The translations under genes and the position numbers were made by a program. Of a DNA stretch of 53,900 nucleotides, positions 1 through 53,900 are shown piece after piece (within the stretch, counting starts at the first letter, position 1; the number at the start of each line of letters is the position of its first letter). The DNA lies in contig JAGBAW010000028.1 of assembly GCA_017938725.1 (NCBI GenBank), positions 1-53,900 of the forward strand, in the 5' to 3' direction. Under the pieces are notes generated by a model. That model was not told where the DNA came from. It was given only the letters and a program-made list of their open reading frames with translations, and made no database searches. The stretch is from Bacilli bacterium (GTDB lineage: Bacteria; Bacillota_I; Bacilli_A; RF39; UBA660).

Positions 1-2
1 AT

Positions 3-146
3 AACAAACAAAAAGAAGTAGTATTAGATGTACCATTAAGCGAAATGACCAAAAAGAATAATTATTACTATGTATTTATAAATGCAGTAGATAATAGTAG
101 TGATAAATTATATACATCTAAGAGGGTTAGATTTAAGTTAAGGTAA
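3..146 (+). CDS. C-terminal end of an unknown protein (cut by window edge)
   Basis: An open frame runs in from the left edge and ends at TAA 144-146, giving 47 residues without a start. The peptide alternates hydrophobic and polar residues (VVLDVPL, YYYVFINAV) and ends in a basic KRVRFKLR, as in the last strands of a beta-sandwich or Ig-like domain. That is only a resemblance. A good hairpin terminator follows directly, which supports a real gene end. The function cannot be named from this fragment. Confidence 0.6.
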   Translation, partial: NKQKEVVLDVPLSEMTKKNNYYYVFINAVDNSSDKLYTSKRVRFKLR

Positions 147-155
147 TAGCAAGTA

Positions 156-189
156 AGGACTAGTATAAGTTTATATTAGTTCTTTTTTT
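156..189 (+). terminator. Rho-independent terminator of the left-edge gene
   Basis: The 13-base arms 156-168 and 171-183 pair throughout with a few G-U pairs, and a T-run follows at 183-189. The innermost pairs must open to make a loop. It lies 10 bases after the stop codon of the partial gene. Confidence 0.8.
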
Positions 190-369
190 AGCTATGTGTA
201 TTTTTTTAAGATTTACAAAAACTAAATTATAAATATAAGATAGATACAAAATAAACTAGAAAATATAATAAAAATAAAATATTAGAAAAAAATACTTAAA
301 AAAATGAAATTATAGTGGTTTGAAAAGAAAAAAAGGAAATGATATCCTATAAAAAAGAGGGGAGTTAAT

Positions 370-550
370 ATGACAAAAGTATTAGAAAAGGGAAAAATAA
401 GAGAGTGTAAAATAAAGTGCATAAGTTTTTTCTTACTTACACACTTTATTTTACACTCTCAAAAATAGATTTATTAATTGAGGAGATAAATAATTTAAAC
501 GTTCAGTAGTATATAAAATATTAAATTCATTAAAGCATTACTGCTAATAA
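370..550 (+). pseudogene. Short reading frame split by the fold-back element
   Basis: ATG 370 follows a fair ribosome site (GAGGGGAG, 356-363). As it stands the frame runs through the fold-back element and stops at 466-468 after 32 codons. If the element and one flank copy are removed, the frame joins GGAAAAATA to GATTTATTAATTGAG and continues as K-I-D-L-L-I-E-E-I-N-N-L to a stop near 510. A second frame then offers S-V-V-Y-K-I-L-N-S-L-K. This suggests a small decayed gene interrupted by the insertion. No family is recognised. The rest of the gap (147-664) shows nothing else that I can support. Confidence 0.35.
401..460. repeat. 60-bp fold-back element with IS256-like ends
   Basis: GAGAGTGTAAAATAAAGTG at 401-419 is repeated exactly, inverted, at 442-460. 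Pairing continues inward for five more bases (422-426 with 435-439) after two mismatches. The flanks AAAAATAA (393-400) and AAAAATAG (461-468) match in seven of eight positions, like a target-site duplication. The outer sequence resembles IS256-family terminal repeats from memory, and that family makes 8-9 bp duplications. There is no room for a transposase, so this would be a tiny non-autonomous element or two IS ends joined. It could alternatively be a simple hairpin. Confidence 0.6.
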
Positions 551-654
551 ATACTGATTTAGTTTTAGTAAATTTGTTATTAACTTTTCAATTGTATTCA
601 TATTATACACAATTATTTAAAGCTTTTATACTATATTAATCTTTCTATATAAAT

Positions 655-678
655 AAAAAAGCAATTAATTGCTTTTTT
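655..678 (-). terminator. Terminator of the ferredoxin gene
   Basis: A perfect palindrome of AAAAAAGCAATT with its complement spans the stop codon of the minus-strand ferredoxin gene. On that strand the stem ends in a T-run. Confidence 0.8.
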
Positions 679-898
679 GCTCGTCTTTAATTTTATTATC
701 TGCTTCTACTACTTCTATTGCAGCAACAGGACATGAATCAATTGCATTATTTACTTCATCCTTATTTTCATCATTTATTTTATCATTGTTAGCTTTAGCA
801 AGCCCATCATCATCAAAATCAAAGACATCAGGATTTATTCCCACGCACATTCCACATCCAAGACATTTTTCTTTGTTAACTTTTATTTCTTTTTTCAT
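665..898 (-). CDS. fer: Ferredoxin, single [4Fe-4S] type
   Basis: A 77-residue cytosolic electron carrier. Cysteines 12, 15 and 18 (CLGCGMC) and Cys56 followed by Pro give the CxxCxxC...CP pattern of one [4Fe-4S] cluster. The linker and C-terminus are acidic, as in Bacillus-type Fer. The start at 898 is preferred because GGAGG lies seven bases upstream. An in-frame ATG at 910 would overlap that ribosome site and has none of its own. The gene stands alone, transcribed away from the next gene, with its own terminator. Its redox partners cannot be told from this window. Length and motif both fit the family. Confidence 0.93.
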   Translation of the reverse strand: MKKEIKVNKEKCLGCGMCVGINPDVFDFDDDGLAKANNDKINDENKDEVNNAIDSCPVAAIEVVEADNKIKDEQKSN

Positions 899-960
899 AT
901 AAACCTCCACATCTATTTATAATTATACTACAAATTTTTATAATTTAGTTTAACATATTT

Positions 961-975
961 AAAAAAAAAAAAAAA
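961..975. repeat. Homopolymer of 15 A
   Basis: Fifteen consecutive A at 961-975 lie between the divergent starts of the ferredoxin gene and the next gene, about 35 bases upstream of the TTG start at 1011. Short arms AACATATTT and AAATATGTT flank it. Such tracts can slip during replication and change promoter spacing. Nothing in the window shows that this happens. Confidence 0.6.
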
Positions 976-1010
976 TATGTTATTATTTTATTATAAGTAG
1001 GTGATGCTTC

Positions 1011-1772
1011 TTGAAATCCAGATTAGATAAATATACTGAAAATGATAATTTTAGTAGAGTTGAAAAAAATAAAAATTTATATGATGATATTTATTCTAAT
1101 ACTAATTATTCTAATATGGTTGTAATTGATGATTCGAATGAAATAGATATTATTAAAATAAAAGAGATAGTTGATAAAGAAAATAATAAAGCCAAAAGGG
1201 TTGAAAAAAATAATTTTGATAAGGAAAAATATGATAGTATAATACCTTCAAAAAACTTTGAGAAGAAAACTTATGATATAAATGAAGTATTAAGAGAAGC
1301 TAAAAGTAAAAGAGATATAATAGAAGAAGTAAATGAAAAAAGAAAGATTCAAAATTATAAATTTAAGGAAAATTTAGATGAGGAATTATCAAAAACTAGA
1401 AAAGTGTATGAGAATTTGATAAAAGAAGAAAAAGAATTACTAAATATTATGAATACATTAACTAATGTAAATTCCAATGATATTGCACTTGATATGTTTT
1501 CAGATTTAACAAGTGATAAAGATATTCCTGATGTGCCTAATAATATAGATTCTAATCAAACTTCAGAAATTAATATAAAACAAATAAATGATGATACTAC
1601 AGAATATAGTACAGATACGTTTATGTTTAATACTAAAGATTTTGAGGGTATTAATAGTATGAGGGACAATGTAGAAAAAACTAATTTATTTATAAAAATA
1701 TTAATTTTCTTATTAACTGTCATTGTTATTGCAGGTTTATCATTAATAGTCTATAAATTTTTTATAGAGTAG
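1011..1772 (+). CDS. Unknown charged protein with a C-terminal membrane anchor
   Basis: A protein of 253 residues. The start is TTG 1011, with AGGTGATG at 998-1005 as ribosome site; an ATG inside that site opens a frame of only eight codons. Residues 1-220 are hydrophilic, rich in Asn, Lys and Glu, with a likely helical or coiled-coil stretch at about 85-145. One hydrophobic segment at about 227-248 is followed by a short basic-acidic end, so the bulk of the protein should face the cytoplasm. No known family is recognised. It lies just upstream of yunB with a short gap, so a role in sporulation or the envelope is possible but only by position. Confidence 0.75.
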   Translation: MKSRLDKYTENDNFSRVEKNKNLYDDIYSNTNYSNMVVIDDSNEIDIIKIKEIVDKENNKAKRVEKNNFDKEKYDSIIPSKNFEKKTYDINEVLREAKSKRDIIEEVNEKRKIQNYKFKENLDEELSKTRKVYENLIKEEKELLNIMNTLTNVNSNDIALDMFSDLTSDKDIPDVPNNIDSNQTSEINIKQINDDTTEYSTDTFMFNTKDFEGINSMRDNVEKTNLFIKILIFLLTVIVIAGLSLIVYKFFIE

Positions 1773-1827
1773 GGAAATTATATTTCCCTTGTTTTCATAT
1801 AATTTACTAAATAGGCTGGGTGAATAT

Positions 1828-2583
1828 ATGAAAAAAATAAAACTTAGGTCTCATAAAAAATTAAAGATTAGTTCAAAGATATCTATTATTATAGTTATCA
1901 TAATAATTTGTACTTATTTATTATTAACCTATTGTGGAAATAAATTTTTACCTATGATAATGTCTCAGGCTGAAATTGATTGTAAAAAAATGGCAATTGT
2001 TATTATTAAAAATTCAATAAACGATGATGTTTTATCTACTTTAGAGGCAGATATGTATGATGTTATTCAAAATAGCTCTGGTGAAATACAAACTATTGAT
2101 TTTAATCCTGTTGTGGTAAACCGATTTCTAACCAAAACAACTTCTATAGTTAGTGAAAATTTAAAAAAATTAGAAAAAGGAGAAATTGATGACATATCAT
2201 TTATAAGTTCAGAGGATTATAATATAAAAAATTTAAAAAATGGTGTTATATCTGAGATCCCAATGGGGATAATAACTAATAACGTACTTCTATCTAACAT
2301 TGGGCCTAAAATTCCAGTTAAATTAAATTTAATTGGTAATGTTGTAAGTAGTATAGAAACAAATGTAAGTAATTATGGTATAAATAGTGCTTTAATTGAA
2401 GTATTTGCAAAAGTTGAAGTAACTGAAGAGGTAATTATACCATTTCAAACAAAGCAAGTTAAAATTATAAATAATATTCCAGTTGCAATTAAAGTAATTA
2501 ATGGTAAAGTTCCTGAGTATTATGGTAATGGTCGTTTAAATGAAAGTTCTAATATATTATCAATACCAATTGAAAGTGATTAA
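1828..2583 (+). CDS. yunB: Sporulation protein YunB
   Basis: A protein of 251 residues, close to the Bacillus family length. An N-terminal membrane segment at about 17-37 is followed by an extracytoplasmic domain. Conserved YunB blocks are visible: FNPVVVNRFLT, IPMGIITNNVLLSNIGPKIP, an E-V-x-V-P/I-F-type strand, and IPVAIKVINGKVPEYYGNG near the C-terminus. The family is expressed in the mother cell and needed for normal spores in Bacillus; the biochemical role is unknown. The start at 1828 has GGGTGA at the right distance, whereas an upstream in-frame start at 1789 has no ribosome site. It is followed by yutD, a neighbour in Bacillus as well. Confidence 0.92.
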   Translation: MKKIKLRSHKKLKISSKISIIIVIIIICTYLLLTYCGNKFLPMIMSQAEIDCKKMAIVIIKNSINDDVLSTLEADMYDVIQNSSGEIQTIDFNPVVVNRFLTKTTSIVSENLKKLEKGEIDDISFISSEDYNIKNLKNGVISEIPMGIITNNVLLSNIGPKIPVKLNLIGNVVSSIETNVSNYGINSALIEVFAKVEVTEEVIIPFQTKQVKIINNIPVAIKVINGKVPEYYGNGRLNESSNILSIPIESD

Positions 2584-2630
2584 AATTTTATGATATACTT
2601 ATATTATAGAAAAATTAAATAGGAGTATGT

Positions 2631-2915
2631 ATGGAAAAAATAGTAAATATAGATAATATCAAATATGAGATAATTAAAAATTATAGAGATGGCTTTAACA
2701 AAGAAGAATTCATAAATAAATGTACTGAATATTTTTATGATTTTGATTATATAGTCGGCGATTGGGCTTATGATAAGCTTAGGCTCAAGGGATTTTATGA
2801 TGATTTTAATAAAAAGTCTAAAAATTTTAATAAAATAAGTACTTTAGATAAGTATTTAAAAGAAAATTGTGCTTATGAGTGCAAATATTTTGTTGCTAAA
2901 AAAATAAATGTATGA
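2631..2915 (+). CDS. yutD: YutD family protein
   Basis: A protein of 94 residues carrying the YutD (DUF1027) core: a tyrosine-rich strand, then YIVGDWAYDKLRLKGFYDD (about 40-58), ISTLDKYLKENC, and Y-E-C-K-Y-F-V. The family is widespread in Bacilli with no settled function. The ribosome site is AGGAG with ATG at 2631. It sits between yunB and a DUF1292-like gene. The family assignment is firm; the role is not known. Confidence 0.9.
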   Translation: MEKIVNIDNIKYEIIKNYRDGFNKEEFINKCTEYFYDFDYIVGDWAYDKLRLKGFYDDFNKKSKNFNKISTLDKYLKENCAYECKYFVAKKINV

Positions 2916-2945
2916 TATAATTTTTATAGTAAATGAGGTGTAAGA

Positions 2946-3902
2946 ATGAACGATAAAATAATGTTTTACGTTATTAATGAAGAAGGCATTAGAGAAGATG
3001 CACAAATACTTGCAAAATATAGATTGTCTAATATGAATGATTATATAACATATACATATGGTGAAATAAATGATAATAATATGATAAAAATATATTCAAC
3101 AGGGGTTACAAATGAAAATGGTAATTATTCATATAGAGAGATAGTATCAAACGATGAGTGGAATGAAATAAAAGAAGTTATGAAATACATTGCTAGAGAC
3201 GAAAATGAACCAATTGCTGAAAAGTATAAAAGTAACTTAAAATTAAAAGGTGAAGAAGTTTCTATTAGAAAACCAAAAAAGTTATTAGTATCAAAAAAAT
3301 TTGCAGATACTTTGGCAAGCAAATATTCAGAGGATGATGAATCTAGTGTTGAATCATTAACCAATGTTAATGTAGAATCTGCTCTAAATACACCAGCAGA
3401 ATTTATATTAAATCAGGGAATTGAACCAGAAAAAGAGGACATTTTAAGTAAAACTATTGAAATTCCAACTTTTGAAGAGTTACAGGCAAGAAACAAAAAT
3501 ATAGAAAATGTTATTACAAATTCTAAAATAGAAAATAAGGTAGATATACCAGTTTCTTTAGAAACATTTAAGGTTCCTGCTGAAGAGTCGAAAAAAATTG
3601 TTGATGAAATACCAAGTTTAAGTCAAAAGAAAGACTATAAAGAAAAATTTAAAGAAGAAGTAGAACCTTTGCTTATGGATGTTTATGCAAAGCAAATGAA
3701 ACATATTGAAGAATTAGAAGAAGAATTATCAAAAACTAAATTTGATTTATTTGAAAAACAAAAAGAAGCTTTATCTTTAAAAAAGGAAAAAGAAGAATTA
3801 GAAGGTCAAAGTAGTATATTAAAAGAAGAACTAAATGGTGTTCAAGAAAAAATGAATGGGATTTTAAACGTTATTCAAGGGACTAATGATAATAAAGATT
3901 AG
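2946..3902 (+). CDS. DUF1292-like domain with long C-terminal coiled coil
   Basis: A protein of 318 residues. Residues 1-95 read like a DUF1292/YrzB domain: alternating strands with YTYGEI, then SNDEWNEIKEVMKYI at the end of the domain. A middle part (about 100-225) is acidic and probably disordered. Residues about 228-312 form a strong heptad coiled coil rich in Glu and Lys. This size and coiled-coil tail are unusual, since DUF1292 proteins are commonly about 90-110 residues. No signal peptide or membrane segment is seen. The ribosome site GAGGTG precedes ATG 2946. The function is unknown; the tail suggests self-association or a scaffold. Confidence 0.75.
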   Translation: MNDKIMFYVINEEGIREDAQILAKYRLSNMNDYITYTYGEINDNNMIKIYSTGVTNENGNYSYREIVSNDEWNEIKEVMKYIARDENEPIAEKYKSNLKLKGEEVSIRKPKKLLVSKKFADTLASKYSEDDESSVESLTNVNVESALNTPAEFILNQGIEPEKEDILSKTIEIPTFEELQARNKNIENVITNSKIENKVDIPVSLETFKVPAEESKKIVDEIPSLSQKKDYKEKFKEEVEPLLMDVYAKQMKHIEELEEELSKTKFDLFEKQKEALSLKKEKEELEGQSSILKEELNGVQEKMNGILNVIQGTNDNKD

Positions 3903-3925
3903 ATTTTAAAAAATCTAATTTTTTT
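3901..3925 (+). terminator. Terminator after the coiled-coil gene
   Basis: AGATTTT pairs with AAAATCT and is followed by a T-run. The first arm overlaps the stop codon at 3900-3902. Confidence 0.75.
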
Positions 3926-3949
3926 CCACTAATTACCATGTAATAAAAT

Positions 3950-3978
3950 GTATGATATTACAAAATTTTCACATTCTA
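3950..3978 (+). promoter_or_regulatory. Sigma-G promoter of the SASP gene
   Basis: GTATG at 3950-3954, a 17-base gap, and CATTCTA at 3972-3978 match the forespore sigma-G consensus (GHATR, 17-18, CATWMTA) at every position. It lies 25 bases before the SASP start, whose Bacillus counterparts are sigma-G genes. Confidence 0.75.
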
Positions 3979-4003
3979 TAAATGTATAGGAGGTGAAAAA
4001 ACA

Positions 4004-4219
4004 ATGACAAGTGGATCAAATAAAAATAAACTAGTTACTCCAGGTTCTAGAGAAGCTATCGATAGAATGAAATATGAAATAGCTAACGAATTCGGTGTTC
4101 AATTAGGTGCTGATGCTACTGCTAGAGCAAATGGTTCAGTAGGTGGTGAAATTACTCGTAGATTAGTTCAAATGGGTCAATCTCAAATAAGTGGAAATTA
4201 TAATATGCAAAATAAATAG
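4004..4219 (+). CDS. sspA: Alpha/beta-type small acid-soluble spore protein
   Basis: A protein of 71 residues that coats and protects DNA in the dormant spore. The two conserved helices are present: an N-terminal region with [14 protein letters not shown], which includes the GPR protease cleavage region, and a second with [18 protein letters not shown] very strong ribosome site, AGGAGGTG, precedes ATG 4004, and a perfect-looking sigma-G promoter lies upstream. It is a single-gene unit bounded by terminators. Which of the alpha/beta paralogues it is cannot be decided, so the symbol is generic. Confidence 0.95.
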
Positions 4220-4240
4220 TTAAATTTTGTTAATATATAT

Positions 4241-4276
4241 AAGCAAACTATATGATATTATGTAGTTTGCTTTTTT
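4241..4276 (+). terminator. Terminator of the SASP gene
   Basis: AAGCAAACTA and TAGTTTGCTT form the stem; the second arm runs into six T. Confidence 0.85.
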
Positions 4277-4356
4277 GTATAAATTTTATGTAAAAAATAT
4301 ATCATTTTTAATGTTTATGTGCTATAATACTATTATAGTAGAATAGGAGGAATATT

Positions 4357-5244
4357 ATGGATAATAGTGTTATAGAAAAACTAAAAAACTATTGTTTGAA
4401 TCATCCAGAATTAGTACAAACTGGAATAATAAAAGGAATAAACTCAGTTGATGGTAAGATTGTACTTGAAAGGGATGGTATTTCAAAAAATATTTCGATT
4501 GAAGAATTAGAAAATGATTCGTTTGATTTTGAAAATTTTGAATTACGTAATTTAGTAAAAAACTCTGTAGAATCACAAGAGGAAATAGAAGAATTAGATG
4601 AATCCACAAATACATCTTTTACAAATGTAATAGTTCAAGAAAATATTCCTACTACACTAAAAGAAATACAAGATTGTACATTACTTAAAGATGAAGGCTT
4701 AATTGACAAAGCACTTGCGACTTTTTCAATAGATGAAAAAACAGGAAATATTAATATAAATAAAGCAATAAAGATTATAACTGATAATAGTATAAATAAT
4801 GTTGTTGAATGTTTAAGAAATAATAAAGTACTTTCTACAAATTTATCGGATTATGACTTAAAAGGTAAACCAATTGTAGTTTTTGAAAATAGTAGTAATA
4901 AATTAGATCTTGAAGAGTTAATAAATCGAAGCTTTGATAATATACTAGTGTATGTGGAAGTAGCAAAATTAAAAAATACTATCTTTACAGATAAACAAAT
5001 ACAGAATGCAAAAAACAAATATCGAATAAGTATAAATGATAAATTAAATGTACTTGGATTAAATAATAAAGATAATAAACCAGCTGCAGCATCTGAATCA
5101 TCTACTTCGACTAATTCAGTAGTAAAAGATATTAAACCAGATACTGATATAAAGAGGGCAGGATTTGCAGATATATTAATACTTACTATAATAATATTAA
5201 TATATGCAGCAATAATCATAAATCTTATAATGAAATTAAAATAA
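4357..5244 (+). CDS. Unknown protein with a C-terminal membrane anchor
   Basis: A protein of 295 residues. ATG 4357 follows AGGAGG. It starts with a short helical region, then a small beta-rich part (GIIKGINSVDGKIVLE, about 22-37), an acidic linker, an alpha/beta region (about 105-230) and a Ser/Thr-rich linker. A single hydrophobic segment at about 270-293 closes the chain with K-L-K at the end, so the main body should be cytoplasmic and tail-anchored. No family is recognised. It is a single-gene unit between the SASP and ackA. The same architecture, unrelated in sequence as far as I can see, occurs in the proteins at 1011 and 20168. Confidence 0.75.
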   Translation: MDNSVIEKLKNYCLNHPELVQTGIIKGINSVDGKIVLERDGISKNISIEELENDSFDFENFELRNLVKNSVESQEEIEELDESTNTSFTNVIVQENIPTTLKEIQDCTLLKDEGLIDKALATFSIDEKTGNININKAIKIITDNSINNVVECLRNNKVLSTNLSDYDLKGKPIVVFENSSNKLDLEELINRSFDNILVYVEVAKLKNTIFTDKQIQNAKNKYRISINDKLNVLGLNNKDNKPAAASESSTSTNSVVKDIKPDTDIKRAGFADILILTIIILIYAAIIINLIMKLK

Positions 5245-5268
5245 CATATGTAAATATATGTTTTTTTT
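5243..5268 (+). terminator. Terminator before ackA
   Basis: AACATAT and ATATGTT pair around a six-base loop, and a run of T follows. Confidence 0.75.
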
Positions 5269-5326
5269 GTTTATCTATCCTTTAATTAAAAAAGTAATTA
5301 GTGTATAATATAAATGAGGTGAAAAT

Positions 5327-6508
5327 ATGAAAATTTTATCGGTTAATGCAGGTAGTTCTTCTCTAAAATTTCAAATGTATGAAATGCCAGAAGAAAATGT
5401 ATTAATATCAGGTGTATTTGAAAGAATAGGAATTGAAAATAGTTTTTATACTATTAAAATAAATGGTGAAAAGATACAAAAGAATGCAAATTTAGAAAAT
5501 CATGAAGTTGCAGTTAATATTTTAATTAATGAGTTATTAGATAACAATATTATAAATTCACTAGATGAAATAAAAGGTGTGGGACATAGAATAGTACATG
5601 GTGGAGATAAGTATTCAAAGTCAATAGTTTTAAATGATGAAATATTAAAAGATATTTCTACATTAAATGAGCTAGCACCGCTTCATAATCCAGCTAATAT
5701 CTCAGGTGTTTATGCATTTATGAAACAAATACCAAATGCAATTCAAGTTGGATGTTTTGATACAGCATTTCATCAAACTATTAAAGAAGATAGATATAGA
5801 TATGCAGTCCCAGATGAATGGTATACTAAGTATGGAGTTAGAAAATATGGATTTCATGGTATGAGTCATAAATATGTTTCTGAAAAAGTAATGGAATTAC
5901 TTGATAAGGATTTAGCAAATGTAATAGTTTGTCACTTAGGTAATGGTGGTAGTATAAGTGCTATAAGAGATGGTAGATGTATTGATACTACAATGGGATT
6001 TACTCCAAATGCAGGTATTGTAATGGGATCTCGTTCCGGTGATATTGACTATGGTATCATTCCATATATGATGAATAAAACAAATATGAGTATAAGTGAC
6101 ATTGATAATGCCTTAAATAAACAAAGTGGTATGCTTGGAATAAGTAGTGTAAGCAGTGATTTTAGAGATATAGATGCAAAAATAGCAGAAAAACATAAGC
6201 CAAGTATCTTGGCTCATCATTTGTATGTTAATTCCATAGTTGGCTATATAGCTAAATATTACGTAGAGCTTGGAGGAGTAGATGCTATAGCTTTTACAGC
6301 AGGTGTAGGTGAAAATGCTCCTCATATTAGAAGAATGGTAGTAGATAGGTTATCTTGTTTAGGAATAAAGATTGATAGAGAGAAAAACGATGAATTTAGA
6401 TTTGGTAAGGAAGGTATTGTTTCTACACCTGATTCAACTGCAAAAGTATTTGTAATCCCAACAGATGAGGAAGTTGTAATAGCAAGAGATACATATAGTT
6501 TAATATAG
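5327..6508 (+). CDS. ackA: Acetate kinase
   Basis: A 393-residue full-length acetate kinase, which converts acetyl phosphate and ADP to acetate and ATP. The ASKHA-fold marks are present: NAGSSSLKF at 7-15, GHRIVHGG, the catalytic-region block FDTAFHQT, KYGFHGMSHKYVS, HLGNGGS, and near the end FTAGVGENAPHIR. No pta gene is in the window. The DHH phosphoesterase gene starts 14 bases after the stop and is probably co-transcribed. The ribosome site is GAGGTGA. A fermentative ATP-yielding role is expected from the family. Confidence 0.97.
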   Translation: MKILSVNAGSSSLKFQMYEMPEENVLISGVFERIGIENSFYTIKINGEKIQKNANLENHEVAVNILINELLDNNIINSLDEIKGVGHRIVHGGDKYSKSIVLNDEILKDISTLNELAPLHNPANISGVYAFMKQIPNAIQVGCFDTAFHQTIKEDRYRYAVPDEWYTKYGVRKYGFHGMSHKYVSEKVMELLDKDLANVIVCHLGNGGSISAIRDGRCIDTTMGFTPNAGIVMGSRSGDIDYGIIPYMMNKTNMSISDIDNALNKQSGMLGISSVSSDFRDIDAKIAEKHKPSILAHHLYVNSIVGYIAKYYVELGGVDAIAFTAGVGENAPHIRRMVVDRLSCLGIKIDREKNDEFRFGKEGIVSTPDSTAKVFVIPTDEEVVIARDTYSLI

Positions 6509-6522
6509 AAAATAGGTGTAAC

Positions 6523-7485
6523 ATGGAAAAAGAAATATATAAAAAAATAAAAGAAAATGAAATTATAATACTAGCAAGACATATAGGCCCTGATCCCGAT
6601 GCCCTTGGAAGTACTATTGGACTTAAAGATATAATAAAAGCAACATTTCCTAAGAAAGAGGTATTTGTAATAGGTGCTTCAACCTCAAAATTTAAATATA
6701 TAGGAAATGTAGATAAAGTAGATAAAAGTATATTTAAAGATGCATTATTAATAGTATGTGATACACCTGATTTAAAGAGGATAGATGGAGTAAATGATAT
6801 AAGTGATTTTAAAGATGTAATAAAAATTGATCATCATCCTGAGATTGATCAGTTTGGTTCTATCCGCTGGGTAGATGATACTAAATCTAGTGTATGTCAA
6901 ATGATAATGGAACTTATCTATAATACAAAATTAAAAATGACTAAATATGCAGCAGAAAAATTGTTTATGGGTTTAGTGTCAGACACAAATAGATTTTTAT
7001 TTTATTATACAACAGCGGATACTATGAGAATAGTATCAAAAATGATAGATGATACACACATAAATTTTACAGCTTTATATGATGATTTATATAGAAGACC
7101 ATTATCAGAAATTAGGCTTCAGGGATATATGTATCAAAATCTAATAGTAACAGAAAATGGACTTGGATATATAAAATTAACTGATGAAATTATTAGGAGC
7201 TTTGATGTTGATCCTGCAAGTAGTGGGAATTTAGTAAATAATTTTAACAATATTGATGAAGTTTTAGTATGGGTTACATTTTCTGAAGATGTAAAACAAG
7301 ATCAAATAAGGGTAAATGTTAGAAGTAGAGGACCAATAATAAATAAGGTATTAGAAAGGCATAATGGTGGGGGACATAAGTATGCTTCAGGAGCAAGAAT
7401 AAAAACATTCGAGGAAATGGAAAGTATAATAAATGACCTTGACGAAGTCTGTTTAAATTACAAAAAAGAAAATAAAATTAAATAA
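6523..7485 (+). CDS. nrnA: DHH phosphoesterase, NrnA-like (nanoRNase / pAp phosphatase)
   Basis: A 320-residue DHH/DHHA1 protein. Metal-binding motifs: RHIGPDPDALGS near the N-terminus, CDTPD, KIDHHPE (the DHH motif) and GLVSDTNRF. The C-terminal DHHA1 domain carries GGGHKYASGA. NrnA enzymes degrade very short RNAs and dephosphorylate pAp; some relatives cleave cyclic di-AMP products, so the substrate is inferred. It is cytosolic, without the membrane and PAS regions of GdpP. It lies right behind ackA. The start has AGGTGT nearby. It pairs functionally with pnp and rnj further on in RNA decay. Confidence 0.88.
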   Translation: MEKEIYKKIKENEIIILARHIGPDPDALGSTIGLKDIIKATFPKKEVFVIGASTSKFKYIGNVDKVDKSIFKDALLIVCDTPDLKRIDGVNDISDFKDVIKIDHHPEIDQFGSIRWVDDTKSSVCQMIMELIYNTKLKMTKYAAEKLFMGLVSDTNRFLFYYTTADTMRIVSKMIDDTHINFTALYDDLYRRPLSEIRLQGYMYQNLIVTENGLGYIKLTDEIIRSFDVDPASSGNLVNNFNNIDEVLVWVTFSEDVKQDQIRVNVRSRGPIINKVLERHNGGGHKYASGARIKTFEEMESIINDLDEVCLNYKKENKIK

Positions 7486-7544
7486 TTTGACATCTGAAAT
7501 AAATTATATTAGAATAATCCTACTATTGAAAGCGGGAAATAAAA

Positions 7545-8015
7545 ATGATACAAAATACAAAAATGAAATCAAAAAGTTATTATATTAAGAAGGATGGAAT
7601 AGTAGAAGAGGTATCAAAGGAAGAATATGATAGTAACAAATCAGGTCCAGATTCATATCTATGTAGTAAATGCAGTGTATATTCATGTAATAAAATAGTA
7701 ACTAGTGATATAAATCTCTGTCCAGAGGTCATAGATGCATATATGTGCTTAATAGAAAAAGAAATCCTTATAGATAATAAGATGGAAAAAGTTGGTGTAG
7801 TGGATGAATTTATTGTAACTAAATGTACTGAATATAAGATGTATAAATATCTATTAAGAAAGCAAAAGAGATTACAGGAGTTAGAGAAGCTTAAATCTAA
7901 TAGTGACTTACCTAAAGATAAGCCTATACAAAGTGAGGAAGAAAATACTAGAAATAAAGAAGAGGCTGAATATTTTAGAAAGTTATTACTTGGTTTTTCA
8001 GAAAAAGGTAAATAA
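7545..8015 (+). CDS. Unknown Cys-rich small protein
   Basis: A protein of 156 residues, cytosolic. A cysteine group lies at about 45-95: L-C-S-K-C-S-V-Y-S-C-N-K, then CPEVIDAYMC, and K-C-T-E further on. This could bind a metal, but the spacing does not match a standard zinc ribbon that I know. The C-terminal third is charged and helical (about 105-150). The ribosome site GCGGGAAA is weak. It lies just upstream of engB, with a weak terminator between. No function can be given. Confidence 0.7.
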   Translation: MIQNTKMKSKSYYIKKDGIVEEVSKEEYDSNKSGPDSYLCSKCSVYSCNKIVTSDINLCPEVIDAYMCLIEKEILIDNKMEKVGVVDEFIVTKCTEYKMYKYLLRKQKRLQELEKLKSNSDLPKDKPIQSEEENTRNKEEAEYFRKLLLGFSEKGK

Positions 8016-8035
8016 GGCAATTTGCTTTATTTATT
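8010..8035 (+). terminator. Weak terminator before engB
   Basis: AAATAAGGCAA pairs with TTTGCTTTATTT with a G-U pair, around the stop codon. The following sequence is only moderately T-rich. Confidence 0.4.
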
Positions 8036-8066
8036 TTTATTTGTTATAATTAATATGGTGATTGAG

Positions 8067-8663
8067 ATGAAAATAACAAGTGTCGAACTTGCTATTAGTG
8101 CAGTAAGACAAAGCCAATATCCTACAGATAACAAGCCAGAGTTTTTGTTAGTCGGAAGAAGTAATGTAGGTAAAAGTAGTTTTATAAATTCAATTATTGA
8201 AAGAAGAAATTATGCTAGAATTTCTAGTAAACCAGGTAAGACCCAAACATTAAACTTTTATAATGTTAATAACGATTTTTATTTAGTTGATGTACCAGGT
8301 TATGGATTTGCAAGCGTAAGTAAAGAAAGACAGCAAAAATTTGGAATGATGATAGAAGAATATTTAGCAAATAGAGATAATCTGAAAGAAGTATTTTTAC
8401 TTATTGATTTTAGACATAAACCAACTCAGGATGATTTACTCATGTATAACTTTTTAAAATATTACGATCTAAGTGTTACTATAGTAGCAACTAAGGTTGA
8501 TAAAATTGGAAGAACTTTAAGAGATAAACAGGTAAAAATAATAAAAGATACATTAAATATAAATGAAAATGATAAATTTGTATTATTTTCTAGCTCTACA
8601 AAGTTAGGAAAAAATGAGATAATTAATACAATAGATGACATAATTTACCAAAAGAAGGAGTAA
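8067..8663 (+). CDS. engB: Ribosome biogenesis GTPase YsxC/EngB
   Basis: A 198-residue GTPase needed for assembly of the large ribosomal subunit. G1 GRSNVGKSS, G2 region SSKPGKTQTLNFY, G3 DVPGYG, G4 TKVDK and a G5-like SSS are all present, in order. The start at 8067 (MKITSVELA) has GGTGAT upstream and gives the family length; an in-frame start at 8022 would add an atypical hydrophobic extension. Confidence 0.95.
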   Translation: MKITSVELAISAVRQSQYPTDNKPEFLLVGRSNVGKSSFINSIIERRNYARISSKPGKTQTLNFYNVNNDFYLVDVPGYGFASVSKERQQKFGMMIEEYLANRDNLKEVFLLIDFRHKPTQDDLLMYNFLKYYDLSVTIVATKVDKIGRTLRDKQVKIIKDTLNINENDKFVLFSSSTKLGKNEIINTIDDIIYQKKE

Positions 8664-8677
8664 TACTTCTTTTTTTT
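8652..8677 (+). terminator. Terminator of engB
   Basis: AAGAAG and CTTCTT pair around the stop codon, followed by T. Confidence 0.65.
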
Positions 8678-8703
8678 CATATAATTTAGTAGTGATGTAT
8701 TTT

Positions 8704-9138
8704 ATGAAAGTTGAGAGTTATTTAGGTAAAATAGTTGTATATTTATTTGATAAAGATAAATATACATCGTCTGATATAAAAGGTACCTTAATTAAGGTGT
8801 TTGATGAACTAAATAAATATTATAATTATGAATTTTCTGATAGTTATAATCTAAGTTTATATACTAATAAATATTATGGAATGATACTTGAAATAACAGA
8901 GAATGATAATAATATTAGTGACTATAATATAGTTAATTTGGAACTTAACATACTAAAAGATACGCTATTTTTGTATGAGGTAGATGAGGTATTAGATTAC
9001 TTAAATAATGAAATTTATTATTATGAAGATAAATTTTATATAAATATAAAAAAATTAGATATAAATTTACTTGAAAATTCAAATATTATATATGGTAATG
9101 ATGTTTATAAAATTATTGGTAAAGGTATTAAAATATAA
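8704..9138 (+). CDS. Unknown acidic, Tyr-rich protein
   Basis: A protein of 144 residues, rich in Tyr, Asn and Asp, with alternating short strands and helices and no membrane segment or signal peptide. It starts MKVESYLGKIVVYLFDK. The start at 8704 is chosen because GTGATG (8692-8697) is in the ribosome-site position, as at many genes here. It sits between engB and der, two ribosome-assembly GTPases, but has its own promoter region. No family is recognised. Confidence 0.65.
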   Translation: MKVESYLGKIVVYLFDKDKYTSSDIKGTLIKVFDELNKYYNYEFSDSYNLSLYTNKYYGMILEITENDNNISDYNIVNLELNILKDTLFLYEVDEVLDYLNNEIYYYEDKFYINIKKLDINLLENSNIIYGNDVYKIIGKGIKI

Positions 9139-9195
9139 ACTTCTTTTTTTTTAATATTTATGATATAATTAACTATCAGAAAAGAGGTGTTCTTT

Positions 9196-10506
9196 ATGAA
9201 AATGCCAACAGTAGCACTTGTAGGAAGCCCAAATGTAGGCAAATCCACCATTTTTAATAGAATTATAGGAAGAAAAATATCAATAATTGAAGATGTTCCA
9301 GGTATAACTAGAGATAGAATATATGGAGTAGCAAAATATAAAGACTATAGATTTAATTTAATTGATACTGGCGGAATAGATACTTCAGAGAAAAATTTTA
9401 ATAATGATATAAAAGTTCAAGCAGAAATAGCGATAGAAGAAGCAGATGTAGTTGTATTTGTTGTTGATGGAAAAGTTGGCTTAAATTCAAATGATTATGT
9501 AGTAAGAGATATTTTATATAAATCAAATAAAAGAATAATAGTTGCGATTAACAAGATAGATAATAAAAAACATGTGGATAATATATATGATTTTTATGAA
9601 CTTGGATTTGAAAATTATATACCAATAAGCGGCGAACATGGTGTTAATTTTGATAAATTATTAGATGAAATAACAAAAGAGTTTAATAAATATGAAGAAA
9701 ATGTAGAAGATAATGTTATTAAATTCTGCTTAATAGGTAGACCAAATGTAGGAAAGAGTTCACTTACTAATGCAATTTTAAATGAAGATAGGGTAATTGT
9801 AAGTGATGAAGCAGGAACAACGAGAGATTCGATTGATACTAGATTTAAATATGATAAAAAAGATTATATAGTAATTGACACAGCGGGTATGAGAAAAAAA
9901 GGTAAAATATTTGAGTCTGTTGAAAAATATAGCTTGCTTAGGGCAATGAAATCAATAGAACGCAGCGATGTGTGTGTAATAGTTATAAACGCTGAAGAGG
10001 GAATAATAGAACATGATAAACATATTGCAGCTTATGCACTTGAAGCAGGTAAACCAATGGTGCTTGTTGTTAATAAATGGGATACAGTAGAAAATAAAAA
10101 TGATATAAAATCATATACTAAAAAGATGAGGGCAGAATTCCAATTTTTAAGTTATGTGCCTATAGTATATTTAAGTGCTTTAACTAAAAAAAGACTACAT
10201 ACCTTAATGCCCGAAATAATTAAAGTATATGAAAACTCAAGAAAAGAAATAAAAACTAGTTTACTCAATAATGTTATATCAGATGCTTATGCACTAAATC
10301 CTGCCCCTTCATATAAAGGTAGGAGGCTTAAAATATATTTTTCTGCACAGGCGGGTATAATGCCACCTAGATTTATTTTAAATGTAAATAGTAAAGGATT
10401 AGTTCATTTTTCTTATCAAAGATATTTAGAAAACAAGATAAGAGAAAACTTTGATTTTGAGGGAACACCAATAATAATACAATTTAAGAGTAAAGGAGAA
10501 GAATAA
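9196..10506 (+). CDS. der: GTPase Der (EngA)
   Basis: A 436-residue double-GTPase for 50S subunit assembly. Two G domains in tandem: the first with GSPNVGKST, DVPGITRDR, DTGGID and NKID; the second (from about 175) with GRPNVGKSS, DTAGM and NKWD. A C-terminal KH-like domain ends with IIIQFKSKGEE. The length equals the Bacillus protein. ATG 9196 follows AGAGGTG; the upstream in-frame GTG at 9187 lies inside that site. In Bacillus, der also lies upstream of spoIVA, as here. Confidence 0.97.
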   Translation: MKMPTVALVGSPNVGKSTIFNRIIGRKISIIEDVPGITRDRIYGVAKYKDYRFNLIDTGGIDTSEKNFNNDIKVQAEIAIEEADVVVFVVDGKVGLNSNDYVVRDILYKSNKRIIVAINKIDNKKHVDNIYDFYELGFENYIPISGEHGVNFDKLLDEITKEFNKYEENVEDNVIKFCLIGRPNVGKSSLTNAILNEDRVIVSDEAGTTRDSIDTRFKYDKKDYIVIDTAGMRKKGKIFESVEKYSLLRAMKSIERSDVCVIVINAEEGIIEHDKHIAAYALEAGKPMVLVVNKWDTVENKNDIKSYTKKMRAEFQFLSYVPIVYLSALTKKRLHTLMPEIIKVYENSRKEIKTSLLNNVISDAYALNPAPSYKGRRLKIYFSAQAGIMPPRFILNVNSKGLVHFSYQRYLENKIRENFDFEGTPIIIQFKSKGEE

Positions 10507-10535
10507 AAAATCAGTAGATTAATTACTGATTTTTT
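10505..10535 (+). terminator. Terminator of der
   Basis: AAAAAATCAGTA and TACTGATTTTTT form a long stem around a seven-base loop. The second arm ends in T. Confidence 0.9.
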
Positions 10536-10557
10536 CAATATTTTTTATAGACAAGTA

Positions 10558-10584
10558 ACCAAATTACATAATACACATATATTA
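10558..10584 (+). promoter_or_regulatory. Possible sigma-K promoter of spoVIF
   Basis: AC at 10558-10559, 16 bases, then CATATATTA at 10576-10584 fits the late mother-cell pattern AC-N16-CATANNNTA. In such AT-rich DNA chance matches are common. The position 20 bases before the gene, and the known sigma-K dependence of spoVIF in Bacillus, support it. Confidence 0.4.
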
Positions 10585-10604
10585 AATTAGAGGTGGTAGT
10601 TCCA

Positions 10605-10847
10605 ATGAACTTAAGTGATAGCTTTTTTAATAAAGTTGAAAAGAAAACCAATGTTAAGAAATCAACTATTGTAAATCTTGCTCAAAAACTTCAAGGAAAT
10701 AATATGAAAGATGAAAAAACATTAAGAGAGGTAATTCACGAACTTAGTGAAATGACAGGTAAAGAAGTAAGTAAAGAACAAGAAGATAAAATTATAAGTG
10801 CTGTTGTTAATGACAAAATACCTGATAATTTAGATAAAATGATATAA
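10605..10847 (+). CDS. spoVIF: Stage VI sporulation protein F
   Basis: An 80-residue protein of the SpoVIF (YjcC) family, which supports coat assembly in the mother cell in Bacillus. The family pattern is visible: FFNKVEKKTNV at the N-terminus, then KDEKTLREVIHEL and the closing VSKEQEDKIISAVVN. The start at 10605 has GAGGTGG eight bases upstream; an in-frame GTG at 10593 lies within this site. It sits directly before spoIVA but has its own terminator, so the two are separate units. Confidence 0.9.
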   Translation: MNLSDSFFNKVEKKTNVKKSTIVNLAQKLQGNNMKDEKTLREVIHELSEMTGKEVSKEQEDKIISAVVNDKIPDNLDKMI

Positions 10848-10942
10848 TATCTTCAAAAAAATTTCAGTAAATCTGTGCTATAAAATTCATAATAATCTAT
10901 ATATTAATATCTTTCTTGATTTTTTATAAATGCTTAAGTTTT

Positions 10943-10970
10943 GTTATTACTTTTTGTAATAACTTTTTTT
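10943..10970 (+). terminator. Terminator of spoVIF
   Basis: GTTATTAC and GTAATAAC pair around TTTTT, and T residues follow. Confidence 0.85.
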
Positions 10971-10984
10971 ATTATTCATATAGT
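10959..10984 (+). promoter_or_regulatory. Possible sigma-E promoter of spoIVA
   Basis: CATATAGT at 10977-10984 resembles the sigma-E minus-10 (CATACANT); ATA at 10959-10961 could be the minus-35, but the gap of 15 is a little short. Bacillus spoIVA is a sigma-E gene. This is a weak call based on position and one motif. Confidence 0.3.
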
Positions 10985-11007
10985 TTAATAAAGAAAGTAG
11001 GGATTAA

Positions 11008-12483
11008 ATGGAAAAGATAGATATTATAAAGAGTATATCAGAAAGAACTGGTGGAGATATTTACTTAGGTGTAGTTGGAGCAGTAAGAACCGGTAAATCC
11101 ACTTTTATAAAGAAATTTATAGAAAATTTGGTTGTGCCAAATATAGAAGATGAGTATGAAAGAAAAAGATGTTTAGACGAGATACCGCAAACAGCGCAAG
11201 GTAAAACAATAATGACCATTGAGCCTAAGTTTGTACCAAGCAATGCAGCTAAAATAAAAGTGGAAGAATTTGAGGCAAATATTAGGCTTGTTGATTGTGT
11301 TGGGTATGTGGTTCCTGCCGCTAAAGGGTATGAAGATGAAATGGGAGAACCTAGGATGGTAAAAACACCTTGGTATGATGAAGATATTCCATTTGTAGAA
11401 GCAGCAGAAATAGGTACTGAAAAGGTAATTAGAGATCATTCGACTATAGGTATTGTTGTAACAACTGATGGTAGTATTGGTGATATTACTAGAAATAATT
11501 ATATAGAGGCAGAAAACGAGGTTATAAGTGAACTTAAAGAGATAGGTAAACCATTTATAGTACTTTTAAATTCATCTCATCCAACACTTCCAGAAACAGA
11601 AAGGTTAGCAGATAAACTACATGAAGAACATAATGTACCTGTTATACCAATAAGTGTTGAGACCATGAATGAAAAAGATGTATACAATATATTAAAAGAA
11701 GCCTTATATGAGTTTCCTGTTCTTAATATAAAGGTAGATATTCCAGATTGGATAGCATGTCTAAACCCATCGCATCCAATTAAGAAAGTTTATATGGACC
11801 AAATAAGAGAATGCGTTATAGAAGTTGATAAATTAAGGGATATAGAAACGATAAATAAGAATTTTAGGGCATGCGATCAAATAGAAAAATCATATATGTC
11901 GGATGTAGACCCATCGAAAGGAGAAGTAACAATAACATTGTCTGCTCCTAATAACCTATATGATGAAGTTTTAAAAGAAATAATAGGAACTAGTATAAAT
12001 AGTAGAGCAGCACTATTATCAATTTTCCAAGAATATAATGATACTAGGGAAGAATTTGAACAATATAAAAGTGCTTTAAAAATGGTAAAATCAACTGGAT
12101 ATGGTATTGCAATACCAACACTTAAAGATATGAAACTTGATACACCAGAAGTTGTTAAACAAGGAGGAAGATATGGGGTTAAATTAAAAGCAGTCGCACC
12201 ATCAATTCACATGATTAGAGTAGATGTAGAAAGTACTTTTGAACCAATCATAGGGTCTGAGCTTCAATCTAAAGAACTTATAAATTATCTTACCAAAAAT
12301 CAAGATGAGGGCGAAAGCATATGGAAAAGTGAAATATTTGGTAGAAGTTTAGATGCTATTGTCCAAGAGGGAATACAAGCAAAATTATCTCTAATGCCAG
12401 ATAATTTAAGATATAAACTTCAAAATACACTATGTAAAGTAGTTAATAAAGGATCAAATAATATGATAGCTATAGTTTTATAG
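11008..12483 (+). CDS. spoIVA: Stage IV sporulation protein A (coat morphogenetic ATPase)
   Basis: A 491-residue protein that polymerises on the forespore surface and forms the base of the coat. The N-terminal NTPase domain has Walker A GAVRTGKST with Lys30, the same position as in Bacillus, and switch-like TIMTIEPKFVP and LVDCVGY. The middle and C-terminal domains are complete, ending MIAIVL. The length matches the family. It is transcribed as a single gene with a terminator overlapping its last codons. Together with YunB, SpoVIF and CotD-like proteins it indicates a Bacilli-like spore coat. Confidence 0.97.
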   Translation: MEKIDIIKSISERTGGDIYLGVVGAVRTGKSTFIKKFIENLVVPNIEDEYERKRCLDEIPQTAQGKTIMTIEPKFVPSNAAKIKVEEFEANIRLVDCVGYVVPAAKGYEDEMGEPRMVKTPWYDEDIPFVEAAEIGTEKVIRDHSTIGIVVTTDGSIGDITRNNYIEAENEVISELKEIGKPFIVLLNSSHPTLPETERLADKLHEEHNVPVIPISVETMNEKDVYNILKEALYEFPVLNIKVDIPDWIACLNPSHPIKKVYMDQIRECVIEVDKLRDIETINKNFRACDQIEKSYMSDVDPSKGEVTITLSAPNNLYDEVLKEIIGTSINSRAALLSIFQEYNDTREEFEQYKSALKMVKSTGYGIAIPTLKDMKLDTPEVVKQGGRYGVKLKAVAPSIHMIRVDVESTFEPIIGSELQSKELINYLTKNQDEGESIWKSEIFGRSLDAIVQEGIQAKLSLMPDNLRYKLQNTLCKVVNKGSNNMIAIVL

Positions 12484-12492
12484 CTATTTTTT
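12466..12492 (+). terminator. Terminator of spoIVA
   Basis: ATAGCTATA (12466-12474) pairs perfectly with TATAGCTAT (12479-12487) around GTTT, with T following. The stem lies within the last codons of spoIVA. Confidence 0.85.
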
Positions 12493-12541
12493 GCATTTAA
12501 AGTATTTTTATGCTATTATATTCAACCAAAGAGGGGATAAT

Positions 12542-13112
12542 ATGACGCAAGAAGAAAAATGGTTAAGAAATTATAATTTAGCAAGGAAATATTATGAAGA
12601 GCATGGTAATTTGTTAATACAAAAAAGATATATATTAAAAGACGAGGGGAATGGATAGTAAATCAAAGATTGCTATATAAAGCTAAAAAATTAAGTTTAA
12701 TAAGAATAGAATTATTAAATAAAATAAAAATGGTATGGGATGTGCATGAAGCTAATTGGTTAGAAATGTATCAATTTGCATGTGAGTATTATGAAGAAAA
12801 GGGTGACTTATTAATACCTGAAGATTACATAATATATGATTATATAAAACTGGGGAGTTGGATAAGTGAACAGAGAAAGTTAAAAGTTGATAATAGTTTA
12901 AGTGAAGAAAGAATTCGATTATTAGAAGAAATAGGAATGATTTGGGATATACATGAATATAACTTTATTCACAATAAAATAACTAAAAAAATATAAGGAA
13001 AGTAAAAATAGGATTACTAAAATATCTAGAAGAGGTACTAATAAATTATAATGATATTGATTCTAAACAGACTATAGTAGCATTAAATGATGATATAAAA
13101 TTAAAATTATAA
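12542..13112 (+). pseudogene. Frameshifted protein with two helicase-associated (HA) domains
   Basis: ATG 12542 follows GAGGGG. The frame gives MTQEEKWLRNYNLARKYYEE and stops at TAG near 12656. In another frame the sequence continues W-I-V-N-Q-R, then a full second copy: Y-Y-E-E-K-G-D-L-L-I-P, LGSWISEQR, LLEEIGMIWDIHE, to a stop at 12996. Both copies match the helicase-associated domain (PF03457), whose signature W-I-x-x-Q-R would be restored in copy one by a single added T. A second shift after 12985 lets the chain run on through I-G-L-L-K-Y-L-E-E-V-L-I-N to 13112. Two shifts argue for decay and not programmed frameshifting. No helicase part is present. Confidence 0.75.
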
Positions 13113-13228
13113 TAGAAAATATTTTAGTAAGTGTAACACAAAATTGGAGATTTTATGAACTGATTAATTCCTGTATTTCAGATGTTACACCTTATAGGCG
13201 ATATCATTTGGGAAATGTGTTAAAGTGA
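13113..13228 (+). pseudogene. Decayed coding remnant of unknown family
   Basis: One frame reads without a start as E-N-I-L-V-S-V-T-Q-N-W-R-F-Y-E-L-I-N-S, then DVTPYRRYHLGNVLK, ending at TGA 13226-13228. It looks protein-like and follows the HA-domain remnant after one more frame change, so it may be the tail of the same dead gene. I do not recognise it. The rest of this gap up to the rpsO promoter holds nothing else that I can support. Confidence 0.35.
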
Positions 13229-13306
13229 CCATAGTTATGGAAAATAATTAGAAATAGTAAAAAAATATTAGATTTCAATAAATAATCAAAAAATTAATAA
13301 TTTATC

Positions 13307-13335
13307 TTGATTTTATTTCAATTTTAATGTATATT
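13307..13335 (+). promoter_or_regulatory. Likely sigma-A promoter of rpsO
   Basis: TTGATT at 13307-13312, a 17-base gap and TATATT at 13330-13335. It leaves a leader of about 75 bases before the rpsO start, fitting a regulated ribosomal-protein leader. Confidence 0.45.
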
Positions 13336-13341
13336 ATTAAT

Positions 13342-13396
13342 GCAATACCTTATGCGTGGTATTTGGATTTTCCGACCATATACTAGGTTTAAGGCA
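13342..13396 (+). promoter_or_regulatory. Possible S15 autoregulatory leader
   Basis: AATACC (13344-13349) and GGTATT (13358-13363) form a hairpin. CCTTA (13348-13352) could instead pair with TAAGG (13390-13394), and ACC with GGT in the 13374-13388 part, so more than one fold is possible. S15 represses its own mRNA through such junctions in several bacteria. The assignment rests on position and foldability only. Confidence 0.4.
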
Positions 13397-13419
13397 AATA
13401 TAATAAGGAGGAAAAGAAA

Positions 13420-13689
13420 ATGGCATTAAAGAAAACTGTAAAAGAAGATATTATTAAAAAGTATGCTACTCATGAAGGCGATACTGGATCACCTGAAGTA
13501 CAAATAGCTATTTTAACAGAAGAGATAAAAATACTTACTGAACATTTAAAAGTTAATATTCATGATTTTCATTCAAAAAGAGGTTTACTTATGAAAGTTG
13601 GTAAACGTCGTAATTTACTTGAATATTTAAAGAAAACAGATATTAATAGATATAGATCTTTAATTGAAAGATTAGGATTAAGAAAATAA
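13420..13689 (+). CDS. rpsO: 30S ribosomal protein S15
   Basis: An 89-residue S15, which binds the central domain of 16S rRNA. Family marks: the four-helix layout with [39 protein letters not shown] and the C-terminal [12 protein letters not shown]. An AAGGAGG ribosome site precedes ATG 13420. As in Bacillus, pnp follows, here after a terminator and a dead Fic gene. A leader with possible autoregulatory folds lies upstream. Confidence 0.98.
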
Positions 13690-13708
13690 GCACATATGTG
13701 CTTTTTAT
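13688..13708 (+). terminator. Terminator of rpsO
   Basis: AAGCACATATGTGCTT is a palindrome overlapping the stop codon, followed by T. It separates rpsO from pnp. Confidence 0.8.
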
Positions 13709-13717
13709 TTTATATTT

Positions 13718-13936
13718 TATGATTGTAAAGTAAGGAAAAATTTAGATGAAACAAGTAAAAATAAAATACAGGAAATATTTTTTGACGGGAATACAAGGAC
13801 CCTTAGAGCTTTTTTTAAAGTGTATTGTATTCGACACAATATTGAAATAGTTCATGATTTTAATGAAGATACAAATGATGACTTCTTTATTTCTAGATTT
13901 CTAGAAGAAATTATTGGTAAAAATAAGAAATTATAA
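13718..13936 (+). pseudogene. Remnant of a Fic-family protein
   Basis: The frame through 13745 reads K-I-Q-E-I-F-F-D-G-N-T-R-T-L-R-A-F-F and goes on for about 40 more residues to TAA 13934-13936. F-x-D/E-G-N-x-R-T is the catalytic Fic motif (HPFxxGNxRT) with the leading His-Pro lost or changed, and the following helix fits the family. There is no in-frame start and no ribosome site, and the N-terminal two thirds are missing. Fic proteins transfer AMP or related groups and often act in toxin-antitoxin pairs. This copy cannot be active as a full enzyme. It lies in the gap between rpsO and pnp. Confidence 0.6.
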
Positions 13937-13984
13937 TATTTAATTTAGAATTATTGTGGTAAAATATACTTAGAGGAGAAAATT

Positions 13985-16150
13985 ATGAGTAAAAAAGTAT
14001 ACGAATTAGATTTTAGAGGAAGAAAATTAGTAGTGGAACATGGAGAACTTGCAAAACAAGCAGATGGTTCCGTTTTAATAAGATATGGAGATACAGTAGT
14101 ACTTTCAACAGCAGTGGTATCAGATAATGCAAATGTTTTGTCAGACTTTTTTCCACTTATGGTTTTATACCAAGAGAAGTTATATTCGGTTGGTAAAATA
14201 CCTGGTGGTTTTATAAAAAGAGAAGGTAGACCAAGTGATAATGCAACTTTAGCAGCAAGAATGATTGATAGGCCTATGAGACCATTATTTCCAGAAAATT
14301 TTAGAAATGAGGTTCAGATTGTTAATACAATTTTATCAGTCGATCAGGATAATTCACCAGAAATGGCTGCTATGTTTGGATCAAGTTTAGCAACATCAAT
14401 AAGTAAAATACCATTTGATGGTCCAATCGCTGGAGTAAAGGTTGGAAGAGTTAACGGGGAATTTGTTATAAATCCAACAGCACAGCAGTTAGAAATGAGT
14501 GATATTGATTTAACAGTTGCAGGAACTAAAGATGCAATTAATATGGTTGAATCAGGTGCTAAGCAGGTAAGTGAGGAAGAGATGCTTGATGCATTAATGT
14601 TTGGCCATGATGCAATAAAGGAATTAGTAGCATTTGAGGAAGAGATAATTAGTGATATTGGGTCAGAAAAAATGGAATATGAAGTTCTTGAAATAAGTGA
14701 TGAACTTATGGGTGATATTTCAAAGTTATCTAAAGATAAACTAGATGCTGCAATGAGAATAAAAGGTAAACTTGAAAACTATGAGGCTATCGATAAAGTT
14801 AAAGAAGAAGTAGTAGAAAAATATACTGTGGAAAACAAGGAAAATTTAAATGAAGAAGAATTTACTAAGTTGATAACTGCAGTAAAACTTGCTTTAGATA
14901 AGCAAGAATATGATGTATTTAGAAAAATTGTTGTTAAGGAGCATATCCGTGCCGATGGAAGAAGTATGACAGAAATAAGACCTCTTTCTGCAAGTATTGA
15001 TTTGTTGCCAAGAACACACGGATCTGCATTATTTACAAGAGGAGAAACTCAGAGTCTTAGTGTAACAACTTTAGGAGCTTTAGGTGAACATCAAATACTT
15101 GATGGACTTGAACTTGAAGAAGAGAAAAGATTTATGCTTCACTATAATTTTCCACAATTTTGTGTAGGTGAAACAGGCAGATATGGAGCACCAGGAAGAA
15201 GAGAAATAGGCCATGGAGCTTTAGGTGAAAGAGCCCTTGCTCAAGTTATTCCTAGTGAAGAAGAGTTCCCTTATACAATAAGGGTTGTATCTGAAACACT
15301 TGAATCAAATGGTTCATCATCACAAGCATCAATATGTGCTGGATGTATGAGTTTAATGACTGCAGGAGTTCCTATAAAAGCCCCAGTTGCGGGTATTGCC
15401 ATGGGACTTATTACGGATGGTGATGATTATACTATTTTAACTGATATTCAAGGTATGGAAGACCATTTAGGAGATATGGATTTTAAAGTAGCAGGTACTA
15501 GAAATGGTATATGTGCACTTCAAATGGATATAAAAATAAAAGGTATAACTAAACAAATTCTTAAAGAGGCTTTAGCACAAGCAAAAGAAGCAAGAATGCA
15601 GGTCCTTGATTTAATAGAAGATACTATATCCGAACCTAGAAAAGAAGTTAGTAAATATGCCCCTAAGATGGTATCATTTATGATTAATCCTAACAAGATT
15701 AAGGATGTAATAGGTAAAGGTGGAGATATGATAACTAAAATCATACTTGAAGCAAGCAATGTTAAAACAGTAAATGATGTGGGTGCTGTTAAAGTTGATC
15801 TTGAAGATGATGGCAGGGTAATTATTTATCATACTGATAAAGACGTAATAGAAAAAACAAAAAAAATGATTGAAAATGTAGTAAAAGAAGTTGAAATAGG
15901 TAAAATATACACAGGAAAAGTAGTAGATGTTCATGATTTTGGATGCTTTGTAGAATTGTGGGAAGGTTGTGAGGGACTTGTACATGTATCACAACTTGCA
16001 CATGAAAGAGTGGAAAAACCATCTGATTTAGTATCTGTGGGAGATGAAATAATTGTAAAAGCTATTGGATATGATAAAAAGGGTAAACTTAACCTTTCTA
16101 GGAGAGAAGCATTACCTAAACCAGTAAAAAAAGAAGAAAATAATGAATAA
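13985..16150 (+). CDS. pnp: Polynucleotide phosphorylase
   Basis: A 721-residue 3'-to-5' phosphorolytic exoribonuclease. Two RNase PH-like core domains (about 1-215 and 320-545) frame the helical domain; the second core shows [15 protein letters not shown] and [13 protein letters not shown] domain at about 555-620 with [10 protein letters not shown]1 domain at about 622-695 with [15 protein letters not shown] and LVHVSQLA. Length and order match the family. AGAGGAG precedes ATG 13985. It is the last gene before a strong terminator. Confidence 0.98.
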
Positions 16151-16165
16151 ATAAAAGGAGAAAAT

Positions 16166-16207
16166 GCCTCCTTTATAGATAATAAAACTATAAGGAGGTA
16201 TTTTTTT
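16166..16207 (+). terminator. Terminator of pnp
   Basis: GCCTCCTTTATAG pairs with CTATAAGGAGGT (one bulge) and runs into seven T. A competing hairpin, AAAGGAG (16154-16160) with CTCCTTT (16168-16174), would break it. The second arm also holds the ribosome site of the dead nuclease gene that follows. Confidence 0.8.
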
Positions 16208-16470
16208 ATGGACAAAAATCTAAAAAATATAAAAGAATTAATATAAAAATATAGTATATGAAACTAGGGCAAATATATTAAAAAAAATAAATAGATTAGA
16301 GACATATTTTAATATAGGAAAGGAAAAAAGAATATTACTATGATACTCAAATAAGAGAGGGTTTTCATAATAAAATAATAGGAATAATAATATGTTGGAA
16401 GAAAGATAATGAGATATTAAAATATAATAAAACTAGTAATATTCTTGTTACTAGTTATAAAGTAAGATAA
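16208..16470 (+). pseudogene. Remnant of a DUF1016 (YhcG-type) nuclease
   Basis: ATG 16208 stands nine bases after AGGAGG. The chain M-D-K-N-L-K-N-I-K-E-L-I is cut by TAA, then resumes in another frame at 16251 as V-Y-E-T-R-A-N-I-L-K-K-I-N-R-L-E-T-Y-F-N-I-G-K, which resembles the DUF1016 N-terminal helices. From 16336 a third frame reads F-H-N-K-I-I-G-I-I-I-C, then a C-terminal L-V-T-S-Y-K-V-R, as at the end of the PD-(D/E)XK part. The nuclease core between them is deleted. These proteins are full-length near 350 residues, so this is clearly dead. It ends just before the convergent rnj terminator. Confidence 0.65.
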
Positions 16471-16473
16471 TAA

Positions 16474-16534
16474 AATAACGATTAATTTTATTTAACCATT
16501 ATTTTATTATTGGGTCTGTAAATTAATCGTTATT
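16474..16534 (-). terminator. Terminator-like inverted repeat of rnj
   Basis: AATAACGATTAATTT (16474-16488) is repeated exactly, inverted, at 16520-16534, overlapping the end of rnj. The loop is long (31 bases). On the minus strand the stem is followed by TTATTATC, which is T-rich but not a clean run. Confidence 0.55.
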
Positions 16535-18205
16535 CTTAATATCCATTATTACAGGAAGAACTATAGGTTTTCTTCCTGTTTTCTCTAAGATAAATGGACT
16601 TATTTCATTTATAATTTGATTTTTTAATTCTGAGTAATTAAATTTTTTATTTTTAAGTTCTTTAATTATTACAGAAAATGCTTTATTTTCTATTTCTTTT
16701 AATAATTCTTCATTTTCATTTACAAGTACAAATCCTCTTGTAGTAATATTTACTTTACCAAGCAATTGTTTCTTTGGTTGATTAATATTACATATTACAA
16801 CTAATATTCCATCATTGGCCATTATTTTTCTATCTTTAATTACTAAATTACCAATATCGCCAATTCTATTACCATCTACATATACATCATAACATGGAAA
16901 ACTTCTAACTTTTTTTACCTTGCCATTTAAAACAGATAAAACTTCACCATTTTGCATAATAAATGTATTTTCTTTTGGGATTCCACAAGCAATTGCTAAA
17001 TCAGCATGTGCCTTAAGCATTCTATATTCGCCGTGAATTGGCATAAGATATTTTGGTTTCATTAATCTTAGCATTAACTTTAATTCTTCTTGATTAGCAT
17101 GGCCTGATGAATGTATTTCATTTAAAGATGTATTAGTGTATGTTTTAACACCTTTAAGGGCTAATTTATTTAATGTTACTGAAATTGCTTGAGCATTACC
17201 TGGTATAGGTGATGAAGAAAATATTACTGTATCAGTTGGTAGTAATTTTATTTTTTTATCCGTACCATTAGCAATTCTGGATAAGGCTGCTAGTGGTTCA
17301 CCTTGAGAACCAGTACAAAGAAGACATACCTCCTCAGGCTTCATATTATTTGCTTCTTCTGGGGTAACAAATATATTTTTATCTGTTATATATCCAGATT
17401 CAATTGCAATTTCAATTTGAGTTTCCATACTTCTACCAAATATGGCAACTTTTCTATTATTTCTTTTACATGTTTCTATAATATGTTTAAGTCTATATAC
17501 ATTAGATGCAAAAGTAGCTATTATTATCCTTCCATATTGTTTTTGGAATAAATCACTAAGTGTAGCGTCTACCCTAGATTCACTAAGTGACATTCCTGGA
17601 TTTAAAGCATTTGTACTTTCACTTAGTAAAAGTGTTACACCTTTTTCACCAATTCTTGCCATTTTATGTATATTAGACATTGGTCCAATTGGTGTAAAAT
17701 CAAATTTAAAGTCTCCTGTTTCAACTATTGTTCCATTTGGTGTATTAACAACAATTGCAAAACTATCAGGAATTGAGTGTGTTGTGGATATAAATTCTAC
17801 CTCCATATTTTTAAACTTATATTTGCTATTTTCATCAAATACAATTATATTATCATATTTAATATTTCTATCTGCAAGTTTCTTTTTTATCAAATTTGCT
17901 GCTTGGTTTGGTGCATATATGGCGGGTATTTGAACCGATTGAAGTAAAAAATTAATACTTCCGATATGATCCTCATGTCCGTGTGTAATAAATAATCCTT
18001 TAATTTTATCTTCATTCTTCTTTAAAAAATTATAATCAGGAATAACATAATCGATACCAAGTAACTCGTCTTCAGGGAATAATACACCGCTATCAATAAT
18101 AATTAATTCATTACCATGCATTATACAATACATGTTTTTACCAACTTCCCCAAGACCACCAAGTGCAAAAACCTTGGTATCTAAGTTATTATCAAAAAAT
18201 TTCAT
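16523..18205 (-). CDS. rnjA: Ribonuclease J
   Basis: A 560-residue metallo-beta-lactamase/beta-CASP RNase with endo- and 5'-to-3' exonuclease activity, central to mRNA decay in Bacillota. The metal site THGHEDHIG is at 74-82, the same positions as Bacillus RNase J1; GDFKFDFTP and the late IHGEYRML follow, with GHANQEELKLML in the beta-CASP part. The full HxHxDH set is intact, which favours the J1 type over J2. AAAGGAG precedes ATG 18205 on the minus strand. It faces a divergent coiled-coil gene. Confidence 0.95.
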   Translation of the reverse strand: MKFFDNNLDTKVFALGGLGEVGKNMYCIMHGNELIIIDSGVLFPEDELLGIDYVIPDYNFLKKNEDKIKGLFITHGHEDHIGSINFLLQSVQIPAIYAPNQAANLIKKKLADRNIKYDNIIVFDENSKYKFKNMEVEFISTTHSIPDSFAIVVNTPNGTIVETGDFKFDFTPIGPMSNIHKMARIGEKGVTLLLSESTNALNPGMSLSESRVDATLSDLFQKQYGRIIIATFASNVYRLKHIIETCKRNNRKVAIFGRSMETQIEIAIESGYITDKNIFVTPEEANNMKPEEVCLLCTGSQGEPLAALSRIANGTDKKIKLLPTDTVIFSSSPIPGNAQAISVTLNKLALKGVKTYTNTSLNEIHSSGHANQEELKLMLRLMKPKYLMPIHGEYRMLKAHADLAIACGIPKENTFIMQNGEVLSVLNGKVKKVRSFPCYDVYVDGNRIGDIGNLVIKDRKIMANDGILVVICNINQPKKQLLGKVNITTRGFVLVNENEELLKEIENKAFSVIIKELKNKKFNYSELKNQIINEISPFILEKTGRKPIVLPVIMDIKNND

Positions 18206-18253
18206 TAATTTCTCCTTTCTAAAGTATTAAAGTTAATAAGATTAACGAAACTA

Positions 18254-18282
18254 ATTATACTCTCTTTTTTATACTTTTGCAA
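18254..18282 (-). promoter_or_regulatory. Sigma-A promoter of rnj
   Basis: On the minus strand TTGCAA (18282-18277), 17 bases, then TATAAT (18259-18254). The minus-10 is perfect, the minus-35 fits at four of six positions. Confidence 0.65.
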
Positions 18283-18286
18283 TAAT

Positions 18287-18315
18287 TTGACAAAAAAAAC
18301 AACTTATGATATCAT
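18287..18315 (+). promoter_or_regulatory. Sigma-A promoter of the coiled-coil gene
   Basis: TTGACA at 18287-18292, 17 bases, TATCAT at 18310-18315. It is arranged divergently to the rnj promoter. Confidence 0.65.
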
Positions 18316-18348
18316 AATGCGCGACATTTGAAAGAGGGGGAAATCTGT

Positions 18349-20058
18349 ATGTTTAAAGATTTATTTAATGTTGATGATATATTTGATGAAAATACTGATG
18401 ATGTAATTGACGCGGATTATAAAGTGCTTGAAGAAGTAACACAAGGAGAAAATGCCAAAAATAAAAAACATTTTTTCAAAAGGTCTAAGAAAAAACAATT
18501 TAACTCTTTATTGCATGATTTACAACAAAGTAATCCAAATATAAAAATTGAGAAATTAGATAACAATAAGATCGTTTTTGATGATAAAGATTACGAAAAA
18601 AATGGAAAAAAATTTGATTTACCTATTGAATATGATTATGATAAAGAATCAGACCAAGTATTTAAAGATGGTAGATTAATAGCTACTATAGTATATAAGG
18701 ATTTAGAAAATAAAAGGGAAGATAATATAGATTTATCAGATATAAATATAGAAGAGGTAACACAAAGACAAAATAAAAATAAACGTAAATTATTTAAAAA
18801 GAAGAATAAGAGTAAAGAAGATGTAGATTTATCGAATATAGATATAGATGAAGTAACAAAAAGGAAAAAAGGGAAAAAAATATCTATGTTTATTTCAAAA
18901 ATTTTCAAAAATATTAAAAATAAATTTAAAAAAGAAGAAGTAGATTCAAAAGACAATAATATAATAAATCAAGAAAATGAAAATAACTATGATCCTGAAG
19001 ATATAAGCCTTAAAGACAAAATATTAAAATATTTAGATGGTGTAACATATACTATTAAAGATTTAATTCATATTATGAAAAAGGCAGATATTATTAGTGA
19101 AAAGGAAGAAAAATTAAAACTTATTAATGAATTTCTTGATAATAATAAAAATCTAGAAAATGATAAAAAGTTAGTATCATTAGTACTTGAGTTAGATAAA
19201 CTTGCTAATAATTTTGAAATGGAAAAAGCTATTAAGAAAACAGAAAAAATTAAAGAGTTCTTAGAGGAAAAAGGGTTTGACTTAAATAGTGAATTAATAG
19301 ATTTATATAATGAAATTATTAATTCTGAAGAAAATTATATTGAAAATGTAAATTCTTTATATAGCTACATAATAAATAATAAGGAAGAAATAACACTTGA
19401 AAACATAATCAATGAAATGAATAAAATATTAGGTAAAACATCTGTTAATGAACAAGTAAAGGATGAAGATAAAATTAGAAAATTAGAAGAAAAGAAAAAA
19501 CAATTAGAAAAGGAAATCGAGAAAAGGGCTAAGGAAGAGGCCGAAAGAAAGGCCAGAGAAGAGGCTAAAGAAAGTAGTTATAAGCATATCTCTAAATTAA
19601 TCAATCTTAGTATCTTATATAAGTCACAAGAAGAGCTTGATAAAGCAAAATTATTATTTTCACAATATCATAATTGTTATACAATTAGACAGAATGAAGA
19701 TATTAAATTAAATATTGAAAATGCACAAAAAAATATAAATACTTATTTGAACAGTAATGAAAATTCCTTACATCCATTTATTGAAGATCAAATTAGCAAA
19801 GTGGAGAAGGATGAAAGATTAAAGAGGGTAGGAGATATTACACTATCAAGAGATATTTATAAAGATTTTTGTGAAAGAATGAAAAATGCTTTAACTTATA
19901 ATTCTATAACTATCCTCAATATAGAAGAGGAATTGTTTAATAGATTAGATAGATACTTAACACTAAGTCAGAAAGAAGATATAAAACAAAAATTTAAAGA
20001 AATAAAATGGAATATTTCAAAAGACGTGGAATTATCAAAAACTATGACTTTAAAGTAA
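18349..20058 (+). CDS. Unknown coiled-coil protein with EVT-type repeats
   Basis: A protein of 569 residues, highly charged, without signal peptide or membrane segment. Near the N-terminus a unit recurs three times: VLEEVTQ followed by a basic KKHFFKRSKKK; INIEEVTQR followed by KRKLFKKKNKS; IDIDEVTKR followed by KKISMFISK. The second and third units start with D-L-S-x-I. The middle is helical, and a strong coiled coil with a K/E-rich KREAE-type run lies at about 375-410. A helical C-terminal domain of about 160 residues follows. GAGGGGG precedes ATG 18349; an in-frame TTG at 18328 lies upstream of that site. No family is recognised. A scaffold role is only a guess. Confidence 0.7.
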   Translation: MFKDLFNVDDIFDENTDDVIDADYKVLEEVTQGENAKNKKHFFKRSKKKQFNSLLHDLQQSNPNIKIEKLDNNKIVFDDKDYEKNGKKFDLPIEYDYDKESDQVFKDGRLIATIVYKDLENKREDNIDLSDINIEEVTQRQNKNKRKLFKKKNKSKEDVDLSNIDIDEVTKRKKGKKISMFISKIFKNIKNKFKKEEVDSKDNNIINQENENNYDPEDISLKDKILKYLDGVTYTIKDLIHIMKKADIISEKEEKLKLINEFLDNNKNLENDKKLVSLVLELDKLANNFEMEKAIKKTEKIKEFLEEKGFDLNSELIDLYNEIINSEENYIENVNSLYSYIINNKEEITLENIINEMNKILGKTSVNEQVKDEDKIRKLEEKKKQLEKEIEKRAKEEAERKAREEAKESSYKHISKLINLSILYKSQEELDKAKLLFSQYHNCYTIRQNEDIKLNIENAQKNINTYLNSNENSLHPFIEDQISKVEKDERLKRVGDITLSRDIYKDFCERMKNALTYNSITILNIEEELFNRLDRYLTLSQKEDIKQKFKEIKWNISKDVELSKTMTLK

Positions 20059-20063
20059 TAAAT

Positions 20064-20096
20064 AAAGACATATTTACACAATATATGTCTTTTTTA
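20064..20096 (+). terminator. Terminator of the coiled-coil gene
   Basis: AAAGACATAT and ATATGTCTTT form a ten-base stem, followed by T. Confidence 0.9.
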
Positions 20097-20167
20097 TTAA
20101 AAAATATAGAAAATTAAAAGAAAATAATATATAATTAACTTGAATATAATATAGAGGGAGTGAAAAA

Positions 20168-20557
20168 ATGGCAGAGACAAAGAAATCAGAGACTAAAACT
20201 GCACCAAAGAAGGCAACGACAAAAGTGTCAACTTCAAAATCTACAGCTAAAAAAGCATCAACAAAGGCAGCTTCCACAAAATCAACATCAACAAAAGTTA
20301 CAGCTAAAAAAACAACAGCTAAAAAAGTGGAAACTAAACAGACCCCAAAGAAAAACACATCTAAAAGTACGCAAGATACTACTATAGTAACAAAAGAAAC
20401 ACCTAAAAATGTTGAAAGTAATAATGTATCAAAAAAAGATCAAAGTTTTAAATTAACTAAGGATGCAATGTTTAGTGTATGGATTGATGCTTTAATTTTA
20501 GTGTTTATAGTATTGATGTTTGTATTAATATTGTATGGATATGTAATGTCAGCATAA
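20168..20557 (+). CDS. Lys-rich histone-H1-like protein with a C-terminal membrane anchor
   Basis: A protein of 129 residues. Residues 1-75 are almost only Lys, Thr, Ser and Ala, in repeated units such as S-T-A-K-K-A and T-A-K-K-T, like bacterial H1-type or Hc1-like DNA-binding tails. A short linker follows and then one hydrophobic segment at about 105-127 (WIDALILVFIVLMFVLILYGYV). No signal peptide, so the basic part should be cytoplasmic and held at the membrane. GAGGGAGTG precedes ATG 20168. DNA or ribosome tethering at the membrane is an inference from composition alone; low-complexity Lys tails can have other roles. Confidence 0.75.
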   Translation: MAETKKSETKTAPKKATTKVSTSKSTAKKASTKAASTKSTSTKVTAKKTTAKKVETKQTPKKNTSKSTQDTTIVTKETPKNVESNNVSKKDQSFKLTKDAMFSVWIDALILVFIVLMFVLILYGYVMSA

Positions 20558-20558
20558 A

Positions 20559-20583
20559 AAGGGAAATTATTTTTCTTTTTTTT
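20559..20583 (+). terminator. Weak terminator before ftsY
   Basis: AGGGAAA can pair with TTTTTCT through two G-U pairs, followed by a long T-run to 20584. A longer alternative pairs AAAGGGA with TCCCTTT at 20586-20592. Confidence 0.4.
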
Positions 20584-20622
20584 TATCCCTTTAAATGTTA
20601 TAATATTCACTAGGTGATATAT

Positions 20623-21612
20623 ATGGGATTTTTTGATAAACTAAAAAGAATTGTTAATAAAGATAAGGATGTATTTGAAAATAAGGATGAAAAAGAGTTA
20701 TATAATAAGGGATTTGAGAAAACAAGAAGAGAATTATCTGACAAATTAAATAATTTGAGTAAGAAATATAAAAAGATAAATCAGGATTATTTTGAGGAAT
20801 TAGAGGAAATATTAATCATGGCTGATATTGGTGTGAATACTGTTATGGGTTTTATGGAAAGATTAGTAGATAGAGCTAAAAAAGAAAAAATATCAGACCC
20901 GGAAATGTTAAAAGAATTAATAGTTGATGAATTATTTATTATTTATGTAAATGATGAAATATTAGTAGATAAGGTAAAATATAACGAAAACGGCCCTACT
21001 GTTATTTTATTTGTAGGTGTAAATGGAGTAGGAAAAACAACAACAATAGCCAAAATGGCAAAAAGAGAAAAAGATTCTGGCAAAAAGGTAATGCTTGTTG
21101 CAGGGGATACATTTCGTGCAGGAGCAATAGAGCAGTTAACTATGTGGGGAGATAAAATAGGCGTTAAAACGATATCTACAAAAGAAAATGCTGATCCATC
21201 AAGTGTAATGTATAAGGCACTAGAGGAGGCCAAAAAAGATAATTATGATGTTGTATTAATAGATACTGCAGGTAGACTTCAAAATAAAGTTAATTTAATG
21301 AATGAACTAGATAAGGTAAATAGAGTTATTGGTAAACTGATTGAGGGCGCACCACATGAAACACTTCTTGTAATTGATGCAACAACTGGTCAAAATGGAA
21401 TATCACAAGCAAAACAATTTAAAGAAATAACAAATATAACAGGTATTGCTTTAACTAAACTTGATGGTACTGCTAAAGGTGGAATAGTACTTGCTATTAA
21501 AGAGGAAGTTAATATTCCTGTTAAATTTATTGGTTTAGGGGAAAAAATGGAAGATCTTAGGGTATTTGATATAGAAAAATATATATATGGACTATTTAGT
21601 GAATTATTGTAG
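20623..21612 (+). CDS. ftsY: Signal recognition particle receptor FtsY
   Basis: A 329-residue SRP GTPase that docks ribosome-SRP complexes at the membrane. A short charged N-terminal region leads into the N domain and the G domain with VGVNGVGKTTTIAKMA, DTFRAGAIEQL, DTAGRL, TKLDGTAKGG and the closing FIGLGEKMEDLRVF. The acidic A domain of larger FtsY proteins is nearly absent, as in many Bacillota. ATG 20623 follows AGGTGAT; an in-frame GTG at 20614 is part of that site. The stop codon TAG is part of the ylxM ribosome site, so the two are translationally linked. Confidence 0.96.
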   Translation: MGFFDKLKRIVNKDKDVFENKDEKELYNKGFEKTRRELSDKLNNLSKKYKKINQDYFEELEEILIMADIGVNTVMGFMERLVDRAKKEKISDPEMLKELIVDELFIIYVNDEILVDKVKYNENGPTVILFVGVNGVGKTTTIAKMAKREKDSGKKVMLVAGDTFRAGAIEQLTMWGDKIGVKTISTKENADPSSVMYKALEEAKKDNYDVVLIDTAGRLQNKVNLMNELDKVNRVIGKLIEGAPHETLLVIDATTGQNGISQAKQFKEITNITGIALTKLDGTAKGGIVLAIKEEVNIPVKFIGLGEKMEDLRVFDIEKYIYGLFSELL

Positions 21613-21621
21613 GTGATAAAA

Positions 21622-21921
21622 ATGGATGAGAGAAATAAGTTAATATTACTTTATGATTATTATGGTGAGCTATTAAGTGATTCACAAAAGAGGTATTTCG
21701 AAGATTATTATTTTAATAATTTAAGCTTAGGAGAGATATCTGAAGAATTAAGTATAAGTAGAAATGCTGTGCATAAACAAATAAAAAGTGCAATAGATAA
21801 ATTATTATTCTATGAAGAAAAATTAAAGATAATTAGTAAAAATACTTCACTCATTAATAAGATTAATGAACTTGATGATATTAAAATAAAAGATGAATTA
21901 ATAAAAATAATAGAAGGTTAG
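21622..21921 (+). CDS. ylxM: YlxM, helix-turn-helix partner of the SRP
   Basis: A 99-residue member of the YlxM/p13 family. The sigma-70 region 4-like helix-turn-helix is visible: LSDSQKRYFEDYYFNN, LSLGEISEELSISRNAVHKQI and a following helix. In other Bacillota it is co-transcribed with ffh and modulates SRP GTPase activity. Here it lies between ftsY and ffh with gaps under 10 bases. ATG 21622 is chosen over an in-frame GTG at 21613, which overlaps the AGGTGAT site. Confidence 0.92.
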   Translation: MDERNKLILLYDYYGELLSDSQKRYFEDYYFNNLSLGEISEELSISRNAVHKQIKSAIDKLLFYEEKLKIISKNTSLINKINELDDIKIKDELIKIIEG

Positions 21922-21929
21922 GTGAGATT

Positions 21930-23237
21930 ATGTTTGAAAACTTATCAGATAGATTAGATAATGTAATGCATAAAATAAAAGGTTATGGAATAATTACAGA
22001 GGATAATATCAGCGATGTAATGAGGGAGGTTAGACTTGCCCTTTTAGAAGCTGATGTTAACTATCAGGTAGTTAAAGAATTTACAAATAATGTTAAGGAA
22101 AAAGCTTTAGGTGAAGAAGTAAGAAAAAGTTTAAAACCAAGTGAAATGTTTTTAAAAATATTAAAAGATGAACTTCTAAGTCTTCTTGGAGAAGATAAGG
22201 TAGAAATTGTTACAAATAAGAAACCTACTATTTTAATGCTTGTAGGTCTTCAAGGTTCAGGAAAAACAACTACTATAGGAAAACTTGGTAATTTAATTCG
22301 AAAAAAATATAATAAAAAACCCTTATTTGTAGCGTGTGATATTTATAGACCTGCTGCTATTGAGCAACTTAAAACAATTGGTAAGAGTTTAAACATACCT
22401 GTTTATGAAGAAGGTAACAATAATCCTAATGATATAGTTAGAAATGCCCTTAACTACGCTAAAGAAAACAATTTAGATTATATATTAATCGATACAGCAG
22501 GAAGATTACATGTTGATAAATCATTAATGGATGAGTTAGTGTGCTTAAATGATGAATTTAAACCTGATGAAATATTACTTGTACTTGATAGTATGATAGG
22601 ACAAGATGCTATAAATGTAATAAATGGATTCAATGATAAATTAGCTCTTACAGGTACAATTTTAACTAAAATGGATGGAGATACTAAAGGTGGTGTTGCT
22701 CTAACTGCAAGACATTTAACTAACGTACCTATAAAGTTTATTGGTACAAGTGAAAAATTAGATGGTCTTGAAGAATTCGATCCAAATAGAATGGTTAATA
22801 GAATACTAGGAATGGGGGATATATTAGGTTTAGTTGAAAAAGTAGAATCTGTAATAGATGAGCAAGAGGCAGAAAACACTTATAAAAAAATGAAAAAAGG
22901 AAATTTTGACCTAGAAGATTTTCTTGCTCAGTTTAAACAAATAAAAAAATTAGGTTCTTTGGAAGGATTGCTTAAAATGATCCCAGGTGCAAAAAAGATG
23001 GGACTTAACAAAGTTAATATTGATCCAAAAGATATTGCTAGAATTGAAGCAATAATATTATCTATGACACCAGAAGAAAGAAAAAAACCAGAAATTATAA
23101 AGGCAAGTAGAAAAATAAGAATTGCTAAAGGATCAGGAAGAAGCGTACAAGAAGTAAATAAGTTACTCACTCAATTTGAAGAAAGTAAAAAAATGATGAA
23201 AATGTTTAGTAATGGTTCATTTAAATTACCATTTTAG
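21930..23237 (+). CDS. ffh: Signal recognition particle protein Ffh
   Basis: A 435-residue SRP54 homologue that binds signal sequences and 4.5S/scRNA. N domain, then G domain with GLQGSGKTTTIGKL, DIYRPAAIEQL, DTAGRLH, TKMDGDTKGG; the Met-rich M domain follows from about 300, with the RNA-binding block R-I-A-K-G-S-G-R-S and terminal K-M-M-K-M-F. The length is normal. AGGTGAG precedes ATG 21930. It is the last gene of ftsY-ylxM-ffh. The SRP RNA gene is not seen in this window. Confidence 0.97.
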   Translation: MFENLSDRLDNVMHKIKGYGIITEDNISDVMREVRLALLEADVNYQVVKEFTNNVKEKALGEEVRKSLKPSEMFLKILKDELLSLLGEDKVEIVTNKKPTILMLVGLQGSGKTTTIGKLGNLIRKKYNKKPLFVACDIYRPAAIEQLKTIGKSLNIPVYEEGNNNPNDIVRNALNYAKENNLDYILIDTAGRLHVDKSLMDELVCLNDEFKPDEILLVLDSMIGQDAINVINGFNDKLALTGTILTKMDGDTKGGVALTARHLTNVPIKFIGTSEKLDGLEEFDPNRMVNRILGMGDILGLVEKVESVIDEQEAENTYKKMKKGNFDLEDFLAQFKQIKKLGSLEGLLKMIPGAKKMGLNKVNIDPKDIARIEAIILSMTPEERKKPEIIKASRKIRIAKGSGRSVQEVNKLLTQFEESKKMMKMFSNGSFKLPF

Positions 23238-23268
23238 GGTAATACACTATTCATATTTTTATAATTCT

Positions 23269-23277
23269 CATATTCTA
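23269..23277 (+). promoter_or_regulatory. Possible sigma-K minus-10 of the CotD-like gene
   Basis: CATATTCTA matches CATANNNTA, 24 bases before the start codon. No AC is found at the usual 16-17 base distance, so this is weak. cotD of Bacillus is a sigma-K gene. Confidence 0.3.
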
Positions 23278-23300
23278 GTAATAGATAAGGAGGATAAAAA

Positions 23301-23588
23301 ATGTTTAACAATAACTTTAATATGATGGGGATGGGTGGTTGTTGTCCAAAGGATAATCAATGTTGCCCAACAGTATGCGAACAAAAATGCTGTGAAGATC
23401 CAGTATATGAAGCACCAGTTGAAAATTGTATAAAAAAAGACTTTGTTCATGAAGTAGTACATGTATGCCCAATTCACACAAGAATAGTTAATAATCATAT
23501 ATATAAACATACTTATGTACCTGAATATTCATGTTCAGAAGAAAATGTTTGTACAAATATTGATGATAACTGTTGCAACAAATTTTAA
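23301..23588 (+). CDS. cotD: CotD-like spore coat protein
   Basis: A protein of 95 residues, rich in Cys (about 15) and with His in the middle. The N-terminus M-F-N-N-N-F-N-M-M-G-M-G leads into paired cysteines (GGCCPKDNQCC), then VVHVCPIHTRIVNNHIYKHTYVPEYS, which fits the CotD family core (HP-x-H-T...N-H-x-x-x-H). AAGGAGG precedes ATG 23301. Such proteins are cross-linked into the spore coat. The Cys content is higher than in Bacillus CotD. It has its own terminator. Confidence 0.8.
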   Translation: MFNNNFNMMGMGGCCPKDNQCCPTVCEQKCCEDPVYEAPVENCIKKDFVHEVVHVCPIHTRIVNNHIYKHTYVPEYSCSEENVCTNIDDNCCNKF

Positions 23589-23610
23589 AAATTCCATATG
23601 GAATTTTTTT
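23587..23610 (+). terminator. Terminator of the CotD-like gene
   Basis: AAAAATTCCATATGGAATTTTT is a near-perfect palindrome ending in seven T, directly after the stop codon. Confidence 0.85.
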
Positions 23611-23642
23611 CTTTTGTGATATAATAAACTTAGGTGAAAAAT

Positions 23643-24413
23643 ATGAATATTATTATAAATGATAAAATAGTATCTGAAAGTATTAATAAAAATCAAAATA
23701 TTAGTGAGGCTGACAAATCTATATTGGCGCCATGTATTAATTCAATTACAAATTTTTTTATTAAGCTAGGTATAGCTATACCGACAGAAAATAGTGGGCT
23801 TATATTAAAAAAATTAAATATAGTTAATGATTATAATAAAGATACTAACGAATTTGTTTCATATAATAAGGAAAGAAATGAACTTTCATTCTTTTGGTCA
23901 AATGTTAATAAAGATAGTTTAGGAGATTTTTATTACCATTGTATATATTCATTATTATCTATATTATCCATGAGATATTCTGAAAAATATGGCCAATTTG
24001 TTAATGGCGTGGAGTACATTAATGAAATTGGAATTACTAAAGGTAAGATGTTAAATGAGTTACTTAAAAGGAATATTACTATTAATATATCAATGGAAAA
24101 TCCTTATGATATGGATATAAAAAATTTTTATTATGATAGTCCTGATTACTGTACTATGTATGATAATTTACTAGAAAATATATTGTATTCAAAAATTGGA
24201 CTTGAAAAAACTCTTGAATGTTTTGTTGGTGGGCAGGGTGATATTATCTATTCACAATTTTCAAACATGATTGGTGAAAAAGATACACAGAGATTATATG
24301 ATGTAATTGATTCATACCCATCAAATAAGATAAAAAATAGAGAAATCTATGATGAATTATTGGCTTTATTAAATATATCATATGAGAAAAGATTTAATAT
24401 GAATTTAATGTAA
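23643..24413 (+). CDS. Unknown cytosolic protein
   Basis: A protein of 256 residues without signal peptide or clear membrane segment. It starts MNIIINDKIVSESINK and is mixed alpha/beta. The middle contains YHCIYSLLSILSMRYSEKYG and later a Tyr/Asp-rich part (DMDIKNFYYDSPDYC). I recognise no domain. AGGTGA precedes ATG 23643, with an in-frame GTG at 23634 inside that site. It is followed at a short distance by rpoZ, perhaps in one transcript. Confidence 0.65.
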   Translation: MNIIINDKIVSESINKNQNISEADKSILAPCINSITNFFIKLGIAIPTENSGLILKKLNIVNDYNKDTNEFVSYNKERNELSFFWSNVNKDSLGDFYYHCIYSLLSILSMRYSEKYGQFVNGVEYINEIGITKGKMLNELLKRNITINISMENPYDMDIKNFYYDSPDYCTMYDNLLENILYSKIGLEKTLECFVGGQGDIIYSQFSNMIGEKDTQRLYDVIDSYPSNKIKNREIYDELLALLNISYEKRFNMNLM

Positions 24414-24480
24414 AATTATGTATAATATGTTGCTTTATAAACTTTATTATTATATTATATTGTTGGGGAGTGTGATAATA

Positions 24481-24675
24481 GTGTATCCATCAATAGATAA
24501 GGTACTTAATATTATTCCTTCAAAGTATCAATTAGTTTATGTAGTTGCTAAAAGATCTCACCAAATGAAGGAAACAAAGCATTATCAATTACCAGATAAA
24601 GAATATAAAAGTAGTAAAAATATTGGTAAAGCTTTAGAGGAAGTAGCAGAAAACTTAATACATATTGCTGAATAA
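24481..24675 (+). CDS. rpoZ: RNA polymerase omega subunit
   Basis: A 64-residue omega subunit, which helps RNA polymerase assembly. The family core is clear: YPSIDKVLNIIPSKYQLVYVVAKRSHQM, and near the end NIGKALEEVAENLI. The start is GTG 24481, about ten bases after GGGGAG; this places the conserved Y-P-S-I-D at residues 2-6. In-frame upstream ATG codons at 24418 would add a hydrophobic extension that the family lacks. Its neighbours are an unknown gene and recX. Confidence 0.9.
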   Translation: MYPSIDKVLNIIPSKYQLVYVVAKRSHQMKETKHYQLPDKEYKSSKNIGKALEEVAENLIHIAE

Positions 24676-24725
24676 GTATTAAGTTTTTAATTTATTAGAT
24701 ATATGAACATAAGTTTGGAGGCTGT

Positions 24726-25469
24726 ATGAAAATATTAAAATATAAAAAAAACTCAGGTAACAAATATAAGGTTTTTTTAGAAGATGGTAGTAATATTATT
24801 CTTCATGAAAATATAATAATAAAGTATAATTTACTGATATCAAATTCATTGCAAGATGATGATTTAAAGTTAATTTTAGAAGATAATAATAATTACTTAG
24901 TTTATGATATGGTTTTAAAATACATTAGTATAAAAATGAGATGCGAAAGTGAGATAAGAAAGTATTTACAAAATAAAAATATTAATAAAGTTATTATAGA
25001 TGAAACTATAAACAGATTAAAAGTAGAAGGATATATAAATGAAAAATTGTATGTAAAAAGTTTTATATCAGATAAAGTTAGATTAAATAAATATGGTCCA
25101 AATAAAATTAAACAGGAATTATTAAATTTAAAGATTGATAAAGATATAATAGAAAGTGAATTATCAATATATCCAAAGGATGAATTTATTCAAAATTTAG
25201 ATAATTTAATAGATAAAAAAATAAAATGTAATAGAAGTTATGGGGAAAGCGTATTAAAACAAAAAATAATAATTGAATTTAGTAATAGGGGTTATGAAAA
25301 AGAGGATATAAGGAATATATTGAATAATAAAGATTTATCAAATGATGAATTATATGATAAAGAGTATAAAAAACTTTATAATAAATATTCAAAAAAATAT
25401 TCAGATAGAGAACTGGAATATTTTGTAAAACAGAAATTATCTCAAAAAGGTTTTAAAAAAATGCAATAG
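24726..25469 (+). CDS. recX: Regulatory protein RecX
   Basis: A 247-residue RecX, a modulator of RecA filaments. Three-helix repeats of the family are visible: MRCESEIRKYLQNKNI, then L-K-V-E-G-Y-I-N-E-K-L-Y-V-K-S-F-I, YGPNKIKQELLNLKID, and the C-terminal repeat RELEYFVKQKLSQKGF. The N-terminal 60 residues form the beta-rich extension seen in Bacilli. GGAGG precedes ATG 24726. recA is not in the window. It converges with prsA over a shared terminator. Confidence 0.88.
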   Translation: MKILKYKKNSGNKYKVFLEDGSNIILHENIIIKYNLLISNSLQDDDLKLILEDNNNYLVYDMVLKYISIKMRCESEIRKYLQNKNINKVIIDETINRLKVEGYINEKLYVKSFISDKVRLNKYGPNKIKQELLNLKIDKDIIESELSIYPKDEFIQNLDNLIDKKIKCNRSYGESVLKQKIIIEFSNRGYEKEDIRNILNNKDLSNDELYDKEYKKLYNKYSKKYSDRELEYFVKQKLSQKGFKKMQ

Positions 25470-25485
25470 TAATTGCATTTTAATT
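25458..25485. terminator. Shared terminator between recX and prsA
   Basis: AAAATGCAAT and ATTGCATTTT pair around four bases. On the plus strand TTAATTTT follows, on the minus strand TTTTTAAAA, so it can serve both convergent genes. Confidence 0.75.
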
Positions 25486-26451
25486 TTGATTACTTTCCTT
25501 AGCTTTTTCTAAAGCTTCTTTTATATATTTCTTATATTCGCTTTTTAATTTAGAATCGGTAATTTTTAAATTATATGATTTTCTAAGTTCATCAAGGGCA
25601 GTTACCTGAAGTGTTGCATCTTCCTCTAATCTTTGATTTGTAATTGATTCAATTATATTATCTTTAACATCCTTTAACTTTGGTTTGTCTTTTTCACCAG
25701 TTTTTAAGATAATATGATATCCATAAGAAGTTTTAACAGGTTCTTTTGTATACTTATTTACTTTTAATTTGTATGCAGCTTCCTCAAATTCTTTAACCAT
25801 ATCACCTTTGTTAAAATATCCTAAATCTCCACCATTGTCTTTAGAACCAGGATCATCAGAATTTTCTTTAGCAAGTTTGCTAAAATCTTCACCATTATCT
25901 AATTTTTTTATGATTTCCTCTGCCTTTTTCCTAGCTTCATCATCAGTTAAGCCATTTTCTGCTTCTGTATCAACCTTTATTAATATATGCTTAGCGCTTA
26001 TATCGCCGACAGTATTTTCTTTATAATATGCATTTATTTCATCATCTTTAATATTATTTTTTACATAATCTTCTATGGCTTTATTTCTTTGAAAACTTAG
26101 TCTAAAATCATTCTTTAGTTCGTTTTCATTATCATATCCAGCATTTTTTAAAGTGTCTTCCCAAGAGTCTGAATATTGAGTTTTTAATGTTTCAATTTGA
26201 TTAGTTACTTGTTTTTCAATATCTTCATCATCTTTATATATAGTACCTAATATTTCCTTATCAATCATATCTATCATAATTGATGTACCATATTTTTCCT
26301 TTAAATTTTTATATAACGAATCTGCGGTTACATTTTCACCATTAATTGTAAATGCTACTTCTTCTCCATTTTTTAGTTTTGAATTTCCACATCCACACAA
26401 AAGAAATCCACATATTAATATAGTTCCCATCAACATTATTTTTCTTTTCAT
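25480..26451 (-). CDS. prsA: Foldase lipoprotein PrsA (parvulin-type)
   Basis: A 323-residue lipoprotein that helps exported proteins fold outside the membrane. Signal peptide with lipobox L-C-G-C, lipidated Cys21. The flanking N/C domain starts with VAFTINGENVTADSLYKNLKEKYG. The parvulin (PpiC) domain lies at about 140-245: SAKHILIKV, FSKLAKENSDDPGSKDNGGDLGY, F-E-x-A-A-Y-K-L, SYGYHIILK. The C-terminal helix is Lys/Glu-rich. GGAGGATAAAT precedes ATG 26451. It is a single-gene unit, convergent with recX. Confidence 0.93.
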   Translation of the reverse strand: MKRKIMLMGTILICGFLLCGCGNSKLKNGEEVAFTINGENVTADSLYKNLKEKYGTSIMIDMIDKEILGTIYKDDEDIEKQVTNQIETLKTQYSDSWEDTLKNAGYDNENELKNDFRLSFQRNKAIEDYVKNNIKDDEINAYYKENTVGDISAKHILIKVDTEAENGLTDDEARKKAEEIIKKLDNGEDFSKLAKENSDDPGSKDNGGDLGYFNKGDMVKEFEEAAYKLKVNKYTKEPVKTSYGYHIILKTGEKDKPKLKDVKDNIIESITNQRLEEDATLQVTALDELRKSYNLKITDSKLKSEYKKYIKEALEKAKESNQN

Positions 26452-26529
26452 TATTTATCCTCCTTAATAATGCACATATATATAATAACAAAATTAAAAA
26501 AATAAAACAATATTTTTGAAAATATAATC

Positions 26530-26557
26530 ACACTATTATTAGTTTTGCCATAAAATA
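26530..26557 (+). promoter_or_regulatory. Possible sigma-K promoter of the YjcZ-type genes
   Basis: AC at 26530-26531, 17 bases, CATAAAATA at 26549-26557, matching CATANNNTA. It lies 29 bases before the first start. Chance matches are frequent at this base composition. Confidence 0.4.
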
Positions 26558-26586
26558 ATGTGAATAGAAAAAAAGGAGGAATGGAA

Positions 26587-26670
26587 ATGAGACAATCATA
26601 TGGATCAGGTGCTGGTATAATACTAGTACTATTCATACTATTAGTAATAATAATAGGTGCTTATATCTAA
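26587..26670 (+). CDS. Tiny YjcZ-type sporulation membrane peptide
   Basis: A peptide of 27 residues: a Ser/Gly-rich N-terminus (MRQSYGSGAG) and one membrane segment IILVLFILLVIIIGAYI. This matches the tiny YjcZ-type membrane peptides that accumulate in Bacilli spores. AGGAGG at 26574-26579 is seven bases before ATG 26587; a nearer ATG at 26581 is out of frame and too close. Its stop lies 31 bases before the next such gene. Confidence 0.8.
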   Translation: MRQSYGSGAGIILVLFILLVIIIGAYI

Positions 26671-26701
26671 ATTCATTAATTAAAAGTTAGGAGGTAAAAT
26701 T

Positions 26702-26827
26702 ATGAGCTGTACAAATACATGTTCACAAACAAGCTGCTCACAACCAACTGGTCGTGGATGCGGATTTGTTACAATAATAGTACTTTATATACTATTAGCA
26801 ATTATACTTAGTTCATTTGTTTGCTAA
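26702..26827 (+). CDS. Second tiny Cys-rich membrane peptide
   Basis: A peptide of 41 residues: a Cys-rich head (MSCTNTCSQTSCSQPTGRGCG) with five cysteines, then a membrane segment FVTIIVLYILLAIILSSFV and a final Cys. AGGAGG precedes ATG 26702. It follows the YjcZ-type peptide gene and shares its transcript up to a clear terminator. The membrane part and context fit the same group; the cysteines would allow cross-linking in the coat. Confidence 0.75.
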   Translation: MSCTNTCSQTSCSQPTGRGCGFVTIIVLYILLAIILSSFVC

Positions 26828-26851
26828 AAAAGTTCAAAATAGAACTTTTTT
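26826..26851 (+). terminator. Terminator of the tiny-peptide operon
   Basis: AAAAAAGTTC and GAACTTTTTT pair around AAAATA, starting in the stop codon. Confidence 0.9.
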
Positions 26852-26869
26852 CATTTACCTATCAAATAT

Positions 26870-26898
26870 TTGACATACATTAGATTTTCTGTTATTAT
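26870..26898 (+). promoter_or_regulatory. Sigma-A promoter of the gene at 26927
   Basis: TTGACA at 26870-26875, 17 bases, TATTAT at 26893-26898, with the start codon 29 bases further. Confidence 0.7.
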
Positions 26899-26926
26899 AA
26901 GTTTCACTAAAAGGAGATATATTGAT

Positions 26927-27352
26927 ATGCAAGGAAAACAAATTGAAGTTCCCTCTTTTGTTAAAAAAATGGATGAAGAAAAATTACAAAAAATAGTGGA
27001 TGGTATGGCCAATGGTGTTATGAATGTATATACTCAGATAAAAGATGAAAATGGTAATATTGTAGGATTCAAAAGGGTATATTTAACAAAGGAAAAAGAG
27101 ATGATTTTATCACAAATGTATAGTGATTTAAAGAGAAAATTAAATAGTTTAGAAGATTATAATATTGTAAATGCATTAAAGAAAATGAAAGAAATAAAAA
27201 GATTAAGAAAAAGAATAGAAGAAGTTAGATCTTCTCAATCATATACGATGTATTCAACAGGTTTTGAAACATCTGAAAATAGAGCAAAAACTTGGAAGGA
27301 TGATATTGCGCAAACCTCTAGGGATATAAAAGAATACAAAAATATAATGTAG
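26927..27352 (+). CDS. Unknown small helical protein
   Basis: A protein of 141 residues, basic and helical, cytosolic. A small beta part (VYTQIKDENGNIVGFKRVYLT, split by turns, about 32-53) is followed by long charged helices with K-K-M-K-E-I-K-R-L-R-K-R-I-E-E-V. AAGGAGAT precedes ATG 26927, and a clean sigma-A promoter ends just before it, so an in-frame ATG at 26870 inside that promoter is not used. No family is recognised. Confidence 0.7.
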   Translation: MQGKQIEVPSFVKKMDEEKLQKIVDGMANGVMNVYTQIKDENGNIVGFKRVYLTKEKEMILSQMYSDLKRKLNSLEDYNIVNALKKMKEIKRLRKRIEEVRSSQSYTMYSTGFETSENRAKTWKDDIAQTSRDIKEYKNIM

Positions 27353-27377
27353 TAAATATTTGATTAAGTTATATTAT

Positions 27378-27404
27378 AAAAGTAGACAAGAAAGTCTACT
27401 TTTA
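27378..27404. terminator. Bidirectional terminator
   Basis: AAAAGTAGAC and GTCTACTTTT form a ten-base stem between convergent genes, with A/T runs on both sides. Confidence 0.85.
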
Positions 27405-27427
27405 CTAATATATATTAAAGTGTTTAT

Positions 27428-27853
27428 TTAATTTGGATTCCTCATTGCGCAAAAAAATCTTTTTTTACTATAATTTAAATCTATATTATAAGGATTTACT
27501 CTTTCAATTGCGCTCATGCTTCCAGCATTGAACCATTTTCTGTAACCTGCATAAATTTGAACATGATCTACCGAATATCCATCTTCTGTTTCAAATACAA
27601 TATCACCGGGTTTTAAACTATTAAAATCATCTATTTCAGCCCAGTCATTTAATATTAAAAATGTATATATATAAGGAGCAAAGTTATAATTAAAGCTATT
27701 CATTTCTTCTTCTGAGAATATTTTTGATTTATATAAGCATACACTTACGTATGTTGAACAGCACGTTGCCTTATTTGGATTATTTAGTGAATTTTTAATA
27801 TCATAATAGTAAAGGTCATTTCCTATACTATAATGCCAGTTTTCTTTTTCCAT
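27428..27853 (-). CDS. NlpC/P60-type hydrolase domain without signal peptide
   Basis: A protein of 141 residues. ATCCSTYVSVCLY (about 29-41) fits the catalytic Cys helix; SLKPGDIVFETEDGYSVDHVQIYAG (read in two parts, about 80-104) gives the L-x-P-G-D-I-V strand and the catalytic His in D-H-V-Q-I-Y. A typical third polar residue is less clear. There is no signal peptide, and ATG 27853 has no good ribosome site; the frame stays open upstream into the HIT gene. Enzymes of this group cut cell-wall peptides or amides. It may be co-translated with HIT, or be a truncated gene. Confidence 0.6.
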   Translation of the reverse strand: MEKENWHYSIGNDLYYYDIKNSLNNPNKATCCSTYVSVCLYKSKIFSEEEMNSFNYNFAPYIYTFLILNDWAEIDDFNSLKPGDIVFETEDGYSVDHVQIYAGYRKWFNAGSMSAIERVNPYNIDLNYSKKRFFCAMRNPN

Positions 27854-27899
27854 AATATTGTGTATTTTCTTAGAAATATTTAGAAACTTATTTGTTTGG

Positions 27900-28286
27900 C
27901 TATTCTGGATTATTCTTTTTTTTACAGTCCATCAGTTTTTCATATACCTGAGTAATAGTTATGCCATTATTTTCCTTATAATAAGGTTTTAAATGCATAT
28001 GATAATGTTTAACTTCTTGAACTTCTCCATTATTTTGCACAATGGTCATTCCATCAATATTTAGTTTTTCTTTTAATAAGACATGCATTTTCTTAGCTAT
28101 AACATTCAGATGAGTCAAAGTACTCATATTAATATCATCTAAATTTTCATAATGTTTTTTAGGTATTATAAGCATATGTCCTGGACTCATTGGATTAACA
28201 TCTAAGAAAACTTTTACTATTTTATCTTCATAAATTGTATAAGATGGAATTTCTCCATTTATGATTTTACAAAATATACAATCCAT
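27900..28286 (-). CDS. hit: HIT-family nucleotide hydrolase
   Basis: A 128-residue HIT protein. It starts MDCIFCKIINGEIPS with the Cys pair usual in the family, has the D-V-N-P-M-S-P-G-H-M-L-I-I-P-K-K-H block, and the nucleotide-binding triad H-Y-H-M-H-L near 95-100. Such enzymes split purine nucleotide phosphoramidates. AAGGTGAT precedes ATG 28286 on the minus strand. It is upstream of the NlpC/P60-type gene in the same direction, and divergent from the suf operon. Confidence 0.93.
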   Translation of the reverse strand: MDCIFCKIINGEIPSYTIYEDKIVKVFLDVNPMSPGHMLIIPKKHYENLDDINMSTLTHLNVIAKKMHVLLKEKLNIDGMTIVQNNGEVQEVKHYHMHLKPYYKENNGITITQVYEKLMDCKKKNNPE

Positions 28287-28375
28287 TTTTAATCACCTTC
28301 CATTATAATTTTAACAAAAAACACTAAAAAAATATATACTTTTATGTTAAAATATATATGTTTGGAGATGATTTT

Positions 28376-29131
28376 ATGCTAAGAATAAAAAATCTATATG
28401 TTAGCATTGATGGTAAAGAAATATTAAAAGATTTTAATATTAACATAAATAAAGGTGAAGTTCATGCACTGATGGGACCAAATGGCACTGGTAAAAGTAC
28501 TTTATCCAAGGTTATACTAAATAATAAAAAATATAAAAAAGAAAAAGGTAATATTTATTTTGAGGGCGAAGATATTACGAATTTATCCACAGATAAAATT
28601 GCAAAAAAAGGAATATTTTTGTCAAACCAACTTCCGTGTGAAATAGACGGTGTAACAACTGCAGATTTTCTTAGAACAGCTTTAAATGAAAAGGAAGAAA
28701 ATGTATCTTTATATTCATTTATTAAAAAAATAAATAGCGCTGTTTCCGATTTAAATATGGATGAAAAAATGATTCATAGAAGTATAAATAAGGGTTTCTC
28801 AGGTGGGGAAAAAAAGAAAAATGAAATACTTCAAATGAAAGTACTTGAACCTAAATTTATAATACTAGATGAGATCGATTCAGGACTAGATGTAGATAGT
28901 TTAAAAATAGTTGGTGAAAATGTAACAAATTATTTAAAAGAACATAAAGATACATCAGTATTAATCATTACCCATTATCCTAGAATATTAGAATATATTA
29001 AACCTGATTTCGTACATGTTATGACTGGTGGACAAATTAAAAAAACAGGAAATTATGATTTAGCACTTGAAATAGAAAAAAAAGGTTATGATACTTATAA
29101 AAATAATAGTGCAAGTATAGTAAGTGAGTAA
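28376..29131 (+). CDS. sufC: Fe-S assembly ATPase SufC
   Basis: A 251-residue ABC-type ATPase that works with SufB and SufD. Walker A GPNGTGKSTLSK, signature FSGGEKKKNE, Walker B FIILDEIDSGLD and the switch His in IITHYPR. ATG 28376 follows GGAGATG; an in-frame ATG at 28358 is upstream of that site. First gene of sufCDSUB, the order used in Bacillus. The next gene begins within a few bases of its stop. Confidence 0.97.
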   Translation: MLRIKNLYVSIDGKEILKDFNININKGEVHALMGPNGTGKSTLSKVILNNKKYKKEKGNIYFEGEDITNLSTDKIAKKGIFLSNQLPCEIDGVTTADFLRTALNEKEENVSLYSFIKKINSAVSDLNMDEKMIHRSINKGFSGGEKKKNEILQMKVLEPKFIILDEIDSGLDVDSLKIVGENVTNYLKEHKDTSVLIITHYPRILEYIKPDFVHVMTGGQIKKTGNYDLALEIEKKGYDTYKNNSASIVSE

Positions 29132-29138
29132 TCAAATT

Positions 29139-29846
29139 ATGAATAAAATAGTATTAGAAGAGTTAAAGTCTAATATAAAATTAACGGGTAATGAATATGT
29201 AATAAAAAATGAAAATAATGATGTGGTTTTTGATATTGAAAATAGTTCAAGTGTAATATTTAATGTTTTTAATGAAGAAGATACAAAGGTTTACTATACT
29301 TTTAATGTTTTAGAAAATTCTAATTTAACCATTAATATATTTGATGCTGCAAGGGAAGTAAAAAGAAATATAACTATTAATGTTAATGGAGAAAATAGTA
29401 GTGTTATACTTAATTTAAGTTGTATTTCTCTAAAGGAAAATAATTATATAGTAAATGTATATCATAATAGTAAAAATACTCATAGTAAAACTAATTTACA
29501 TGGCTTAGCACTTGATAATAACTCTATATTTATACAAAATAATGGATATATAAGAAATGGTTCAACAAAAAGTACATTAAATCAAGATAATAAAATAATA
29601 ATAATGAATGATAATAACTCCAAAATAGAACCTAATTTATATATTGATGAATATGATACCTTAGCATCACATGGAGCTTATATAGGCAAATTTGATGAAG
29701 AGGAATTATTTTACTTAAACTCTAGAGGACTAGATAATAAAAGTAGCTACAATCTATTAATAAATGGATTCTTATTATATGAATTTGTAATAAGTGATGA
29801 GGATAAAGTTAAATTAAAAAATATTATTGAAAAGTACTGGGGGTGA
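29139..29846 (+). CDS. sufD: SufD-like scaffold subunit (short)
   Basis: A protein of 235 residues; SufD is usually over 400. The beta-helix core and the C-terminal end E-L-F-Y-L-N-S-R-G-L and L-L-I-N-G-F-L-L-Y-E-F-V are SufB/SufD-like (compare LMSRGID in SufB). The N-terminal helical domain is missing. The start at 29139 has GTGAG about ten bases upstream; an in-frame GTG at 29124 overlapping the sufC stop is possible. The frame is intact and placed between sufC and sufS, so it is probably a functional minimal SufD. Confidence 0.85.
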   Translation: MNKIVLEELKSNIKLTGNEYVIKNENNDVVFDIENSSSVIFNVFNEEDTKVYYTFNVLENSNLTINIFDAAREVKRNITINVNGENSSVILNLSCISLKENNYIVNVYHNSKNTHSKTNLHGLALDNNSIFIQNNGYIRNGSTKSTLNQDNKIIIMNDNNSKIEPNLYIDEYDTLASHGAYIGKFDEEELFYLNSRGLDNKSSYNLLINGFLLYEFVISDEDKVKLKNIIEKYWG

Positions 29847-29850
29847 GAAA

Positions 29851-31053
29851 ATGAATTATAAAAACGATTTTCCTATGCTTGAGAAAGATATTGTTTATTT
29901 TGATAATGGTGCAACTACATTAAAACCAAAATGCGTAATAGATGCTATATGTGATTATTATACAAATTATACATCAAATGCACATAGAGGTGATTATAAA
30001 CTTAGCGTAAAAGCAAGTAATGAATATGAAAATGTAAGAGAAAAAGTAAAAGATCTTATTAATGCGAAAAATAAAGATGAAATAGTATTTACTAGTGGTT
30101 CAACTGAATCATTAAACTTAGTGATAAACGGATACTTTAAAAATCATCTAAATAAAGGTGATGAAGTTCTTATTACAAAGAGTGAACATGCATCTAATAT
30201 ACTTCCATGGTATGAACTAGAAAATGAAATTGGTATAAAAGTAAAATATATTCCATTAACTGAAAATCACACAGTTACTATAGAAAATTTAAAAATGGTG
30301 GTAACAGATAAAACAAAAGTAATATCAATTGCACATGTTACTAATGTAATTGGAGATGTAAGACCAATAAAGGAAATAATTAGTTATGCACATGAAAAGG
30401 GTATATTAGTAGTTATAGATGGTGCACAAAGTGTAGGACATACTAAAGTCGATGTAACATCTTTAGATATTGATTTTTTAGCTTTTTCAGCACATAAGAT
30501 GCTTGGTCCAACAGGCGTTGGAGTACTTTATGGTAAATATGAGTTATTAGATGAGGTTAAACCTTTAAAATATGGTGGGGGAATGAATATCGCATTTACT
30601 AGCCCAAAAGAAATAGAATATAAAGATTTGCCATTTAGACTAGAAGCAGGTACTCAAAATATAGCGGGTGTAATTGGATTTGGAAAAGCTATTGACTATA
30701 TAAACAAAGTTGGCATTGATAATATAGAAGAGACATGTGATGAATTAAAGGAATATATTGTAAAAAAATTAAAAACACTAAAAAATGTAAAAGTATATAA
30801 TGAAAACGTAGAAGGATCAACAATTGCATTTAATATAAATGGAATATTTGCGCAAGACACAGCAATATATTTAGATAAATATAATATATGTGTTAGAAGT
30901 GGTAGTCATTGTGCAAAAAAATTAGAAGATGAGCTTGGAATAAAGAATACATGCAGAATAAGTATATATTTTTATAACACAAAAGAGGATGCAGATAAAT
31001 TAATAGAAATATTAGACAATGATAAAATATTAGAAGAAAGTTTAGGTGTTTAG
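29851..31053 (+). CDS. sufS: Cysteine desulfurase SufS
   Basis: A 400-residue PLP enzyme that takes sulfur from cysteine for Fe-S clusters. PLP Lys216 in FSAHKMLGPTG, active-site Cys354 in RSGSHCAKK, the type II (SufS) context. Further marks are YFDNGATT, SNAHRGDY and FTSGSTESLN. GGGGTGAG precedes ATG 29851, overlapping the end of sufD. SufU, its sulfur acceptor, follows. Confidence 0.97.
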   Translation: MNYKNDFPMLEKDIVYFDNGATTLKPKCVIDAICDYYTNYTSNAHRGDYKLSVKASNEYENVREKVKDLINAKNKDEIVFTSGSTESLNLVINGYFKNHLNKGDEVLITKSEHASNILPWYELENEIGIKVKYIPLTENHTVTIENLKMVVTDKTKVISIAHVTNVIGDVRPIKEIISYAHEKGILVVIDGAQSVGHTKVDVTSLDIDFLAFSAHKMLGPTGVGVLYGKYELLDEVKPLKYGGGMNIAFTSPKEIEYKDLPFRLEAGTQNIAGVIGFGKAIDYINKVGIDNIEETCDELKEYIVKKLKTLKNVKVYNENVEGSTIAFNINGIFAQDTAIYLDKYNICVRSGSHCAKKLEDELGIKNTCRISIYFYNTKEDADKLIEILDNDKILEESLGV

Positions 31054-31054
31054 A

Positions 31055-31477
31055 TTGGAAAGTAATTTTAAAAGAACATTAATACTAGAAAATTATGAAA
31101 AGCCATTTCACAGGGGATTATTAAAAGATTCAACATATTTAAGAGAAAATAAAAATAACTCTTCTTGTATTGATAATTTTGACATAGAATTGAAAATAGA
31201 AGATGGAATAATAAAGGATATAAGGTTTGATGGTGAGGCATGTGCAATAGCAACTTCATCTATGTCTATATCTATTAGTAAACTTATTGGTAAGAGTAAG
31301 GAAGAAGCATTAAATATAATAGAAAATTATGAAAAAATGATTAATGAAGAGGAATATGATGAAGATTTACTTGAAGAATTAACTGCATACGAAGATATAT
31401 ATAAACAACCTGCAAGGAAAAAATGTGCAACTTTAGGAATACTTGGGATAAAAGATTTAATTAATAAAAGTAAGTAG
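31055..31477 (+). CDS. sufU: Sulfur-relay protein SufU
   Basis: A 140-residue zinc protein that accepts sulfur from SufS. The ligand set is present: Cys38 and Asp40 in SSCIDNF, Cys63 in GEACAIATSS, and a Cys in RKKCATLG. The usual N-P-x-C-G-D is changed to N-S-S-C-I-D. TTG 31055 is the best start, six bases after AGGTG; its first base is two bases past the sufS stop. An in-frame GTG at 31046 lies inside the ribosome site. Confidence 0.93.
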   Translation: MESNFKRTLILENYEKPFHRGLLKDSTYLRENKNNSSCIDNFDIELKIEDGIIKDIRFDGEACAIATSSMSISISKLIGKSKEEALNIIENYEKMINEEEYDEDLLEELTAYEDIYKQPARKKCATLGILGIKDLINKSK

Positions 31478-31486
31478 GTGAATAAA

Positions 31487-32827
31487 ATGAAGGAAGTAGT
31501 ATTTGATAAAGGCTTAAGTGAGGAAAAAGTTAAAGAAATATCCAAAATAAAATGTGAACCAGAGTGGATGTGCGATTTTAGAGTAAAAGCATATAATGAG
31601 TTTATAAATAAATCTCTTCCTTCCTTTGGACCTAAAATAGATATAGATTTTGATAATATTACCTATTATAAGAGAATAGATGATAAAGTACATAGTACAT
31701 GGAATAATATAGATAAAAAGGTAAAAAAGACATTTGATGATATAGGTGTAACTTCACAAGAAAAAGAGTATTTAGATGGTCTTGGAGTTCAATATGATAG
31801 TGAAGTAATATATCATAATATGATAAAAGAACTAAATGATAAAAATGTAATATTTTTAGATACTGATACTGCACTTAAAAAATATCCAGATTTATTTAAG
31901 AAGTATTTTAATAAATTAGTTAAATATGATGAAAATAAGTTTACAGCATTAAATGGTGCGGTATGGAGTGGAGGAACTTTCATATATATTCCACCACATA
32001 CTAAACTTGATAGACCACTTCAAAGTTATTTTAGGATAAATACTAAATCGATGGGACAATTTGAAAGAACCTTAATAATAGTTGATGATGATTCAGAACT
32101 TCATTATATAGAAGGTTGTACAGCTCCAACCTATACTACAGATTCACTTCATGCGGCAGTCGTAGAAATATATGTAGGTAAAAATTCCAAATGTAGATAT
32201 ACTACTATCCAAAATTGGGCTAATAATGTTAATAATTTAGTTACTAAAAGAGCAGTAATTGATGATGGTGGCACTATGCAATGGATAGATGGTAATATAG
32301 GATCTAAAGTAAATATGAAATATCCAGCATGTATATTAAGAGGTGATAATTCAAAAGGGGAATGTATATCAGTTGCAATAGCATCAGAAAATCAAATCCA
32401 AGATACAGGTGCTAAAATGATTCATTTAGGTAAAAATACGGAGAGTAAAATAATAGCTAAATCAATTGCGAGAAGTTCTGGTAATGCTAGTTATAGGGGT
32501 CTTGTTAGTATAGAAAAGGATGCAATAAATTCAAAAGCAAGCGTTAAATGTGATACAATTTTACTTGATCCTTACTCAAAAAGTGATACAATACCAACTA
32601 ATATATGCAAAAATGAATCATCAAAAATTGAACATGAAGCAACTGTATCAAAGATAGATGAAGATAAATTATTTTACCTTATGAGTAGAGGTATAGACGA
32701 AGAAAAAGCAATAGAATTATCTATAATAGGTTTTATAGAAGAATTTACAGAGGAACTTCCTTTAGAATATGCTGTAGAATTAAATAACTTACTTAAAAAT
32801 AATTTTAAACCAATATGTGAAATTTAA
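31487..32827 (+). CDS. sufB: Fe-S assembly scaffold SufB
   Basis: A 446-residue SufB, the scaffold on which Fe-S clusters form with SufC and SufD. Helical N-terminus with PEWMCDFRVKAYNEF, then the beta-helix: WSGGTFIYIPPHTKLD, LHYIEGCTAP, NIGSK, CDTILLDPYSKSDTIP and the C-terminal LFYLMSRGIDEEKA. The length is normal. AGGTGAA precedes ATG 31487; an in-frame GTG at 31478 is inside that site. Last gene of the operon. Confidence 0.97.
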   Translation: MKEVVFDKGLSEEKVKEISKIKCEPEWMCDFRVKAYNEFINKSLPSFGPKIDIDFDNITYYKRIDDKVHSTWNNIDKKVKKTFDDIGVTSQEKEYLDGLGVQYDSEVIYHNMIKELNDKNVIFLDTDTALKKYPDLFKKYFNKLVKYDENKFTALNGAVWSGGTFIYIPPHTKLDRPLQSYFRINTKSMGQFERTLIIVDDDSELHYIEGCTAPTYTTDSLHAAVVEIYVGKNSKCRYTTIQNWANNVNNLVTKRAVIDDGGTMQWIDGNIGSKVNMKYPACILRGDNSKGECISVAIASENQIQDTGAKMIHLGKNTESKIIAKSIARSSGNASYRGLVSIEKDAINSKASVKCDTILLDPYSKSDTIPTNICKNESSKIEHEATVSKIDEDKLFYLMSRGIDEEKAIELSIIGFIEEFTEELPLEYAVELNNLLKNNFKPICEI

Positions 32828-32832
32828 TTAAT

Positions 32833-32865
32833 AGAAGAAAGTATTAAATTATTTTCTTCTTTTTG
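32833..32865 (+). terminator. Terminator of the suf operon
   Basis: AGAAGAAA and TTTCTTCT pair around a twelve-base loop, and T follows. Confidence 0.8.
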
Positions 32866-32974
32866 TTTATGTAAAAATCTATTATTGAAAGAATTTATAT
32901 TCAAAAATGACTTTTTTGTACTTTGCTAATTATTTATTAATAATGTATCATGTTCATCGAAGGGAGAGATGATT

Positions 32975-33301
32975 ATGTTAAATCAAATAGTTATAGTTGG
33001 GAGACTAGTTAAAGATCCTGAACTAAAAGAAACAGAGACAGGTAAAAAAGTTACAAATATTACACTTGCAGTTCCAAGAAGTTATAAAAATGTAAATGGA
33101 GAGTATGATACAGACTTTATTGATTGTACACTATGGACTGGTGTTGCAGAGAGTACTTCAGAATATTGTAAAAAAGGTGATCTTCTTGGAGTAAAAGGAA
33201 GAGTACAAACTAGAGTATACGAAAAAGAAGAAGAGAAAAAATACATAACTGAAGTAATTGCCGAAAAGGTAACCTTTCTAACAAGTAAGAAAACGGAATA
33301 G
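32975..33301 (+). CDS. ssb: Short single-stranded DNA-binding protein
   Basis: A 108-residue single OB-fold: MLNQIVIVGRLVKDPEL, then the T-N-I-T-L-A-V-P-R strand, FIDCTLWTGVAES, GDLLGVKGRVQTR and E-V-I-A-E-K-V-T-F-L. It stops there, without the disordered tail and acidic D-D-x-I-P-F tip of replicative SSB. This is the size and shape of competence-type or accessory SSB. GGGAGAG supports ATG 32975; an in-frame ATG at 32969 is too close to it. Confidence 0.9.
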   Translation: MLNQIVIVGRLVKDPELKETETGKKVTNITLAVPRSYKNVNGEYDTDFIDCTLWTGVAESTSEYCKKGDLLGVKGRVQTRVYEKEEEKKYITEVIAEKVTFLTSKKTE

Positions 33302-33315
33302 TGTTTTCTTTTGTT
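33287..33315 (+). terminator. Terminator of ssb
   Basis: AAGAAAAC and GTTTTCTT pair across the stop codon, followed by a few T. Confidence 0.65.
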
Positions 33316-33411
33316 TATGAATAAAAAGTTACTAGTTAGTTAACATTAAACATATAGGAGTCTAATTTTAATATAATTTATCTATAAATTGATGAAAGGT
33401 TAGGTGAATAT

Positions 33412-33765
33412 ATGATTATCGGTCAGAGAATAAAAGAACTTAGAAAATCTAAGAACCTAACTCAACAAAAATTAGCCGATTTAGTTAATGTAACAAAGGT
33501 ATCTATTTGTTGTTATGAGAAAGGAACAAGAACTCCTAATTTAGAAACATTTGTAGATTTAGTTAATATCTTAGATACTACGCCAAATTATTTACTTGGT
33601 AGGGATGTAAAATTAGTCGCTGAAGAGGATGAAGATTATTCTATGGTTTTACCTAAAGAAGATATACAAATCATAAAAGAAATAAGAGGTAATGAAAAGC
33701 TAATTAATTATTTAAGAAAAGATCCTAAAAGAGGAGTAGAATATATAAGCAAAAAACCAATGTAA
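33412..33765 (+). CDS. XRE-family transcriptional regulator
   Basis: A protein of 117 residues. An N-terminal Cro/CI-type helix-turn-helix (4-62): IGQRIKELRKSKNLTQQKLA, V-T-K-V-S-I-C-C-Y-E-K-G-T-R-T-P, NYLLGRD. A short acidic C-terminal part follows, with a helix around 83-105 that may dimerise. AGGTGA precedes ATG 33412. It stands alone between ssb and the nucleoside phosphorylase, each with its own terminator. Such proteins may be phage- or element-derived, but no other element gene is adjacent. The target is unknown. Confidence 0.88.
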   Translation: MIIGQRIKELRKSKNLTQQKLADLVNVTKVSICCYEKGTRTPNLETFVDLVNILDTTPNYLLGRDVKLVAEEDEDYSMVLPKEDIQIIKEIRGNEKLINYLRKDPKRGVEYISKKPM

Positions 33766-33777
33766 TTTGGTTTTTTT
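33751..33777 (+). terminator. Terminator of the XRE gene
   Basis: AAAAAACCAA and TTGGTTTTTT pair around six bases, overlapping the stop codon and ending in T. Confidence 0.9.
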
Positions 33778-33806
33778 GTGCTATAATTTTTATAGTAGGT
33801 GAAAAT

Positions 33807-35078
33807 ATGAATATTATTGATATAATTACAAAGAAAAAAAATAAAGGAGTATTAAGCTATAATGAAATAAAATATGCAGTTGATGGATTTTTAAGTTTAG
33901 AAGTTAAAGACTATCAGATGAGTTCACTATTAATGGCAATAGCAATAAATAGTATGAGTGATGAAGAAATATTTAATTTAACTAAAATAATGCTTGATAG
34001 TGGGGATAAGATTGATCTATCAAGTATAGATGGAATAAAGGTTGATAAGCACTCAACTGGTGGAGTTGGAGATAAAACAACGCTAGTAGTTGCTCCTTTA
34101 GTTGCATCATGCGGTGTACCTATTGCAAAAATGAGTGGTAGAGGTCTCGGTTTTACGGGTGGTACTATTGATAAACTAGAATCAATAAAAAATTTTAAAA
34201 CAAGTATAACTAATGAAGAGTTTATTAAGCAGGTTAATAATATAGGTATTGCAATTGTTTCACAATCTGGTAATTTAGTACCAGCAGATAAAAAAATATA
34301 TGCCCTAAGAGATGTAACAGGTACAACTGAATCTATTCCTTTAATCGCATCTAGTATAATGAGTAAAAAAATTGCATCAGGTGCAGATAAAATAGTTTTG
34401 GATGTGAAAGTAGGTAGGGGAGCTTTCATGAAAAATATAGAGGATGCTAGGAAGTTATCCGAAATAATGATTAAAATAGGTAAAAATTTTGGTAAAGAGG
34501 TTGTAGCATTAATAACAAATATGGATTATCCTCTTGGAAATACAATAGGAAATGCTTTAGAGGTAAAAGAAGCAATTGATACACTTAATGGTAAAGGTGA
34601 AGAAAGATTTACTAGATTTTGTTTAATAATTTCAGCCTATATGATTTCAATAGGTAAGCAAATACCTATAGAAGATGCCCTTGATATGGCAACTGAAAAA
34701 CTTAATAATAAAGAAGGATTAAATAAATTTAATGAACTTGTAAAGGCGCAAGGTGGAGATATTAATAATATAGAAATGTCTAATAATAAACTAGAATTAA
34801 AATCTAAAAAAAGTGGTTATATCACTGATATAAATCCTGTAAAACTTGCTAAGTTTGCAAACCTTTTAGGTGCGGGAAGAAGTAAAAAAGAAGATATTAT
34901 TAATCATAAGGTTGGAATTATATTAAATAAAAAAGTAAATGATGAAGTAAAAATAGATGATACACTTTTATATGTATTTTGTGATAATGATATAGATATA
35001 GATGAATTATATGATGCATTTACAATTAGTGAAAATAATATAGATGAAGTAAGAATAATATATGATATTATAAGGTAA
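33807..35078 (+). CDS. pdp: Pyrimidine-nucleoside phosphorylase
   Basis: A 423-residue enzyme that splits uridine, thymidine or deoxyuridine with phosphate. Marks: DKHSTGGVGDKTTLVVAPL, KMSGRGLGFTGGTIDKLE, the catalytic-region SIMSKKIASGADKIVLDVK, and the C-terminal barrel-sandwich domain from about 335 with GYITDI. The Bacillota enzyme is the broad-specificity Pdp type; thymidine phosphorylase DeoA is the closest alternative. AGGTGAA precedes ATG 33807. It could feed salvage of DNA and RNA breakdown products. Confidence 0.93.
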   Translation: MNIIDIITKKKNKGVLSYNEIKYAVDGFLSLEVKDYQMSSLLMAIAINSMSDEEIFNLTKIMLDSGDKIDLSSIDGIKVDKHSTGGVGDKTTLVVAPLVASCGVPIAKMSGRGLGFTGGTIDKLESIKNFKTSITNEEFIKQVNNIGIAIVSQSGNLVPADKKIYALRDVTGTTESIPLIASSIMSKKIASGADKIVLDVKVGRGAFMKNIEDARKLSEIMIKIGKNFGKEVVALITNMDYPLGNTIGNALEVKEAIDTLNGKGEERFTRFCLIISAYMISIGKQIPIEDALDMATEKLNNKEGLNKFNELVKAQGGDINNIEMSNNKLELKSKKSGYITDINPVKLAKFANLLGAGRSKKEDIINHKVGIILNKKVNDEVKIDDTLLYVFCDNDIDIDELYDAFTISENNIDEVRIIYDIIR

Positions 35079-35100
35079 AAAGGACTGTTTATAGTCCTTT
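35077..35100 (-). terminator. Terminator downstream of the VanY-type gene
   Basis: AAAGGACT and AGTCCTTT pair around six bases. On the minus strand TTTTT follows. It overlaps the end of pdp and lies some 30 bases past the convergent carboxypeptidase gene. Confidence 0.65.
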
Positions 35101-35109
35101 CAGACTGTT

Positions 35110-35146
35110 GACAAATAGGTATAAAATTTACTTATTTGTCTTTTTC
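35110..35146 (+). terminator. Terminator of pdp
   Basis: GACAAATA and TATTTGTC pair around a long loop, and CTTTTTC follows on the plus strand. It overlaps the end of the convergent gene. Confidence 0.65.
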
Positions 35147-36228
35147 TTGTTTGCAATGTATTTAATATAATATTCTTCGTATGGTATGTTCTTATTGCGT
35201 ACCTTTGTTGCGGTTTCAACACCTACATATCTTATGTGCCAACTTTCAGCTGCATATCCCGTAATATCTTCCCATTCTTCTTTATATCTTATTATATACC
35301 CATATTTATGAGCATTTTTAGAAAGCCATGCATACTCTTCACCTTTAGTGGTTATGGTCCAAATATTAGCAAGGTCAATTGCAAGACCTAGTTCATGTTC
35401 TGAAAAACCAGGTTTAGCAGCATATTTATCAGCTTTTTCCTGACCATTTTCATGTACATAATTTTTGTAAATAATATTTTGGTGATTATAACTCCTATAA
35501 GCAGATTCAGCATAAAACTTAACACCATCTTCTCTAGATGCGTTACACATTTCTACAAATTTTTCATATGCCTCTTTTCTAAGTCTTAACTGCCCATACA
35601 TATTATTTGCATAATCATCTGACATATCAACTAAATCTTTAGGTTCATAATCATCTGGTATTTCTAAATATTTATTAGTAAGTATAGTTATATCATTTGG
35701 ATTTTTTATTTCAATACTATCTTCATAATATGTTTTATCTAAATTAAGTTCAATTCTTGTAACTATATCGTCAATACTTAAATTTTTATTTTCTTTTTGA
35801 TAAGTTAGATATCTATCAAATTTACTATAATCAAATAAATCTAGTTTAATATATTCCTCATAATCTTTATTATATTTCTTTGATAAAAATTCAGTAAGTT
35901 CTCCATCACTCAAATTTCTTAATAAATAGTCTATTGTAGTTTTATTGTATCCCTTACTATTTAACTTTAAAATATAATCTTTAGTATCATCACTAATTTT
36001 TTTATTTTCTTTTAAATAATTTAATGTATTTTTTGCTTCACTATATTTATAATTAGCTTCGAATAGTGAATCAATTATGCCTGAATATTTAATATTCGAT
36101 ATATATAGAGGAAAGTTAAATATTTTTGTTTTATTAATTATTAATATGGGTATTAAAATAATAACAACTAACATTGCTTTAGCAATATCTCTTCTAAGTT
36201 TATAGTTTGGTTTTTTTCTTTTATTCAT
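35128..36228 (-). CDS. VanY/LdcB-type D,D-carboxypeptidase
   Basis: A protein of 366 residues. A short basic cytoplasmic start (NKRKKPNYKLRR) and a membrane anchor at about 15-34. An all-helical, Lys/Asp/Asn-rich spacer runs to about 195. The M15B peptidase domain follows: YAESAYRSYNHQ, GFSEHELGLAIDL (zinc His and Asp), and ESWHIRYVG (catalytic Glu/Asp region and zinc His). It trims the terminal D-Ala of peptidoglycan peptides outside the membrane. TAGGTGAG precedes ATG 36228. It is divergent from dacF-type gene 36313, another D,D-carboxypeptidase. Confidence 0.92.
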   Translation of the reverse strand: MNKRKKPNYKLRRDIAKAMLVVIILIPILIINKTKIFNFPLYISNIKYSGIIDSLFEANYKYSEAKNTLNYLKENKKISDDTKDYILKLNSKGYNKTTIDYLLRNLSDGELTEFLSKKYNKDYEEYIKLDLFDYSKFDRYLTYQKENKNLSIDDIVTRIELNLDKTYYEDSIEIKNPNDITILTNKYLEIPDDYEPKDLVDMSDDYANNMYGQLRLRKEAYEKFVEMCNASREDGVKFYAESAYRSYNHQNIIYKNYVHENGQEKADKYAAKPGFSEHELGLAIDLANIWTITTKGEEYAWLSKNAHKYGYIIRYKEEWEDITGYAAESWHIRYVGVETATKVRNKNIPYEEYYIKYIANKKKTNK

Positions 36229-36312
36229 TCTACCTCACCTACTTTAAACTAATTATATCATAAAAATTTCATAATTTCATATTTTACTCATAATTTTTAT
36301 TAGAGGTGTTAT

Positions 36313-37464
36313 ATGAAAAAATTGTTATTAATTTTTATTGTATTTTTTATATTTGTTTCTAGAGTTAATGCGGCTGATTTAAAATTAGCGGAATCCGCTA
36401 AAAGCTCGATATTAATTGAAGCATCAACTGGTGAGGTAATACATGATAGTAATTCACATGAAAGATTAGCCCCTGCATCTATGACAAAGATAATGAGTTT
36501 AATTTTGATTATGGAAGAAATAGAAAAGGGTAACTTAAAATTAGATGAAGTAATAACAGTATCTGAAAATGCATCTAAGATGGGTGGATCACAAATATAC
36601 TTAGAGGCAGGAGAAAAAATGACTGTTGATGATTTACTTAAGGCCATATGTGTAGGTTCTGCGAATGATGCAGTGGTAGCTCTTGCAGAGAGAATATCAG
36701 GAAGTGAAGAAGCTTTTGTGTTTAAGATGAATGAAAAGGTAAGAAAATTAGGATTAAATAATACTAATTTTAAAAATGCTACAGGGCTTGATACTGCTAA
36801 TCACTATTCATCAGCATATGATATGTCTCAAATGGCAAGAGAACTTGTAAGACATAAAAAAATATTAGAATATTCTGGAATTTATGAAACATATTTAAGA
36901 CAAAATACTAATAATAAATTTTGGCTTGTAAATACAAATAAACTTATAAAAACATATGATGGTATGGATGGACTTAAAACAGGTTATACAAAGGAAGCGG
37001 GGTACTGTTTAACTGCAACAGCAAAAAGAAATAATATGAGACTAATAGGTGTAATAATGGGAGAAGAAAAAAGTGCTAAAAGAAATGAAGAAATGACAAA
37101 GATGCTTGATTATGGATTTAATATGTATACAGTAAAAGAATACTTAACTACTAACTCTAAATTAGGAGAATTAAATATAGATAAAGCAAATAAATCAAAG
37201 ATAATTATAGTTCCCACACATGATATAAATATTTTAAATAAAAAAGGAAACGAAGAAAGAAAAATAACACATAAACTAAATATTACAAATGAAACATTAC
37301 CAATAAAAAAAGGTAATATAGTAGGTAATATAAGTATATATGAAAATAATAAAGAATTATATAAGATTGATGTTACTGTAAAAGAAGATATTAAAAAGGC
37401 TAATATATTAGAGTTACTAGTTAAGAATATAGGGGAAGTATTTACAGGTGAAAATATATTTTAA
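36313..37464 (+). CDS. dacF: D-alanyl-D-alanine carboxypeptidase (PBP5 family)
   Basis: A 383-residue serine peptidase. Signal peptide 1-20 (FIVFFIFVSRVNA, cut after A-N-A/A). Active-site motifs S-x-x-K in APASMTKIM, S-x-N in VGSANDA and K-T-G in DGLKTGYT. The C-terminal PBP5 domain is present from about 270, and the last 20 residues form an amphipathic helix for membrane contact. It removes the terminal D-Ala. DacF and DacA types cannot be separated by eye; the sporulating host makes DacF plausible. AGAGGTG precedes the ATG. Confidence 0.88.
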   Translation: MKKLLLIFIVFFIFVSRVNAADLKLAESAKSSILIEASTGEVIHDSNSHERLAPASMTKIMSLILIMEEIEKGNLKLDEVITVSENASKMGGSQIYLEAGEKMTVDDLLKAICVGSANDAVVALAERISGSEEAFVFKMNEKVRKLGLNNTNFKNATGLDTANHYSSAYDMSQMARELVRHKKILEYSGIYETYLRQNTNNKFWLVNTNKLIKTYDGMDGLKTGYTKEAGYCLTATAKRNNMRLIGVIMGEEKSAKRNEEMTKMLDYGFNMYTVKEYLTTNSKLGELNIDKANKSKIIIVPTHDINILNKKGNEERKITHKLNITNETLPIKKGNIVGNISIYENNKELYKIDVTVKEDIKKANILELLVKNIGEVFTGENIF

Positions 37465-37485
37465 AACAGAATTATCTGTTTTTTT
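37463..37485 (+). terminator. Terminator of the PBP5-type gene
   Basis: AAAACAGA and TCTGTTTT pair around ATTA, then T. Confidence 0.9.
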
Positions 37486-37538
37486 CTTTATTTAAAGATG
37501 AAAATAATATATAATATATTGTGAAAAGAGGAAGTATT

Positions 37539-38102
37539 ATGAAATTATTATTACATATATGCTGCGCACCATGTTCAGTTATGTGTATAGAAAAACTAAG
37601 AGAAGAGAATATAGATATAACAGGATTTTGGTATAATCCTAATATTCATCCATATATGGAATATAAAAATAGAAGAGATTGCCTAAAAGAATATAGTTCC
37701 ATGATTAATTTAGATGTTGTATACAAGGAAGAGTATGGACTTAGAGAATTTACTAAAAATGTAATTAATAATTTAGATAATAGATGTACATATTGTTATA
37801 CTGTTAGACTAAATGAAACTGCAAGGTATGCTAAAGAAAATGGCTATGATGCATTTTGCACAACATTATTAATTAGTCCATATCAAAATCATGAAAAGAT
37901 TATTGAAATAGGCAATAAATTAGCAGAAAAATATGGTATTAAGTTTTATTATTACGACTTTAGACCATATTTTAGAGAAGGTCAAGAAAAAGCAAGAGAA
38001 ATAAGTTTATATATGCAAAAGTATTGTGGATGTGTGTTTTCTGAAGAAGAAAGATATGAAAAGAAAATACAAAAGGATTTGGAAAGGGCAAATAAATTAT
38101 AA
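37539..38102 (+). CDS. queH: Epoxyqueuosine reductase QueH
   Basis: A 187-residue QueH (DUF208), the last step of queuosine synthesis in tRNA when QueG is missing. Cysteine groups for the Fe-S cluster and metal: HICCAPCS at 7-14, C-T-Y-C-Y near the middle, and YCGCVFSEEERY at the end. FWYNPNIHPYMEY and TTLLISPYQNH are typical. AGAGGAAG precedes ATG 37539; an in-frame GTG lies 18 bases upstream. No other queuosine gene is in the window, so the base may be salvaged. Confidence 0.94.
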   Translation: MKLLLHICCAPCSVMCIEKLREENIDITGFWYNPNIHPYMEYKNRRDCLKEYSSMINLDVVYKEEYGLREFTKNVINNLDNRCTYCYTVRLNETARYAKENGYDAFCTTLLISPYQNHEKIIEIGNKLAEKYGIKFYYYDFRPYFREGQEKAREISLYMQKYCGCVFSEEERYEKKIQKDLERANKL

Positions 38103-38153
38103 TAACAAATTTATAATTAAGAAAATAAGAATGAAAGGAAGTGAATATGATAT

Positions 38154-39221
38154 ATGGCTAAAAAGAAAAATGAAATTACAATTCGTTCAAGTGCAGCAGA
38201 ATATTTAACTTATGTAGCAGCCATAGGAGATAATCTTGAATCAATAGAAGTTAGATATGAAGATGAAAATATTTGGCTTACTCAAAAAATGCTATCAACT
38301 TTATATGGAGTATCAATTTCAGCAATAAATCAACATATTAAGAAAATATATGATGATAATGAATTAGATGAGAATTCAACTATTAAGAATTTCTTAATAG
38401 TTCAAAAAGAGGGGAATAGAGATATTTCAAGAAATGTTGTACATTATAATCTTCAAATGATAATCGCAATTGGATTTAAAGTAGATAATGAAAGAGCTAT
38501 TCATTTTAGAAAATGGGCAAACCAGGTAGTCAAAGATTACACAATAAAGGGATGGGTAATGGATGATGAACGTTTAAAAAGTGGAGGTTCAATTCTAACT
38601 GAAAAATACTTTGAAGAACAATTAGAACGTATAAGAGAAATAAGAATGTCTGAAAGAAAATTTTATCAAAAAATTACTGATATTTATGCTACATCAATAG
38701 ATTATGATAAAACTGCAAAATCAACAATTAGCTTTTTTACTTCTATTCAAAATAAACTACATTATGCAGCATCTGGAAATACTGCAGCAGAAATAATATA
38801 TAATAGAGCAGATCATAAAAAGGAAAATATGGGATTAACTTCGTGGGAAGGATCACCCAATAGTAAAATACATAAATATGATGTCGGTATTGCAAAAAAT
38901 TATTTATCAGAAACTGAAATTGGACAATTAGAAAGAATGGTATCAGCATATTTAGATTTAGCCGAAATGCAAGCAATGAGACATATTCCAATGACAATGG
39001 CAGATTGGGAAGAAAGATTAAATGGATTTTTAAAATTATGGGATCATGAAGTTTTAAAGGATAATGGAAAAATAACAGCGGAAATGGCAAAAATTCATGC
39101 AGAAACTGAATTTGAAAAATATAGAATTATACAAGATCAAATTTATATATCAGATTTTGATGAACTTTTATTAAATGCAAAAAAGATAGGAAAAGAAAAT
39201 ACAAAAGGATATGAAGAATAG
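38154..39221 (+). CDS. RhuM family protein
   Basis: A 355-residue protein of the RhuM family, known from pathogenicity islands and many commensals, function unsettled. The N-terminal part has beta strands with SIEVRYEDENIWLTQKML and a winged-helix-like YGVSISAINQHIKKIY, followed by VVHYNLQMIIAIGFKV. A long helical C-terminal half has HYAASGNTAAEII, LSETEIGQLERMVSAYLDLAE and MTMADWEERL. AGGAAGTGA supports the start at 38154. It is often found near mobile or defence genes, but here the neighbours are housekeeping genes (queH, guaD). Confidence 0.88.
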   Translation: MAKKKNEITIRSSAAEYLTYVAAIGDNLESIEVRYEDENIWLTQKMLSTLYGVSISAINQHIKKIYDDNELDENSTIKNFLIVQKEGNRDISRNVVHYNLQMIIAIGFKVDNERAIHFRKWANQVVKDYTIKGWVMDDERLKSGGSILTEKYFEEQLERIREIRMSERKFYQKITDIYATSIDYDKTAKSTISFFTSIQNKLHYAASGNTAAEIIYNRADHKKENMGLTSWEGSPNSKIHKYDVGIAKNYLSETEIGQLERMVSAYLDLAEMQAMRHIPMTMADWEERLNGFLKLWDHEVLKDNGKITAEMAKIHAETEFEKYRIIQDQIYISDFDELLLNAKKIGKENTKGYEE

Positions 39222-39239
39222 TATTTAAAAGGAGAAAGT

Positions 39240-39725
39240 ATGAAAGAATTATTAAGTAATGAGAATATGATGAAAATTGCAGTAGAAGAATCAAAAGTAA
39301 ATTCAGAAAATAATTATAAGGATGGTGGACCTTTTGGTGCGGTTATAGTAAAGAACGGAAAAATAATTAGTAAAGGACATAATACCGTAATTAAAAGCAA
39401 AGATTCCACTGCACACGCGGAAATAAATGTTATAAGAGAGGCATCACAAATATTAGGCACACATGATTTGTCTGGATGCATCCTATATACAAGCGCAGAA
39501 CCATGTCCTATGTGTTTATCTGCAATAATATGGGCAAATATAAAAGAAGTATATTATGCTAATACTAAGGAAGATGCTGGGAATATTGGTTTTAGAGATG
39601 ATATTATTTATGAATATCTAAAGAAAAATGATAAAACATTAATCAATCTTCATAATATTGGAAGAGAAGAAGCAATTAAAGTTTTTAAGGAATTTGAAAG
39701 TAATAATGAAAAGGAAATGTACTAG
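39240..39725 (+). CDS. guaD: Guanine deaminase
   Basis: A 161-residue deaminase of the cytidine-deaminase fold that turns guanine into xanthine. Zinc motifs: TAHAE with the catalytic Glu, and SAEPCPMCLSAIIWA. GGPFGAVIVKNGKII and the C-terminal region with N-I-G-F-R-D-D fit the Bacillus GuaD more than tRNA adenosine deaminase TadA. AGGAG precedes ATG 39240, 18 bases after rhuM, so the two may be co-transcribed. Confidence 0.9.
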   Translation: MKELLSNENMMKIAVEESKVNSENNYKDGGPFGAVIVKNGKIISKGHNTVIKSKDSTAHAEINVIREASQILGTHDLSGCILYTSAEPCPMCLSAIIWANIKEVYYANTKEDAGNIGFRDDIIYEYLKKNDKTLINLHNIGREEAIKVFKEFESNNEKEMY

Positions 39726-39826
39726 AAATAAGTAGATTTTCTTTTTTTATAAATATTTAATCAAAAATTTTAATTTAAAGGGGGATTTTCATTTTTGTAG
39801 CGAATAATTATTATGAGGTGAAAAAA

Positions 39827-41569
39827 ATGAAAGGAAAATTAAAAGTAATAGTACTAGGAATATTAATGGGGTTACTAGTTGGTATAAGAGGTGTGCATGC
39901 ACTTGCAAATGATTCAAAATTAACAACACAATATATTGATAATGTTTATGCGTATCATTATAAAAACGGTGTATTGATGTCCTATGGGAAATTACCATTT
40001 AGATATCAAAATGGAAAGTTAGTATATTGTATAGAGCCGTGGCGAATTATCAACACTAATACTTATAATTCTAGTGATGATTGGAATATTTCTGGATATT
40101 CAGAAGAAGAAAAAAATCAAATGGAGTTAATCGCACACTATGGTTATGGATATGATGGACATGACTCAATAAAATATTATATGGCAACACAAGAATTAAT
40201 ATGGCTTTTTAAAGATGATTATATTAAATGGACTACTGAGTATACAAATAATGGATTAGGAGAGCAAATTAATATAGATAATGAAAAAAACGAAATACTT
40301 AGACTAGTAAATTTACATAATGTATTACCATCATTTTCTGGTAGTTGTCATACCACTTATTTAAAAGATAAGTTAGTATTAACAGATACCAATAATGTCT
40401 TAGATAATTTTGATATATCATCTGATTTAGAATACGTAAAAAGTGGGCAAACTTTAACATTTAATATTAATAAACTTGGATCATTTAATATAAAGTTAAC
40501 TCCTAAGAACTTAAATAATGATTTAACAAAGATTTATTACATAGATAGTCATAATAGTCAAAAAATGGCCTCATTTGGTTTAAGTAATAAGAAGAATGCA
40601 GAAATAAGTATAGTATCAAACAAAGTACATGTAAGGGTAAATAAAAGAGATAGTAAAACAAAGAATTTAATAAATGATGAAGGAACAATATTTAAAATTA
40701 AAGATGTAACTACCAATTCTTATATCATTGAAAACCTAAAGGTTAGTAAAGATGGATATGCATATATAGACTTAGAAAAAGGTAAATATGAAATAGAGGA
40801 AGTAAGTGCATCAAGTGGCTATGTAGTTAATAAAAATAAAAAAATAATAGAAATAAATGAAGATATAAATATTAATGATACATATTATGATGTAGATATA
40901 TTTAATGATGTACCAACGGGCAAAATAAATATATATAAAGTAGATGAGGATGGTACTAGCCTTGATGGTGTTGAAATAGGCTTATTTGATAAAAATCATA
41001 AGAAAATAAAAACGATTATTACAAATAGTGAAACAGGTAATTTTTTTGATAATCTAAGTTTGGGAACTTATTATATCAAAGAGTTAAACACTTTAAATGG
41101 ATATTTACTAGATGATAAGTATTATAAAGTGGAATTAAAATATAAAAATGATAAGACTTATATAGTCGAAAAAAACCTAAAACTTATAAATAATAAAATA
41201 AAATGTGATATAGTTTATATAACATCTTCAAATGAGGGAGGAAAACTTAAAAATGTAGAAATAAATGTATATGATTCAGATAATAAAATTGTATATAGTG
41301 GAAAAACTGATGAAAATGGTGAGGTTATAATTAAGGATTTACCATATGGGAAATATTATATTAAACAGGTTAAAGTGCCAAGTGGATATATATTAAATGA
41401 GGAAGAATATACATTCTATGTTAATGATAGCACATGCAATGGTGCAATAAATGTTACAAATGATAAGACTATTATGCCTGTGACTAGTATGGGCTTTAGT
41501 ATATATTCGGTTCTATATGTTTTATTTATGAGTCTAGGAATTTATAATTTTGTTAAGAAAAGTAATTAG
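39827..41569 (+). CDS. Thioester-domain surface adhesin with SpaA-type repeats
   Basis: A protein of 580 residues. Signal peptide to about 27 (cut near V-H-A-L-A). The N-terminal thioester domain has Cys68 in V-Y-C-I-E-P and Gln122 in MATQELIW, the pair that forms an internal Cys-Gln thioester able to bind host amines. A beta domain follows (about 175-268), then three prealbumin-like SpaA/Cna-B domains (about 270-360, 365-455, 456-545). The first two keep a Lys and a Glu (Y-x-I-E/K-E) for an isopeptide bond; the third has Y-I-K-Q and lacks them. The sorting signal is MPVTS at 550-554, then a membrane segment and K-K-S-N. GAGGTGA precedes ATG 39827. Confidence 0.88.
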   Translation: MKGKLKVIVLGILMGLLVGIRGVHALANDSKLTTQYIDNVYAYHYKNGVLMSYGKLPFRYQNGKLVYCIEPWRIINTNTYNSSDDWNISGYSEEEKNQMELIAHYGYGYDGHDSIKYYMATQELIWLFKDDYIKWTTEYTNNGLGEQINIDNEKNEILRLVNLHNVLPSFSGSCHTTYLKDKLVLTDTNNVLDNFDISSDLEYVKSGQTLTFNINKLGSFNIKLTPKNLNNDLTKIYYIDSHNSQKMASFGLSNKKNAEISIVSNKVHVRVNKRDSKTKNLINDEGTIFKIKDVTTNSYIIENLKVSKDGYAYIDLEKGKYEIEEVSASSGYVVNKNKKIIEINEDININDTYYDVDIFNDVPTGKINIYKVDEDGTSLDGVEIGLFDKNHKKIKTIITNSETGNFFDNLSLGTYYIKELNTLNGYLLDDKYYKVELKYKNDKTYIVEKNLKLINNKIKCDIVYITSSNEGGKLKNVEINVYDSDNKIVYSGKTDENGEVIIKDLPYGKYYIKQVKVPSGYILNEEEYTFYVNDSTCNGAINVTNDKTIMPVTSMGFSIYSVLYVLFMSLGIYNFVKKSN

Positions 41570-42083
41570 TATTTTATTAATGGTATCATCTATATGTATA
41601 TTATTTTGTGATATAACTAAAAGTAATGATTTTGAAAAAAATATTGATAATATTATTAATACAAAAAATATAGATAAGAAATATGATGGTTACATAAGTA
41701 TTCCAAGTTTAAGTTACAAAGGTCTAATAAAAACAGGAAATTATAAAGATGTGTTAGATGCTAATTTGGTTTTAATGATTAGTGATAAAAAAATAATATA
41801 TAATGAATATGGAAATATTATATTAGCGGGTCATAATAATAAATATGTTTTTTCAAAACTTTATAAATTAAAAGTTAAAGATGAAATAATTATTAGTGAT
41901 TTTGATAAAGAATACTCTTATACTATTCAAAAATTAGATTATATAAATATAAAAAATAAAACCATATTAGATAACGTATATGATGAAAAAATATTAACTC
42001 TAATAACATGTACATCTAATAATCAAATAAGGTATGTAGTAAGAGCCAAATTTAATCACATAATTTCGCACAATAATTTATAA
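41550..42083 (+). CDS. srt: Dedicated sortase
   Basis: A 177-residue cysteine transpeptidase that anchors surface proteins to the wall. Membrane segment at about 4-22. Catalytic His95 in LAGHNN, Cys154 in TLITCTSN, Arg161 in I-R-Y-V-V-R. YDGYISIPSL fits the start of the sortase barrel. TTG 41550 is preferred: it gives the full membrane segment and has TAGGA upstream, and it overlaps the adhesin gene by 20 bases. The class (A- or D-like) is uncertain. Its substrate is almost surely the adhesin just upstream. Confidence 0.9.
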   Translation: MLRKVISILLMVSSICILFCDITKSNDFEKNIDNIINTKNIDKKYDGYISIPSLSYKGLIKTGNYKDVLDANLVLMISDKKIIYNEYGNIILAGHNNKYVFSKLYKLKVKDEIIISDFDKEYSYTIQKLDYINIKNKTILDNVYDEKILTLITCTSNNQIRYVVRAKFNHIISHNNL

Positions 42084-42084
42084 T

Positions 42085-42110
42085 AAAAAAAGATAATTAA
42101 TTCTTTTTTT
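42085..42110 (+). terminator. Terminator of the adhesin-sortase operon
   Basis: AAAAAAAGAA-like A-run and TTCTTTTTTT form the stem with TAATTA in the centre. It is A/T-only, so weaker than most here. Confidence 0.55.
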
Positions 42111-42142
42111 GTGTTATAATCTTTATATAGGGAGTGATATAT

Positions 42143-42823
42143 ATGTATTGTTCAAGATGTGGTGCACAAAATGAATTAAATAGTAAGTTTTGCGCTAAAT
42201 GTGGAAATAATTTAAATGAAATGGCAGAAGAGGTAGATGATAAAAAATTAAAAAGTATAAATAGATTTTCAATTGCCTCTTTCATACTTAGTTTTCTATT
42301 GCCTCCAATAGGTTTAATTTTATCAATAATTGGACTTGTAAGATGTAACAAATATAAGAAAGAGACAAATGAAAAGGTAGGATATTTAGCTTTTAATATA
42401 GTGGGTATTATAATATCTATAGTTATAACTTTTATAATTTTATTAGTTGCAATTATAGTTTTTGGTGTTTTTACAATTTTCAAAGGTAGTGATGAAATAC
42501 TAAAATCTACTTGGGAATGTAAGATGAGTCCTTTTTCAAGTACAAAAGTAGTAACCGTAAAGTTTGATGGCAAGGATTTTATGTGGGGAAAATATGGTGA
42601 TGAAGAAAATAATAACTTTAGTGGTAAATATTATATATTAGATAGGGAATATACCAATGGTAAAAACGAATATAGTATTGATTTTAGACCAAATTACTAT
42701 ATAGTTTCAGGTAAGAAGAGCTATAATTATCCAACATCACAAAAAATGGAAATTGAGTTTGATGAAAAAAGGGCAACTATTACATCTTCAAATTCTGCTA
42801 GATATTATTGTGAGAGAAAATAA
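42143..42823 (+). CDS. Zinc-ribbon membrane protein
   Basis: A protein of 226 residues. A zinc ribbon at 1-20 (MYCSRCGAQ, FCAKCGNNL; C-x2-C...C-x2-C). Two membrane segments follow: about 44-65 (FSIASFILSFLLPPIGLILSI in part) and about 84-113, in the manner of DUF4190-type proteins. The C-terminal 110 residues are outside and beta-rich, with aromatic strands and two cysteines. GGGAGTGAT precedes ATG 42143. dus follows after two bases, so the pair is probably one transcript. The function is unknown. Confidence 0.75.
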   Translation: MYCSRCGAQNELNSKFCAKCGNNLNEMAEEVDDKKLKSINRFSIASFILSFLLPPIGLILSIIGLVRCNKYKKETNEKVGYLAFNIVGIIISIVITFIILLVAIIVFGVFTIFKGSDEILKSTWECKMSPFSSTKVVTVKFDGKDFMWGKYGDEENNNFSGKYYILDREYTNGKNEYSIDFRPNYYIVSGKKSYNYPTSQKMEIEFDEKRATITSSNSARYYCERK

Positions 42824-42825
42824 TT

Positions 42826-43797
42826 ATGTTTAAAATAGGTAATATAGAAATAGAAAATAATGTATGTTTAGCTCCTATGGCTGGCATATGTAATAGTGCA
42901 TTTAGAAGAATAGTTAAAGAATATGGTGCAGGTCTTGTTTTTGCTGAAATGGTAAGTGATAAGGCTCTTTGTTATGATAGTGATAAAACAAAAAAGATGC
43001 TTTATATGACCGAATATGAAAGACCTATTGCACAACAAATATTTGGTAGTGATAAGAAAAGTTTTGTAATTGCAGCAAAAAAAGTATATGAACTTATGAA
43101 ACCAGATATAATTGATATTAATATGGGGTGTCCTGTACCCAAAGTTGCGGTTAAATCACAAGCAGGGGCAGCACTACTTAAAAATCCAGAAAAAATAAAA
43201 GAGATTGTTGAAGCAGTAGTAGATGCCGTACCATGCCCTGTTACTGTTAAAATAAGAAGTGGTTGGGATAAAAGTAGTATAAATGCAGTAGATGTTGCTA
43301 AAATATGTGAGCAGGCAGGTGCAAGTGCAATTACTGTCCATCCAAGAACGAGAGCACAAGGATATGAAGGAAAAGCAGATTGGAATATCATTAAACAGGT
43401 TAAAGAAAATGTTAATATTCCAGTAATTGGTAATGGTGATATAAAGTCTATAGACGATGCTATAAGAATGTTTTCACAAACGGGTTGTGATGCCATAATG
43501 ATTGGAAGAGCATCCTTGGGTAATCCATATATATTTAAAGAAATAACTTTTTATCTACAAACCGGAAATAAACTAGAAGAACAAACTTTCAAAGATAAAA
43601 TAGATATGTGCTTAAAACACTTTGATTATTTACTTGAAATAAAAAATGAAAAGACTGCAGTTTTAGAAATGAGGACTCATGCTGCTTGGTATATAAAGGG
43701 TTTAAAAGGTTCAAGTATAGTTAAAAATCAAATATTTAAATGTGAAACAAAAGAAGAACTAATTAAAATATTAAATGATTATAAAAATATCTTATAA
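42826..43797 (+). CDS. dusB: tRNA-dihydrouridine synthase
   Basis: A 323-residue FMN enzyme that reduces uridines in tRNA. LAPMAGICNSAFR, QIFGS, DINMGCPVPKV with the catalytic Cys, VTVKIRSGWD, TVHPRTR, VIGNGDI and DAIMIGRASLGNP trace the TIM barrel. A C-terminal helical domain follows. It is placed before lysS, as in Bacillus (dusB-lysS). The start ATG 42826 comes two bases after the previous stop. Confidence 0.95.
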   Translation: MFKIGNIEIENNVCLAPMAGICNSAFRRIVKEYGAGLVFAEMVSDKALCYDSDKTKKMLYMTEYERPIAQQIFGSDKKSFVIAAKKVYELMKPDIIDINMGCPVPKVAVKSQAGAALLKNPEKIKEIVEAVVDAVPCPVTVKIRSGWDKSSINAVDVAKICEQAGASAITVHPRTRAQGYEGKADWNIIKQVKENVNIPVIGNGDIKSIDDAIRMFSQTGCDAIMIGRASLGNPYIFKEITFYLQTGNKLEEQTFKDKIDMCLKHFDYLLEIKNEKTAVLEMRTHAAWYIKGLKGSSIVKNQIFKCETKEELIKILNDYKNIL

Positions 43798-43810
43798 TTT
43801 GGGAAAAAAT

Positions 43811-43840
43811 AGCAATATTTATGTGTGTTTGCTGTTTTTT
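43811..43840 (+). terminator. Weak terminator before lysS
   Basis: AGCAA and TTGCT give only a five-pair stem around a 13-base loop, but seven T follow. Confidence 0.45.
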
Positions 43841-43873
43841 TATGTTATAATTACTTATAGTGGAGGTGAGAAA

Positions 43874-45355
43874 GTGAGAGAGTTATCTGAACAAGAAATT
43901 GTAAGAAGAGAAAAGCTAGATGAAATAAGAAAAACTTGCAATCCTTATCCTGAAAGATATGAAATAACTCATTCTTTAAAAGAAGCATCACTTTTACCTG
44001 ACGAAACTAATAATGTTAGTGTTGCTGGTAGAATTGTGTTTATGCGTAAGATGGGTAAAATGAGTTTCTTAAAACTTCGTGATATTGAAAGTGACTTACA
44101 ACTATCTATCAAAGTAGATCTTGTTGGAGAAGAAAAATATGAGTTTTTTAAATCTAATATAGACGTGGGTGATTTTCTAGGTGCAACTGGTGAAATATTT
44201 ACAACGCATACTGGAGAAAAAACTCTAAGAGCATCCAGTTTTGAATTTTTAGGTAAGGCACTAAAACCACTACCAGAAAAATTCCATGGACTTACTGATG
44301 TAGAACTCTGTTATAGAAATAGATATGTTGATATGATAATGAATGAAGATACTAGGAAGAGATTCTTAATTAGAATGAACTTTATAAAAGAATTAAGAAG
44401 ATTTTTAGATAATAAAGGTTATTATGAAGTAGAAACACCTATTTTAAATAATAAAGCAAGCGGTGCTGTTGCAAAACCATTTAAATCCCATCATAATGCA
44501 CTTGATATGGATGTATATTTAAGAATTGCACCAGAAACTTATATGAAAAGATCAGTAATCGCAGGTATTCCAAAAGTATACGAAATAGCAAGATGTTTTA
44601 GAAATGAAGGTATTGATGCAACTCACTTACAAGATTTTACTATGATAGAAGCTTACCAAGCATATTATAATTATGAAGATAATATGAAGTTTATAAAAGA
44701 AATGCTTCAAACAATAATTATGAATGTATTTGGAACACTTAATATTCAAGTTGGCGATAAAATGGTAGATTTATCAGGTGACTGGCCAAGAGTATCCTTT
44801 AGAGAATTAATAATAAAATATTCTAATATTGATATTAAAGAATATAATACTAAGGAAAAACTATTAAGTAAAATAAAAGAAGATAAAATTGAACTTGATA
44901 GTGAAACACCTATTGAAAATCTAGGATATGGTAATTTAGTTGATTATCTATATAAAAAGGTTGCAAGACCACACATGATAGGACCTGTTTATTTAACTGA
45001 GCATCCATCAAGTCTATCACCACTTGCAAGAAGTAATGATAATAATAGGGAAATTACAGATAGATTCCAGCTTGTTATAAATGGAGCTGAAATTATAAAT
45101 GGATATTCAGAACTTGTTGATCCAATCGAGCAGGAAAATAGACTTCTTGAACAGGCTAAATTAAAGGCAGGTGGAGATGAAGAAGCTATGGAAATGGATC
45201 ATGATTATATCTTTGCAATGGAATATGGTATGCCACCAATATCTGGTTGGGGCATGGGAATTGATAGAATGATTCAACTTCTTACAAATAGTGATAATAT
45301 AAAAGATGTTGTAATGTATCCACTTATGAAACCATTAAGTGGTAATGAAAATTAG
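43874..45355 (+). CDS. lysS: Lysyl-tRNA synthetase, class II
   Basis: A 493-residue enzyme. The OB-fold anticodon domain (about 50-165) is followed by the class II core: motif 1 region F-I-K-E-L-R-R-F-L-D, motif 2 IARCFRNEGIDATHLQDFTMIE and motif 3 GWGMGIDRMIQLL. The start is GTG 43874, seven bases after GGAGGTGAG; a longer frame from 43775 would run through the promoter and terminator and add a non-family extension. No T-box is visible upstream. It follows dus, as in Bacillus. Confidence 0.96.
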   Translation: MRELSEQEIVRREKLDEIRKTCNPYPERYEITHSLKEASLLPDETNNVSVAGRIVFMRKMGKMSFLKLRDIESDLQLSIKVDLVGEEKYEFFKSNIDVGDFLGATGEIFTTHTGEKTLRASSFEFLGKALKPLPEKFHGLTDVELCYRNRYVDMIMNEDTRKRFLIRMNFIKELRRFLDNKGYYEVETPILNNKASGAVAKPFKSHHNALDMDVYLRIAPETYMKRSVIAGIPKVYEIARCFRNEGIDATHLQDFTMIEAYQAYYNYEDNMKFIKEMLQTIIMNVFGTLNIQVGDKMVDLSGDWPRVSFRELIIKYSNIDIKEYNTKEKLLSKIKEDKIELDSETPIENLGYGNLVDYLYKKVARPHMIGPVYLTEHPSSLSPLARSNDNNREITDRFQLVINGAEIINGYSELVDPIEQENRLLEQAKLKAGGDEEAMEMDHDYIFAMEYGMPPISGWGMGIDRMIQLLTNSDNIKDVVMYPLMKPLSGNEN

Positions 45356-45363
45356 GAGGAAAA

Positions 45364-46974
45364 ATGAAAAAATATAATGTATTTAAAGTATTATTAATTG
45401 CCATTTTGGCATCAATAATAATAAGTTTCTTAATTCCACAATCAATAATCGGTTATTCTTCAACTGGTATTGAAAAGGGAACAATAAGTCCTATAACTTT
45501 AGTTGATTCAGTATCAAATGGACTAACTTCATTAAGTGTATTTATAAGTTCATTTGTATACATTTTATGTATAGGAGTATTTTATGCTGTTATAAAAAAA
45601 TCAGGTAAATATGATGATGTAATAAATAATACAGCATGCAAATTTAAAAATAAAAAGGGACTATTTTTAGTCATAAGTATTTTAACTTTAGGAATACTTT
45701 CAGCAGTTATAGGTGATGTTATGCCTATGCTTGTATTAGTTCCTGCATTTATAGATATTGCTAAAAAACTAGGATTTGATAGTAAAAAAGCTATTGCATC
45801 AACAATTGGTGCAATTATATTAGGTAGTGCTGGATCACTATATACAAATTATACAAATCAAATTTTACAAACTACAATTGAATCAAATATAATTGCAAAA
45901 ATTATAATATTAATTATTTCACTTGGTTCTTTAATAGCATTTGCACTTTTAGGAAAAAAGGCAGAAAATGTTAAATTAGAAGAGAAAGAAATTAAGAAGG
46001 GAACTTCAATTAGTGTAGCATTTGATATAGTAATTTTCTTAATAGTACTTGGAATGGTACCATGGGCAAATTACTTTGAATTTGAAGGATTTAAAAACTT
46101 CTATACTACAATAACTGAATTTAAAGTATTTGACGTATCATTATTTAATGCAATAATTGGTACAACATTTAGTGCATTTGGTGAATGGTCAACATATACA
46201 GTTTCTATAGTATTAATTATAGCAAGCATAATATTAGCATTAATACATAAAATTAAAGTTGATGGTATGCTTGAATCAGTTGCAAAAGGTATAAGAGTTG
46301 CACTTCCATTTGCATTAATCATTGTAATATCAAATATGGTTTTAGTAGGTGTTTATAATTCAGGATTTTTTACAACAGTAATTACAAGTATTGCTAAAAT
46401 GAGTGATTCAGTATTATCATCATCAACAATATCTGCATTATCATCTTTAGTATATCCAGATTATGTTTATGCAAGTCAATTTACACTATCAACAATTACA
46501 TACACAATAACTGATACAGCAATTTATTTAGTTATAGCAGTAATATTTCAAGCAATATATTCATTATTTTTACTTGTATCACCAACAAGTATACTTATAT
46601 TAATGGGATTACATTATGAATCAGTAAGTTATAAAGATTGGATAAAATACATCTATAAATACTTTTTAGGATTATTAATTGTAATATTTATGATATTAAT
46701 GATTATAGGTAGTAAATATGTAACACCAATATCATTTGTAGTATTTGCTATATTAATAGTTATATTAGTATTATTTATAGTATTATGTAAAAATAAAAAA
46801 GAGGAAGATAAAGAAGAAAAAATAGTAGAGGTAAGGCAGTCAAAAAAAGAAACAGTAAAAAAAGAAGAAACTAAATCTACATCAAAAAAGGGAAAAACAA
46901 CTACTAGTAATTCAAATACCAAAAAAACTTCTAAGAAACAACCTGCTAAGAAAAATACTACTAAGAAAAAATAG
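45364..46974 (+). CDS. Putative transporter with a Lys-rich cytoplasmic tail
   Basis: A membrane protein of 536 residues with about 12 segments, starting at about 7-25. The pattern with GVFYAVIKKSGKYDD, a re-entrant-like VIGDVMPMLVLVPAF and MGLHYESVSYKDWIKYIYKY resembles the YfcC/DcuC-like branch of the ion-transporter superfamily; substrate unknown. From about 475 a long cytoplasmic tail of Lys, Thr, Ser and Glu follows, ending SKKQPAKKNTTKKK, like the N-terminal part of the protein at 20168. AGGAGG precedes ATG 45364, nine bases after lysS. It occupies the place that ctsR-mcsAB have in Bacillus. Confidence 0.75.
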   Translation: MKKYNVFKVLLIAILASIIISFLIPQSIIGYSSTGIEKGTISPITLVDSVSNGLTSLSVFISSFVYILCIGVFYAVIKKSGKYDDVINNTACKFKNKKGLFLVISILTLGILSAVIGDVMPMLVLVPAFIDIAKKLGFDSKKAIASTIGAIILGSAGSLYTNYTNQILQTTIESNIIAKIIILIISLGSLIAFALLGKKAENVKLEEKEIKKGTSISVAFDIVIFLIVLGMVPWANYFEFEGFKNFYTTITEFKVFDVSLFNAIIGTTFSAFGEWSTYTVSIVLIIASIILALIHKIKVDGMLESVAKGIRVALPFALIIVISNMVLVGVYNSGFFTTVITSIAKMSDSVLSSSTISALSSLVYPDYVYASQFTLSTITYTITDTAIYLVIAVIFQAIYSLFLLVSPTSILILMGLHYESVSYKDWIKYIYKYFLGLLIVIFMILMIIGSKYVTPISFVVFAILIVILVLFIVLCKNKKEEDKEEKIVEVRQSKKETVKKEETKSTSKKGKTTTSNSNTKKTSKKQPAKKNTTKKK

Positions 46975-47003
46975 AAATATATGAAAATTATATTTCTTTT
47001 TTT
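46973..47003 (+). terminator. Terminator before clpC
   Basis: AGAAATATA and TATATTTCT pair around seven bases, then seven T. Confidence 0.85.
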
Positions 47004-47060
47004 GTATAATTTTTATTAAATATACCATAAATATCATAGACTTAATTAAGGAGGATATTT

Positions 47061-49310
47061 ATGTTTGGAAAATTCAGTGAAGAGGCACAGAAGATTTTAG
47101 TTTTATCAAATAAAGAGATGACTGAGTTAAAACATCAATATGTTGGAAGTGAACATTTATTACTTGCTGTTTTAAAGAGTAATAATGAAATAAGTGATAA
47201 ATTAAAAAAATATAAGGTAACATATAAAAAGTTTAAAGAACAGATAATAAATACGATTGGAATTGGGGAAAGTACTTCAGAATTATTAGTTTATTCTAGT
47301 CTTTTAAAAAGAGTGTTAGAAAATTTAATTATTGAATCTAAAGAAACAGGTGAAGAAATAACAGTTAATTCATTAGTATTATCATTATTGAATGAGGGTG
47401 AAGGTACGGCTATTAGAACACTTTTATCCCTTGGTGTTGATATAAATAAACTATACTTAGATATAAGTGAAAAAAGAAATATTAAACAAAAAAAATCTAA
47501 AAAACTAACTATTGAAGAATTAACTACCGATTTAACAAAAAAAGCAAAAAATAAAGAAATTGATCCCGTTATAGGAAGAGAAAAAGAAATATTAAGGGTT
47601 ATTGAAATATTATCAAGAAGGACAAAAAATAACCCAATATTAATAGGTGATGCAGGAGTTGGTAAAACTGCTATTGCAGAAGAACTCGCTAGAAGAATAG
47701 AAAGTGGCAATGTTCCACTACCACTTAAAAACAAAAGAATACTATGTCTAGATATGGCATGTGCAGTCGCAGGTACAAAATATAGAGGAGAATTTGAAGA
47801 AAGAATTAAAAAAATAGTAAAAGAACTTGAAGAAAATGATGATATAATTCTCTTCATTGATGAAATTCATACTTTAGTAGGGGCAGGTGGCGCTGAGGGT
47901 GCAATTGATGCGTCAAATATATTTAAACCGGCACTTGCAAGAGGAAAAGTAAGATGTATAGGTGCAACTACAACAAAAGAGTATAAACAATTTATTGAGA
48001 AGGATAATGCTTTAGATAGAAGATTTCAAAAAGTATTTATAGAAGAGCCTGATAAGGATAATCTTAAAAATATTTTAATGAATCTAAAGGGGATTTATGA
48101 AAGTTATCATAATGTTAAAGTATCAGAGGATATAATAGATAAAATAATAATTTTTTCAGATAGATATATATATGATAGATGTGAACCTGATAAATCAATT
48201 GATATACTTGATGAAGTATGTACAAAGGTATCATTAAAGGAAGAAAAAGAAGAGGTTGAACTTGTTAAACTAAATAACGAATTAAATAAGGTTAATAGAG
48301 AGAAAAATAGATGTATTATAAATCAAAATTATGATAGAGCATATATATTAAAAGAAAAGGAAGAAAATATAACAGATAAGATTAATAAATTGCAATTAAA
48401 AATTATGAGAAAGAAGCATGTCAAAAAAGTAACACTAGATGATGTTATAAATGTTGTTAGTATAAAAACTAAAATACCAATAAAGGAAATAAATGAAAAT
48501 TTGAATTATCAAGTAAAAAAGATGGAAGATGATTTAAGAAGTAATATTATTGGTCAAGATAGTGCAATAGATAAACTTTTAGAAATAACTAAAAAATTAA
48601 AACTTGGAATTAAAGATAAAAATAAAAGTTATTCACTATTATTTTGTGGCCCAACAGGGGTAGGTAAAACATATTTATCAAAAATGTTTGCAAAAAATTT
48701 AGTTGGAAAGAACAATATTATAAAACTTGACATGAGTGAATATTCTGAAAGTATAAGTATAAATAAATTAATAGGATCACCTGCTGGATATGTGGGCTAC
48801 GATGATAATAAAAATATATTAGAAGAAATAAGAAACAAGCCTTATTCGGTTTTAATATTAGATGAAATAGAAAAAGCACATAAATCAGTTATTAATTTTT
48901 TCTTAAATATATTAGATGAAGGCAATTGCAAAGATTCAAATGGAAGGGTAATAAGATTTGATAATGTTGTTATTATAATGACAAGTAATGCATATTTAAA
49001 TAAAGAACTAATGGGATTTAATAAAAATATTCAGACTAACAGTTTGTTTGAGTTTTTCTCAAAAGAATTTATTAATAGAATAGATGAAGTAATTATGTTT
49101 AACAAATTTAAAGAAGATGATATAAATAAAATAATAATGAAAGAGGCAAATAATTGCTATAAAAAATATAATAGAGAGAATATAATTACTCTTGATACTA
49201 TAAATAAAATTATCAAAGAATCAAATTACGAAGAGTATGGAGTTAGAAAACTGTGTAAAATAGTAAGAAAAGAAATAGAAAATGAAATAATAAGTGAAGT
49301 ATTTTCGTAG
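47061..49310 (+). CDS. clpC: ATP-dependent unfoldase ClpC
   Basis: A 749-residue HSP100 protein that feeds ClpP; Bacillus ClpC has about 810. N domain (about 1-145) with F-S-E-E-A-Q-K-I and HQYVGSEHLLLAVL. First ATPase domain with GDAGVGKTAIAEELA and FIDEIHTLVGAGG; a short coiled-coil middle domain at about 400-455; second ATPase domain with GPTGVGKTYLSK, LDEIEKAHKS and the arginine finger region I-N-R-I-D-E. The loop NKELMGFNKN gives an M-G-F in place of the usual L/I-G-F that docks on ClpP. AAGGAGG precedes ATG 47061. No CtsR operator is seen upstream. Confidence 0.93.
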   Translation: MFGKFSEEAQKILVLSNKEMTELKHQYVGSEHLLLAVLKSNNEISDKLKKYKVTYKKFKEQIINTIGIGESTSELLVYSSLLKRVLENLIIESKETGEEITVNSLVLSLLNEGEGTAIRTLLSLGVDINKLYLDISEKRNIKQKKSKKLTIEELTTDLTKKAKNKEIDPVIGREKEILRVIEILSRRTKNNPILIGDAGVGKTAIAEELARRIESGNVPLPLKNKRILCLDMACAVAGTKYRGEFEERIKKIVKELEENDDIILFIDEIHTLVGAGGAEGAIDASNIFKPALARGKVRCIGATTTKEYKQFIEKDNALDRRFQKVFIEEPDKDNLKNILMNLKGIYESYHNVKVSEDIIDKIIIFSDRYIYDRCEPDKSIDILDEVCTKVSLKEEKEEVELVKLNNELNKVNREKNRCIINQNYDRAYILKEKEENITDKINKLQLKIMRKKHVKKVTLDDVINVVSIKTKIPIKEINENLNYQVKKMEDDLRSNIIGQDSAIDKLLEITKKLKLGIKDKNKSYSLLFCGPTGVGKTYLSKMFAKNLVGKNNIIKLDMSEYSESISINKLIGSPAGYVGYDDNKNILEEIRNKPYSVLILDEIEKAHKSVINFFLNILDEGNCKDSNGRVIRFDNVVIIMTSNAYLNKELMGFNKNIQTNSLFEFFSKEFINRIDEVIMFNKFKEDDINKIIMKEANNCYKKYNRENIITLDTINKIIKESNYEEYGVRKLCKIVRKEIENEIISEVFS

Positions 49311-49332
49311 GCTACTGATGGTAGTCTTTTTT
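49309..49332 (+). terminator. Terminator of clpC
   Basis: AGGCTACT pairs with GGTAGTCT including G-U pairs, then T. Confidence 0.7.
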
Positions 49333-49372
49333 ATTAAATTATGCTAAAATAATATATATAAAGGAGATAAAT

Positions 49373-50764
49373 ATGAAATTATACAATACATTAACAAAAA
49401 AAATTGAAGAGTTTATTCCCAATAAAGAAGGCGAAGTAAAGATGTATACATGTGGGCCCACTGTATACCACTATGCACATATAGGTAATTTAAGAACATA
49501 TATATTTGAGGATATTTTAGAAAAAAGTTTAAAATATCTTGGATACAAGGTTGATAGAGTCATGAATATTACTGATGTTGGCCATTTAACTAGTGATTCA
49601 GATTCTGGAGAAGATAAAATGCTAAAAGGGGCCAAAAGAGAACATAAAACAGTTTTAGAAATAGCAGATTATTATACAGAAGAATTTAAAAAAGACTGTG
49701 AAAAACTAAATGTTAGGTGGCCTGATACAGTATCTAAAGCTACTGATAATATAGATCAATATATAAAAATTATTACAAACTTACTAGATACTGGATATGC
49801 ATATTTATCGGGTGGAAATGTATATTTTGATACATCAAAATTAGATGATTATTACAAGCTTACAAATCATAAAGAAGATGAAATGGTCGTTGGTGTAAGA
49901 GAAGGTGTAGAAGAGGATTCAAATAAACATAATCAAGCTGATTTTGTATTATGGTTTACAAAATCTAAATTCGATGATCAAGAACTAAAATGGGATAGTC
50001 CTTGGGGATATGGATATCCTGGATGGCATATAGAATGTTCTGGTATAAGTATGAAATATTTAGGAGAAAACCTAGATATACATTGTGGTGGAATTGATAA
50101 CATATTTCCTCACCATACTAATGAAATTGCACAATCTGAAAGCTATCTAGGACACAAGTGGTGTAATTTTTGGGTTCATGGTGAACACTTAAATGATCAA
50201 ACAGGTAAGATGAGTAAAAGTAAAGGTGATTTTTTAACAGTTAATTTGTTAGAGAGTAAAGGATATGATCCTCTAGCATATAGATTTATGTGTTTAAATT
50301 CGCAATATAGAAAAGTATTAGTATTTTCATATGAAATATTAGATAATATGTCACTATCATATAGTAAATTAAAAAGTAAAACCTTATCCTTAACTGATAA
50401 TGGAGTATTAGATGAGGATAAAATAAATTATTATGATACTAAATTTAAAGATGCACTTAATAATAATTTAAATACCTCAATGTGTTTAACTATTTTGTAT
50501 GATGTTTTAAAAGATAGTTCATTAAATGATTTAACTAAGAAGACCATAATAACTAAGTTTGATGAAGTATTATCATTAGATTTATTTAAAGAAAGCAATA
50601 TAGATAAAAATTTAGAAGACAAAATAAATAAATTAATAGAAAAGAGAAATAAATATAAAGAAGAAAAAAATTATATAGAAGCAGATAAGATTAGAAAAGA
50701 GATAATAAATCTTGGAGTAAATATAAAAGATACTAGGGAAGGAACAAAAATAATATGGAATTAA
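49373..50764 (+). CDS. cysS: Cysteinyl-tRNA synthetase
   Basis: A 463-residue class I synthetase. Zinc and active-site marks: MYTCGPTVYHYAHIGNLRTY with the HIGH-type HIGN, GYPGWHIECSGISMKYLG, DNIFPHHTNEIAQSE and KMSKSKGDF. The C-terminal helical domain is complete, and its end carries YKEEKNYIEADKIRKEI. AAGGAG precedes ATG 49373. The stop overlaps the next gene by ten bases, so both are translated together. clpC, then cysS, is a shortened form of the Bacillus order. Confidence 0.97.
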   Translation: MKLYNTLTKKIEEFIPNKEGEVKMYTCGPTVYHYAHIGNLRTYIFEDILEKSLKYLGYKVDRVMNITDVGHLTSDSDSGEDKMLKGAKREHKTVLEIADYYTEEFKKDCEKLNVRWPDTVSKATDNIDQYIKIITNLLDTGYAYLSGGNVYFDTSKLDDYYKLTNHKEDEMVVGVREGVEEDSNKHNQADFVLWFTKSKFDDQELKWDSPWGYGYPGWHIECSGISMKYLGENLDIHCGGIDNIFPHHTNEIAQSESYLGHKWCNFWVHGEHLNDQTGKMSKSKGDFLTVNLLESKGYDPLAYRFMCLNSQYRKVLVFSYEILDNMSLSYSKLKSKTLSLTDNGVLDEDKINYYDTKFKDALNNNLNTSMCLTILYDVLKDSSLNDLTKKTIITKFDEVLSLDLFKESNIDKNLEDKINKLIEKRNKYKEEKNYIEADKIRKEIINLGVNIKDTREGTKIIWN

Positions 50765-51429
50765 TATTCGTTTTAGTAGCATTTTTAATAGTGTTTATTG
50801 CACAGCAGACTTTAAATTTTACTTATTCAAAATATAAGCAAATAGAAGTAGATTCTAATTTAACAGGATATGAAGTAGCAAAAAAAATATTATTAGAAAA
50901 TGGCCTAGATTATATAAATGTAGGAAAAGTATCAGGTAATTTATCAGATCACTATAATAACAGTAAAAAAATTATTAACTTGTCAGATGATATATATAAT
51001 GGTACTACAATCGCATCATGTGCAGTCGCAGCACATGAATGTGGACATGCTATTCAATATAAGGAGGGGTATATACCAATAAAAATCAGAAATATGTTAG
51101 TACCATTTGTAAATTTAGGTAATAGTTTAGGATATATTGTAATAGTTATAAGTCTAGCATCTTCTTTAACTAAATTATTTATATTAGGACTTATACTTAT
51201 ATCTTTTGCACTTTTATTTCAATTAATTACACTGCCATGTGAATTTGATGCTAGTAAAAGAGCAAATAAAATATTACTTGAAATGGGATTAATTACAGAG
51301 GGTGAACAAGAGGGTACTAAAAAGATGCTTATGGCAGCTGCATTTACTTATGTCGCAGGATTAATCTCATCAATTATGCAAATACTTAGATTAGTTTATA
51401 TTTTTTGTGGTAATAGAAGAAGAGATTAA
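50755..51429 (+). CDS. yugP: YugP-type zinc membrane protease
   Basis: A 224-residue integral membrane metallopeptidase (Zn_peptidase_2). Membrane segments at about 2-20, two near 120-160, and one at about 195-215. Zinc motif H-E-C-G-H in AVAAHECGHAIQY at about 94-98, third ligand region LPCEFDASKRA. LSDDIYNGTTIASCAVAAHE is typical of the family. The gene overlaps cysS by ten bases and has no ribosome site outside it. Its substrate is unknown; quality control of membrane proteins is an inference. Confidence 0.9.
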   Translation: MELIFVLVAFLIVFIAQQTLNFTYSKYKQIEVDSNLTGYEVAKKILLENGLDYINVGKVSGNLSDHYNNSKKIINLSDDIYNGTTIASCAVAAHECGHAIQYKEGYIPIKIRNMLVPFVNLGNSLGYIVIVISLASSLTKLFILGLILISFALLFQLITLPCEFDASKRANKILLEMGLITEGEQEGTKKMLMAAAFTYVAGLISSIMQILRLVYIFCGNRRRD

Positions 51430-51450
51430 GGACCTTTTGGGTCTTTTTTT
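51428..51450 (+). terminator. Terminator of cysS-yugP
   Basis: AAGGACC and GGTCTTT pair around five bases, then T. The next 150 bases are AT-rich with no gene that I can support. Confidence 0.85.
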
Positions 51451-51599
51451 AAATAATAATAGGAATTTATTTTTAATATTACTTTACATGATAACATAGT
51501 ATTTTTTATATTTATTCCTTATTTTTATGATTATTTAAAAAAATACTTTATTAATATTTTGTTTTTTGTTATAATTAAAAATGATAAAGTAGGTGTGAC

Positions 51600-52283
51600 A
51601 TGAACATAAAGAAAATATTAATAGTTTTAATATGCCTATTTGTATTTACAGGATGCAAAATTGAAAACATCAGTAATAATGATATATTGTCCAATGTAGA
51701 TTTAATATTAAGTAAAAAATTAAAGTATTTAAATAAAGATGCAATTGGCTACCAGTATTACTTGCCAATAAATATGTCAGTTAAAAATGTAAATGATTTT
51801 AATCAAGAATTATATTATGAAGGTAAAACATTGTATTTATACACTGATATTGTTAGTTATTATCATAAAGTGCAGAAGGATTACACTGTAGATAATAATG
51901 CATATATATCAAAAAAAATAGACCAAAAAGGAAAGAATGGATATTTAGAGATTAATAAAGTAAATGATAAATACTATGTAGAAATGATGTATAATTATGC
52001 TAAGGTAGAAGCCTATGTATCTGATTATGAACTTGTGGATACTGTAAGTGTTATATCATGTATTCTTTCAAGTATAAAGTATAATGATAATATAATAGAA
52101 ACCTTGATTGGCGATAAAAAATATGATTTAAGTGGTAATGAAACCTATAATATATTTAACACAAAAAAGACGACAGATAGTAATTTCCTAGATTATATTA
52201 ATGAATATGATAAATATAATGGGCAATTAGATGCTGAAACTTTGATTGAAAAAGATGAAATATCAACCGGGGAGGAAGATTAA
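51600..52283 (+). CDS. Unknown lipoprotein
   Basis: A protein of 227 residues. Signal peptide with lipobox F-T-G-C, lipidated Cys20 (LICLFVFTGCKI). The rest is Tyr- and Asn-rich, with strands such as YQYYLPINMSV and YYVEMMYNYAKVEAYV, likely a compact extracellular alpha/beta domain. It ends with an acidic E-K-D-E-I-S-T-G-E-E-D. TAGGTGTGAC precedes ATG 51600. It heads a tight operon of four envelope genes. No family is recognised. Confidence 0.75.
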   Translation: MNIKKILIVLICLFVFTGCKIENISNNDILSNVDLILSKKLKYLNKDAIGYQYYLPINMSVKNVNDFNQELYYEGKTLYLYTDIVSYYHKVQKDYTVDNNAYISKKIDQKGKNGYLEINKVNDKYYVEMMYNYAKVEAYVSDYELVDTVSVISCILSSIKYNDNIIETLIGDKKYDLSGNETYNIFNTKKTTDSNFLDYINEYDKYNGQLDAETLIEKDEISTGEED

Positions 52284-52284
52284 A

Positions 52285-53064
52285 ATGAAATTATTTGATA
52301 AAGTTAAAAATTTTTTCTATGATGAAGAAGAGATAGATGAAGAAGATGAACAAGAAGTTCCAATAAAAATTCATAATAAAAGAGAAAAACAGGAAGATAA
52401 TATAAGCGAAAGAGAGTTATTTAGATCTGAGAGAACTTTTAACTTTCCTATGGATATAGATGAAGAAAAAGATGAAGTAACTATAAAAAGTATAAAAGAA
52501 GAAAATGTGCAAATAAATAATACTGTAGGTACAAATTCTTATAGATCAACTAAGCAATCATATGAGAATAATTATTCTAGATTAAAAACATATACAAAAC
52601 CTGTAGAAACAAAAGAAGAAAAGAAATTTAAACCTACTCCAGTTATATCTCCGATTTATGGTGTTTTAGATAAAAATTATAAAAAGGAAGATATTGCGAT
52701 AGATTCAACTAGAGAATTTAATGTTCAAAAAAAATTAGACTATGATACAGTTAGAAGAAAAGCATACGGAAATATGTATAGTAATGAAAGTGTTAAAGAT
52801 GAAGAATCAAAGGGTATATTTTTTAATTTAGATGAAGAAAAAAGTGATGAATTTAATACAGATGATGATGTAAAAATAATTTATAATGATGTTTCTTTTG
52901 ATGATAATGAAGAAGAAAATATAACACCAACAGTACAGATAAATAGCGAGACTAATAATACTGATGATGATATATTATCAGAAACTAAAGAACAAGATTT
53001 ATTTAATCTAATAGATAATATGTATAACTCTGATGAAACTGATGAAGATGAAGGGGATGAATAA
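52285..53064 (+). CDS. Unknown acidic, mostly disordered protein
   Basis: A protein of 259 residues, strongly acidic at both ends (DEEEIDEEDEQE, then many Asp/Glu). It starts MKLFDKVKNFFYDEEE, an amphipathic helix resembling the membrane-binding start of SepF, but no SepF domain follows. A central motif PVISPIYGVLDKNYKKEDI is the only uncharged ordered-looking part (about 128-146). GGGGAGGAAG precedes ATG 52285, one base after the lipoprotein stop. No family is recognised. An adaptor at the membrane is an inference. Confidence 0.7.
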   Translation: MKLFDKVKNFFYDEEEIDEEDEQEVPIKIHNKREKQEDNISERELFRSERTFNFPMDIDEEKDEVTIKSIKEENVQINNTVGTNSYRSTKQSYENNYSRLKTYTKPVETKEEKKFKPTPVISPIYGVLDKNYKKEDIAIDSTREFNVQKKLDYDTVRRKAYGNMYSNESVKDEESKGIFFNLDEEKSDEFNTDDDVKIIYNDVSFDDNEEENITPTVQINSETNNTDDDILSETKEQDLFNLIDNMYNSDETDEDEGDE

Positions 53065-53068
53065 TAAT

Positions 53069-53362
53069 ATGGAATTTTTGGATGCATTTTTACCCATTAT
53101 AATATATATACTACTAATAGTACTTATTATATTATTGATAATCATTGCAGTTAAAGTAAAAAATATAATGGATAAAGTAGATAAAATAACTGATAATGTT
53201 AATAATAAGTTAGATTCATTAGACAATTTATTTTATATGGTTGATGGTGTAAGCAGCAAAATGACATTCTTAAGTGATAGATTTATTAATTTTATAATAA
53301 GTGTATTTAATAAGGTTTTCAAACCAAAAGATAAAAATAAGGAGGAAGAAGAAAATGAGTAA
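53069..53362 (+). CDS. YtxG-like membrane protein
   Basis: A 97-residue protein: one membrane segment at about 9-29 (IIIYILLIVLIILLIIIAVKV), then a helix K-V-D-K-I-T-D-N-V-N-N-K-L-D-S-L like the DUF948 (YtxG) group, a second amphipathic part and a charged tail. ATG 53069 is taken as start, behind AAGGGGAT; an in-frame ATG at 53057 overlaps that site. The stop overlaps the ytxH start by eight bases. In Bacillus ytxG and ytxH are also adjacent. Confidence 0.75.
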   Translation: MEFLDAFLPIIIYILLIVLIILLIIIAVKVKNIMDKVDKITDNVNNKLDSLDNLFYMVDGVSSKMTFLSDRFINFIISVFNKVFKPKDKNKEEEENE

Positions 53363-53753
53363 AAAAGGAACTGGTAAATTAATTTTAGGAGCAGGAATAG
53401 GAGCTGGATTAGCACTTTTATTCGCGCCAAAGAAAGGAACCGAACTAAGAGAAGATTTAAAAAATAGAATCAATGACTTAGTTAATAAAGTAAAAGAAGT
53501 AGATGTTGATGAAGTAAAAGAAAAATTAGAAAGTAAATTAGAAGAGATTAAAGCAGAGATTGAAGATTTAGACAAAGAAAAGGTAAAGAAAATAGCTGAA
53601 AAGAAGGCAAAACAACTAAAAAAGAAAACGGAAGAATTAGTTGAATATGCTAAAGAAAAAGGTACCCCAGTACTTGAAAAAGCCGCTAAAGAAGTAAAAA
53701 AACAGGCAGCAAATGTATGTAAAGAAGTACTTGCTAAATTAGAAGAAGAATAA
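53355..53753 (+). CDS. ytxH: YtxH family protein
   Basis: A 132-residue protein. The glycine-rich hydrophobic start GKLILGAGIGAGLALLFAPKKGTELR is the YtxH domain, with L-L-F-A-P-K-x-G at about 21-28. The rest is a long Lys/Glu helix (ELREDLKNRINDLV, then E-K-L-E-S-K-L-E-E-I) that resembles a coiled coil or LEA-like helix. AAGGAGG inside the previous gene serves ATG 53355. A terminator follows. In Bacillus the family is linked to general stress (sigma-B). Confidence 0.9.
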   Translation: MSKKGTGKLILGAGIGAGLALLFAPKKGTELREDLKNRINDLVNKVKEVDVDEVKEKLESKLEEIKAEIEDLDKEKVKKIAEKKAKQLKKKTEELVEYAKEKGTPVLEKAAKEVKKQAANVCKEVLAKLEEE

Positions 53754-53763
53754 TCTTCTTTTT
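53743..53763 (+). terminator. Terminator of the envelope operon
   Basis: AAGAAGA and TCTTCTT pair around the stop codon, then T. Confidence 0.75.
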
Positions 53764-53808
53764 GTACATTTGTAAATGATGTGAAACAAAAATAATATAA
53801 AAATTAAT

Positions 53809-53898
53809 TCAGGTAGAATGAGTTAATTTTTTTTGTTCTAAGTATAATCTTTGTTCATTTGGAGTTCTATAATTAAGAACAGACATAGGTATATTATT
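53809..53898 (-). CDS. C-terminal end of an IS3-type transposase (cut by window edge)
   Basis: On the minus strand a frame enters from the right edge and reads N-N-I-P-M-S-V-L-N-Y-R-T-P-N-E-Q-R-L-Y-L-E-Q-K-K and ends at TGA 53811-53809. The block L-N-Y-R-T-P-N-E is the usual end of IS3-family OrfB integrases (Y-N-x-x-R-x-H-S-x-L-N-Y-x-T-P), although the conserved R-P-H before it is changed here. IS30-type ends are the main alternative. It would be an insertion element whose right end lies at about 53770-53808. Confidence 0.7.
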   Translation of the reverse strand, partial: NNIPMSVLNYRTPNEQRLYLEQKKLTHST

Positions 53899-53900
53899 AG

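Follow-up and report, generated by a model that had tools for sequence, protein, structure and literature searches.

Introduction

The closest described relatives of the adhesin analysed here are the class II TIE proteins. In SaTIE of S. aureus (6FX6) and in BaTIE (6FWV), a thioester domain (TED) is followed by a CnaB/SpaA stalk and a wall anchor, and the thioester between Cys296 and Gln467 of SaTIE was proven crystallographically (PMC6194298). The Gln and Trp of the TQxxPhiW motif were shown in Cpa not to be essential for the thioester (PMC4450167; PMC6194298). The plasmid pLS20 encodes TIE-pLS20, in which a class II TED with its Cys in a YCI-type motif is followed by Cna domains; this adhesin is needed for conjugation of B. 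subtilis and was reported not to be sortase-anchored (PMC8092201). On the enzyme side, Clostridium perfringens sortase D (4D70) and the class D/C sortases have in common a fold with His, Cys and Arg. SrtA of Streptococcus pyogenes, a housekeeping enzyme, takes LPATS and LPATA, with Ser or Ala after Thr; with either peptide bound, the P4 and P3 carbonyls are contacted by its Arg, and the Arg to Ala mutant is inactive (PMC9520033).

Here we describe an adhesin gene and a sortase gene on the plus strand of the window, by which we mean the whole analysed stretch of 53,900 nucleotides of contig JAGBAW010000028.1 (Bacilli bacterium, assembly GCA_017938725.1). We consider it likely that this locus encodes a class II thioester adhesin that is displayed on the peptidoglycan by a dedicated sortase from an overlapping gene, together forming a self-contained surface-display module.

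Results

The Thioester-Domain Head of the Adhesin

The adhesin gene (39827..41569) encodes a protein of 580 aa with a signal peptide, a TED, three SpaA repeats and a wall-sorting signal. The ribosome-binding site GAGGTG and the ATG start span 39816..39829; an upstream GTG at 39818 was not taken as the start because it sits within the ribosome-binding site. The TED (PF08341, E 5e-7), the three SpaA copies (PF17802, E 5e-42) and the sortase domain of the downstream gene product (PF04203, E 7e-21) all scored above the Pfam cut-offs, which confirmed the domain content given in the initial annotation of this locus.

The TED covers approximately residues 31–265 (39917..40620). A profile of 55 relatives covered the whole SaTIE-TED 6FX6 (E 5e-37). 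The AF2 model of the domain had a mean pLDDT of 94.4, and its best full-domain match by Foldseek was 6fx6 (E 1e-13, TMt 0.71, identity 24%). In the profile alignment, Cys296 of SaTIE corresponded to Cys68 (40028..40030), the Cys of YCIE in a [YFL]C-Phi-zeta motif, and Gln467 corresponded to Gln245 (40559..40561), the Gln of SQKMA. The spacing between Cys68 and Gln245 is 177 residues, compared to 171 in SaTIE and 204 in EfmTIE86, and the residue count of SaTIE in the alignment was also 171, exactly 467-296. From the fold match of the model and the Cys-Gln spacing, the head is predicted to be a class II thioester domain with the inserted beta-sandwich fold.

Cys68 had been proposed earlier to form the thioester with Gln122 (40190..40192). 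In the first set of relatives, Cys68, Gln122 and Gln245 were each present in 39 of 39 sequences. In the wider alignment of 55 rows, Cys68 and Gln245 were invariant (Gln245 in 55/55), while Gln122 was only nearly invariant. Gln122 aligned with the TQ of SaTIE ‘ATQMLIWELL’ and belongs to ATQELIW (residues 120–126), which is the TQxxPhiW motif and lies in a helix of the AF2 model (residues 115–126). In the same model, Cys68 is located in a strand and Gln245 immediately before a strand. The pairing of Cys68 with Gln122 was rejected, as the SaTIE alignment places the thioester Gln at Gln245 and a Gln of the Gln122 type was found dispensable in the studies cited above. The predicted thioester pair is Cys68-Gln245.

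The Stalk and the Wall-Sorting Signal

In the alignment, SpaA/CnaB repeats 1 (40631..40870) and 2 (40919..41170) each possess the Lys-Glu-Asn isopeptide triad. This triad has been lost from repeat 3 (41204..41467), where Lys is missing and Gln stands in place of Glu, and a Cys pair is found instead. The two residues, Cys460 (41204-41206) and Cys537 (41435-41437), are near the first and the last strands of the repeat, and they are conserved in 8/8 members of the genus as well as in its sister clade. A disulfide may possibly have replaced the isopeptide bond in this repeat.

The wall-sorting signal (41474..41566) is composed of MPVTS, a hydrophobic segment and the tail VKKSN. It follows the general arrangement of PxT, hydrophobic segment and basic tail, with MPVTS in the place of the LPxTG pentapeptide itself. 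MP[VI]T[ST] was conserved in all 8 genomes of the window genus in which the signal was read, which speaks against chance. The earlier identification of MPVTS as the wall-sorting end was upheld. In the genome of the window, this pattern matched three places, and the only C-terminal tail among them was that of the adhesin. A terminator-like hairpin was also observed at 41476-41494, within the codons of the sorting signal (1 found, 0.1 expected).

The Sortase

The second gene (41550..42083) encodes a sortase of 177 aa with an N-terminal signal anchor. Besides the Pfam match, TIGR01076 was over its cut-off, and the catalytic residues of the sortase superfamily (peptidase C60) were present: His95 in AGHN (41832..41834), Cys154 in TLITC (42009..42011) and Arg161 (42030..42032). 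The AF2 model had a pLDDT of 90 and matched SrtA, SrtC and SrtD structures in Foldseek (E ~1e-11), and the best PDB match of the sortase family profile was C. perfringens sortase D (4D70, E 8e-25). The scores were far under the NCBIfam cut-offs of classes D, C, E, and F, with 51 bits against 165 for class D and 49 against 160 for class C.

These class scores bear on the question of whether the sortase is a pilus polymerase that joins the adhesin into fibers like the SpaA-type pilins. The SpaA repeats would suit such a function, as would the weak matches to the NCBIfam model of SpaH/EbpB major pilins and to class C sortases. However, the adhesin reached 25.9 bits against a pilin cut-off of 95, each sortase has one substrate, and no ancillary pilin is encoded alongside. 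Moreover, proteins with a thioester domain usually carry it N-terminally and are single, stalk-like and anchored to the wall (PMC4450167). Since the pilin and class C scores were far under the cut-offs, polymerization was rejected as the main reading, and we regard it as very unlikely; wall anchoring of a single adhesin is preferred.

The genome of the window, which is approximately 90% complete, was searched by family and by pattern. It contains three sortase genes, namely that of the window, a stand-alone gene (C33) and a class B-like gene on a mobile element. The two other sortases could act on the adhesin as well. The genome also encodes MraY, and lipid II is therefore expected. Two further proteins were seen. 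One is a secreted protein of 330 aa (L078, 7071-8063, G000:C23) with a near-eukaryotic ubiquitin sequence at its start and the sorting signal NPKTFDS at its end; its gene is divergent from the class B-like sortase gene, and the mobile element carries a serine recombinase and a relaxase-like gene. The other is a SpaA-containing protein of 1546 aa (L079, 850-5490, G000:C25, minus strand) with the tail SIQTGGS, possibly a substrate of another sortase.

The Overlap of the Two Genes

The adhesin and sortase genes share 20 bases (41550-41569), and an AGGA ribosome site (41536-41539) precedes the TTG start of the sortase, so that site, start and overlap lie together at 41536..41569. The reading frames, their coordinates, the overlap and the TTG start were confirmed from the sequence. 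TTG 41550 appears to be the better start because the use of Met 41580 would trim the signal anchor to about 10 hydrophobic residues. The overlap of 20 bases, with a TTG or ATG start at the equivalent place, is kept in most genus members, and an AGGA/AGGT-like spot similarly recurs in most of the genus. The shared bases code twice, in one frame for VKKSN, the basic end of the sorting signal, and in the other for LRK at the likewise basic N-terminus of the sortase.

A sortase gene in the same direction was found just downstream of 98 TED genes, almost all of them from uncultured gut Bacilli and mostly from MAGs. The two genes overlapped in 96 of the 98 pairs, by 4 to 73 bases, when the most upstream possible start was used, a choice that favors overlap. 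Thus, the overlap is not a matter of chance. It probably couples the translation of the adhesin substrate with that of the sortase.

Within the window, no Rfam match was found when a regulatory RNA was sought upstream of the adhesin, and promoter-like sites were no commoner than in shuffled sequences. A RhuM-family gene (PF13310, E 1e-108) is located at 38154-39221, upstream of a deaminase gene, and no link to the pair was seen.

The Sorting Signal Is Matched to the Type of Sortase

In 95 of the pairs the sorting motif could be read. At the position of the catalytic Arg, 31 of these sortases, including that of the window, had Arg, 63 had Gln and one had Tyr. The residue before PxT was M (16), Y (10), or L (5) in the Arg-type pairs, and V (59) or I (4) in the Gln-type pairs. 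In 94/94 pairs, the residue before PxT therefore agreed with the sortase type, [MYL]PxT with Arg and [VI]PxT with Gln. Gly after Thr was found in 0/31 Arg-type and 19/63 Gln-type signals. The initial annotation had called MPVTS unusual and had suggested a comparison of the motifs of homologous pairs; the signal is indeed unusual against LPxTG, but not within its lineage, where Gly after PxT is absent from all Arg-type pairs.

The Arg type forms one group on the sortase tree, so the match could reflect a single inherited split. Independent evidence came from the TED tree, on which the heads that partner Arg-type sortases did not form one clade (AU p 0.00023), and the label changed approximately five times, at least three of them on well-supported branches. 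The signal letter followed the sortase type in 5/5 of these swaps and in 3/3 on the well-supported branches. The clearest single case is L074, whose head is placed among the heads with VPNT and Gln-type sortases, although its signal is MPDTY and its sortase is of the Arg type. A sign test on the three independent swaps gave p 0.25, and since three independent pairs cannot reach significance, the swaps are consistent with joint exchange rather than proof of it. Judged from these comparisons, the sorting signal and the sortase type behave as one module.

Four contigs (L049, L103, L119, and L123) carry two tandem TED-sortase units, one of each sortase type, in which each TED has its own sortase, and in genomes G006 and G007 both types are present in separate places. 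The earlier proposal of a private anchor-and-enzyme pair is well supported by the type-signal match, these units, the joint swaps, and the fact that no other protein of the genome ends in an MP[VI]T[ST] sorting tail. Several alignment columns differed when the Arg-type sortases were searched for a residue that explains Tyr versus Met at the first motif position, and all of them followed lineage.

The first and fifth residues of MPVTS deviate from LPxTG, and the signal might therefore be regarded as a decayed LPxTG, with the adhesin left unsorted and the pair degenerating. This is extremely improbable, because the motif has been kept across the 8 genus genomes with both frames open in all of them, the sortase retains its His, Cys, and Arg, and the distances of TED and sortase correlate among the Arg-type pairs (r 0.79).

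The Gln-Type Sister Sortases

In the sister type (L047, L055, L064, L066, L110, L128, and 57 others), Gln occupied the position of the catalytic Arg in 63/63 sortases, while the catalytic His was invariant in both types and the Cys was invariant in the Arg type and present in 62/63 of the Gln type. The Gln-type sortases also have a new invariant Lys (63/63), which is absent from the Arg type. As the Arg of S. pyogenes SrtA contacts P4 and P3 and is needed for activity, a link between Arg or Gln and the P4 letter is mechanistically plausible, and the Gln type stands out as truly odd. Nothing relevant on Arg-less sortases was found in the open-access literature. We tentatively propose, with slightly more doubt than confidence, that the signals with their dedicated sortases are interchangeable anchor modules of two orthogonal specificities, and that the Gln type is an active Arg-less sortase in which this residue helps to choose between [MYL]PxT and [VI]PxT.

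Distribution of the Family and Possible Targets

Of the 60 genomes searched, 33 (own genome included) had a TED homologue, namely 8/8 of the window genus, 24/29 of the other family members, and 1/23 of those outside the family but within the class. When species genomes were scanned, 340 relatives were obtained. The best 80 of these were mainly from MAGs, many of them titled rabbit (‘Lapin’), roe deer, sheep, goat, water buffalo, or rumen, and included Candidatus Pelethosoma merdigallinarum, which is filed by NCBI under Mycoplasmatota. These relatives probably belong to the GTDB order RF39. A few TED genes had no adjacent sortase. In the cultured Anaerofustis stercorihominis, a related TED gene with VPNTG (L111) lies at the edge of one contig and the first part of a Gln-type-like sortase at the edge of another (G060:C17:5-142), and this species is a possible culturable member of the group. 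Sortase genes of the srtA/B kind are mentioned for RF39 and related orders in the accessible text of one paper, without substrates (PMC10868615). The open-access literature gave nothing relevant on sortases of Mollicutes or on thioester domains in gut metagenomes.

A host-associated life had been suggested from the presence of the thioester adhesin. The gut origin of the relatives supports this suggestion, but the thioester domain itself does not, since in B. subtilis an adhesin with a TED has a role in conjugation (PMC8092201). The adhesin might accordingly act in contact between bacteria, such as conjugation or aggregation, or on dietary fiber rather than on a host. The example of pLS20 favors such a function, and the target of a TED is not readable from its sequence. 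However, no conjugation genes were present among the neighboring genes examined at the locus, and the gut samples fit host targets, although they are also compatible with bacterial or food targets. We consider a non-host target somewhat unlikely, yet a serious alternative to a host target.

Discussion

By homology with the characterized systems, thioester formation, cleavage, anchoring, and target binding can be proposed for the surface-display module as follows. The adhesin would be exported, and its head would fold as a class II thioester domain and form the Cys68-Gln245 thioester by itself. The stalk formed by the SpaA repeats would be stiff, and two of these repeats have the isopeptide triad. 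The membrane-held C-terminus would be cleaved after Thr (MPVT|S) by the sortase made from the same mRNA in the overlapping frame, and the cut adhesin would be transferred to lipid II, the peptidoglycan precursor, so that a stalk fixed to the wall would bear the reactive head. The thioester could then react with an amine or hydroxyl on the target to form a covalent bond; mucus or a host glycoprotein, a food particle, and another bacterium are candidate targets. The sortase would be private, fitting its own substrate through [MYL]PxT with no need for Gly and differing in this from the sister [VI]PxT pairs.

About 100 natural substrate-sortase pairs, nearly all of them with overlapping genes, are now available, and their specificity is readable from sequence. 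They could yield orthogonal sortases for protein ligation that require no Gly after Thr, and the Gln type allows the need for the ‘catalytic’ arginine, and its purpose, to be tested directly. Furthermore, the pairs suggest how genome-reduced, mostly uncultured gut Bacilli might grip their surroundings by covalent adhesion.

Compared with SaTIE and BaTIE, the adhesin of the window is alike in its head from end to end, by profile and by fold, with the same Cys and Gln, the TQxxPhiW motif and the same order of head, stalk and wall anchor. It differs from them in its own overlapping sortase gene, in the absence of LPxTG, in the low sequence identity, and in the Cys pair of the third stalk repeat where the isopeptide triad would be. 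It resembles TIE-pLS20 in the class II TED with its YCI-type motif, but unlike that protein it has an adjacent sortase and no conjugation operon alongside. The sortase shares the fold and the His-Cys-Arg residues with sortase D of C. perfringens and the class D/C enzymes, whereas it is a short protein that is encoded in an overlapping pair, is paired with [MYL]PxT without Gly, and scores far under the class cut-offs. Finally, MPVTS is chemically plausible as a substrate since S. pyogenes SrtA accepts Ser or Ala after Thr; in contrast to that housekeeping enzyme, the sortase of the window is probably dedicated to the product of the adjacent gene.
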